Virus record (IMG/VR): IMGVR_UViG_3300036939_000083
Coordinates: 1 to 38,159 of that record
Reading direction: 5' to 3' (one strand)
Length of the DNA: 38,159 nucleotides
DNA from: a virus
Part shown: positions 1 to 38,159 of the stretch, one piece after another
Layout of the letters: every line of letters begins with the position of its first letter
How positions within the stretch are numbered: position 1 is the stretch's first letter
Made by a program: the position numbers and the translations under genes
Notes under the pieces: model-generated
Databases searched by the model: none
What the model saw: only the letters and a program-made list of their open reading frames with translations
What the model was told of the DNA's origin: nothing

Positions 1-1197
1 TTACATCCGTGTTGCGTCAGTGTCGCGTGCCGCTGCAAACGGCGCGTCGAGCACCGCGACCGCCTGCCGACGAGTGTCGGGGCTCAGGTGGGCGTAGCGC
101 ATCGTCATTTCGATCGTCGCGTGCCCCATGAGTTCCTGGATCACCTTCATAGGGACGGCGCGCATCGCTAGATGGCTGCCGTAGGTGTGGCGCAGGTCGT
201 GCCACCCGATCCGCCCCTGCTCGCGGCTGATGCCCGCTCGCTTGAGGTTGCGGCGAAGCGGCGACTCCATCATGCCCGCCGTGAGCGGCTGGCCGTCGTC
301 CTGACAGAAGACGAAGCGCCCGCGAAGGTGCCGGTGTCCCTTGAGCGCATCCACCGCCGACGGCGGAAGCTCTAGGGTCCGCTCGCGTCCGCCCTTCGGC
401 AAGCCCTCCACACCGCGCCAGATCGACCGACGCACGTTCAGCAAGCCCCGAGACAGGTCGAGGTCGGCCCACTGGAGCCCGATCAGCTCGCCCTGCCGCA
501 GACCCGTCTTGATCGCCACGAGCAGCAGCGCCCGCCACTCGGGCTCGGCTGCGGCGATCAGGCGCTCGGCTTCCTCGAAGGTGAGGAAATCGAACGTGGG
601 CTTCGGGAGCTTGCCGAACAGCCGCACTCGGGGGGCCTGCGGGATGACCCGCTGCTCTTCCGCGAGCGACAGCAGCTTCGACAGGACCGTCAAGACGTTG
701 TTGATCGTCTTCAGGCTCAGCGGCTGCGGCAGGACGTCGACGCGCTTGCGGATGGCTGCCGGTGTGGGGGCTTCCTTCCGTGCGCGAGCTGCCGACCTCT
801 TCTTACGCATCGCCGCCTTGAAGTCTTCGATCTCGGCGGGTCCGATGCTTGCGAGCGCCATCTCGCCGAAAAACGGCAGCAGGTGATCGTCGAGGATCTG
901 CCGCTTGCTGACGACGCTTGAATGCTTGTTGTTGTTCTCGCTGTAGGTGAGGAATCGCGGGGCGAACTCCCCCAACGTGACGCGATCCTCGCTCTTCGTC
1001 TCCTTTCCGAAGGTCCCGTTCAGGAGTGCCTGACGCAGCTCTCGCTCGTATTGCTCAGCACCGCGACGGGTCTGCACGGGCGACACCTTCGTCACCCGCT
1101 GCTCTCTCCCGTCTGCGTGCTCGAATACGACGTCCACGATCCAGCGCTCCTCGACCTTGCCTGCCTTGTTCGTCCACTTCCGCGACCTAACGCTCAT
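1..1197 (-). CDS. int: Tyrosine site-specific recombinase (phage integrase)
   Basis: This protein of 398 residues should integrate and excise the phage genome by strand exchange at att sites. The C-terminal catalytic domain shows the family residues: R234 in TGLRQGEL, H333 and R336 in HDLRHTYGSH, H359 in LMGHAT and the nucleophile Y368 in MRYAHL. An N-terminal arm-binding/SAM-like core-binding region covers roughly residues 1-190. The length is typical for phage integrases. The ATG start overlaps the end of the excisionase-like gene by 11 bases, so the two are probably co-transcribed at the end of the leftward operon. The stop codon is at the first bases of the window, so the attachment site probably lies at or just beyond the left edge; I could not identify it. 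Confidence 0.96.
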   Translation of the reverse strand: MSVRSRKWTNKAGKVEERWIVDVVFEHADGREQRVTKVSPVQTRRGAEQYERELRQALLNGTFGKETKSEDRVTLGEFAPRFLTYSENNNKHSSVVSKRQILDDHLLPFFGEMALASIGPAEIEDFKAAMRKKRSAARARKEAPTPAAIRKRVDVLPQPLSLKTINNVLTVLSKLLSLAEEQRVIPQAPRVRLFGKLPKPTFDFLTFEEAERLIAAAEPEWRALLLVAIKTGLRQGELIGLQWADLDLSRGLLNVRRSIWRGVEGLPKGGRERTLELPPSAVDALKGHRHLRGRFVFCQDDGQPLTAGMMESPLRRNLKRAGISREQGRIGWHDLRHTYGSHLAMRAVPMKVIQELMGHATIEMTMRYAHLSPDTRRQAVAVLDAPFAAARDTDATRM

Positions 1198-1417
1198 GGT
1201 GACCTCTAGGAGCGGTATCGCGGCCCTTCCCGGGGGAGGACTCTAGCAAGGCAGCTCGGCGAATCCGCAGCGCTTTCCCTACGCGCATCACTCCCGGCAC
1301 CTGGCCGAGCCGGATCGATTCGTAGAGTGTTTTTCGGTTCACGCGCAGGAGAGCTGCGGCTTCGTCGACGGTCAGGAAATCGGGCAGCTCGGCCCCCGTG
1401 GGGCTCGCGTCACTCAT
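1187..1417 (-). CDS. Excisionase-like MerR/HTH_17 DNA-binding protein
   Basis: A 76-residue protein with a helix-turn-helix of the excisionase/HTH_17 type: LTVDEAAALLRVNRKTLYE followed by a wing-like segment with VGKALRIRRAALLE. Such proteins bind att arms or bend DNA to direct the integrase towards excision, and some act as small regulators. It sits directly upstream of the integrase and overlaps it by 11 bases, and overlaps the preceding diphosphohydrolase-like gene by 8 bases. This supports a role in recombination directionality. Function is inferred from fold and position. Confidence 0.85.
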   Translation of the reverse strand: MSDASPTGAELPDFLTVDEAAALLRVNRKTLYESIRLGQVPGVMRVGKALRIRRAALLESSPGKGRDTAPRGHHER

Positions 1418-1799
1418 GCGCCCCCCGACTCGTGCCGAGCCAACCCGCTACCGGGGCAGCTCCCTTGATCCGGTCGTCCGCGCCGAGCCCGTCGAGCTGT
1501 AGCTCGCGCAGAATCATCAGGCACGCGGCGGCGTGGGCAAGGTGCGAGAGCCCGGTCTCGGGATCCGCATCCTCGCCGCGAGCGAAGGCGAAGGTGTGCC
1601 GCAGCGCAGCTCCGAGGTAGCGCCGCCAATTCGTGCCGCGCCGGTAGTTGTCGGGCTCGTATTTCTGGGCGCCGTAGGTGAAGGCGAGCGCGATCTCTTC
1701 GAGCGGGCGCACCGGCACAAGCTCGACGCGGTTCTTCCTTCCGTCGTGCTTCACGAAGGCCGGGGCGGGAGCGGGGGCGGTCTGATCGTGGTGGCTCAT
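1410..1799 (-). CDS. dATP/dGTP diphosphohydrolase-family protein (DUF5664, MazZ-like)
   Basis: A 129-residue protein matching the phage dATP/dGTP diphosphohydrolase N-terminal family. Visible hallmarks are KHDGRKNRVELVPVRPLEEIA, AFTYGAQKYEPDNYRRG, LRHTFAFARGEDADPETGLSHLAHAA and a following hydrophobic helix. The acidic GED-DPETG and HLAHA segments should form the metal/nucleotide site. Family members such as MazZ hydrolyse dGTP to dGMP, which in Z-genome phages feeds PurZ. The family also occurs in phages with ordinary DNA, so here it may simply adjust dNTP pools. Its ATG overlaps the stop of the cytosine methyltransferase (ATGA overlap), indicating translational coupling. Confidence 0.85.
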   Translation of the reverse strand: MSHHDQTAPAPAPAFVKHDGRKNRVELVPVRPLEEIALAFTYGAQKYEPDNYRRGTNWRRYLGAALRHTFAFARGEDADPETGLSHLAHAAACLMILRELQLDGLGADDRIKGAAPVAGWLGTSRGAHE

Positions 1800-2854
1800 G
1801 CTGTTTCCTTCCGCGCGGCATCGCTGAAGATCCGCGCGTGCAAAATTCGGTAAGCGAGCGCGGCTTGCTGGGGCACTACGCCGTTGCCGAGAACCCGCAG
1901 TCGGTCGACTCGATCGGCCAACCCATCAGCCACTCGACGAACCGAGGGTTCAAGGTCCGGGCGTCCTGAGAGGACCGCGCGCCAGTCGTCGAGGTCGTCG
2001 GGTCCTGGAGGCCATGAGGGAAGCTCAAGATCGCTTCGCTGAGCTGCCTGCGCCGCTGACCGATGCAGCTCGATCCCTTCCAGTCGTTCGCGTTGGGAGT
2101 CGGCCAGCACTTCACGAGCGCGTTCAGGTCCGCCCCCGACTGTCGCCCATTCCCCGGGCGTCCCCCCCGCCTGCCGTGACCGCTCAGGCTCTCGCCCGTG
2201 TTCGGAGTCGGCCACAAGCGAGAAGCCGCTTCGCCTGCCAGCGTCTTCCCGTGTCCCTTGCCGTGCGTGGGCGCGTGCCGCGTTGTCCGATTCTCGTTCG
2301 GCGATGCCCGGGGCGTGGGCCAGGACGAAGATCCGCTCGCGCTTGTGAGGCGCTCCAACGTCGGACGCTCGGACACAAAGCCACTCCGCATCGAACCCGA
2401 GCGCGGCAAGGTCGGCGAGCACGCGGTCGAGTCCGCGCGCCGTGAGCGCCGCGACGTTTTCGACGAAGACAAAGCGGGGTCGAATCTCAGCGACGATCCG
2501 GGCGTACTCTCGCCACAACCCCGAGCGCTCGCCTTCCAGGCCAGCACCCTTGCCAGCAAGGCTGATGTCCTGACACGGGAACCCCCCAGCGATGCAATCC
2601 ACAACGCCGCGCCATGCGACGCCGTCGAAGGTTCCAACGTCATCCCAGACAGGCGCCGTATCCAACTGCGCTTTTTCCATCCGAGCCACGAGGCAGGCCG
2701 CCGCGAAGGCGTCCCGCTCGACGTAACAAACGGTCCTGATGGAAGGGACGGCCAGCTTGAGCCCGTGGGCAAGTCCACCGCCCCCTGCGAAGAGTTCGAT
2801 CGCGCGAGTGGGGTGAATTCCAACGGAATGAACAGCCACGCCATGATCACTCAC
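1796..2854 (-). CDS. DNA (cytosine-5) methyltransferase
   Basis: A C5-cytosine DNA methyltransferase of 352 residues. Motif I is AIELFAGGGGLAHG (about residues 18-31). Motif IV is GGFPCQDISLAGKG with catalytic C94. Motif VI is VFVENVAAL (E132-N133). Motif VIII is KRERIFVLAH (about 171-180). Motif X is VLGNGVVPQQAALAY near the C-terminus. The target-recognition region lies between about residues 185 and 310. I prefer a GTG start at 2854 because it overlaps the TGA of the resolvase gene (GTGA) and is preceded by a GGAAGG ribosome site; an upstream start would add 22 arginine-rich residues. No cognate restriction enzyme is present, so it probably protects phage DNA from host restriction. Confidence 0.95.
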   Translation of the reverse strand: MSDHGVAVHSVGIHPTRAIELFAGGGGLAHGLKLAVPSIRTVCYVERDAFAAACLVARMEKAQLDTAPVWDDVGTFDGVAWRGVVDCIAGGFPCQDISLAGKGAGLEGERSGLWREYARIVAEIRPRFVFVENVAALTARGLDRVLADLAALGFDAEWLCVRASDVGAPHKRERIFVLAHAPGIAERESDNAARAHARQGTREDAGRRSGFSLVADSEHGREPERSRQAGGTPGEWATVGGGPERAREVLADSQRERLEGIELHRSAAQAAQRSDLELPSWPPGPDDLDDWRAVLSGRPDLEPSVRRVADGLADRVDRLRVLGNGVVPQQAALAYRILHARIFSDAARKETA

Positions 2855-3411
2855 CTTGGAAAGACCTTCCGGGGCACGAGTCGACCGACGACGTGCAGAC
2901 CGACGCCGATCGCGTCCCATACGTTGTGGGCTTTGTCCTGCGCCCGGGGGAGCTGCACGCGGGCGCGCTCGACGGGCCGCTCGTCAATGCGGCCCTTGAT
3001 CCGCTCGACCATCACGTCGCCGTCGAGCGTCCCCTTCCACTCGCGGGGCAGATAGCTGCGCTCGCTCGCTGCCCCGAGAGCACCCGCGACCCGACCGACG
3101 ACCCCGGCAAGCTCGATCAGGTCGTTCGGGTCGCCCTTGCTCTTCCCCGCCGTGTAGACCTGGGGGCACTCGCTCGCGACGCTGACCGACCCGAGCGCCC
3201 CTGCGACCCGTAGCGGCTGAAGGCACGCGGACACGTAGCCGCTGACCGCTGCCGCCATGCGAGCCCACGCGACGAGCCCGCGCGCTTTCCGCTCGGGGTT
3301 CTCGGGCATCCCTGCCGCGAGCAGCTCGCCGCTTTCGAGGTCGAAGACCGCGACGCCGCACTCGCGCAGCCCGGGGTCGAGCGCGACGAGCACTTTCCGA
3401 GCTACTGCCAT
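2851..3411 (-). CDS. RuvC-like Holliday junction resolvase (RNase H fold)
   Basis: A 186-residue protein with a RuvC/RNase H-like fold. The first acidic residue is in VALDPGLRECGVAVFD, a second acidic residue in ASECPQVYTAGKSKGDPND, and the C-terminal catalytic motif is HNVWDAIGVGLHV. Proteins of this class cleave branched recombination or replication intermediates, and in phages they can also clear junctions before packaging. It lies in an overlapping gene chain: its ATG shares one base with the TGA of the HD gene, and its own stop overlaps the GTG of the methyltransferase gene. Confidence 0.8.
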   Translation of the reverse strand: MAVARKVLVALDPGLRECGVAVFDLESGELLAAGMPENPERKARGLVAWARMAAAVSGYVSACLQPLRVAGALGSVSVASECPQVYTAGKSKGDPNDLIELAGVVGRVAGALGAASERSYLPREWKGTLDGDVMVERIKGRIDERPVERARVQLPRAQDKAHNVWDAIGVGLHVVGRLVPRKVFPR

Positions 3412-4004
3412 CAGCGCAGATCCCTGCCTGGACCCTTACGCCGCGCGACCGTCAGCAAGGCGAAGGCGATAAAGGCTCGAGAGAACGCCGTCTCGGCACG
3501 CTTCGGATTCCAGCCGGGTTCGTGCCTCATAGGCTCAGGCGGGGGCATCTCGGCGAGCCACTCGGGGCTAACCGGGCGCATGAACTCCTGAGCTTCGTCG
3601 GCGAGCAGCGCCACGTCGGCGCGCTTCACGATCTCGGGCAGCTCTGTAGACGTGAAACCGACGTGCCGCAGGATCGCGTCCATGCACGCGCGCTCGGCGG
3701 CAAGGTACGGCGCGAAGGCGGGGTCGCGCTTCAGCGGACGCGGCAGATCGACGAGATACGCTTCGCTCGCGTCGTGCAGCAGCCCGAGCAGCGCGAGCAC
3801 GGGGTCGTCGGTCTGCTCGAAGACGCGCATCGCGACTCTGACGCTGTGCTCGGCGACGCTGTAGAAGCGGCTCGTGTGTCCGCTGAACCGGCACTGGCGG
3901 GCGAGCGCGTGCGCGATGTCGCGCAGGTCGACGTGCTCAGGCTTCGGGTCGAGCGGATAGAACCGCTTCCCGCTTCGGGTCTGGATCCAGGTTCCCGGCT
4001 TCAT
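3411..4004 (-). CDS. HD-domain nucleotide phosphohydrolase (family including DatZ/YfbR)
   Basis: A 197-residue HD-superfamily hydrolase. It carries H43 in CRFSGHTSRFY, the SVAEHSVRVA helix, the HD pair H77-D78 in LLHDASEAYLVDLP and a conserved PLK after it, as in metal-dependent deoxynucleotide hydrolases. The family includes YfbR-like 5'-nucleotidases and the phage dATPase DatZ. Sequence reading alone does not decide between dNMP and dNTP substrates. It overlaps its neighbours (ATGA with the small upstream gene, one base with the resolvase) and is two genes away from the dGTP-diphosphohydrolase-like gene, which suggests a nucleotide-pool module with the polymerase. Confidence 0.85.
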   Translation of the reverse strand: MKPGTWIQTRSGKRFYPLDPKPEHVDLRDIAHALARQCRFSGHTSRFYSVAEHSVRVAMRVFEQTDDPVLALLGLLHDASEAYLVDLPRPLKRDPAFAPYLAAERACMDAILRHVGFTSTELPEIVKRADVALLADEAQEFMRPVSPEWLAEMPPPEPMRHEPGWNPKRAETAFSRAFIAFALLTVARRKGPGRDLR

Positions 4005-4225
4005 GCGAAGTCCGAAGCGAAGGTGAGCGGAAAGGGGCGCGTCGACTCGCCAGCAATCCCCGACATCAGCCGCAGCTCGTCGAAGTCGGCGACGTCGAAG
4101 GCGACCGCGTCGTCAAGTTCGGGGTCGACGTGGGGGCAGCACAGCGGCGGGAAACGAGGGGCCGGGGGCGTCGTCGCGGGCTTGCGCGACACCGCGCGCG
4201 GCGACGCCGCAGAGGGCGTGTTCAT
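4001..4225 (-). CDS. Small hypothetical protein
   Basis: A 74-residue protein that I do not recognise. The N-terminal third is rich in Ala, Pro and Ser; the middle has a CCPH motif; the rest is acidic with DPELDDAVAFDVADFDEL. Support for a real gene comes from the ATGA overlap with the HD hydrolase and the AAGG ribosome site eight bases before the ATG at 4225 (a GTG at 4234 is an alternative start). It is the first gene after promoter-like element a, with about 60 bases of leader. Confidence 0.55.
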   Translation of the reverse strand: MNTPSAASPRAVSRKPATTPPAPRFPPLCCPHVDPELDDAVAFDVADFDELRLMSGIAGESTRPFPLTFASDFA

Positions 4226-4286
4226 GCGTTGCACCTTGGTTGGGGGGTAGACGAGCGGCGCGTCGTGTGGCCCCGCTCGCAGCCTC

Positions 4287-4315
4287 TAAATGGGTGCGGA
4301 TTCCCCCCGTGGCTC
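4287..4315 (-). promoter_or_regulatory. Bipartite promoter-like element, copy a
   Basis: Minus-strand copy of the recurrent 29-bp element: GAGCCAC at 4315-4309 and CGCACCCATTTA ending at 4287, separated as in the other copies. It precedes the small gene, HD, resolvase, methyltransferase and integrase chain. The TGA stop of the DNA polymerase gene (4316-4314) overlaps the first box. Here the start codon lies about 60 bases downstream, so this copy would give a leadered transcript. Confidence 0.75.
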
Positions 4316-6323
4316 AGGCGGCGCGCTTCGCGGGCGGCTCCCAGACGAGCAGGCGCCCCGAGCTGTCCCTGACGGTCGCCGCGTCCTTCGACAAGATGCG
4401 CGAGAGCGCGGGCTCGGCTTCGATCGCGGGGGCGAGATCGGGCGTCGTTTCCTTCATCGCTTCGCGCATCAGGTAAGCCTTGCGCTCGGCGGCGTCGTGC
4501 AGGCGCTGCGGCTCGTCGGCGAGCAGCTCGCTAATCAGCTCGTCGTGAATCTGAAGGACAAGCCGCGAGCCCCAAAGCGGCGAGCGGCGGTCGACGTACA
4601 TCTCGCGGCTGACCCGCGACATCGCGAGCTTACAGCCCACGGCCCCGAGCCCCTGGAAGGGCGTATTCAGGATCTGCGTATAGCCGCAGGCGCCGCGAAG
4701 GATGTTCGCGCCCGGGATCATCACGTCAGCGAACCCGCCGCCGTAGGTGAGCGCCTTCGCGCGCCGCTGAAGCTCGCGCTGTTCCGGCCAAGCCGCGAGC
4801 CATTTCTCGTCAAGCTCCCGCGCGACCTCGACACAGGTCCGGCAGACCATCTTCGGCTTCCGCTGCACGGTCACGAGCACACGCTCGGCGCCGCACATGT
4901 CGGCGCGCTTCGCGAGCAAGCAGAACGACACGCGGTCTTTCGCCCGCGCGTTGTAGACGAGCGAGCCGCCCGTCATGCCGCCGCCCTTGCCGAAGTTCAG
5001 GATCTTCGCGAGCTGGCGGAAGGCGACGGCGACCGGATCCTTTGCCTTCACCTTCGCGAGCAGCTCGTCGTAGCTCGCCCCGAGAAACTCGGCCGCAGCG
5101 AGCGTGTGAACGTCGAGCCCGCTATTCAGCGCGTCGGCCATCTTCGAGAATCCGAGATCCCAGATCGCCCGCTGCGCCATCGTCCGAAGCTCAAGCCCGC
5201 CGTAATCGACTGAGCAGTAGACGAACCCGGGGCGCGCTTCGTGGACTTCGCGGATCCCGCCCTTCTGGGGAAGCTGCTGATAGTCGCTCGAAACTCGGGT
5301 CGTGCTGACGAGCACGTTAAAGCGCGGGTTGATCGGCGTCTTCGTACCGGCTTCGACGACGTCGAGGTAAGTCGACTTGTATTTGTCGACGCGCCCGCTC
5401 TTCCCCAGGTCTTCGAGTAGCGGGTCGCCCGAGTCGGTCAGCGTGTCGCGGTCAGTCGCGATCTGCCCTTCGGGGAAGCGCGCACTCGGCGCGGTGTACG
5501 GCGGGTTCCCTCCATAGGCGGCGGTCACGAGCGCCGCGAGTCGCTTCGTGTCCTTCGTCCCGTCGGCCCTGAAGATCCCCGCCGCTTGAAACTTGGTCCG
5601 GTTGTCCTGCCACTCACGCTCGACGCGCTCGCGTAGCTCGTCGACCGCAGCCGGGTTCGTCCGCAGCCCCCAGATACTCGCAAGGTGGAGCGCGAAGGCG
5701 GCGCGCATTTGCTCGGCTTCGGCGTGCAGGTTGCCGCCATTGCGAACGCCGCTCGCGTGCTCCTCCTGGCGGAAGAAGACGTCGATCGTGAAGCGTGCAT
5801 CGCGCTTCGGATACTCGACCGCTTCGACCGGCCAACGCTCGACTGGCACGTCGTCGAGTTCCCCGTAGCGGAGGCGCCACGCCTTCGGGTTCTTTTTGTC
5901 TTCACTGATGTCGATGCCGAAGTAGCGCTTCACGAGCAGCGCGAGCGGGTATCGGGCGCCTTCGTCATCGTCGAGCTTGCGCCCGGTCGTCGGGTCGACC
6001 CCGTGCAGCCCCTTGGCGATGTCGATCAACGCTTCGCGGATCTGCACGCAATGGAGCCGACCGGCGTCGAGCGCCTGAAAGATGGGCTCGATCAGGCGCG
6101 GGTCGTCCGCCGCCATCACTCCGAGGTCGTAGGGCAGGTTCGCGCCGACAAGATGGGTCGCGGCGTCGCGGATCGCGCTGCTGAAGAAGTGCCGAGCCTG
6201 AGCCTTGTCGAGTAGCCGCTCGCTGCCGGGGTCGCGCGTCGCCACGCTGCCGCAGACGAGCGGGGGCGCGAGCAACCCGGGCTGAATCAGCCACGTTTCC
6301 GTGTCAAACGACCAAACGTTCAA
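4314..6323 (-). CDS. Family A DNA polymerase with 3'-5' exonuclease domain
   Basis: A replicative phage polymerase of 669 residues. The exonuclease domain has FDTETW (D7, E9), GANLPYDLG (D66) and YPKRDARFTIDV (D175). The polymerase domain has motif A SVDYGGLELRTMAQ (D373; DYGG instead of the usual DYSQ), motif B FRQLAKILNFGKGGG (R436, K440, F444) and motif C QIHDELISE (H593-D594-E595). Between motifs B and C lies a small insertion with C477, C494 and C497 that may bind zinc. No 5'-nuclease domain is present. The TTG start at 6323 follows an AAGGCGAG ribosome site. Its architecture (exonuclease plus polymerase) matches DpoZ-type as well as ordinary phage polymerases; a clade assignment needs a phylogeny. 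Confidence 0.95.
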   Translation of the reverse strand: MNVWSFDTETWLIQPGLLAPPLVCGSVATRDPGSERLLDKAQARHFFSSAIRDAATHLVGANLPYDLGVMAADDPRLIEPIFQALDAGRLHCVQIREALIDIAKGLHGVDPTTGRKLDDDEGARYPLALLVKRYFGIDISEDKKNPKAWRLRYGELDDVPVERWPVEAVEYPKRDARFTIDVFFRQEEHASGVRNGGNLHAEAEQMRAAFALHLASIWGLRTNPAAVDELRERVEREWQDNRTKFQAAGIFRADGTKDTKRLAALVTAAYGGNPPYTAPSARFPEGQIATDRDTLTDSGDPLLEDLGKSGRVDKYKSTYLDVVEAGTKTPINPRFNVLVSTTRVSSDYQQLPQKGGIREVHEARPGFVYCSVDYGGLELRTMAQRAIWDLGFSKMADALNSGLDVHTLAAAEFLGASYDELLAKVKAKDPVAVAFRQLAKILNFGKGGGMTGGSLVYNARAKDRVSFCLLAKRADMCGAERVLVTVQRKPKMVCRTCVEVARELDEKWLAAWPEQRELQRRAKALTYGGGFADVMIPGANILRGACGYTQILNTPFQGLGAVGCKLAMSRVSREMYVDRRSPLWGSRLVLQIHDELISELLADEPQRLHDAAERKAYLMREAMKETTPDLAPAIEAEPALSRILSKDAATVRDSSGRLLVWEPPAKRAA

Positions 6324-6378
6324 GCGGCTCGCCTTGCTGTCGGGTTGAGAGAAAACGGCTCGTGTCGTGAGCCACTCG

Positions 6379-6398
6379 CCGACGGATCACGCCGTCGG
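6379..6398 (-). repeat. Hairpin between polymerase gene and upstream gene
   Basis: A perfect 7-bp inverted repeat (CCGACGG / CCGTCGG) with a six-base loop in the gap between the stop of the 6411-6941 gene and the TTG start of the polymerase gene. There is no T-run, so it may be an attenuator, an RNA-processing site or an mRNA stabiliser rather than a strong terminator. Confidence 0.5.
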
Positions 6399-6410
6399 TC
6401 GGCCCCGCGG

Positions 6411-6941
6411 CTACTTCAGCGCGTCGGCGAGCGAGGGGAGCTTGCTCGCCTTGCGCGCCTGCTCGACCTGCCCGAGCTGCTCGTCGTTCAGCTCGACGTG
6501 CGTCCAGCGGTAGCCGCTGATCACCTTCCCGGGCTGGCCGTCCTTCGGGGGGAGCTGCTTCGGGTAGACCTCGCAGCGGATCAGCAGGTGGGTGCCGGCC
6601 TGCCGCTCGTCGAAGAACTTCTTCAGCGCGGCCGGGTTGGCGAACTCGAGTTCGTCGGCGCCGACGAGGGTCATCAGGAACGACTTGAAGCGTCCCCCGC
6701 CGCCCTTCTTCTGATCGCTCAGGTTCTCGACATAGTCGACCGTCTCGCCGACTCGGCTCGGGGCCTCGCCGCCCGGAAGGGGCTCGGACTCGCGAACCTT
6801 CAGCTCGCCGATCGCACTGTCGCCCTTGAAGCCCTCCTTCGTGCGGATGACCTCGACGGCGAGCAGGTAGCGACCGAAGCGGGGATAGCGGCCCCCAGCC
6901 GCAGCCTGAGCGGTCGCGATCTTCGTCAATGCGCTGTTCAC
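6411..6941 (-). CDS. Hypothetical replication-module protein
   Basis: A 176-residue soluble protein that I cannot assign. It has a beta-rich centre (GRYLLAVEVIRTKEGFKGD, THLLIRCEVYP, GYRWTHVELN) and a short charged C-terminus ending SLADALK, reminiscent of small OB-like or DUF-type phage proteins next to polymerases. A single-strand-binding role is possible from position but not shown. The GTG start at 6941 has an upstream AGAGGAAG. It is the first gene after element b and an 11-bp inverted repeat, and it directly precedes the polymerase. Confidence 0.75.
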   Translation of the reverse strand: MNSALTKIATAQAAAGGRYPRFGRYLLAVEVIRTKEGFKGDSAIGELKVRESEPLPGGEAPSRVGETVDYVENLSDQKKGGGGRFKSFLMTLVGADELEFANPAALKKFFDERQAGTHLLIRCEVYPKQLPPKDGQPGKVISGYRWTHVELNDEQLGQVEQARKASKLPSLADALK

Positions 6942-6965
6942 GTTGCTTGCTTCCTCTGTTCGGGT

Positions 6966-7001
6966 GAGTGCCAGCGACGCGGACGTGCAACGCTGGCACT
7001 C
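6966..7001. repeat. Perfect 11-bp inverted repeat in leader of promoter b
   Basis: GAGTGCCAGCG and CGCTGGCACTC are perfect reverse complements separated by 14 bases. The repeat begins 3 bases after the CATTTA box of element b, so it would lie at the 5' end of the transcript. It could be an operator over the transcription start or an RNA hairpin at the mRNA 5' end. The half-site AGTGCC recurs at 7111-7135. Confidence 0.75.
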
Positions 7002-7004
7002 GCC

Positions 7005-7033
7005 TAAATGAGTGCGCTTGCTGCGCGTGGCTC
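7005..7033 (-). promoter_or_regulatory. Bipartite promoter-like element, copy b
   Basis: GAGCCAC (7033-7027) and CGCACTCATTTA (ending at 7005) on the minus strand with the standard 29-bp total length. It faces the 6411-6941 gene and the polymerase. It is followed immediately by the perfect inverted repeat at 6966-7001, which sets this copy apart from the others. Confidence 0.78.
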
Positions 7034-7110
7034 AGGGGCTCACAGCGCTCGCGATGACGAAGGGCGGCATTCCCCTAGCCGGATCTGCTCTAGAGCTGCT
7101 ATGCCAAGCA

Positions 7111-7135
7111 GGCACTTCAAATGCGCGTTAGTGCC
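7111..7135. repeat. Inverted repeat GGCACT/AGTGCC upstream of the 7156 gene
   Basis: A 6-bp inverted repeat with a 13-base spacer, lying 20 bases before the start of the plus-strand gene at 7156. Its half-site is shared with the larger palindrome at 6966-7001, so one protein might bind both. This is inference. Confidence 0.35.
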
Positions 7136-7155
7136 CTACAACACGGAGGAAGTTC

Positions 7156-7476
7156 ATGCCGCTTTCTGCCCGCTTCGAGAAGACGCTTGATTCAATCATG
7201 TCAATTCATCACGTCACCGACACTCACTCGGACACAGCGACCATTTGGTCGCATCCTGATGATCTGGCGGCGGCAGCGGCGGCTTTTCGTCGCCTTTGGG
7301 AACTCAACGAGCGAGCGGGGCAAGACGAGGTGGCTCATTACCTTGAGTCAAAAGGCGTAACTTCGGCCAACGCGTTGGTGGTCCAAGACGTCTGGATGAC
7401 TACAAACTATGTTCTCAGTGGGGCTCCCGGATACTTGACGCTTGAGCACCTTCCAAAGGATCCGAAGAATCCGTAG
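7156..7476 (+). CDS. Small hypothetical protein, accessory gene (moron)
   Basis: A 106-residue protein of unknown function, encoded on the plus strand inside the leftward early operon. GGAGG lies six bases before the ATG, a strong ribosome site. The sequence looks like a soluble helical protein, with MSIHHVTDTHSDTATIW, a run of Ala, and KGVTSANALVVQDVWMTTNY. Its base composition appears less GC-rich than that of its neighbours, and it lacks the 29-bp element. Together these suggest an acquired gene with independent expression, possibly in the lysogen. Confidence 0.75.
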   Translation: MPLSARFEKTLDSIMSIHHVTDTHSDTATIWSHPDDLAAAAAAFRRLWELNERAGQDEVAHYLESKGVTSANALVVQDVWMTTNYVLSGAPGYLTLEHLPKDPKNP

Positions 7477-7520
7477 GAAAAACTCGCTCGCTTGAGCGCG
7501 TCCTCCGAGCATGGCTCGCC

Positions 7521-9503
7521 CTACAGGGCGGGCCAGTCATAGGAAGCGAAACAGAGCTTCTGCGGCGTGCCTTCGGTCTGCTCAATGAACCGCGCGAAGT
7601 CTCGAGCCTTGCGGAAGGCTTCGATCAGCTCGTCGGTGTGCTGATAGAGCTCGACCTCGACTTCGTCGGCGAGCTGCCCCTGACGATGACACCGCCCGAT
7701 CGCCTGTTCCCACGCGGCACCGTCGGCGGGCGGGTTGACGAAGAGCATCCGCGAGAACGCGGTCAGATTCTTTCCGGTGCCGTGAGCACGAAGCGACGCG
7801 ACGATCGACCGCTTGCCGCTTTCGCGGATGATGGTCGCCGACGCTTCCTTGCCGCCCCCGTAGAAAGGTACGCCTGCCGCCTTCGCGATGCGCTCGCCTA
7901 GCTCGGGGAAGTCGACCCACACGATCCCCGGCTGCCCCTTGCGGCTCGCCCACTTCGCGGCATCGCTCACGAGGAAGTCGGAGAGCCACACCGTTTCGGT
8001 CACGTGAACGACGCGCTTGTGAATCTCTGCCCACGTCGGCCACGAGATCGCCCGCCACGTCGGAAGCTCGCCGTCGTAGGGTGGCGACTGGTACGCACGA
8101 AGAGCGGCGCGCACGAGCAGCCCCGGGGAGTCGAGATGCTCGGCGGGACGCTTGAGCCGCTCGCGCAGCTCGCGGTTGAACTCCTGTCGGCGCGCGAACC
8201 AACGAAGGATCAGCTCGGGGTCTTGGGGCACGCCGCGGATGTCCGGGTAGCGCCACCGATGGAAGAACCCGCTCGCGAGCTGCCGAGCACAGACGACCCT
8301 TTGAAGCTCGTCGACGAACTCTTCACCGTCGGGTCGCTGCCCGTTGAGCGCGGTCGCAATGTGCGCGAGCAGCTCGTCGGGCACGTGCCCCGGGTCACGC
8401 TTGCGGATCACGAGCGACATACTGACCGCGCTCTCGTCGGTTGCGACGACACCGGGGGTTGCGTTTCTCCAGCGGCGATAAGCCTCGCGCACGCGGCGAC
8501 GCTCGCGGTCGACCTGGCTCTCTCCCTCCAACGGGGCGAGGGGATGCGCCGGGTCGACGAGCTTCAGCAGCAGACCGGCCGGGGCGACGACGGGACCGGG
8601 GTCGAGTGCGGCTGCCCACTCTTCGACGACGTGCGGCTTGAGCGGCAACGGGCTGCCGTCCCGCAGGGCGAACTCGGCAAGGTGGGCGTAATCCTTGATC
8701 GTGCGCGTCGCGAGCGTGCCCGACTGAGCGACGAGCCGGGTCGCCGGGTGGTTGTCGAGGTAGCGCAGGAAGCGGCGCGTTCGGACGCTGTCCCGGTCTT
8801 TGAGCTTGTGCGCTTCGTCGCAAATGATCAGGTCCGGCCGGATGCGCGTCAACAGGTCGGTGCCCTCTTGCGTCGAAAATTTCTCGTAGCTGATGACGTG
8901 GAGGACTGGCAGCCCGGCGCGAAACCATCGACCGCCTGCGAGATTCGGAAGGCGCCAGTGCCCGCCGTAGAAGTGCCAGTCGACTTCGGCGAGCTGAGCG
9001 CGAAGAGTGGCGGGCAGCAGCAGCACTGCGACCTTGCACCCGGGCATCACGAGCGGCAGCAGCAGATCGATCAGCGTCTTCCCGTGACCCACGCCGATCG
9101 GGAAGATGCCCCCGCCGACGCGGGCCGCTTCGAGAACGGCGAGACGCTGCACGGGCAGAAGCGAGCTAGGGCAGCGCTTCCGAAGCGTCTCGCAAATGCA
9201 GCGAGTCCCCGACGGGGCACGCAGGGCAGCTTCCAGGCTCGCGAAGTCGCTGTCGCCGTAGGTGCTCGCGAGGTCACGTCGCGGAAGGCTGAGCACACGC
9301 GCGAGATCGGGCGACCATCCTACAGGCTGCCCCTTCACAACCGCTGAGCGGTCGCCGGTCAGCTTCGCGAGCGACGCGGGCGTAGAGGTAGCGCGGGGCT
9401 CGGCGGGAGTCGCCGCACCCGGGTTCAGGCGGTCTAGAAGTTTCATGCTTGGAAGGGTTGCTGCGTGTGGAAGCCTGCTAAGCAAGCGAGTAAGTAGTTC
9501 CAC
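7521..9503 (-). CDS. SNF2-family (SF2) helicase/ATPase
   Basis: A 660-residue superfamily 2 ATPase. Walker A is IGVGHGKT (136-143), motif II is DEAH (229-232) in LIICDEAHKLKDRD, motif III is SGTLATR, and motif VI near the C-terminus is QAIGRCHRQGQ. The order and the QxxGRxHRxGQ form are typical of SNF2-like helicases of phage replication modules, which act in DNA unwinding or replication-fork remodelling. The annotated GTG start is weakly supported; an ATG at 9446 (MKLLDRL) would remove 19 residues. Two accessory plus-strand genes flank it, one on each side. Confidence 0.9.
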   Translation of the reverse strand: MELLTRLLSRLPHAATLPSMKLLDRLNPGAATPAEPRATSTPASLAKLTGDRSAVVKGQPVGWSPDLARVLSLPRRDLASTYGDSDFASLEAALRAPSGTRCICETLRKRCPSSLLPVQRLAVLEAARVGGGIFPIGVGHGKTLIDLLLPLVMPGCKVAVLLLPATLRAQLAEVDWHFYGGHWRLPNLAGGRWFRAGLPVLHVISYEKFSTQEGTDLLTRIRPDLIICDEAHKLKDRDSVRTRRFLRYLDNHPATRLVAQSGTLATRTIKDYAHLAEFALRDGSPLPLKPHVVEEWAAALDPGPVVAPAGLLLKLVDPAHPLAPLEGESQVDRERRRVREAYRRWRNATPGVVATDESAVSMSLVIRKRDPGHVPDELLAHIATALNGQRPDGEEFVDELQRVVCARQLASGFFHRWRYPDIRGVPQDPELILRWFARRQEFNRELRERLKRPAEHLDSPGLLVRAALRAYQSPPYDGELPTWRAISWPTWAEIHKRVVHVTETVWLSDFLVSDAAKWASRKGQPGIVWVDFPELGERIAKAAGVPFYGGGKEASATIIRESGKRSIVASLRAHGTGKNLTAFSRMLFVNPPADGAAWEQAIGRCHRQGQLADEVEVELYQHTDELIEAFRKARDFARFIEQTEGTPQKLCFASYDWPAL

Positions 9504-9551
9504 ACAGCCCGCCGACCGGCCCCGCTCTACTGGCTTCGGCTCGTGACGATC

Positions 9552-9560
9552 CGTTAATAT
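9552..9560 (+). promoter_or_regulatory. Possible host-type -10 box for the SieB-like gene
   Basis: TTAATATG lies about 60 bases before the TTG start of the SieB-like gene in otherwise GC-rich DNA and resembles a sigma-70 -10 box. No convincing -35 box is visible. The gene has no 29-bp element, so a host promoter is expected here. Confidence 0.35.
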
Positions 9561-9618
9561 GTGGGCTGCGTGGCGGAAAGGTGCCCCTCCTTTAGCCGCG
9601 TAGAAAGAGGCTCCTCAT

Positions 9619-10206
9619 TTGGCATTCGATCCGGCGAAGTACTGGCAGCTCCTGCGCGAATCACTCAGCGCACCCAAGGTCTGGGGTTTCGTTCTTTTGG
9701 TCTCGCTTCCGGCGTTGCTCCTGCCGCAATCCACCGCCGAGCTACTTGGGATAGCCGGTCTGCGCGCTCAGTTCCGGCCTTGGCTCGGTGTCGCCGTCTT
9801 TGTGTCTGTGGCGGCGCTTCTACTCAATGTAGGCAGCGCAATCTGGGCTTGGTGGCAAAGACGGCAGCGCAGTGCTGCTCTCCGCATGGAGTTGCTCGAC
9901 CTGTCCGCGACAGAGAAACAGTTGCTGAAAGGCTATCTGGAACAGCGCACGAAGACCCAGTACTTCACGCTCACCAATGGGGTCGCGACGGGGCTAGAGT
10001 CGAGGAAGATTCTCTACCGAGCTGCCAACATGGGCGACATGATTAGTGGCTTCGCCTTCAACATCCAGCCATGGGCTTGGAGCGAGCTGATCGAGCACCC
10101 TGAACTGCTGAATCTGACCCCCGAAGAGGTTCAGGCACTCGAAGCGACCAACGCTGATCAAGACGGGATGCCGAGCCCCTTCAACCGTTTGCGTCGAAGG
10201 ATCTAG
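9619..10206 (+). CDS. SieB-like superinfection-exclusion membrane protein
   Basis: A 195-residue membrane protein with two predicted transmembrane helices (about residues 19-38 and 52-74) followed by a cytoplasmic domain. LLDLSATEKQLLKGYLEQ, a short TLTNGVATGLESRKILYR strand region and a conserved AFNIQPWAWSEL segment match my knowledge of the SieB family, whose lambda/P22 members block superinfecting phages. The start is TTG, with GAGG eight bases upstream. It lies on the plus strand between two minus-strand early genes, as expected for a lysogeny-expressed moron. An alternative is an unrelated two-helix protein. Confidence 0.75.
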   Translation: MAFDPAKYWQLLRESLSAPKVWGFVLLVSLPALLLPQSTAELLGIAGLRAQFRPWLGVAVFVSVAALLLNVGSAIWAWWQRRQRSAALRMELLDLSATEKQLLKGYLEQRTKTQYFTLTNGVATGLESRKILYRAANMGDMISGFAFNIQPWAWSELIEHPELLNLTPEEVQALEATNADQDGMPSPFNRLRRRI

Positions 10207-11669
10207 CAAACGCTTCGCACGACAACGTCGAAGGCGGGTTCGATGGCTTCGACGACGACTTGCATCAGCTCGGAGTGAGCGAGCCCGAGCGCCACGTAGA
10301 CCCCGGGCTGCGGCAGCTCGGCGCGAGCAGCCATCGCGAGTGCCCCGCGCCACTTCCCGAACCCGAGCGGCGAGTCGGAGCCCGCGAAGCGTACGTCGTC
10401 GACACCGCCCGCGTCGGCGACCTTCCTGTGCATGATGTCGACGTAGCTCGTGAGCGCCTGGGGGGTCGGCCCGTCGAAGGCGGTCGGAATGCAGTCGACG
10501 AAGAGCACGCGCAGATCGCTCTTCGGCGAGCTGCTCGGGGCGGTCTGCACGGGCTCGGGCGCGGGCTGCTCGGGCTCGGCGGGCTTGCGCGGGCGACCGC
10601 GACGCTTGGGGGCGGGCTGCTCGGCCACGGGGGCGAGCTGCGCAGGCTCGAGATCGGTCTTCACAGGCTCGGGCTCGGGCGCGTCGGGCGGGAGCACTGC
10701 GGGCGCTTCCTTCGAGCAGCCGACGTGCCGGATCGCACCCGACACGAGACGGCTCGAATTCTCGCGCGTGAGCTGCTCGCCGCAGTCGGGGCACTGGCTG
10801 AGCTGCTCGGGCGTCTCGCGGACGACGGCGGCGACCGTGGGCGACGAAGGCTTGTTCAGCAGGCGGTCACGAAGCGACATTGTCTTGCTTTCTCCTGAGA
10901 GGCATTTCGCCATGAACGGACACCCGCCGTATTTCGTGCAGGCGGGGCCGAAGTTCGCGGGCACGTCGGCAGCTCTGGCCGCTCGCGCGTGGTCCTTCAT
11001 CTGCTCGACCTGGGGCTCGACCTTGCTCTTCCACTCGTGCGCGACGTGCTCGACCGGCACGCTCACGAGTACGGACTCGGCAAGGCGTTGCCCTCGCGTC
11101 TGGTAATAGATGTGCTCAAGCTCAAGCACGCGCAGCCCGGGGAACCTGTCTCCCTGACGCAACGCCCACGTGCCATATCCGACCATCTGAAGACCGGCTT
11201 CGGTGTCGGCGTTGGCGAGCTGCTCGGCAGTCGCGGCGTTGTTCGCGATGCTGCTCGTGAACTTGTGATCGGTGACGCGCAGCACGCCTTCGGGCGCGAG
11301 TCGTCGAGGATTCACTAGGTCGATAAACCCGGTGAAGGGCACTCCCCCCGCTGTCAGCGGCGGCTCGCCGTCGAGCTGCTGCTCGACCATCAGGTCGGGG
11401 CCTGGCGCGGGCAGCAGGTGAAAGCCAGCCATCGCGAAGACGCCGAGCACGTTCTCGCCCGTGGATACGTAGTGCTCGATCTGTGCGTGCCCCTCAGTGC
11501 CGACGTTCTGGGCGACCGTTGTCGGCTCAGGGAGCCGCAGCACCTTCTGGAAGAACCACGCCCGCGGGCAGAGCTTGTGCTTCTTAAGCTGTGACACGCT
11601 CAGCCGTTGAAGCACTCCCGCCACGACTGAGCGACCGTGCTTCTGTGTCTCGTCGGGCGGGGCTGTCAC
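10203..11669 (-). CDS. Cas4/RecB-like Fe-S PD-(D/E)XK nuclease fused to Zn-ribbon, AT-hook and C-terminal domain
   Basis: A 488-residue multi-domain protein. Residues 1-260 form a RecB/Cas4-like nuclease: H61, D117 in GFIDLV, the DHK triad (D134-K136), Q161-x-V-G-Y, and four cysteines suited to an iron-sulphur cluster (C34, then C244, C250 and C256). Next come a CPDCGEQ...C zinc ribbon, a Pro/Ala-rich linker with an AT-hook-like PKRRGRPRKP, and a C-terminal domain of unknown type (VLFVDCIPTAF...). The predicted role is a 5'-3' exonuclease in recombination or replication. The GTG start at 11669 lies seven bases after the CATTTA box of element c. The last four bases overlap the end of the convergent SieB-like gene. 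Confidence 0.85.
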   Translation of the reverse strand: MTAPPDETQKHGRSVVAGVLQRLSVSQLKKHKLCPRAWFFQKVLRLPEPTTVAQNVGTEGHAQIEHYVSTGENVLGVFAMAGFHLLPAPGPDLMVEQQLDGEPPLTAGGVPFTGFIDLVNPRRLAPEGVLRVTDHKFTSSIANNAATAEQLANADTEAGLQMVGYGTWALRQGDRFPGLRVLELEHIYYQTRGQRLAESVLVSVPVEHVAHEWKSKVEPQVEQMKDHARAARAADVPANFGPACTKYGGCPFMAKCLSGESKTMSLRDRLLNKPSSPTVAAVVRETPEQLSQCPDCGEQLTRENSSRLVSGAIRHVGCSKEAPAVLPPDAPEPEPVKTDLEPAQLAPVAEQPAPKRRGRPRKPAEPEQPAPEPVQTAPSSSPKSDLRVLFVDCIPTAFDGPTPQALTSYVDIMHRKVADAGGVDDVRFAGSDSPLGFGKWRGALAMAARAELPQPGVYVALGLAHSELMQVVVEAIEPAFDVVVRSVC

Positions 11670-11676
11670 CCGGTAG

Positions 11677-11705
11677 TAAATGGGTGCGTCTTTTGGCGGC
11701 GGTTC
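11677..11705 (-). promoter_or_regulatory. Bipartite promoter-like element, copy c
   Basis: GAACCGC (11705-11699) and CGCACCCATTTA (ending at 11677) in the minus orientation, 29 bp in all. The TGA stop of the methyltransferase gene (11706-11704) forms the start of the first box, and the GTG of the nuclease gene follows after seven bases, so a leaderless mRNA is predicted. Confidence 0.78.
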
Positions 11706-12915
11706 AGCGCGATTCGAGGGCGTGCTTGATCCGCGCGTGAGCGATCTCAGCGAAGTCGGGGTCGCGCTCGACTCCGACGAACTCAAGCCCTTCGGCGAGC
11801 GCCGCGACCGCCGTCGTCCCGCTGCCAGCAAAGAGATCGAGCACTGCCCCGCCCGGGGGCGTGATCAGGCGACACAGCCAGCGCATCAGGGCGACCGACT
11901 TCACGGTCGGGTGATAGTTGCGAGCGCCCCCGCCGCGTCCCGCGCCTGCTCGCGGCGACTTGAGTCCTGCGCTTCCGTCGACTCGACCCGTCGCTTCGCC
12001 CCCCGTGCGCGCGGGCAGCTCGTCACAGCCCGCGTCGCGCTCAGAGCGGCTCGGCTTCGCGACGTAGAAGAACCGGCTTGCTCCGGTGGGTGCCTGAGCG
12101 TCGAGCAGCTCGGCGGCGTGCTCGTCGAGCGTCACGTTCGCAGGCCACCTGCCGCCCGGGTGGCTCTCGCTCGTGTAGAGCCCGGAGTCGCCATAGACGC
12201 CGCCCGACCCCTTGCGCCCGCTGTTCGCCCGGGTCCGGTCGTCGCTCGTCGGCACGCGACAGCCGTCGACGTTGATCCCGCCAGTGCCCCACGCCAGGAC
12301 GTTCTCTGCGACGGTGCCGTCGAGCGGCTTCCGCGCAAGGATCCAGTGCTCGGCGGCGGGCTTCAGCGCGGTCCCCCATCCGTCCCACTGGCGCGCGGCC
12401 GGTGTGGCGGGAGTTGTGATCGCGAAGCTCTTGTCGCGGTGCGCGGCCAGGCCCCCGCCGTCGTGCTTGTGGAGGCTCGCGCCACTGTTGCCGACGCCGC
12501 GATCGCTGTAGCCGACGACGTCGCGCTCGACCCCCGCAGCAGCGTCAAGCGCCTTGCTGACGTCGAGGCTCTTCGGGAAGCCCGAACCGAAGAGATGCGT
12601 CACGATGTCGCGCAGCTCGAAGCCCGCGTCTTCGATCGCGGTCGCGGTCCAGTGCGAGGTTCTCGGGAGAGCCCACACGAGCGCGTGTCCCCCAGGCTTG
12701 AGCACCCGAAGTGCTTCGCGCAGCACGCCTGCGAGCCACTCGATCCAGGCATCGCGGCCCCCCTTGTCCCCGTCCCACTCGCGGCCCATGAAACTGATCC
12801 CTGCGGGCGGGTCAGTGACGATCGCGTCGATGCTGTTCGGAGCGAGAATCTCGCCGACGTGCGCAGCGTCTCCGACGAAGAGCGCCGCGCGATCGGTGAT
12901 CAGCTTGCTTTGCAT
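11704..12915 (-). CDS. Site-specific DNA methyltransferase (N6-adenine/N4-cytosine)
   Basis: A 403-residue amino-methyltransferase of the beta class, with the catalytic motif before the AdoMet motif. Motif IV is IVTDPPAGISF near residue 37, with A in place of the usual Y of DPPY. The AdoMet-binding motif I is VLDLFAGSGTTAVAAL near residue 370, followed by FVGVERD. The VLKPGGHALVWALPR segment is also typical. It is a second orphan methyltransferase beside the C5 enzyme and probably blocks restriction. Its ATG lies only six bases after the CATTTA box of element d. Confidence 0.92.
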   Translation of the reverse strand: MQSKLITDRAALFVGDAAHVGEILAPNSIDAIVTDPPAGISFMGREWDGDKGGRDAWIEWLAGVLREALRVLKPGGHALVWALPRTSHWTATAIEDAGFELRDIVTHLFGSGFPKSLDVSKALDAAAGVERDVVGYSDRGVGNSGASLHKHDGGGLAAHRDKSFAITTPATPAARQWDGWGTALKPAAEHWILARKPLDGTVAENVLAWGTGGINVDGCRVPTSDDRTRANSGRKGSGGVYGDSGLYTSESHPGGRWPANVTLDEHAAELLDAQAPTGASRFFYVAKPSRSERDAGCDELPARTGGEATGRVDGSAGLKSPRAGAGRGGGARNYHPTVKSVALMRWLCRLITPPGGAVLDLFAGSGTTAVAALAEGLEFVGVERDPDFAEIAHARIKHALESR

Positions 12916-12921
12916 GACCCC

Positions 12922-12950
12922 TAAATGAGTGTGCCTTCCGCGGTTGGCTC
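12922..12950 (-). promoter_or_regulatory. Bipartite promoter-like element, copy d
   Basis: GAGCCAA (12950-12944) and CACACTCATTTA (ending at 12922) on the minus strand, 29 bp. The TGA stop of the primase-helicase gene (12951-12949) overlaps the first box and the ATG of the methyltransferase gene is six bases downstream. This is the tightest stop-element-start junction in the window. Confidence 0.76.
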
Positions 12951-15276
12951 ACTCGCGCGCCGACGTGCTGCCCGCGATGACCTGAAGAGACGTGCGTCGC
13001 TCGCCGCGTTTCTCGACCGGGGCCTTTCTCAGCTCGTCGGGCAGGTAGTAGACGAGCGGCCGAGTCCCGTCGTCCATGCGCCGCTGGCCACGGGTGAACC
13101 GCAGCGCTTTCAGAGCTGCCGAGATCTCGCGCGAGATCCGAGGGTCCACCTGCGCGGGATGGAGCGCGAAGGCATCGACCCCGACCTGAAGGATCGTCAC
13201 GTCGGTGGGTCGCTTGTCGGCGGGCATTTCTAGCAGCCATCGCAGGATGACTTCCTTGCGCCCGTCCCCGTAATTCTCCAAGCGCAGGGAGGCTTGCTGC
13301 TCGGCGCCTGCGGCTTCCTCCGACGTGAGCCACCATGATTCGCCCTGATGAAAGCGCACGACGGCTTCGGCCCAGATCTGCTCACGGTCGCGCGTGAGCG
13401 CGTCGGTGTCGATGCGCGAGCATTTGACCGGCCAGAATCGGCGGTGTCCGGTTGGGTCGCGCAGATAGTCGTCGTCGTTCGTCGTGCCCACGAAGACACA
13501 GCGGCGCGGCGTCTTCACGGTCGTCCGTCCGTAGGGCGGGCGATAGGTGTCTTCCGTGCGGCTGATGAAAGCCTTGAGCGCCTGATCCTCGCTCTTCCGG
13601 AAGGTGCTCAGCTCGGCGAGTTCGATGAACCAGAATTGAGAGGCGAGCATCGCACTGTCTTTGTTGGTCACGTCGATCGGCGCGTCGCTGAAATACTGCC
13701 CCCCAAGGATGCGAAAGGCGGTCGACTTCCTGAGCCCCTGCGGCCCTTCGAGGATCAGAACCGTGTCGACCTTGCAGCCTGGCCGAAGCGCACGCGCGAC
13801 AGCGGAGATCGCGAACTTCGCCCCTACTGCGCGCAAGTAATCCGGCTCGCCCTGGGCACCGAAGTAGACCGTCAGCAGCTCGTCGAGACGCGGCTTCCCA
13901 TCCCAGACGAGCCCCGCGAGGAAGTCGGCGACCGGGTCGTAGCTGTTGCGCTTCGCAACCGCGAGGATCTGCTGCGCGACCGTCTGCGCCTTCGGCTGCA
14001 ACCCGAGCTGTCCGTAGCTGCTGCGCTGGATCCAGTTTGCGACGAGCACGTCGAGGGTCTCGGCGTCAGCGTTGGGGCCGAGCGGCCCGCCTTCAATCTC
14101 TAGGCGCTTCGTAACTTCGTTGAACCGGAACACGCCGCGCCACTCGGGCGAGCGCAGGAGCACGGTGAAGACGTTCGCTTCACAGTTTCGGATCCGGTTG
14201 CCGTCCTTCGTCGCGTCGAGCACTAGCTCGCGCACCCATGCGTCGGGATCGGGCTCGTCTTCCTCGCTGCCGGGCGCATCCTGAGCCGGTGCGTCGGGCG
14301 CCTTGCCCCCGAGCGCTTCCCAGATCGCGCGGTTCTCGGCGAGCCGTACCGCGTCGCGTGCCTTGCGGCGCTCACGGTGTCGGCGCAGCTTGAGTAGCGC
14401 TTGCTCGCACAGGTGATCGGTCCCTTCCTGCCAGTCGGTCGCGGCGAAGGACGGGCGGAACAGCTCGACGATCGCGGCTTCGGGCGTGTCCAGGGGGAGC
14501 ACGAAGGCGGCGCAGGACATCAGCGCGTTCAGCGTATTGTCTTGCTCGCCGACCGCCGCGAGTGGCTCGCCCGCGAGCACCCGACGAATGATCAGGACGT
14601 GCTCGGGCTTCCGGATGCGGCGCAGGAGCCTGCGAAGCTCGAAGAGGTCGGCGGGGCCGGCGTCGACGGGCTCAGGAAGCGACGCTGCGGGGCTCGGCGA
14701 GGTCGCGGGCAGCCCCGAGCGGGACAGGGCGAGCAGCGCGTCGACGTCGAGAGGCTTCCCTTCCCCGCTGAGCGCGAGCGGCTCGACCGTGACGGGTGAG
14801 TCGGGCAGGAAGTAGATCCGCGCGAGATCCTTCGTCGCCGGATCGGCCGGAAGGTCGAGCAGCCTGATCGCCGCCTGTCTCACGGCTGCCCACTCGCGAG
14901 GAAGCACAGGGCGCGAGAGCGGGATCGCGAGCCGCAGACAGTAGTCGTCGGGCGGCCGGTTGCTGTGCGTCGAGTGAACCGCGAAGGCGAGCCCGTGCCG
15001 CTCGACGGTGTCGAGACACGAGAACTGCGACTCGCTCAGGTGATCCAGGTCGAAGACGGCGACAGTGACAGCGCGCACGTTCTCAGTGCGACGCCGCTCG
15101 ACGATGTCGACGGGCGACCATGCAGGGCCGTTCTTCGCGGGGCAGCCCCGAAGGCACGGAGACGTCGGACACTGGCTGCGGCGGTGACTCGTGAGCTGTG
15201 CGGACAGCTCAGGCCACGAAAGATCCACAACGCGCGGGACGTTGTCCTGCGCGCTTTCGTAGAAAGCGACGAGCAT
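12949..15276 (-). CDS. PrimPol-like / VapE-type primase-helicase
   Basis: A replication initiator of 775 residues. The N-terminal region resembles an archaeo-eukaryotic primase: VAVFDLDHL with the acidic DLD (75-79), then VHSTHSNRPPDD (about 101-110) supplying the His. The C-terminal half is a VapE-like SF3-type ATPase: Walker A EGPQGLRKST (510-519), an acidic Walker B-like FIELAEL, and TTNDDDYLRDPTGHRRFWPV. I chose the ATG at 15276 because AAGGAA lies upstream and because it removes a 47-base overlap with the winged-helix gene. Primer synthesis and unwinding at the phage origin are expected. Confidence 0.9.
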   Translation of the reverse strand: MLVAFYESAQDNVPRVVDLSWPELSAQLTSHRRSQCPTSPCLRGCPAKNGPAWSPVDIVERRRTENVRAVTVAVFDLDHLSESQFSCLDTVERHGLAFAVHSTHSNRPPDDYCLRLAIPLSRPVLPREWAAVRQAAIRLLDLPADPATKDLARIYFLPDSPVTVEPLALSGEGKPLDVDALLALSRSGLPATSPSPAASLPEPVDAGPADLFELRRLLRRIRKPEHVLIIRRVLAGEPLAAVGEQDNTLNALMSCAAFVLPLDTPEAAIVELFRPSFAATDWQEGTDHLCEQALLKLRRHRERRKARDAVRLAENRAIWEALGGKAPDAPAQDAPGSEEDEPDPDAWVRELVLDATKDGNRIRNCEANVFTVLLRSPEWRGVFRFNEVTKRLEIEGGPLGPNADAETLDVLVANWIQRSSYGQLGLQPKAQTVAQQILAVAKRNSYDPVADFLAGLVWDGKPRLDELLTVYFGAQGEPDYLRAVGAKFAISAVARALRPGCKVDTVLILEGPQGLRKSTAFRILGGQYFSDAPIDVTNKDSAMLASQFWFIELAELSTFRKSEDQALKAFISRTEDTYRPPYGRTTVKTPRRCVFVGTTNDDDYLRDPTGHRRFWPVKCSRIDTDALTRDREQIWAEAVVRFHQGESWWLTSEEAAGAEQQASLRLENYGDGRKEVILRWLLEMPADKRPTDVTILQVGVDAFALHPAQVDPRISREISAALKALRFTRGQRRMDDGTRPLVYYLPDELRKAPVEKRGERRTSLQVIAGSTSARE

Positions 15277-15292
15277 GTGAGGGGCTTCCTTG

Positions 15293-15559
15293 TCAGGCCG
15301 ACGGCGTGCGCTTGAGCCGGTAGGCTCGAGGAAGGGCACCGCGCTTGCCGGGAGTGTGGCGAAGCTCGACTTCGACCTCTGAGCAGAAGACGAGCCGATC
15401 GAGGGCTTCGCGAACGCGCCGCTCGTTACAGCCGAGCGCGCTCGTGATCTCGGCCGCGGTCATGTGCGCGTCGCGGGACGCGAGCAGCTCGCGCACGCGC
15501 GCCGCGTAGCTCCCGGCGATGTCGGGGATCGATGAAACGGGTCGGGGCGAGGGGTTCAC
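15293..15559 (-). CDS. Winged-helix DNA-binding protein
   Basis: An 88-residue protein with a winged helix-turn-helix: MTAAEITSALGCNERRVREALDRL followed by a beta-wing with VEVELRHTPGKRG and PRAYRL. It is the first gene of the leftward operon, 17 bases before the primase-helicase. It could be a regulator of the control region or an accessory replication protein. The GTG start is seven bases after the CATTTA box of element e, so the mRNA is predicted to be leaderless. Confidence 0.78.
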   Translation of the reverse strand: MNPSPRPVSSIPDIAGSYAARVRELLASRDAHMTAAEITSALGCNERRVREALDRLVFCSEVEVELRHTPGKRGALPRAYRLKRTPSA

Positions 15560-15566
15560 GTCGCCC

Positions 15567-15595
15567 TAAATGAGTGCGGAATCCCGTGCTGGCTC
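15567..15595 (-). promoter_or_regulatory. Bipartite promoter-like element, copy e
   Basis: GAGCCAG (15595-15589) and CGCACTCATTTA (ending at 15567) in the minus orientation, 29 bp. It starts the leftward operon at the divergent control region. The GTG start of the winged-helix gene follows after seven bases. Confidence 0.78.
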
Positions 15596-15822
15596 GACCG
15601 GCACACGACGGCACCGCGAACGCGGCGGTGTCACGTCAAAGCAGCCCGTCACTCCTCAATCTCTAAACCCCTTAAGGAAAAGGTGAGGTAGTTATAGGAG
15701 AGAGGGGGGCGCATATGAACGCGCGCATTGGGATATTTCCACGACCCCGACCGTTGACGTTGCTTTGACTGACGCTCGCTCGCAGCGACACCAAGGGCAC
15801 GATCGCGCCTGATCAACGCGCT
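15596..15822. other. Divergent control region between elements e and f
   Basis: About 230 bases without a convincing large gene. It contains an AT-richer patch (CCTTAAGG near 15670, GTTATAGGAG near 15691) and an inverted pair of the 9-mer TGCTTTGAC (15635-15643 and 15761-15769), which could be operator half-sites. It also holds a 17-codon reading frame at 15715-15768 preceded by the purine-rich GGAGAGAGGGGGG. A 66-residue minus-strand reading frame here looks spurious. This is the expected place for lysis-lysogeny regulation or a replication origin, although I could not identify an iteron array. Confidence 0.5.
15715..15768 (+). CDS. Possible 17-residue leader peptide
   Basis: A tiny reading frame (begins MNARIGIFPRPRP, ends TLL) with a strong purine-rich ribosome site (GAGAGAGGGGGG) before its ATG, in the control region upstream of the sigma-factor gene. 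Its size precludes a family assignment. It may be chance, a leader peptide, or the end of an unannotated small regulatory gene. Confidence 0.25.
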   Translation: MNARIGIFPRPRPLTLL

Positions 15823-15852
15823 GAGCCACGGGCACTGATCCGCACGCATTTA
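15823..15852 (+). promoter_or_regulatory. Bipartite promoter-like element, copy f (sigma-factor gene)
   Basis: Plus-strand copy with GAGCCAC at 15823-15829 and CGCACGCATTTA ending at 15852; total length is 30 bp, one more than in the other copies. It lies upstream of the sigma-factor gene. It is followed by ACCGGGG and a small inverted repeat GGGAA/TTCCC at 15860-15873. If the sigma factor reads this element, the gene is autoregulated. Confidence 0.72.
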
Positions 15853-15992
15853 GATACCGGGGAAATTGTTCCCTAATGTTCGGGATTCGCGCGAGACCTC
15901 GCCGCTTTGCGGCCGATGTATCGGCCCGCGTGTGCCCCCGACAAATCCGGTCGACGGTCGCACGCCTGGACCGTCCGTTGGAGTCTCATGCG

Positions 15993-16799
15993 ATGATGCT
16001 GCACAACTCGGCGCCCCACAGCGCCGAAGCCGTTTCGAGCGACGCGGCGCAGTCAATCACCACCCGCGCCGAGCGGCAATCCGACCTTGTTTCTCGGATC
16101 ATGCTCGCACGCAGATCGGGCGATGCGCTGACCGAAAGGCTCCTCGCTGCTGAGCTGCTCGTGTCTGTCCGTCCCGTGATCAAGCAGGTCGTCAAGGTCG
16201 CGAAGCGCTTCGCGGGCTCTCAGGCTCCCGAAGACCTTGAACAGATCGCAGCGATCGCCGTGATCCGCACGGTCGACAAGTACGACCCCACGAGGGGCGG
16301 GCAGTCGTTCGGCGAGGTGGCCTACTTCCGCGCTCGGACAGCTTGCGAGCAGTTCGCACGGATGCACGCGAGCGACGTTCACCTGAGCGACGGCGCGCAC
16401 AAGGGCCGGACGTCCCGCGCTGCTCGCGGCGAGCGTGAAGCGATCCGTGTCGAGAGCACCGACGCGCCCGTGCCCACGGGTGACGGAAGCCCCGGGCGAG
16501 CACGAGGGGGCGACGAGCTTGAAGGGGCGCTGCGTGCGCTCACGGGCAGGGACGGCGAGACCGACAATCCCGAGCTGCTGCTGATCAGCGCCGAGCGCCG
16601 CGCCCGAGTCTTCGAGGCTGTGCGCCACCTGGCGCCCGACAGGCGCGAACTCGTCTCGCGCGTCTTCGGTATCAACCGGCCCGCGCAGTCGGTGCGCTCA
16701 GTCGCGGAAGCGTGGGGGGCACCGAAGAGCCGGGTCGACAGGATGCTCGCGCGCACGCTCGCTGACCTGCGCGAGCTGCTCGTCGAGCGGGAGAGCTGA
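15993..16799 (+). CDS. Phage-encoded sigma-70-family RNA polymerase sigma factor
   Basis: A 268-residue protein with two sigma regions. Region 2 lies around SVRPVIKQVVKVAKRF and continues through APEDLEQIAAIAVIRTVDKYDP to GEVAYFRARTACEQFARM, matching the core-binding and -10-recognition helices. Region 4 is LAPDRRELVSRVFGI followed by the HTH SVRSVAEAWGAPKSRVDRMLARTLADLREL. Between them is a variable charged stretch. GGAG lies nine bases before the ATG at 15993; an upstream ATG at 15876 would add 39 residues that do not resemble a sigma domain. The gene stands at the junction of both arms behind element f. It is the best candidate for recognising the ten-copy element. Confidence 0.88.
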   Translation: MMLHNSAPHSAEAVSSDAAQSITTRAERQSDLVSRIMLARRSGDALTERLLAAELLVSVRPVIKQVVKVAKRFAGSQAPEDLEQIAAIAVIRTVDKYDPTRGGQSFGEVAYFRARTACEQFARMHASDVHLSDGAHKGRTSRAARGEREAIRVESTDAPVPTGDGSPGRARGGDELEGALRALTGRDGETDNPELLLISAERRARVFEAVRHLAPDRRELVSRVFGINRPAQSVRSVAEAWGAPKSRVDRMLARTLADLRELLVERES

Positions 16800-16800
16800 G

Positions 16801-17124
16801 CTGCACGCGATCGTCGCGAAGCGGCGCGGCCCTTGTGCCGCGTGCTCACTTCCCATTGAGTCAGGCGAGGTCATCACCTACGAGCGCGCGATCGGGCCGC
16901 GACACATGGCTTGCTCTGAGCGAGCAGCAGCTCGGCGTCGCAACCTCTACGCGATGCCGTGCGAGCTATGCGGCACGCGCCTTCAACGTGGACAGGGCGA
17001 GCTGACCGTCGACGAGCGTCTGACGGACGTCGGGGCATGGCGCCGTAGCTGGCGGGCTCGCTGCGTCGACGTACGCGGATGCGACGCACGGATCCGGGAA
17101 CGGCTGGCTACGGGATCAGCGTGA
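16801..17124 (+). CDS. Small double zinc-ribbon protein, unusual start
   Basis: A 107-residue frame directly after the sigma stop codon. It has two cysteine clusters: CAAC with a following HMAC in the first half, and CELC with later RC and GC in the second. This suggests two treble-clef or zinc-ribbon units. No ATG, GTG or TTG precedes the first cluster; the first ATG at 16906 would delete it. CTG at 16801, just after the sigma TGA, is therefore a candidate start, but it is unproven. Possible roles are sigma modulation or nucleic-acid binding; neither is shown. Confidence 0.55.
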   Translation: MHAIVAKRRGPCAACSLPIESGEVITYERAIGPRHMACSERAAARRRNLYAMPCELCGTRLQRGQGELTVDERLTDVGAWRRSWRARCVDVRGCDARIRERLATGSA

Positions 17125-17392
17125 GGTCGGTTGCAGTAACCGCCGTTCGCGGACCCGCTACGTTTCTTGTCTCGAATATCGCGATCGAATAGCGCCTGCG
17201 TGGGAGTGGGCTCGGCCCTGTGACTTCAAGGATCTGCGGTCCTCCGACCGGCAATGCGCCGTCACCGACAACCTCAAACGAAGCGCTTCCGGGATTGTTC
17301 GGTCCCGACTGTGCCTGTATGCGCACGTTATAGATCCTGATGGTCGCCTGCCCGATGTGCAGCAGTCCTTCGGGCACCCATGTTTCCGACAT
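17108..17392 (-). CDS. Hypothetical protein, accessory gene (moron)
   Basis: A 94-residue protein encoded on the minus strand between the sigma region and the terminase. It begins MSETWVPEGLLHIGQATIRI and appears beta-rich (IRIYNVRIQAQ, ASFEVVGDG, QILEVTG). GGAGG with a four-base gap precedes the ATG, so translation is credible. I do not recognise a family. It has no 29-bp element and runs against the surrounding genes, so it is probably an accessory insertion. The last bases overlap the zinc-ribbon gene tail-to-tail. Confidence 0.6.
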   Translation of the reverse strand: MSETWVPEGLLHIGQATIRIYNVRIQAQSGPNNPGSASFEVVGDGALPVGGPQILEVTGPSPLPRRRYSIAIFETRNVAGPRTAVTATDLTLIP

Positions 17393-17594
17393 CGCGCCTC
17401 CGTGAGCGTTGGATCCGGCACCGGATCAAAGCGGACTCCCCTTGTCAAGAGGCGTGCCTATGTAGGTGGCAGGCTACCCCCCCGGATCCGGTTTTCTGTC
17501 ACGGGCGGATCTAGACCTTGCTCGGAGCGCGCACACGCTCAGGAAATTTTGAGAAAAAACGCGCGGCGTTTGAGTTTCGTTGACGGACCCCCCC

Positions 17595-17623
17595 GAAAAA
17601 CTTCGCGAAACCGCACCCATTTA
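17595..17623 (+). promoter_or_regulatory. Bipartite promoter-like element, copy g (terminase)
   Basis: The -10-like part CGCACCCATTTA is perfect (ending at 17623). The first box is degenerate (GAAAAAC). The terminase GTG begins six bases later, so the mRNA would be leaderless. It drives the packaging genes and is the weakest match at the first box. Confidence 0.6.
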
Positions 17624-17629
17624 GCTTGG

Positions 17630-18124
17630 GTGGCGCGGCCGACCAAACTCACAGCCGAAGTTCAGCAGCAGATCTGCGAGCATTTGAAGGCAGGTCTTTT
17701 CCGTCGGGCCGCAGCCGGTCTTGTCGGCGTCGACGAGCAGACTGTCTCGCGTTGGTATCACCGGGGGGCGAGCGAGCAGCGCGGGCTTTACCGTGAGTTC
17801 TACGTCGCTGTTAACCGCGCCGAAGCCGAGTTCATGCAGGGCGCGACTGAGACCTTGCAGGCGGCAGCGACGACGAACCCGAAGCACGTTCAATGGCTGC
17901 TGAGCCGACGCTTCCCTGAGCTGTACGGGCGGCGCGACAACGTCGACGCGAAGAGCCCCGAAGATCAGGCAGCGGACACCGCCGCGCTTCGCGAGCTGCT
18001 GCTCGACCGCCTGGGCAAGTTCCTTCCCGACGAGCCGGTCGCGGCCGAGCCCACTCTCGAGCCCGCGCCCGCCCCCGCCCCCGCCCCCGCGCAGGTCGAC
18101 GAAGGGGGGCCGAGAAATGCGTAG
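17630..18124 (+). CDS. terS: Terminase small subunit
   Basis: A 164-residue DNA-binding packaging protein. The N-terminal part carries an HTH: TAEVQQQICEHLKAGLFRRAAAGLVGVDEQTVSRWYHRG. It is followed by the helical EFYVAVNRAEAEF and PKHVQWLLSRRFPELYG typical of small terminases. A C-terminal (AP)n tract of low complexity precedes the end. The GTG start at 17630 lies six bases after CATTTA of element g; an upstream start would run through the promoter-like element. The gene overlaps terL by eight bases. Confidence 0.85.
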   Translation: MARPTKLTAEVQQQICEHLKAGLFRRAAAGLVGVDEQTVSRWYHRGASEQRGLYREFYVAVNRAEAEFMQGATETLQAAATTNPKHVQWLLSRRFPELYGRRDNVDAKSPEDQAADTAALRELLLDRLGKFLPDEPVAAEPTLEPAPAPAPAPAQVDEGGPRNA

Positions 18125-19535
18125 CGTCCTGACGCGCGGCTCGCGATGGGTAGGGTTCGCCGAAGGGCTCGCGCCGCACGAGTCGCCCGCGTCGAGGATG
18201 GTCGGCGCGGTCGGCTCGCGGGCTCAGCTCGCGAAGCTCTTCGGCGGGCTCGACGACCGAGAAGTCGAGCTGCTCGTCTACGACCTCGACTTCTGGGCAC
18301 GCCGCGAGCAAGTGCCGCCCGACAAGTTCTCGACGTGCTTCGTGATGGCCGGGCGCGGCTTCGGAAAGACGTGGTGCGGCGCGCGGTGGGTGATCAAGAA
18401 AGCATGGCAGGCGAAGAGCGTCGGCGCGCTTGTCGGGCCGACCGCAGCCGACGTGCGCGACACGATGATTCGCGGCCCGTCGGGCATCCTCGCTCTGTCG
18501 CCCCCCAGCTTCATGCCGCGTTACGAGCCCTCAAAGCGGCGCGTGACGTGGCCGAACGGCGTCTATGCGATCTGCTATTCGGCGGACAAGCCCGACCGGC
18601 TGCGCGGCCCTAACGCAGGTTGGGGTTGGGGAGACGAGCCCGCGAGCTGGAAGCACGATATGGCGGCGGTCGATCAGCTCCCGCTCGTCTTGCGTATCGG
18701 CACGCGCGACGACCCGCCGCAGCTCCTGCTCACCGGCACGCCGCGACCGCTCAGGAAGATCGAAGAGCTGCTCTTCGCGAACGCCGAGACTCAGAAGCTC
18801 AAGCCGGGCGTCGTGCTTCGCACGGGCTCGTCGCTGAGCAACGCCGCCAATCTCGCGCCCGACGCGGTCGCGAACATGCGAGCGCTCGCTAACACCCGTT
18901 GGGGGCAGCAAGAGGTTCTCGGGCGCCTGCTCTTCGACGTGCCGGGTGCAATCTTCGGCTCGGCGAAGTGGGGGCGCGTCGACGCCGATCCGCACGAGTA
19001 TGCGCAGCAGCTCGACCGCCGAATCGTCAGCGTTGACCCGAGCCCGACGAGCGAGACGGGCGCAGACGAGACGGGGATCATTGTCGAAGGGTGCAAGGCG
19101 AGCGTGCTCTATGGGGCCGACGGCGTGCCGCTCAAGCGCGTTTCAGTGCTCGCCGACCTGTCGCGCCGCGCGAGCCCGCGTGAGTGGGCGACGACCGCGA
19201 TCCGCGCTTATCTCGAATGGGGCTGCGACGCGCTCGTCGTCGAGGTGAACACGGGCGGCGAGATGGTCGAGACGCTGATCAGCACGGTCGCCGCCGAGAT
19301 GGGCGTCAGCGTCAACGTGAAGCCCGTCAGGGCGACGAGCGCGAAGAGCAAGCGCGCCGAGCCCGTGTCGGCCCTGGCCGAAGCTGGGCGCGTCGAGTTC
19401 GTCGGCACCTTCCCGAAGCTAGAGCAGCAGCTCGGCAAATTCACCGGGGTCAATGGGCGCCGCGACGACCGCGCCGACGCCTTCTGTTGGGGCGTTCACG
19501 ACCTTGTTTTCGCCGAGCAGTTCTTCGCCGTTTGA
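18117..19535 (+). CDS. terL: Terminase large subunit (ATPase/nuclease)
   Basis: The 472-residue packaging motor. Walker A is VMAGRGFGKT (about 76-85), Walker B/catalytic is GWGWGDEP (D172-E173), and motif III/coupling is LLTGTPRP. The RNase H-like nuclease domain shows VSVDPSPTSETGADETG (first Asp), VVEVNTGG (Glu) and DDRADAFCW (last Asp). It pumps phage DNA into the prohead and cuts it. The ATG overlaps the stop of the small subunit; GGGGGG lies upstream. Confidence 0.96.
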   Translation: MRSVLTRGSRWVGFAEGLAPHESPASRMVGAVGSRAQLAKLFGGLDDREVELLVYDLDFWARREQVPPDKFSTCFVMAGRGFGKTWCGARWVIKKAWQAKSVGALVGPTAADVRDTMIRGPSGILALSPPSFMPRYEPSKRRVTWPNGVYAICYSADKPDRLRGPNAGWGWGDEPASWKHDMAAVDQLPLVLRIGTRDDPPQLLLTGTPRPLRKIEELLFANAETQKLKPGVVLRTGSSLSNAANLAPDAVANMRALANTRWGQQEVLGRLLFDVPGAIFGSAKWGRVDADPHEYAQQLDRRIVSVDPSPTSETGADETGIIVEGCKASVLYGADGVPLKRVSVLADLSRRASPREWATTAIRAYLEWGCDALVVEVNTGGEMVETLISTVAAEMGVSVNVKPVRATSAKSKRAEPVSALAEAGRVEFVGTFPKLEQQLGKFTGVNGRRDDRADAFCWGVHDLVFAEQFFAV

Positions 19536-19544
19536 GGTCACGCA

Positions 19545-20888
19545 ATGGGAATGATTGACAGGGTGCGCGCCGCGCTCAGCGGCAGCAAGCGCAAGGGGAC
19601 CGGCCTTGAGCTGAGTCGATGGACGTCGGCCCCGCCCCGCCGCGAGGTGCCCGCGCTGCTCGCGTCCTACGCCGAAATGCCTTGGCTCGGGACGATCGTC
19701 GACACGGTCGGCGACGCCTTCGCTGACGTGACGTGGCGCGCATTTCAGCGGCAGGATCCCGCCACCCGGAAGGCGCTCGTCGACGTGTCGCTTCGTCGGG
19801 CCTGCGGCGACACGCGCCGCGAACGGCTGAAGGCTCTTGTCGAGACGGCGGGGGCGGTCGAGCTGCCCGATCATCCGCTGCTGCGGCTGCTCGCCGATCC
19901 AAACGACTACATGACGGGCCGCGACTTCGCGAAGCTCTTCTGCACTCACTACGACCTGACCGGCGAGTTCTTCGCGGTCGTCGAGGAGATCGCCGGCGTG
20001 CCGGTCGGCTTGTGGCCGGTGCCGCCCGATTGCGTGCTCGCACTGCCTGACCTGAGCAAGCCGAGGCCCGAGCGCACGTTCACGATCACGGCTGGCGGGC
20101 GCCTGTTTACGATTCCGGCCGCGAGCGTGATCTTCGTGAAGCGCCTGAACCCGGCCGACCCGCTCGGGCGCGGGATCGGGATCGCGTATGCGCTCGGTGA
20201 CGAGGTCGACACCGACGAGCACGTCGCGCGGTACACGAAGAACGCCTTCTATAACAACATGCTGCCGGGCGCGGTGATCGCGATCGAGGGGTTTAACGAG
20301 AGTCAGGCGGGGCCTGCGAAGGCGTTCAAAGAATCGCTCGCGCGTGAGTATGGGGGACCGGCAAACGCGGGCCGAGTGATGATCACGAGTGGCCGGACGA
20401 CCTTCGCGCGACTCGACACGCCTTTCAAAGATATGCAGCTCGTCGACCTGCGCCGCTTCCTGATGGACTTCGTCAGGATGGTCTACCGTGTGCCCCCCGA
20501 GATCGTCGGCGACGTGACGAGCAGTAACAAGGCGACGAGCTATGCCGCCCGCGAGCACCTGGCAGAGCAGGCAACGAAGCCGCGCGCCGAAGTCTTCCTC
20601 GCCGCGCTGTCGAAGCACCTAGCGCCGCGCTTCGGCGACGACGTGATTCTTTCCTACGACTCGCCAGTGCCCGCCGACCGCGAACACCGCCTGCGGGTCA
20701 TGGGCACGCTTCCGAGCGCTTTCACCTTCGACGAGTGGCGAAGCGAAGCCGGGTTCAGATCGCACCCCGAGCGGCAGGGCTTCGCCGAGCTGCTGCCCGG
20801 TCAGAAGCCAAACGAGCCCCAGCAGTCGCCGACCCCGGCCGCGGGCAGCTCAGCAGAAGCAAACGCCGAAGCCGTCGGCGGCGAGTGA
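19545..20888 (+). CDS. Phage portal protein (HK97 type)
   Basis: A 447-residue portal protein that forms the DNA entry ring of the prohead. The pattern fits HK97-type portals: LLADPNDYMTGRDFAKLF, an EFFAVVEEIAG strand and IFVKRLNPADPLGRGIG, the PGAVIAIEGFNESQA region, LDTPFKDMQLVDLRRF, and MVYRVPPEIVGDVTSSNKATSYAAREHL. A Pro/Ala-rich tail follows. The ATG is nine bases after terL, and the TGA overlaps element h. Confidence 0.94.
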   Translation: MGMIDRVRAALSGSKRKGTGLELSRWTSAPPRREVPALLASYAEMPWLGTIVDTVGDAFADVTWRAFQRQDPATRKALVDVSLRRACGDTRRERLKALVETAGAVELPDHPLLRLLADPNDYMTGRDFAKLFCTHYDLTGEFFAVVEEIAGVPVGLWPVPPDCVLALPDLSKPRPERTFTITAGGRLFTIPAASVIFVKRLNPADPLGRGIGIAYALGDEVDTDEHVARYTKNAFYNNMLPGAVIAIEGFNESQAGPAKAFKESLAREYGGPANAGRVMITSGRTTFARLDTPFKDMQLVDLRRFLMDFVRMVYRVPPEIVGDVTSSNKATSYAAREHLAEQATKPRAEVFLAALSKHLAPRFGDDVILSYDSPVPADREHRLRVMGTLPSAFTFDEWRSEAGFRSHPERQGFAELLPGQKPNEPQQSPTPAAGSSAEANAEAVGGE

Positions 20889-20915
20889 ACCACGGGCGAT
20901 TTCCGCACCCATTTA
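20887..20915 (+). promoter_or_regulatory. Bipartite promoter-like element, copy h (prohead protease)
   Basis: GAACCAC (20887-20893) and CGCACCCATTTA (ending at 20915). The portal TGA overlaps the first box. The protease ATG follows after nine bases, so transcription is predicted to start near or at the start codon. Confidence 0.78.
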
Positions 20916-20924
20916 CCGGGTGCG

Positions 20925-21761
20925 ATGCCCAAGCCGATCACACGCTCTCTTCAGCTTGCAGCCGTACAGAAGGATGCGGCTGCGCTGACCGCCGTCGAGG
21001 CTGGCAACGGTCGCCGCGTCTACACCTTCAAGGCGAGCGACGGCGACTTCGATCGCTACTCCGACCGGCTGAGCGTCAAGGGTTGGCGCGTCGATGCGTA
21101 CAACGCGAACGGCGTCGTGCTCTTCAACCATGACGACGGCGCGCACGCTGCACGCACGGGAGCCGAGCCCGCGCTTCCGATCGGGAATGGCCGCGTCTAC
21201 GTCCAGAACGACGCGCTGATGATCGACGTCGAGTTCGACGACGACGACGACTTCGCGAAGCGCGTCGAGCGCAAGGTCGCAAAGGGCATCCTGAACGCTG
21301 TCTCCGTCCGCTACCTCATGCTGCCTGGACACTTCCGGCAGAACGAGCGGGGCGGCTTCGACTGTGACGCTCAGGAATTGCTCGAAGTCTCAGTCGTGAC
21401 GATCCCCGGGAACGCTCGCGCCCTGCGCGCGAAGTCCCTGGACGGCGAGGGCGACGACATCGTCGAGCGCATCGCGACGCGGGTCGTCGAGCTGCTCGAC
21501 GCGCGGGCCGAAGCAAAGAGCGACGACGACGAGAGCGACAAGCCTGACGCGGGCGACGAGCAGGGCGACAAGCCGAGCACCGGCGACGAGCCCGCAGCCC
21601 CGAACGAGAGCAAGCCCGAGACGGGCGAGCCGCCGCCTGCCGACGCGCCAAAGGCAGACGACGAGGAAGACGACAAGGCGAAGGGCTTCAACGCCGCCGA
21701 AGCCGCGCAGCGCTTCGTCGAGGCGTTCAAAGGCTACATCCGAGGGAGTGACAAGGAATGA
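20925..21761 (+). CDS. Prohead protease (HK97 family) with acidic scaffold-like tail
   Basis: A 278-residue maturation protease. The N-terminal half has the HK97 prohead protease pattern: KASDGDFDRYSDRLSVKGW, H69 in VVLFNHDDG, S127 in GILNAVSVRYL and LLEVSVVTIPGNARA. From about residue 175 onwards the sequence is highly acidic with many D, E, K and P and probably serves as a delta-domain/scaffold that is cleaved away. Its stop overlaps the capsid ATG (ATGA). There is no separate scaffold gene, which supports the fused-scaffold idea. Confidence 0.9.
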   Translation: MPKPITRSLQLAAVQKDAAALTAVEAGNGRRVYTFKASDGDFDRYSDRLSVKGWRVDAYNANGVVLFNHDDGAHAARTGAEPALPIGNGRVYVQNDALMIDVEFDDDDDFAKRVERKVAKGILNAVSVRYLMLPGHFRQNERGGFDCDAQELLEVSVVTIPGNARALRAKSLDGEGDDIVERIATRVVELLDARAEAKSDDDESDKPDAGDEQGDKPSTGDEPAAPNESKPETGEPPPADAPKADDEEDDKAKGFNAAEAAQRFVEAFKGYIRGSDKE

Positions 21762-22843
21762 CTCGCGAGCAGATCGCGGAAATGGTGAAGGCGCTCGGCC
21801 CTGAGGTCGCGCGCGAGCTGATCGACGCTGCCGCCCGCAGCGCTCCGGGGCGCGTGGGTGCGGACAAGGTCACGCGCGAAGGCAGCGTCTACGCGAGCGC
21901 CGAGAACTTCGGCCAGTTCACGAAGAGCGTCATCGCGGCGGGTCGCCGCACGGGCGCGGCCGAGCTGATCGACGCGGCGAAGCGCTTCGGCAATGCCGAC
22001 GTGCAGAAGGCGGTTCAGCTCAGCAAGTTCGACTCGGCCGGTGTGCTCGTGCCCATCCAGCAGAGCGGCGAGGTGATCGAGTTCCTGCGGCCCGACGCGG
22101 CGCTGCTCAAGCTCGGGGTTCGCACCCAGGCGTTCAAGGGCGAGCTGCACATGGGCAAGCAGACGGGGACGTCGGTCTTCAAGTGGGTCGGCGAAGGCGA
22201 GACGGTTCCGAAGAGCGCGCCGAAGTACGGGAAGATCGTGCTCAAGGCGCACAAGGGGATGGTGCTGACCGACATCAGCAACGATCTCCTGCGGACCCCG
22301 GGCGTCGGCGACGCGGGCGTGGGCGAGGACATCCGCGCCACGGTGGCCGACGGGCTCGACGACGCGGGCTTCAACGGTGATGGCACGGGCGCCGCGCCGA
22401 AGGGGCTCTTCACGCAGCTCGACAACGCGCACACCTTCGCGAACACGGGCACGACCGCTGCGGCCTACCTCGCCGACATCGACAAGGCGGTCGAGCTGCC
22501 GCTGACGGCGCACGTGCGGATGGGCGCTGCCGCATGGGTGATCCACCCGACCCGCGCAACCGCGCTGATGCAGCTCAAGGACTCGGGGATCTTCATCTTC
22601 CGTCAGGAGATGCTCGACAAGGGCACGATCCGCGGCTTCCCCTTCGTGATGACGACGCGCGTCCCGGTGACGCGGATCACCTTCTCGGCGGACTGGCGAC
22701 AGTTCCTCTACGGGATCGACGAGGATCTGATCCTCTCCGAGCACGACACCCGCGCCGAGTACGACGAGACGACGATCCGCGCGATCGTGAAGGGCGACTT
22801 CAAGCTGCGTCAGCCGAAGGCGTTCAGCTCGATCACCTACTAA
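21758..22843 (+). CDS. Major capsid protein (HK97 fold)
   Basis: A 361-residue capsid protein. It has a helical N-terminus that may act as delta/scaffold, then the HK97 pattern: DSAGVLVPIQQSGEVIEFLRP, GELHMGKQTGTSVFKWVGEGETVPKS, KIVLKAHKGMVLTDISNDLL, GDGTGAAPKGLF and the late FRQEMLDKGTIRGFPFVMTTRVP. It forms the icosahedral shell. It overlaps the protease gene and is followed by a 9-bp hairpin at 22858-22885. Confidence 0.93.
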   Translation: MTREQIAEMVKALGPEVARELIDAAARSAPGRVGADKVTREGSVYASAENFGQFTKSVIAAGRRTGAAELIDAAKRFGNADVQKAVQLSKFDSAGVLVPIQQSGEVIEFLRPDAALLKLGVRTQAFKGELHMGKQTGTSVFKWVGEGETVPKSAPKYGKIVLKAHKGMVLTDISNDLLRTPGVGDAGVGEDIRATVADGLDDAGFNGDGTGAAPKGLFTQLDNAHTFANTGTTAAAYLADIDKAVELPLTAHVRMGAAAWVIHPTRATALMQLKDSGIFIFRQEMLDKGTIRGFPFVMTTRVPVTRITFSADWRQFLYGIDEDLILSEHDTRAEYDETTIRAIVKGDFKLRQPKAFSSITY

Positions 22844-22857
22844 CCCGACCGCGTGAC

Positions 22858-22885
22858 ACCGGGGCAGCTCGCACAGTGCCCCGGT
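22858..22885. terminator. Hairpin after major capsid gene
   Basis: A perfect 9-bp inverted repeat (ACCGGGGCA / TGCCCCGGT) with a ten-base loop, 15 bases after the capsid stop. There is no long T-run, so it may be a weak terminator or a mRNA-stability element that lifts capsid expression above that of downstream genes. Confidence 0.55.
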
Positions 22886-22917
22886 TCCGCATTCCCAAGC
22901 GAAAGGAATCCCCCCAA

Positions 22918-23331
22918 GTGAACGCGAATTCAACCGACGCAGGCGTGCTCGTCGCGATCCGCTCGGGCACCGTGCCCGCCGCCGTCGTCGCAGGCACCCG
23001 AAACAGTGCCGCGATCGACCGGCTCGGCTTCGACTCGTGCGTGCTCGCCGCTCAGACGGGCGCCGCTTCCGGCTCGCCAACGACGCTGTCGCTCGCCGCG
23101 AAGGTCCAGGAGAGCGCAGACGGTGCAACCGGCTGGGCTGACATCGCGGACGCCGCGATCGAGCCGCTGACGACCGCGAACGGCGTCGGGCGGGTGAACG
23201 TGCGACTGCCCGCCGCGAAGCGCTACCTGCGCGTTGTCGAGACGGTCGCCTTCACGGGCGGCAGCTCGCCGACGCTCGGCGCGAGCAGCACGATCGTTCT
23301 GTGCGGCCCCGACGAGATCCCCGCCGTCTGA
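22918..23331 (+). CDS. Putative head decoration/minor structural protein
   Basis: A 137-residue protein directly after the capsid gene. It contains VAIRSGTVPAAVVAGTRNS, RLGFDSCVLAAQTGA, KVQESADGATGWADIADAAI and a beta-rich C-terminus. I know this pattern from small phage structural proteins encoded next to the capsid gene; a decoration or stabilising role is the most likely. The GTG start follows AAAGGAA at a normal distance. A strong intrinsic terminator follows at 23353. Confidence 0.7.
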   Translation: MNANSTDAGVLVAIRSGTVPAAVVAGTRNSAAIDRLGFDSCVLAAQTGAASGSPTTLSLAAKVQESADGATGWADIADAAIEPLTTANGVGRVNVRLPAAKRYLRVVETVAFTGGSSPTLGASSTIVLCGPDEIPAV

Positions 23332-23352
23332 GCGTGCCGAGCTGCTGACCCT

Positions 23353-23398
23353 GCGGCCGGTGCTGAGCCCGAGAGCTAGCACCGGCCGCGCTTCTTTT
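23353..23398 (+). terminator. Strong intrinsic terminator after head genes
   Basis: A perfect 12-bp stem (GCGGCCGGTGCT / AGCACCGGCCGC) with a 13-base loop followed by CTTCTTTT. It separates the head genes from the neck and tail genes. The next 29-bp element appears only at 26040, so neck genes depend on read-through or another promoter. Confidence 0.85.
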
Positions 23399-23413
23399 GC
23401 GGAGCCCCCCGCC

Positions 23414-24070
23414 GTGCCTTTCCCGACCGATCTCTGCCTTGCCGCGACCGTTGCGGCCGACCTCGGCGTGCCTGTCGACGCGAGCGTCGAGCGGTGCGTC
23501 AGCTCGGCGAGCCGCGCGATTGCCCGACTCTGCGGTCGTGCTTTCGAGCGTGTGACCGTGACTGAGTATCCAGCGAGCTACGGTCGGCCCTTCCTGCTGC
23601 TAGAGCGCCCGCCGCTCGTCGCGATCGTCAGCGTCACCGAAGCGGGCGAGCTGCTCGATCCCACGCGCTACACGATCGCGGGCGACCTGGCCGACGGCGG
23701 GCTCGTCTACAGGCTCGAGGATACGTGGCCAGAAACGGCGCGCGTCGGCGGGCTCGTGACGACGACGGTCGAGCTGCGGCAGGGCAGCCCCGCCGCGCTC
23801 GCTGTGACCTATACGGGCGGCTACGTGACCCCCGGGCAAGTGGCGCTCGACGCGACGGTCGGCCCGGTCACGCTTCCCGCCGACGTCGAGGAAGCCGCCA
23901 TTCTCGAAGCCTGCGCGCTGTATCGCGGCAGGGGGCGCGATGCCGACGTGTCAGCCGAGAGTCTCGGGGATTGGTCCGTGAGCTACCGGGAGCGGGCCGC
24001 AGGGCAGCGTCTCGCGAGCGCACGTGCCGAGCTGCTGCTCGCGCCGTACGTGCTTCGGAGGGCGAGCTAA
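23414..24070 (+). CDS. Head-tail connector (gp6-like)
   Basis: A 218-residue protein matching head-tail connector proteins of HK97-like phages: ADLGVPVDASVERCVSSASRAIARLCGR, a VTEYPASYGRPFLLLERPP stretch, YTGGYVTP, and the helical LPADVEEAAILEACALYR. It joins portal to tail. The GTG at 23414 is preceded by GGAG. The TAA stop shares one base with the ATG of the next gene (TAATG). Confidence 0.8.
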   Translation: MPFPTDLCLAATVAADLGVPVDASVERCVSSASRAIARLCGRAFERVTVTEYPASYGRPFLLLERPPLVAIVSVTEAGELLDPTRYTIAGDLADGGLVYRLEDTWPETARVGGLVTTTVELRQGSPAALAVTYTGGYVTPGQVALDATVGPVTLPADVEEAAILEACALYRGRGRDADVSAESLGDWSVSYRERAAGQRLASARAELLLAPYVLRRAS

Positions 24071-24393
24071 TGGGCGGGCCGACCGCGCTCTTCCGACAGC
24101 TCGTGAGCTTCGCCGAAGTCACCGGGCGCGACGCTTGGGGGAAGCCGACACTCGGCCCGCTGACGATCGCGGCAGCCCGTGTGCAGCCGAGCCGCAAGCT
24201 GATCCGCGATTCAAACGGCGCCGAGTTTGTCGCGTCGTTCGTTGTCTACACCGCCGCCCTGATCACCCTTCGGCACCGGGTTTGGTTTCCGGGTGACGAC
24301 ACAGCCGACTTCAACCGCGCCCGCCGCCCTGCCGCTGTCGACGAGCATGCCGACGGAACCGGCACGGTGCGCTTCCGAAAGGTCTGGTTCTGA
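24070..24393 (+). CDS. Head-tail stopper-like protein
   Basis: A 107-residue, beta-rich protein in the neck cluster. It contains PTALFRQLVSFAEVTGRDAWGKPT, VQPSRKLIRDSNGAEFVASFVVY and FRKVWF. Its length, position between connector and tail terminator, and PSRKLIRDSNGAEF pattern suggest the stopper/head-closure class. It is translationally coupled on both sides (TAATG upstream, one-base overlap downstream). Assignment relies mainly on synteny. Confidence 0.7.
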   Translation: MGGPTALFRQLVSFAEVTGRDAWGKPTLGPLTIAAARVQPSRKLIRDSNGAEFVASFVVYTAALITLRHRVWFPGDDTADFNRARRPAAVDEHADGTGTVRFRKVWF

Positions 24394-24983
24394 TGGCACG
24401 CGACACTGCGGCCGATCTCGCGAGCATCCTCGCCGCTGGCGGGCTCGGGCTGACCGTTGGAGCTAACCTCTTTCTCGGGCCGGTCATCGAAGACGACGAC
24501 GCCGTCGTGCCGGACGTCTCGTGCTTCGTCCTGCAAACTGGCGGCGATGCACCCGTGAGCTACGTCGGCGGCGGTCGGAAGACCTACCGCGCGAACACCT
24601 GCCAGGTCCGCATCCGCTCAGCTCGTGAGAGCTTCCAGGCTGGGCACCTGCTCGCGCTTGCCGCACTCGACGCGCTGCACTTGGCGAATGCCGCGCCGTA
24701 CACGCTGATCGAAGTCGAGGAAGGAAGCCCGAGCTACTTCGGCACCGACGGCAGCGATCGGCACTGGTGGACCTTCACGGTCAACGCCGAGTTCGTCGAC
24801 CCTGGCACCATGGGGACGCCGATCGAACTCGCCCCCACGGGCGACAGGGAAGTCGCGGGCGACTTGCGCGTCGGCGGCTCGCTCTTCGTCGCGTCGAGGG
24901 ATGTCGGCGCGCTCGTCGACGAGCTGCTCTCGCGTGTGGCTGAGCTTGAAACACGGATAAGTGGAGGGGCCAGCGCCCCATGA
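24393..24983 (+). CDS. Tail terminator/minor capsid-like protein with C-terminal extension
   Basis: A 196-residue protein. The first 140 residues resemble phage minor-capsid/tail-terminator proteins: VVPDVSCFVLQTGG, RKTYRANTCQVRIRSA and WWTFTVNAEF. The C-terminal part has a beta-repeat-like VAGDLRVGGSLFVASRDVGALVDELL followed by a short coiled coil (LLSRVAELETRIS). Similar segments occur in fibres and trimeric tips, which is unusual for a terminator. Its ATG shares a base with the previous TGA. Confidence 0.7.
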   Translation: MARDTAADLASILAAGGLGLTVGANLFLGPVIEDDDAVVPDVSCFVLQTGGDAPVSYVGGGRKTYRANTCQVRIRSARESFQAGHLLALAALDALHLANAAPYTLIEVEEGSPSYFGTDGSDRHWWTFTVNAEFVDPGTMGTPIELAPTGDREVAGDLRVGGSLFVASRDVGALVDELLSRVAELETRISGGASAP

Positions 24984-25016
24984 CCGACTAGGCGTGAGTG
25001 ATTCTTAGAGGCGGCG

Positions 25017-25907
25017 TTACTCAAGAAACTCCGCGAGAGTGATAGGGCGAAACGTTACGAGATTTCGATCTCGTAAGAAGCTGCACCGATTCAGTTGATC
25101 GCGGTCATCGCTGATGAAGAGGTCGACATACGCTGCGGCTGCTGCAATGGCGATGTCATGCCACGTACCTTCGCCTCTCCCCTTTTTCTTGGTGCGCCAC
25201 ATACCGAGCACATTCTCCTGTGCTTTTGTCGTGGCTTGCCGATCTACGCTATTGGCAAGACAGAGCCTCCATACGAGATGTGACAAGACATGAGTCGCCT
25301 TAAAGCGCCTGGGATCGGAGACAATCTTCGCCGCCGCAACTTCACCTTCAGACATCTCCGCCGCTAGTTCGATTATCATATCGTCTTCGCGTGGAGGGTT
25401 GGTGGCGCAAATAAGCTCGATTATTTCATCTGGTGCTGTCTTGACCCCCCGAGCTGCCATGAATTGATGGAGCCCGCGATCCTTTTCGAAGAGGTCGGCC
25501 TTCTTTCGCCGCAGCCACTCATAAGATTCAGGAAGGCCCTTTGCTACTGCGAGCAGCTTTGCACTGCTTGCTTTTTCGAGAGAAGTCCATCCTTCAGAAT
25601 ATGCAGGCGGCCCCCTAAGCCGTTCGCGCAACTCACCTTTCATTAGATCCTGGTCGCCAGGAGCTGGGCAAAAGCGAGCGCCAAGTTTGCGGCATAGACG
25701 CCGGAAACGCTGGAGCATGCGAAAGGCACGCTCCTGATCTCCGTCAGATGAAATTTCGACAATCACGTTCGTAGAAACAAAAACGGTCACAGGCCTGCGG
25801 AGCACTGTCGCAGCGAATTGATCGACGGCGGCGTCGCTCGCGAGAACGTTGCTAAGTGCTGACGTGTCGAGCGCGATAGCTGTGTTGATGCGACTTGGAA
25901 TGACCAT
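25017..25907 (-). CDS. PIN-domain protein, accessory gene (candidate nuclease toxin/defence)
   Basis: A 296-residue protein on the minus strand inside the neck/tail module. The PIN acidic set is visible: D14 in IALDTSALSNVL, E51 in VIVEISS, D251 in TWHDIAIAAAAAYVD and D267-D268 in LFISDDRDQ. A long helical insertion separates the halves. The ATG at 25907 is preceded by GAGGG; a longer start at 26030 lacks support. Its DNA is visibly poorer in GC than the neighbouring genes, indicating recent acquisition. PIN proteins are RNases and often toxins or abortive-infection effectors. No antitoxin was found. It may protect the lysogen. Confidence 0.78.
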   Translation of the reverse strand: MVIPSRINTAIALDTSALSNVLASDAAVDQFAATVLRRPVTVFVSTNVIVEISSDGDQERAFRMLQRFRRLCRKLGARFCPAPGDQDLMKGELRERLRGPPAYSEGWTSLEKASSAKLLAVAKGLPESYEWLRRKKADLFEKDRGLHQFMAARGVKTAPDEIIELICATNPPREDDMIIELAAEMSEGEVAAAKIVSDPRRFKATHVLSHLVWRLCLANSVDRQATTKAQENVLGMWRTKKKGRGEGTWHDIAIAAAAAYVDLFISDDRDQLNRCSFLRDRNLVTFRPITLAEFLE

Positions 25908-26039
25908 GCATGCCCTCGCGGGATGTGCAGCGAACATGCCATTTTGCTCCAACGTGCCATGCACCTGCAAGGGCATGCCCCCCGGTAGCGGGGATCTCAG
26001 CCGCCGCATTCTGGCAGGGGTAGCAAGCATCCGGCCTCT
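25908..26039. other. Divergent intergenic region with GGGCATGCCC palindrome
   Basis: This region separates the PIN gene from element i. It contains the perfect 10-bp palindrome GGGCATGCCC (25971-25980), and the half-site GCATGCCC recurs at 25908-25915, on the PIN ribosome site. Such an arrangement could allow autorepression of the PIN gene. No gene is seen here. Confidence 0.4.
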
Positions 26040-26068
26040 GAGCCACTTCGGGAAAGCGCACCCATTTA
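26040..26068 (+). promoter_or_regulatory. Bipartite promoter-like element, copy i (tail genes)
   Basis: GAGCCAC (26040-26046) and CGCACCCATTTA (ending at 26068), 29 bp, followed by CCGGGAGGA and the ATG of the gp10-like gene nine bases downstream. It is the only element in the tail module and lies just beyond the PIN insertion. Confidence 0.8.
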
Positions 26069-26077
26069 CCGGGAGGA

Positions 26078-26494
26078 ATGCCGCTCAAGGTCACACTCGA
26101 CACGAAGCTGCTCGAAGCGCTCAGGAAGGTCGAAGGGCAAGTGCTCGACGACCTCGCGCCCCTGACTCGCGAGCACTCGTCGACGGTGCTCCAAGGGTCT
26201 CGGCTGCTCGTTCCTGTCGGCGAGCACGACACCGACGGGAAGCCCGCACTCAGCACGACCGGCTTTGTCGATGGCCCGGTCGTGAACCCCGAGAGGGCGA
26301 GCGTCAGCTCGACGGCGGGTTACGAGCACTCGGCCGCGGGCGCGATTCACGAGGGCTTTCACTGGGGCGCGCAGCGCTTCGACAAGCCCACTCACTTCCT
26401 GCGCAAGCCTGCCCGGAAGGGACGCGCGGCGTTCCGAAAGGCTGTCGCGGCGCAAATTTTCGCATCGCTGTCGCGGCTCTTTCCGAGTCGCTAG
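26078..26494 (+). CDS. HK97 gp10-like neck protein
   Basis: A 138-residue protein typical of the HK97-gp10/tail-component family: LLEALRKVEGQVLDDLAPLTREHSS, RLLVPVGEHDTDGKPALSTTGFVD, a GYEHSAAGAIHEGFHWGAQ core and a basic C-terminal helix. In related phages this gene sits between stopper and tail terminator; here it lies after the terminator-like gene and the PIN insertion. The ATG is nine bases after the CATTTA box. Confidence 0.8.
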   Translation: MPLKVTLDTKLLEALRKVEGQVLDDLAPLTREHSSTVLQGSRLLVPVGEHDTDGKPALSTTGFVDGPVVNPERASVSSTAGYEHSAAGAIHEGFHWGAQRFDKPTHFLRKPARKGRAAFRKAVAAQIFASLSRLFPSR

Positions 26495-26502
26495 GAGAAA
26501 CA

Positions 26503-26928
26503 ATGTCCGCCCCCGTAGCTGCTCACCTTGACAGCGTCTCCGTGCGCTCGGACACGACCGCCGCAACGAGTACCGACCGGATCGACGGTCTGACCGATGC
26601 CTCGCTGAGCGAATCGGGCGACTTCGTCGAGACGAACTATCTCGGGGGCGCGGGCTACAAGTCCCGCGTTCAGACGCTCAAGGACACGAGCGCGGATCTG
26701 TCCGGTCACTTCATGCAGGGCGACGCGCCGCAGGGGGTTCTCCGCAGCGCTCGCGACACGGGCGCGACCGTCTACGTGACGTTCATCTTCGACCCGAGCG
26801 CTTCGGCCGGCTCCAAGGGCAAGCGGATCCCGATGGTCGTGAACAGCTACGACGAAAAGCTGACCCCGGGCGGCGTCGTCGAGTTCTCCTGCAAGCTGCT
26901 GGGCAACGGTGCCCCCGTCGCCGTCTGA
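26503..26928 (+). CDS. Major tail (tube) protein
   Basis: A 141-residue beta-rich protein in the tube position before the chaperone. It contains RIDGLTDASLSESGDFVETNYLGG, YKSRVQTLKDTSADLSGHFMQGD, VYVTFIFDPSASAGSKGKRIPMVV and LTPGGVVEFSCKLLGNG, a pattern of phage tube subunits. GGAG at a normal distance precedes the ATG. Confidence 0.8.
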   Translation: MSAPVAAHLDSVSVRSDTTAATSTDRIDGLTDASLSESGDFVETNYLGGAGYKSRVQTLKDTSADLSGHFMQGDAPQGVLRSARDTGATVYVTFIFDPSASAGSKGKRIPMVVNSYDEKLTPGGVVEFSCKLLGNGAPVAV

Positions 26929-26940
26929 GTCGGGGGCTCA

Positions 26941-27633
26941 ATGACTGTGATCTCTGCTCACGAAGGAACGCTGTCGCTCGCCGGGGAATCCACCAGCTTT
27001 GAGAATCTTCTAGCGAGCCGCGTCGGTGGAGTGCTGTCCCCGAGCTTCCGTGTCATCTCCGACGCGCGCAATCGGCTCGATCCCGCGAGCGACCCTCTCG
27101 TCGAGGTTTCTCCGACGGGGCTGTCACAGGACTTTGCGCCAGCAGCCCGCAGCTCGTATGCGGTCGACTACCTCTTCGGCGTCATCACGTTCAACGTAGC
27201 CCCCGGATCGAACTCGATTGTGCGCGTCTCGGGCAATTACCTGCCGGTGTCGGCGGTTGCGCTGATTCGCTCGCTGTCGCTGTCGGTCACGAATGACGTC
27301 GTCGAGCTGCAAGTCCTCGGCGATGGGTACAAGCGGCGCGCGGTCACGCTGCGCGATCTCTCTGGCGAGGTGTCAGGGATTGTTCCCGCGACGACCGACT
27401 TCGACTCCGAGGTCGGGATCCCAACCTTCAAAGCCTCGCTGTCGAGCGGCTCGGCCCTCCTCCTGGAGTTCGGCAAGGGGACCGACGAGATCTTTCGTGC
27501 GTGGGTAAAGGTCCCGGAGCTGTCTCACAAGCTCACCCCGGGCGCCCTCTACGAGCACACAGCCAAGTTCGTCGGGCACGCCTTCAAGGCGGGCAGCGGC
27601 GAGTTCGTCGCGTGGGGTTACGGCACCCCGTAG
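26941..27633 (+). CDS. Second tail tube-like protein
   Basis: A 230-residue beta-rich protein following the main tube gene by 12 bases. It contains SVTNDVVELQVLGDGYKRRAVTLRDLSGEVSG and LTPGALYEHTAKFVGHAF, which echo the tube protein (LTPGG..EFSCKLLG, LKDTSADLSGHF). This suggests a paralogous or alternative tube/tail-tip subunit. The assignment is by similarity to its neighbour and order. Confidence 0.65.
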   Translation: MTVISAHEGTLSLAGESTSFENLLASRVGGVLSPSFRVISDARNRLDPASDPLVEVSPTGLSQDFAPAARSSYAVDYLFGVITFNVAPGSNSIVRVSGNYLPVSAVALIRSLSLSVTNDVVELQVLGDGYKRRAVTLRDLSGEVSGIVPATTDFDSEVGIPTFKASLSSGSALLLEFGKGTDEIFRAWVKVPELSHKLTPGALYEHTAKFVGHAFKAGSGEFVAWGYGTP

Positions 27634-27670
27634 CGGCTCCACAAACACAGCCGGTCAGGAACAGGCGTCA

Positions 27671-28024
27671 ATGTCCAACAAGCACAAGCTGCTTGCGAAG
27701 AACCGTCGCGTCGTGAAGACCGTCGAGATCGACGGCGTCAAGGTGGAGATCATCAAGCCCACGATGGGCGACCGTCTGCGTCTGATCGAGCAGGCTCGCG
27801 CGGCGGGCGAAATGAATGAGAAGAACGAGCCGATCGGCGACCGTGCCGGTGCGCGGATGCTCGCGCGGATCGCCGTGTGCGTGATCAACGACGCCGAGAC
27901 GCGCCGCCCGATGTTCTCCGTCAACGATGTCGACGAGCTGCTCGACGAGTCGTGGCTCGAGGATCTCGCCGCTGATCTGACGGACGTCTTCAACGTCAGC
28001 GAAGAGAAGATGCGGGGAAAATAG
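27671..28024 (+). CDS. Tail assembly chaperone (G protein)
   Basis: A 117-residue tail assembly chaperone upstream of the tape measure. It has VKTVEIDGVKVEIIKPTMGDRLRLIEQAR and an acidic C-terminal NDVDELLDESWLEDLAADLTDVF, typical of siphophage chaperones. The zero-frame product ends at TAG (28022-28024) right after the slippery site GGGAAAA; a -1 shift adds 72 residues. Confidence 0.85.
   Translation: MSNKHKLLAKNRRVVKTVEIDGVKVEIIKPTMGDRLRLIEQARAAGEMNEKNEPIGDRAGARMLARIAVCVINDAETRRPMFSVNDVDELLDESWLEDLAADLTDVFNVSEEKMRGK
28015..28021 (+). other. Programmed -1 frameshift slippery site GGGAAAA
   Basis: The heptamer has the X-XXY-YYZ form in the correct reading frame (CGG GGA AAA TAG), and the zero-frame stop immediately follows. 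The -1 frame is then open for another 72 codons up to TGA at 28237, seven bases before the tape-measure start. This is the classical arrangement of the G/GT tail chaperones. Confidence 0.85.
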
Positions 28025-28239
28025 ACAGCGACCCCGAAGCGAACCTGCTCTACGGGGTCGCGTCTCTGTTGAAGCTGCCGCCCGATAGCGTTCGCGCGAT
28101 GGCTTACGAAGACGTGATCGGGCTCGTCGCGTATGCCCGAAAGGAAGCCGACGAGCTTGAAAAGAAACATGCCACCCCGGCCGGTTCCGGTGTGGCTCCG
28201 TCGGGACAAACAACGACCCGACGCTTGCGCAAAAGGTGA
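28021..28239 (+). CDS. Frameshift extension (T part) of the tail assembly chaperone
   Basis: This frame has no proper start codon at its beginning, so it would be made only as a fusion with the upstream gene through a -1 shift. It reads IDSDPEANLLYGVASLLKLP, then PDSVRAMAYEDVIGLVAYARKEADELEKK, and a Gly/Pro/Thr-rich basic tail. The AYARKEADELEKK helix is typical of T domains, which recruit the tape measure. The fusion product would run from 27671 to 28239, about 189 residues. Confidence 0.8.
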   Translation: MDSDPEANLLYGVASLLKLPPDSVRAMAYEDVIGLVAYARKEADELEKKHATPAGSGVAPSGQTTTRRLRKR

Positions 28240-28245
28240 GCTGCA

Positions 28246-30624
28246 ATGTCTGGCGGCGGTCTAAAAGTCGGTGACGTCTATGTCGTCGTGACCGCCGCCG
28301 TCGGCGAGTTCACGCGCTCAATGCGTCAGATCGTCGATGACGTTGCGCGCACCGCAGGCAAGGTCGAGCAGCTCGGGAACAAGATCGGCGAGATTGGCGC
28401 GATCGTCAGCGTCGGTCTTTACGGCGCGCTCGCCGCTGCTGCTGCCTTCGATTCGTCTGTCACTGAGCGGATGGATCGGATCAAGCTCGTGTTTCAGAAC
28501 GTCGGCGCCGCGATCGGCGACGCTGTCTTACCGCACCTTGAGCGTCTCTCCGACGTGCTAGAGCGGGCGCTAGGATGGTTTCAGCAGCTCGACCCGACCG
28601 TGAAGCAAGCGATCGGCAGCTTCCTGTTCTGGGGGACGGCGATCGGGCTCGCGGGCGGCGGTGTCGGAAAGCTCGCGGGAATCGTCAAACAGCTCGCCGA
28701 GAGCTTCAACGCCTTCGTCGTGCCCGCGCTCGCGGGTGCTGGGAACGCCGTCGTGCGTTTCTCCGCTCTCGTGCGTGGCATTGCGCCCGAAGTCGACGGG
28801 AACTTGAAGAAGGTCGCGAAGGGGGCCGAGCAGATCGACGCGAGCTTCGCCGTTGCGTTTCGCAGTGCAGCCGCTCGAATCCTGATCGTTGGCGCTCCCC
28901 TTGCTGCGGTTGCGCTGGCGGTCGTCGGCGTCGTCATGCTCGCGGGCACGCTTTACAAGGCATGGCACGACAGCAGCACGGGCATGCGCGAAGCGTTCGT
29001 GTCGGTCTGGAAGAGCGTGACGGACGTCGCGGGCCGAGCTGCCAAGTTCTTTCAGGACATCTTCGCGGGGCTAGCGTCGATTGTCGGCGTCTGGGCGCGT
29101 GGGCAGCTCGACGCGTTCGCTTACGTCGTGCGCAACCTGGCACGCATGGCTGCGCCTCTCGCGCGAGCGCTCAGCCTCGACGGAATCGCGAACACACTCG
29201 ACGGGCTGAAAGACCTATCGGGAGAGCAGATCCTCGGAGGCTTGAAGGGGCTTGTCACCGACACCGTCGGCACCCTGAAGAACGGGCTGTCGACTGTCTG
29301 GGACGGTGTCTCTTACGGGGCGGGCTATGCCTTCGACGGCGTCAAGATGCTCGGCAGCGACGCTGCGGCGTTTCTCCGCGAGAGATTCGGCGGCGTCTTC
29401 GACGACCTGCTCGGCGGGCCTAAAGGCAAGCTGAGCAAGCCGCCCGAAGAGTCGAAGGTCGAGGTCGAGGTCGGCACCGCGGGCAAGTTTGACGGCTCGG
29501 ACTATCTCAAGCGCGCAAGCGACACGGCCGGCATCCTTGAGAGGATCGCTATTCGCAAGGCAAAGGAACTCGCCGACGCTATTGCAAAGGCGGCGGACGA
29601 AGCGAAGCGGGCGCTGCGTAGCAAGTTTACTCAGGCGTTCGGGCGGATCTCCGAGCTGATCCAGACCTTCCAGGAAGGGATGGCTGCGGGCGGCGAGTGG
29701 GGAGGCGTTGCCGCCGTGATGGGCGATCTCCTTTCTCAGTCGGAGACTTTCGCGACGCTGATCCGCATGGCGACGAACTTCATTCAATTCGTCGCCGACG
29801 TGCTCGGGAAGGTTCTCGCCCCCGTGCTGCCGGTTCTCGGGTCTGTGTTCAACATGCTCGTTCCTTTGCTTCAGGCGCTTGTGCCCGTAATCACAGCCGC
29901 GCTTCAGCCATTGCAGGCGATCGCGCCGTCCCTTGAGCTGCTCGGCACGTTGTTCCAGGGGCTCGCGCCCGTGATCACGATCCTTGGGACGATCCTTGTC
30001 GCGCTTACCAACCCGCTCGGGCTGCTCGCGGGGCCGATCCTGAAGTCGTTCTTCGGCGTCATTCGTGTCGTCGCAATGGGGATCCTCTACGTCGTCAAGG
30101 GAGTCGGCACGGTTTGGAACGCGATCGTTGGCTTTATCGCGGGCGTGTTTCGGACGCTGAGCAAGGTTCCGCTCGTGGGCGGGGCCTTCGACAAGATGGC
30201 CCAAAGCCTCGACAGCATGAAAGTGCCGATGGCTCAGGTCGACGGCGCTCTGAACACGCTGAGAAATACGAGCTACGACGCCGCAGCCGCGAACTCGGCG
30301 GCGAGCGTCGCCCAATGGCAGAACGCCGAAGCAACGAAGAAGGCAACGGACGCACTCACTAACGTCCCGACAGGGTTCAAGGTCGCGCTCGCTCGCTTCA
30401 ATGCGCAGGACCCTGTCACCGGCTCGCCTGCGACGCCTGTCGGCGCGAGCCCCATCACCCCGAGCCCGACCGCGCCTGCGAGCGGCGGAAACGTGACCGT
30501 CGGGCAGATCGTCGTCGAAGCCGCAGACAACCCCGAAGAGACAGCTCGCAGCGTGTGGCTCGAAATGAAGCGCGAGCAAAACAGGCGTCGCGGCTCGGGC
30601 GAGTGGCTGCCCGCGAGGTACTAG
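28246..30624 (+). CDS. Tail tape measure protein
   Basis: A 792-residue protein, by position and composition the tape measure that fixes tail length and helps DNA entry. It has an N-terminal VVTAAVGEFTRSMRQIVDDVART helix, several strongly hydrophobic segments (about residues 130-150, 200-230, 520-620) and long amphipathic helices with Ala-rich stretches. The segment about 540-620 (VAPVLPVLGSVFNMLVPLLQ and following) is a typical membrane-active tape-measure region. The ATG is seven bases after the T frame stop. Confidence 0.9.
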   Translation: MSGGGLKVGDVYVVVTAAVGEFTRSMRQIVDDVARTAGKVEQLGNKIGEIGAIVSVGLYGALAAAAAFDSSVTERMDRIKLVFQNVGAAIGDAVLPHLERLSDVLERALGWFQQLDPTVKQAIGSFLFWGTAIGLAGGGVGKLAGIVKQLAESFNAFVVPALAGAGNAVVRFSALVRGIAPEVDGNLKKVAKGAEQIDASFAVAFRSAAARILIVGAPLAAVALAVVGVVMLAGTLYKAWHDSSTGMREAFVSVWKSVTDVAGRAAKFFQDIFAGLASIVGVWARGQLDAFAYVVRNLARMAAPLARALSLDGIANTLDGLKDLSGEQILGGLKGLVTDTVGTLKNGLSTVWDGVSYGAGYAFDGVKMLGSDAAAFLRERFGGVFDDLLGGPKGKLSKPPEESKVEVEVGTAGKFDGSDYLKRASDTAGILERIAIRKAKELADAIAKAADEAKRALRSKFTQAFGRISELIQTFQEGMAAGGEWGGVAAVMGDLLSQSETFATLIRMATNFIQFVADVLGKVLAPVLPVLGSVFNMLVPLLQALVPVITAALQPLQAIAPSLELLGTLFQGLAPVITILGTILVALTNPLGLLAGPILKSFFGVIRVVAMGILYVVKGVGTVWNAIVGFIAGVFRTLSKVPLVGGAFDKMAQSLDSMKVPMAQVDGALNTLRNTSYDAAAANSAASVAQWQNAEATKKATDALTNVPTGFKVALARFNAQDPVTGSPATPVGASPITPSPTAPASGGNVTVGQIVVEAADNPEETARSVWLEMKREQNRRRGSGEWLPARY

Positions 30625-30628
30625 ATCC

Positions 30629-31390
30629 ATGCCGTTTCTCACACTCAATGGGATCACTGTGCCCGTCGTCGAAGGTCGTCGGCGGCAGGTCAGCATCGGA
30701 GCGGACTCTCGAGCCTTTGGAGGCGCGTACCGTCTCGGGCGCCGTGCTGTGCGTCAGGAATGGGAGTTTCGCACCGGCCCGCTGTCGACCGCCGACGCGC
30801 TGGCGCTTCGCGGGCTCGTCTCAGGCGATGGGCACACGCTTTCCTTCGACGTGGACACGTACACAAGCAAGGGGCTCGCCGTGTTCAGCGGGCCGGGAAC
30901 GGTCTACTCGGGAGCAAAGTTCAGCAGCGGCTTTCGCCAGACGACCTCAGGAAACACTAACTGGGCGATGCAGCTCGGGCAGTCGTGGACGACGCTTCAT
31001 CACAGGTACGACACAGGCGCGGCGAGCTGGCGCCACTTCATCACGCGCAGCGACGGGCTGCGTTGGATGCAGGGCAGCTCTTCGAGCAACGGCGGGGGCG
31101 TCACTGTCGGCGCGGGTTACTTTTGGCTCGGCGGGCAACCGGGCTTCACAGACTTTGACGACGCTGTCGGGCTCCCCTTCAAGGTGCCTGACTCGTGGAT
31201 CGCGCAAATGTTTGCTTGGCATTCCGGCCGGGCATGGAGCGCGCTCCCATTCCTGACGGCGGGCGGCGACTTCAACGCCGCCGAAGCGAGAGTGCTCGGC
31301 GAGGTCAAAGACGGCGAGTTCGTCGAGTTTGTTCAGAGCGGGGCGCGCGTGGTGGGCGAGCGCTTCGACTTCATTTTGCGAGAGGTCTAG
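30629..31390 (+). CDS. Putative distal tail protein
   Basis: A 253-residue protein directly after the tape measure (five bases). It begins MPFLTLNGITVPVVEG and has RAFGGAYRLGRRAVRQEWEFRTGPL and a long beta-rich body with Gly-rich loops. The position between tape measure and tip protein fits a Dit-like hub subunit; the sequence itself does not prove it. The C-terminus ends RVVGERFDFILREV. Confidence 0.65.
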   Translation: MPFLTLNGITVPVVEGRRRQVSIGADSRAFGGAYRLGRRAVRQEWEFRTGPLSTADALALRGLVSGDGHTLSFDVDTYTSKGLAVFSGPGTVYSGAKFSSGFRQTTSGNTNWAMQLGQSWTTLHHRYDTGAASWRHFITRSDGLRWMQGSSSSNGGGVTVGAGYFWLGGQPGFTDFDDAVGLPFKVPDSWIAQMFAWHSGRAWSALPFLTAGGDFNAAEARVLGEVKDGEFVEFVQSGARVVGERFDFILREV

Positions 31391-31397
31391 AAACCCA

Positions 31398-34300
31398 ATG
31401 CGCAGTCTGTCGTCGCAGGAACTCGCGGTGCTCGCAAGCACCGCAGGGCGGGCGTCTCATGTCCGCGTGAAGGTGAAGGACGGGTCGGGCACCTGGCGCG
31501 ATGTGACGTCTTTAGAGGGCCGCGATTTTCTCGACGCGGTCGAGATCGACGAGAGCGTCGATCAGCCGGTGTCGGCCGCGACTGTCACGCTCAAGCGGCA
31601 GATCGACCTTTTCAGCGTGGCGCCGCTTCGCGCTGACTCGAAGCTGAACACGCTCGGCGGGCAGCTCGTCACGCCGGGTCGCGAGTTTTCTGTCGAAGCC
31701 GCCGTGAGGCCCGTCGGCATGACAGCGGGCGCGAGCGATTGGCGCGTGATCTTTCAGGGTGACATCGACGAAGTTGACTTTGCCGACGAGCAGCTCGTCT
31801 TCCGTGGGCGTGATCTCGGGGGACGTCTGCAAGACGCCTTCATCGAGGTTGAGCGGAACTATGGCGACGACGCTAACGGCGTCGACGTTGAAGTCGTCAT
31901 GCAGAGCATCCTTACGGACAACGGGACCGGAGTGCAGCTCTACTTTCCTGCCTCGCCCGGGTGGAAGCTGCGCGCCTTTACTCAGAAGAAGGCAAGCGTG
32001 CTCGATGCGCTTCGTGATCTCGCTCAGCAGATCGGATGGGAGGTGCGTTACATCTGGCGCGAAGCGGCTGGGGCTTTCGCTCTGACCTTCCGCGAGCCGC
32101 AGCGCACAAACCCGTCGCTCGCGTGGACCTTTGGCGCCAACGATTACCGCAACGTCACCAAGCTCGCGATCAACAGAACCGACGTCAGGAACAAGATCGA
32201 GGTCGTCTATTCGGACGCGGCCGACCTGGACTTCACCGGACAGCCGAAGCGGAAGAGCGTCGTCGTCCAGGATGCCGCGAGTCAGGCGCAATACCGGCTG
32301 CGCTTCATGCAGATCGCCGAAGGTGCGTCGAGCAATATCGACCGCGAGATCGAAGCCCTGAAGATGGCGAACGCCGCGCTGTCTGACTTGAAGGATCCGC
32401 TCGCCGAGCAGGAGGTCGAGCTCGATTTCTTCCTGCCGGTCATGCTGGGAGATCTCTACCGCTTCACTGCCAACGGGGTTCACTACTCGGCTCATCAGAA
32501 CCTTGCAGTCATCGCCTACCGCCACACCTTCACGGCGGAAGGTGACGCACTGACGACGATCACGACCCGTGGGCAGCCTTCCTTCGGCGTGTCGATGTGG
32601 CTCGAAATGGATGTGCGCCCCGGACAGAGCGAGCCGCGCCACACGGCGCCCCCGCTCGACCCCCTGAGCGTCGTCGTGACGCCGATCGTGAACGGGGTTG
32701 CCGTGAAGCTGACCCCTGCCGCGAGTGGACCCGAAGCGACCTCTTTCGAGCTGCACGTCTCGACGACGAGCGGCTTCACTCCGAGCAGCTCGACGCTGCG
32801 CGGGAGCTTCGACACGACGAGCTTCGACGTTGCCGATCTGATTCCGGGAACGACCTACTACGTGCGCGTCGTCCCCCGCGACAGCTACGGCAACCGCGGA
32901 AACGCTTCGTCGCAGCAAGCGGTCATCCCGAAGAAGCTCGAAGGCGGATCACTCGCCGACTCGGCGGTCGGCTGGCAGCATTTGCTTTACCCACCTTCCG
33001 ACAACCTGATCCCCAACGGCTACAACGAAGCCGGAGTCGCAGCGCTCGGAAAGCATCCTGACGGGGCCTTTCTCGTCGAGGATCCGACCAATGCGCGCGA
33101 GGGTCGATGGGTTCGTCGACTTCAAATGCCCGCCGACGGCTTGAACACTGAGATCAATTGGGTGGGCAATTGGGGCGGGCTCGGCCCTGGCGGTCGAATC
33201 AAGTGCGCTGCCGGTGATCAGTTTTTCGCCGAAGTCTACGTGAAGGGGTCGTCGGCCTTTGTCGGCTCGTCTGGAACGCTGTACCTGCTTTGGGAGGACG
33301 CGAACGGCAACTACTCGGGGCAGAACTCCGGGCAGCCGCTTCCGACGATCACGACGAGCTATCAGCGTGTGACTATCAAGGGCACATGCCCGCCCGGTTG
33401 TGCCGGTGTGCAGCTCTTTTGGCAGATCATCTCGAATGCATCGAACGCGGGAAAGCTCGTCTACTTCGACGCCGTGTCAATGCGGAAGATGGTCACGTTT
33501 GATCTGATCGCCGCGAACACCCTGAAGACCTCCAACTACGACGAGGACGGCAGCGGCATCCCGACCGCAGGCGTGAAGCTCGACAACGTCGGCGACGCGC
33601 TCAAGGTTGCGTCTAATCATGTTCGGGTCGGCCGCTACTACCTGAGCGACGCCTTCTTCCGTTCCGTGCAAGCGCTCGCGGATACAGGTCAGCGCGTCTT
33701 CTATCGCGGCAACAATAACCCAAGCGTCAACAGCGGGGCTCCCAACATCGACCGCGTCAACATTCAGGTCGCGGAAGGCTACGCGATCAACGGTGCATCC
33801 GGTTTAGCCGGCTCGTTTTCGTGGGCACACTACAAAGCCTTTATTCAGCCGCAGTCGGCCGACGATAACCTCGACGGATTGAGGTATCTCTACGTTGCCT
33901 TTCACTACGCAAACAGTCTCGCGGATTTTGCTCCTTTCCTCTACGACATACTCGTGCCGGTCTGCGACCGGAAATACCAGAACGGCTCAGACAGCAACGC
34001 CGACAACCTGACGGCGACGAACTTTCTCTTCGTTTACGGGGACACGTTCAACCGGCTGAGCGACAGCATGAACAGTCGCAAGCTGTATCTCAAGGTCAGG
34101 CTTCACGGCGTCTATGGTTACAGCGCCGAGCGTTGGTTCTATCCCCCGGCTAGCTACGGCGTGAACATGACACGAAGCGCGTCGGGACCCGGGGGGGCTC
34201 CTTCGGGCGGCGGGGGCGGGGGCGGCGGGTCCGACCCGTCAGGCAACTGCGTTGCCCCATGGGAACCCGTCATGCTGGACGACGGCACAGAGCTGCCCGC

Positions 34301-34652
34301 CGATCTTCTGCGCCCTGGAATGCGCGTGCTGACGATGCTTGAGCACGGGGACGAAGGCGGGGCCTACGAGCTGCTGCACGTCAGCCGACATCAGGCCGCG
34401 CGGTTCAAGCTCGTCACTGACGACGGGCGCGTGATCGTGGTGACGCCTAACCATCGCTGGCGAACTCGAGCCCGCGGATGGGTACGCACCGACGAGCTGT
34501 GTCGCGGCGAAGTGCTCGACGGTTTTGCAGCGGCCCGCGTGTCTCGGGTTGAGCCGCTCGACTTCGGCGAGGTCGTGAAGATCACGGTCAACGTCGCGAA
34601 GACCTACGTCGTGAAGGGGCTACTTGCCCACAACATGAAGCCGCGCGAGTAG
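31398..34652 (+). CDS. Large tail-tip/host-recognition protein with FN3 and C-terminal Hint domain
   Basis: A 1084-residue tail protein. Residues 1-400 look like a tail-hub domain (VRVKVKDGSGTWRDV, RQIDLFSVAPL, DLAQQIGWEVRYIWREA). A fibronectin type III-like domain is near 450-530 (PEATSFELHVSTTSGF, GTTYYVRVVPRDSYGN). Then come probable carbohydrate-binding/fibre regions, a Gly-rich linker of about ten G residues, and a C-terminal Hint domain of about 134 residues: C951 at the block A start (NCVAPWEPVMLDDGTELPAD), T1016-x-x-H1019 in block B, and terminal H1078-N1079 followed by MKPRE. This is the intein-type autoprocessing signature. I chose the ATG at 31398. Confidence 0.88.
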   Translation: MRSLSSQELAVLASTAGRASHVRVKVKDGSGTWRDVTSLEGRDFLDAVEIDESVDQPVSAATVTLKRQIDLFSVAPLRADSKLNTLGGQLVTPGREFSVEAAVRPVGMTAGASDWRVIFQGDIDEVDFADEQLVFRGRDLGGRLQDAFIEVERNYGDDANGVDVEVVMQSILTDNGTGVQLYFPASPGWKLRAFTQKKASVLDALRDLAQQIGWEVRYIWREAAGAFALTFREPQRTNPSLAWTFGANDYRNVTKLAINRTDVRNKIEVVYSDAADLDFTGQPKRKSVVVQDAASQAQYRLRFMQIAEGASSNIDREIEALKMANAALSDLKDPLAEQEVELDFFLPVMLGDLYRFTANGVHYSAHQNLAVIAYRHTFTAEGDALTTITTRGQPSFGVSMWLEMDVRPGQSEPRHTAPPLDPLSVVVTPIVNGVAVKLTPAASGPEATSFELHVSTTSGFTPSSSTLRGSFDTTSFDVADLIPGTTYYVRVVPRDSYGNRGNASSQQAVIPKKLEGGSLADSAVGWQHLLYPPSDNLIPNGYNEAGVAALGKHPDGAFLVEDPTNAREGRWVRRLQMPADGLNTEINWVGNWGGLGPGGRIKCAAGDQFFAEVYVKGSSAFVGSSGTLYLLWEDANGNYSGQNSGQPLPTITTSYQRVTIKGTCPPGCAGVQLFWQIISNASNAGKLVYFDAVSMRKMVTFDLIAANTLKTSNYDEDGSGIPTAGVKLDNVGDALKVASNHVRVGRYYLSDAFFRSVQALADTGQRVFYRGNNNPSVNSGAPNIDRVNIQVAEGYAINGASGLAGSFSWAHYKAFIQPQSADDNLDGLRYLYVAFHYANSLADFAPFLYDILVPVCDRKYQNGSDSNADNLTATNFLFVYGDTFNRLSDSMNSRKLYLKVRLHGVYGYSAERWFYPPASYGVNMTRSASGPGGAPSGGGGGGGGSDPSGNCVAPWEPVMLDDGTELPADLLRPGMRVLTMLEHGDEGGAYELLHVSRHQAARFKLVTDDGRVIVVTPNHRWRTRARGWVRTDELCRGEVLDGFAAARVSRVEPLDFGEVVKITVNVAKTYVVKGLLAHNMKPRE

Positions 34653-34662
34653 CGCGTTTTTT
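34642..34662 (+). terminator. Intrinsic terminator overlapping the tail-tip stop
   Basis: A 5-bp GC stem (CGCGC / GCGCG) with a five-base loop followed by six T. The stem spans the TAG stop of the tail-tip gene. It would separate tail genes from downstream genes. Confidence 0.55.
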
Positions 34663-34676
34663 GAAAGGCGGTCTGA

Positions 34677-35213
34677 ATGCCGATTGATCCAACTGAAGTG
34701 CAGCAGCGCAACGCCGCCGAAGCAAAGAGGCGCGAGATTCGTTACCGGCTCGGGCGTATCCGTGGGCAGCTCGACGCTACGGCTGCGGCGTCGAGGTTTT
34801 TCGCGCGAGTCAATCAGGACACGAGGGTTCAGCACGAGGCAGCCGAAGCCGAGCTTCGCACGCTGGAAGAGAGCGGGGCCGTGGGGATCACCGACGGATG
34901 GGGTGAGTTTTCGCCCGTCGACAACGTCGCGAAGGGAGAGCGCCAGGCCGGGGCAACCGACGGCTACGAGTGGCTCGTCGCGAACCCCACGGGCGACGCG
35001 GCGGGCTTCACGACCGAAGTCGCGGCAGGGATGCTCGCGCACGCGACCGCCCGGGGGCGCACGCAACCTTTGCAGCGCGCGGTCGAGGTCGTGCCGCTGT
35101 GGATCACCGCTGCCCACGCCGCGAACAAGATCCCTGTGGCTGACTGGCTGTCGTTCCGCGCTCACCTGCTCACGGCGGTCGATCTCAGCACGGCGCTTGA
35201 GAGCATGAGCTAG
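34677..35213 (+). CDS. Hypothetical tail-distal protein
   Basis: A 178-residue, mainly helical and charged protein of unknown function. It begins MPIDPTEVQQRNAAEAKRRE and has a coiled-coil-like N-terminus (RRFEIRYR-type region up to about 60) and a conserved-looking WLVANPTGDAAGF segment. GAAAGGCGG lies before the ATG. It follows the tail-tip gene and may be a tail-fibre chaperone, a baseplate component or a lysis-associated protein; none is shown. Confidence 0.6.
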   Translation: MPIDPTEVQQRNAAEAKRREIRYRLGRIRGQLDATAAASRFFARVNQDTRVQHEAAEAELRTLEESGAVGITDGWGEFSPVDNVAKGERQAGATDGYEWLVANPTGDAAGFTTEVAAGMLAHATARGRTQPLQRAVEVVPLWITAAHAANKIPVADWLSFRAHLLTAVDLSTALESMS

Positions 35214-35296
35214 GGGTCAGGGGACGCTCAGCACCTGTTCTCGACAGGCCGCTGTAGTACGGTTGCACCCCGACCCGAGACAAGGGCACGGGGGCA

Positions 35297-35905
35297 ATGA
35301 TGAGCAAGAACAACCGCCAAAACCGAGAGAAGAAGAAGCGGAAGCGACTCGCAAAGGAGGACGAGCGAAGAATGCGTGAGCAGCGACATCCCGAAGACTC
35401 GGGCACGACGATCGAGGAGGTCGTGCAGCTTGCTCGGCGCGTCAGCAATGGCCGCCCCTTGGGCTGGGCTGATCATCGGCCGCAGCCGGGAGCGGAATTT
35501 CGAAACTGCTACGACAACGCGCGGGAGATGGCCCGTCGTGAAGGTGGGGACGTCGTGATCGGGTGGTCATTCCACCTGCGCTTTAAGCCGGGCGTCGGGC
35601 GCTACGTTTTCACCACGCCACACGCGGTGTGGCTAAGTCCACACGACGGAACCATTGCCGATGTCACTCCGTACCCGAACCCGCATCACGCGCCTGTAAT
35701 GAAGGATGGGAAAGTGCTCTTTCTCGGTGACAAGGACTCCGAGCCCGTCTTCATTACCGACAGCGCAGCCATCTCGCAGCCGCTCCGCTTCTTCACCCTC
35801 GACGACTCGCCAAAACTCGCGACGTATGTCGCGGAGTTGAACGCGCAAGAGGTGGCTAAATTCGAGCGCGAGAAGCAAGAGGCTCTTGCACGCGCACAGG
35901 GCTAA
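35297..35905 (+). CDS. Cys-His-Asp peptidase-like protein (accessory)
   Basis: A 202-residue protein with a basic, helical N-terminus (residues 1-30, KKKRKR) and a possible papain/transglutaminase-like triad: C71 in FRNCYDNAREMA, H109 in TTPHAVWLS, D122 in TIADVTPYPNP. The C..H..DVTP pattern is known from small bacterial/phage families, but its substrate is unknown. It has no 29-bp element and a separate upstream gap, so it looks like an accessory gene. It might act as an unusual lysin, but this is speculative. Confidence 0.65.
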   Translation: MMSKNNRQNREKKKRKRLAKEDERRMREQRHPEDSGTTIEEVVQLARRVSNGRPLGWADHRPQPGAEFRNCYDNAREMARREGGDVVIGWSFHLRFKPGVGRYVFTTPHAVWLSPHDGTIADVTPYPNPHHAPVMKDGKVLFLGDKDSEPVFITDSAAISQPLRFFTLDDSPKLATYVAELNAQEVAKFEREKQEALARAQG

Positions 35906-35946
35906 CGCTCCTGTAGGAGTGCCCGATCGCGTCTACTGGGTTGCGG

Positions 35947-36474
35947 TTACGGTTGACGCCAGCCGAGCACCTTGACGGTCGTCAGCACGTAGGAGTCGCC
36001 CCCGGCAGGCAGGCGCACGGCTTCAACGACGAGTCTCGGGGGCTCGGCCACGGGCAGCCATACCTGCGCCGAAGGAATGCCGGGGTTGTCGCAAAGCGGG
36101 GTGTCGACGCTCAGCTCGCGCGAGCTTGTCGACTCGGGCGTGCGGAAGCGGATCGCCCCTGGGGGCTCGTAGCTCTTACGGCAGCCGCGAACCTCGACGT
36201 AGACCTCGCGAGCGCCGACCGGGATCGCGGCTTGCTGCCGTAGCTCGAAGGTCCAGGTCGACGAGTAGCGGGGATCACTCGACACCCATCGCTGCGCTTG
36301 GTTGTCGGGGGCGTTTATGACTGTGCCGCCGGTCGGTCCCGCGTCGGGCCTGCCGGGGCTAGGCGTTCCGGCGTCGGGGTGGGCGGGCTGCGTGGGCTCG
36401 CCGCCGTCACAGCTCCACACGGCGAGAGCAAAGAGCAAGGCGGCAGTTCGGGCTGCGGCTTGGGCGGGCTTCAT
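35947..36474 (-). CDS. Phage-encoded lipoprotein (accessory)
   Basis: A 175-residue exported lipoprotein on the minus strand. It has an N-terminal signal (MKPAQAAARTAALLFALAVW) with a lipobox ending AVWSC and a following DGGE. After this come a Pro/Asp/Gly linker (PDAGTPSPGRPDAG) and a compact beta-domain (VYVEVRGCRKSYEPP, FRTPESTSS). The ATG at 36474 has a perfect AAGGAGGT ribosome site; an upstream start at 36519 adds a non-signal piece. Phage lipoproteins such as Cor or Llp block receptors; a receptor-blocking or host-envelope role is possible. Confidence 0.78.
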   Translation of the reverse strand: MKPAQAAARTAALLFALAVWSCDGGEPTQPAHPDAGTPSPGRPDAGPTGGTVINAPDNQAQRWVSSDPRYSSTWTFELRQQAAIPVGAREVYVEVRGCRKSYEPPGAIRFRTPESTSSRELSVDTPLCDNPGIPSAQVWLPVAEPPRLVVEAVRLPAGGDSYVLTTVKVLGWRQP

Positions 36475-36562
36475 GGGGGCGACCTCCTTCGTTTGGGGTT
36501 CACATGCTCTTCGTCTCAAGTGGTGCCGGGGGGCAGCAGGCGCCAGTCGTCACGGTAGCCGC

Positions 36563-36591
36563 GAGCCACGGTCGGAACTCGCACCCATTTA
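36563..36591 (+). promoter_or_regulatory. Bipartite promoter-like element, copy j (lysis-region genes)
   Basis: GAGCCAC (36563-36569) and CGCACCCATTTA (ending at 36591), 29 bp, followed by CCGGGGG. It precedes the 36623 gene by about 30 bases, with GGAG near the start, so this transcript would have a leader. It is the only element between the lipoprotein and the right end. Confidence 0.78.
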
Positions 36592-36622
36592 CCGGGGGCA
36601 TTCCCCACGTCCCCGGAGACAC

Positions 36623-36907
36623 ATGACTGCGGATCAGGCTCAGGCGGTTCAGCTCGTCGTCGGCTCACTGCTCGGGACGGCGGGGGTCGGTGTGCTCGTT
36701 TGGGCTGCGAAGTCGGTCGTGTCCGAGATCCGCACGCTCGTCGAAAAGGTCGCGCGACAGGACGAGCGGATCAACGTGCTCGCGGTCGAGCTTGGCTCGC
36801 TCAGGACGTGGCGCGACGAGTTCAACGCCGGGCTACCTGCTCAGGTTCGGCAGACCGTCGAGCTTGAGGTTCTGCGGATGACTCAGACTCGGGATCGGGA
36901 CTCGTGA
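36623..36907 (+). CDS. Small membrane protein, holin/spanin-like position
   Basis: A 94-residue protein with one N-terminal transmembrane helix (about 9-30: AVQLVVGSLLGTAGVGVLVWAA) followed by a charged helical tail (KSVVSEIRTLVEKVARQDERI). The topology suits a membrane-anchored lysis protein such as a holin-like or inner spanin-like protein. GGAG precedes the ATG. The stop overlaps the next start by four bases (GTGA). Confidence 0.6.
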   Translation: MTADQAQAVQLVVGSLLGTAGVGVLVWAAKSVVSEIRTLVEKVARQDERINVLAVELGSLRTWRDEFNAGLPAQVRQTVELEVLRMTQTRDRDS

Positions 36908-37113
36908 TCGCGCTCGCATTGCTGGGGCTCTTCGCAGCTCTGCTCGGGCTGCTCTTGAAGTGGGTCGTATGTGGCAGGGCCGCGGTTGCGCCTGCCGAGC
37001 TGAAAGGTGACGAAGCCGCGATGCGCGTCGCCAGCAAGGCAGCCGCGATCCGCGTGCTTGAGCAGCTCGACGTTTCGCGCTCCGGTCAGGGGGCGCCCCC
37101 GAGCTGCTCGTAA
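36904..37113 (+). CDS. Second small membrane protein of the lysis region
   Basis: A 69-residue protein with a strongly hydrophobic N-terminus (MIALALLGLFAALLGLLLKWVV) and a basic, helical C-terminus ending SGQGAPPSCS. The GTG start overlaps the previous stop. The arrangement of two overlapping small membrane genes is typical of holin/spanin pairs, but no lysozyme was recognised next to it. Confidence 0.55.
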   Translation: MIALALLGLFAALLGLLLKWVVCGRAAVAPAELKGDEAAMRVASKAAAIRVLEQLDVSRSGQGAPPSCS

Positions 37114-37217
37114 AAGGGAAGTGGACGGCTGCGGCATCGGTGCGGTTGGTCTGGGACCTCGCGACGCCGTTAAAACTGCGGTGCTCACCGCAGCCGCCCG
37201 AAGGTGCGACTAACTAC
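37114..37217 (+). promoter_or_regulatory. Leader with mutually exclusive hairpins
   Basis: The segment CCGCAGCCG (37188-37196) can pair with CGGCTGCGG (37126-37134, 9 bp). It overlaps CACCGCAG, which pairs with CTGCGGTG (37176-37183, 8 bp around a 2-base centre). The two foldings exclude each other, as in attenuators. The metallophosphoesterase ATG is at 37218. Confidence 0.4.
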
Positions 37218-38159
37218 ATGGGGCGGTCATTGGGCGCAAAGAAACTCTGTCGTAAGTGTGGACCGAAAGACCGTTCGGCGTTTGGTCGGTTGCTGGGCTC
37301 GCCTGACGGGCTTCGGCCCACCTGCCGCGCGTGCCACGCATCCGCCGAGCGTGCTCGTCGTGCGAAGAAGGTCGACGGCCTGGCAGACGGGCTCGCCGAG
37401 CTGTCGCCCGAGCGGCCGACCGTCGTCGTCGGACTCTTCGACGAGCATCACCCGAACGTGTCGCCGCGTTACGAGTCGGCAAAGCTCGCGCTGCTCGCGG
37501 ACCTTCAGCCCGACGAGATCGTCTTCGGTGGGGACTTCGGTGAATGGACGAGCGGAAGCGCTCACGTACCCGACGCCTTTCGCGCCGCCTACGAGGAAGA
37601 CTGTCAGGCGGTTCGCGCGGCACTCTGGCGCGTGCGGAAGACCTGCCCCCGCGCGAAGATCACCGTCCTGGAAGGCAACCACGACAACGCCGTGCTGCGC
37701 ATGCTGTCGAGCAACGCGCCGTCGATGGTCGTCGGTTTCTGGGAACGCTTCGCTCGCGATCTCGATTTCGAGCGGCTCGGGGTCGAGTGGGTGCCCGAGA
37801 CAGCTCAGCCGCTCAAGCGCGGGAGCCTGCGGTTGATGCACGGGCACCAGATCGCGAAGGCACTCCCGAAGCACCATGCCGCGAAGGTGGCCGACGAGTG
37901 GGGAGCCCCCGGGCTCACGGTCGCCTTTGGGCACTCCCACCGACCGGGCATGCACGTCCGGGCCGGTCGCGAAGGTAACTGTCGAGCGATCGCGGTCGGC
38001 GCGGGGCGCACGCTCGATCCCGACTGGATGAAGGGGCGCCCCGGGGGATGGGAGAACGAGATGCTCGTCGCGTACCTGTTGCCCACGGGCCAGGTCGCGG
38101 CCTACAGCGTGCCGCTCGTCGGGGGCGCTTTCCTCTGGGGCGGCAAGGTCTACCGCTGA
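37218..38159 (+). CDS. Calcineurin-like metallophosphoesterase with N-terminal zinc finger
   Basis: A 313-residue protein. Residues 11-39 hold two CxxC pairs (C11, C14, C36, C39), like a treble-clef/HNH-type zinc finger. The rest is a binuclear phosphoesterase: DEHH (75-78) at the usual DxH position, GGDFGEW (D106), GNHD (153-156), HGH (208-210) and GHSH (238-241). Enzymes of this superfamily cleave phosphodiesters in nucleotides, RNA or DNA; the target here is unknown. The ATG at 37218 keeps the zinc finger; an upstream GTG at 37140 would add 26 residues. The stop is at the last base of the window. Confidence 0.85.
   Translation: MGRSLGAKKLCRKCGPKDRSAFGRLLGSPDGLRPTCRACHASAERARRAKKVDGLADGLAELSPERPTVVVGLFDEHHPNVSPRYESAKLALLADLQPDEIVFGGDFGEWTSGSAHVPDAFRAAYEEDCQAVRAALWRVRKTCPRAKITVLEGNHDNAVLRMLSSNAPSMVVGFWERFARDLDFERLGVEWVPETAQPLKRGSLRLMHGHQIAKALPKHHAAKVADEWGAPGLTVAFGHSHRPGMHVRAGREGNCRAIAVGAGRTLDPDWMKGRPGGWENEMLVAYLLPTGQVAAYSVPLVGGAFLWGGKVYR

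Follow-up and report, generated by a model that had tools for sequence, protein, structure and literature searches.

A BIL-like Hint domain trailed by a conserved lysine at the C-terminus of phage tail proteins

The window, a viral DNA record of 38,159 bases, encodes a tail protein whose C-terminus is, by its sequence and predicted structure, a complete and intact BIL-like Hint domain. We consider it fairly probable that its last 134 residues act as a self-processing Hint of BIL type, which would sever itself from the tail-tip protein. In sequence comparisons the same Hint, with a lysine close behind it, was recognised at the end of at least six unrelated phage tail proteins. As far as such comparisons reach, the domain is a recurring feature of tail proteins and not a curiosity of one phage.

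The tail gene and its C-terminal domain

The minus strand of the record codes for an integrase, DNA methylases and a family A DNA polymerase, the plus strand for a terminase, portal, prohead protease, HK97-type capsid and major tail protein. Given the integrase and the siphophage-type set of structural genes, the window looks like a temperate siphophage, and by sequence the phage looks akin to Myxococcus prophages. The tape measure gene (28246-30624, identified by PHROG tape measure matches) is followed by a gene for 253 residues and then by the Hint-ended tail gene. Its position behind the tape measure, an fn3 domain and a variable C-terminal module make it reasonable to regard the product as the putative receptor-binding tip. 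The features are as follows.

31398-34652, plus strand: tail protein gene with the Hint at its C-terminus; 1084 residues from the ATG at 31398, second gene past the tape measure
31398-32927, plus strand: N-terminal tail module, residues 1-510; shared with Hint-less tail proteins from other Myxococcaceae prophages
Residues 434-500 of the tail protein: fn3 domain, from a domain match
32928-34190, plus strand: receptor-side module, residues 511-931; wherever the part 700-931 is present, a C-terminal Hint accompanies it (34/34)
34191-34247, plus strand: Gly-rich linker, residues 932-950, ending in SGN ahead of Cys951; homologues carry a Gly-rich linker too
34248-34634, plus strand: Hint (intein-like) domain, residues 951-1079, from profile, AF2 model and fold comparison
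34248-34250, plus strand: Cys951, Hint residue 1 and predicted thioester nucleophile, in 21/21 homologues
34443-34454, plus strand: TPNH (1016-1019), block B with its His; T, P and H in 21/21 homologues, His in 27/27 Hints
34629-34634, plus strand: His1078-Asn1079, block G, predicted site of Asn cyclisation, in 21/21 homologues
34635-34649, plus strand: C-terminal pentapeptide MKPRE (+1 to +5), with the invariant Lys1081 at +2
34677-35213, plus strand: next gene, 178 residues, function not assigned; homologues trail Hint-ended tail genes in both prophage types (L003, L031/L033)

The original prediction had read the Hint signature exactly, with Cys951 (nucleotide 34248), the TxxH motif, which occurs only once in the tail protein, and His-Asn at 1078-1079 followed by MKPRE; its count of 134 residues (951-1084) and its Gly-rich linker were right as well. 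Profile matches of the single sequence were weak (Pfam Intein_splicing, E 0.006; PDB hedgehog, 0.007; gp41-1 intein, 0.011). A profile built from 27 sequences matched the Npu DnaB intein (4o1r, E 3.6e-8) and the BIL of C. thermocellum (2lwy, E 9e-6) in the PDB. Structure prediction by AF2 with eight close sequences gave a pLDDT of 66; the 27-sequence alignment was used for the final model, which reached a pLDDT of 91.4 and a pTM of 0.85. This predicted model adopts the horseshoe-shaped, all-beta fold of the HINT superfamily, and Cys951 and His1019 supply the residue-1 Cys and block B His of that superfamily. Comparison with inteins, BIL and hedgehog domains (VIA) resulted in Z scores of 18-21 and rmsd values of 1.5-2.0 over 128-135 residues, with individual Z scores of 21.0 for the Ssp DnaB intein, 20.9 for Tetrahymena BIL2, 20.0 for 2lwy and 17.8 for hedgehog. 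Foldseek searches with the model returned E-values down to 4e-10.

Block F deviates from that of class-1 inteins, reading VVKITV and AKTY here versus VFDLTV and LHNF in the Npu DnaB intein, and this divergence in sequence may render catalysis slow or conditional. The loss of these residues also speaks for a domain that performs no catalysis at all and merely caps or chaperones the tail tip. We regard a silent domain as very unlikely, because Cys1, the block B His and the His-Asn pair are invariant in 21 full-length genes and in several tail protein types, a residue set that a cap would not require.

Conservation, linkage and spread among tail proteins

Relatives of the tail protein, at about 70% identity over the whole protein, were found in viral and genome collections, the named hosts being Myxococcus. 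Cys1, the T, P and H of TPxH and the His-Asn pair are kept in all 21 distinct full-length homologues, as are Lys1081 and Arg1083 of the C-terminal peptide. Position +1 is Met in the window protein (M1080) and Leu in 20/21 homologues, in line with the earlier statement that no Cys, Ser or Thr follows the pair. Median dN/dS across 21 distinct full-length genes was 0.151 for the Hint, 0.158 for the N-terminal module and 0.154 for the receptor-side module. Judged by these sequences, the domain is kept by selection and is not decaying. Among 27 Hints from several types of tail protein, with identities down to 30%, Cys1, the block B His, His-Asn and Lys at +2 were invariant.

Hint fragments detached from the tail gene had decayed, with an internal TAG and a change of HN to HG. 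Decayed or partial Hint 3' ends lie at L004 12229-12333, L005 13430-13624, L028 7422-7526, and in G002:C57, G001:C244 and G065:C1. Those in L004, L005 and L028 sit 1-2 kb downstream of an intact tail gene, and in L004 and L005 they stand behind an inverted homologue of 35297-35905, the second gene behind the tail gene in the window, which likewise has no assigned function. By analogy with rhs/cdiA, the displaced fragments look like older gene ends pushed aside by 3'-end replacement. The tail gene occurs twice, in copies 41-42 kb apart, in G004 (77 kb; 4411 and 44989) and in G083:C1 (6047414 and 6089250), which suggests tandem or double prophages. With two to three copies in several genomes, identity with Mx alpha was considered; it was dropped because the literature describes an element of about 80 kb with tail-less particles.

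The N-terminal module (residues 1-510) recurs in many further proteins of Myxococcaceae prophages, 800-1050 residues long and with differing C-termini. A Hint ends 34/34 distinct complete frames that contain the module of residues 700-931 and 0/19 frames with the N-terminal module only (Fisher p 8e-15, to be taken as a guide only, given the kinship of the sequences and the retrieval of some via the Hint). Relatives retrieved by the tail body alone gave the same pattern wherever the C-terminus was present. The Hint thus travels with the receptor-side module. Linkage of this kind, together with purifying selection, speaks against the view that an ordinary or decayed selfish intein has settled at the gene end. 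Such an element would have the same fold, and inteins are common in phages, for example in terminases. However, at most five residues of extein lie beyond the Hint, and neither a +1 nucleophile nor a homing endonuclease domain is present. We rejected the selfish intein as extremely improbable on account of the missing extein, the missing +1 nucleophile and the module linkage.

In the prophages L031-L033, the receptor-side module forms a separate Hint-ended protein of 700 residues, encoded behind a complete lambda-like set of JAB/NlpC protein (PHROG 30, E 2.5e-112), protein I (PHROG 32, E 2.8e-54) and J. Here protein I also carries a Gly-rich linker and a Hint at its C-terminus. None of the protein I homologues in 1,455 phage records spans 80% of the Hint-bearing protein, and among the matches listed the alignments stop at residue 187-190, ahead of the Hint; the Hint is therefore an addition at the natural end of protein I. 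Fusions of protein I and Hint are located in L031 (710-1786), L032 and L033 and in the genomes G024, G036, G037, G061, G062, G065 and G081. Most of these records hold a second Hint-ended protein about 4.6-5 kb away, and the JAB/NlpC gene adjoins in L031/L033.

The J-like protein of the gut phage MT835519 ends in a Hint, as do PHROG 5616 tail fibre proteins, a PHROG 376 tail protein, GTA-like hub proteins (PF13550 with Rcc01698_C, PHROG 1101) and a frame of 1300 residues without family assignment. In large fibre-like proteins of PHROG 358 (L125-L127), the Hint is internal, with about 278 residues behind it and Lys at +1; the part past the Hint ends in a stretch resembling the start of an S74 chaperone (SDINLKSNIQPIDNALNRLFSINLNNG). 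A Gly- or Pro-rich linker precedes the Hint nearly everywhere, and 5-16 residues follow it in most phage tail proteins. The Hints of protein I and PHROG 358 match PF07591 weakly. Plasmid records gave no match. The annotated phage collection yielded a single Hint-ended tail protein, that of MT835519, the other annotatable matches being terminase or recombinase inteins.

The original prediction had called a self-processing tip unusual and had missed that the Hint is found in every homologue of the C-terminal module and in several unrelated tail proteins. The distribution of these sequences suggests that self-processing of phage tails may be a recurring theme.

The trailing lysine and the predicted reaction

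The original prediction had judged class-1 splicing unlikely and cleavage or transfer to another molecule the better guess. Both judgements stand as predictions from sequence, because His-Asn is present and Cys, Ser and Thr are absent at +1; the lysine kept by all phage-tail Hints at +1 or +2 had been missed. Clustering at 85% identity yielded 29 distinct Hint representatives, 28 intact and one truncated. Lys stands past His-Asn in 29/29 of them, 24 times at +2 and five times at +1. Residues found at +1 were M, L, I, A, V, Y or K, with Cys, Ser or Thr in 0/29; the close variant L033/L043 (HNTK) has Thr there. In the tree, the +1 forms occupy two separate spots among the +2 forms, so the lysine itself seems to be retained even though it moves between the two positions. 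The control set, Rhs-type PT-HINT domains of Myxococcaceae (L129-L144), showed Lys in 0/12 and Ser or Cys at +2 in 10/12, which suggests from sequence that +2, not +1, may be the relevant position in Rhs-type Hints. Most scan patterns excluded the residues past His-Asn; two early single-sequence scans included them, and L108 may derive from one of these.

BIL domains without a +1 nucleophile mostly yield N- and C-cleaved products (PMC7664689, PMC7765530). Since the tail Hint likewise has no such nucleophile, the tail protein is expected to lose the Hint and to retain the linker as its C-terminus. Two steps follow from established Hint chemistry (PMC7664689, PMC7765530). Upon folding, Cys951 would take over the peptide bond of Asn950 by an N-S acyl shift, creating a thioester at the end of the Gly-rich linker. 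Asn1079, aided by His1078, would cyclise and release MKPRE, and the thioester at Cys951 would then be hydrolysed or handed to an amine, be it that of a Lys-bearing peptide or another. With the Hint of 129 residues gone, the C-terminus of the mature tail protein would be the flexible Gly-rich linker, alone or extended by the short Lys-bearing peptide. The domain would likely provide a one-way step in tail-tip maturation, in its logic similar to the S74 chaperones at the C-terminal end of tail fibres. Conservation of fold and motifs does not tell which reaction runs; we infer activity, order of steps and role in maturation.

The pentapeptide itself (MKPRE or LKPRD) is conserved among full-length homologues. 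As a throw-away domain needs no conserved peptide behind it, this argues that the peptide matters and counts against pure shedding; the thioester may perhaps be resolved by the amine of this Lys-bearing peptide. Taken further, the thioester would be attacked by an amine of the C-terminal peptide, so that the Hint is excised and the peptide joined to the linker. The amine could be the alpha-amine freed by cyclisation of Asn1079 or the epsilon-amine of the +1/+2 Lys, resulting in a normal or an isopeptide bond. The lysine in 29/29 tail Hints together with the missing Cys, Ser or Thr, its retention despite the shift in the tree, the different residues in PT-HINT domains of the same host family and the conserved pentapeptide all favour ligation, and titles cited in PMC7664689 and PMC7765530 report BIL splicing without a nucleophilic side chain. 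On the other hand, conservation of the lysine may stem from binding or common descent, L108 may have entered through a Lys-containing pattern, and L146, a shorter PF07591 protein outside phages and outside the 12-member control set, also has Lys at +1. Moreover, the last residues of the AF2 model have a mean pLDDT of about 61, and this flank is not modelled reliably. We consider ligation possible but, on balance, unlikely.

In a hedgehog-like variant, the thioester would be passed to another tail protein or to an amine or alcohol of the cell surface, leaving the tail tip covalently attached. Many tail proteins bear the Hint at the C-terminus behind a flexible Gly-rich linker, which is compatible with such a transfer, as is the structural match to the hedgehog Hint, and the Hint on the Ub-like protein I of L031-L033 recalls the ubiquitin-like/BIL proteins of Tetrahymena (PMC9200820). 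But the terminal His-Asn pair is invariant here although hedgehog-type transfer needs none, the sterol-recognition region is absent and the acceptor is purely hypothetical, making this variant quite unlikely. A broader proposal, which we rate as rather unlikely, is that Lys at +1/+2 replaces the Cys/Ser/Thr nucleophile and its epsilon-amine or the adjacent alpha-amine resolves the Cys1 thioester. Unrelated tail proteins, including the lambda-type, Ub-like protein I, would then mature by C-terminal amide or isopeptide ligation, possibly to an amine of another tail protein or of the cell surface.

Should the self-cleaving domain be active, host-recognition proteins of several phage lineages would mature by intein chemistry. 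This would give phages a novel means of timing or capping the assembly of the tail tip, and possibly of attaching covalently. The conserved lysine, placed where inteins have Cys, Ser or Thr, is a clue to another way of resolving the thioester. Lambda-type protein I is a Ub-like protein whose role lacks a settled account; beside its gene lies that of a JAB peptidase, the presumed processing enzyme (PMC1779556). With a BIL-like Hint on protein I next to the JAB gene, the old prediction that phage tails undergo ubiquitin-like processing becomes directly testable (PMC1779556). We found no phage tail protein with a terminal Hint described in the open-licence literature; the original BIL papers lie outside it, and this absence is weak evidence of novelty. 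As far as that literature shows, the tail Hint with Lys at +1/+2 is recurring and undescribed.

Comparison with known Hint systems

The tail Hint falls outside the class-1 inteins, the Hog domains and the pretoxin HINTs. Class-1 inteins (Ssp DnaB, 1mi8; Npu DnaB, 4o1r; gp41-1, 6qaz) share the fold (Z 19-21) and blocks A, B and G. In contrast to them, the tail Hint has Met1080 in place of a +1 Cys, Ser or Thr and a different block F, lacks a C-extein domain, with only five residues to the stop codon, and lies outside a conserved enzyme. In the hedgehog comparison, the His-Asn pair is present and no residues are left for a sterol-recognition region.

PT-HINT domains of polymorphic toxins (PF07591, Rhs/CdiA) likewise sit in the C-terminal region of long surface or delivery proteins and possess Cys1, the block B His and His-Asn. 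They differ in the toxin domain behind them and in the usual Ser or Cys at +2, where the tail Hint has Lys; in the tree the two groups separate with a support of 100/100. Release of a toxin was rejected because nothing follows the Hint, the stop codon lying five residues past His-Asn.

BIL2 of Tetrahymena BUBL1 (6tmm/6y75) is alike in fold (Z 20.9), and a Ub-like domain beside a BIL, the layout of Tetrahymena BUBL proteins (PMC9200820), is also seen in the protein I-Hint fusions of L031-L033. However, BUBL1 is eukaryotic, and the tail protein of the window has no recognised Ub-like domain. The S74 chaperone of tail fibres is similar as a self-removing C-terminal domain on a phage host-recognition protein (PMC12403621), but fold and chemistry are unrelated, with a Ser-Lys dyad there and Cys/Asn in the tail Hint.

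The A-type BIL (2lwy, Clostridium thermocellum) agrees with the tail Hint in its fold (Z 20.0, rmsd 1.5 over 129 residues), in Cys1, the block B TxxH and a terminal His-Asn (here H1078 and N1079), and in having no obligatory nucleophile at +1, where the tail Hints show no conserved Cys, Ser or Thr either. Known BILs have been described in variable bacterial proteins (PMC7765530), whereas the phage Hint stands at the very C-terminus of tail proteins, mostly with 5-16 residues behind it, and has the invariant Lys at +1/+2. The tail Hint thus carries the A-type BIL features at sequence level and resembles 2lwy by profile and predicted fold, and cleavage is its predicted reaction.
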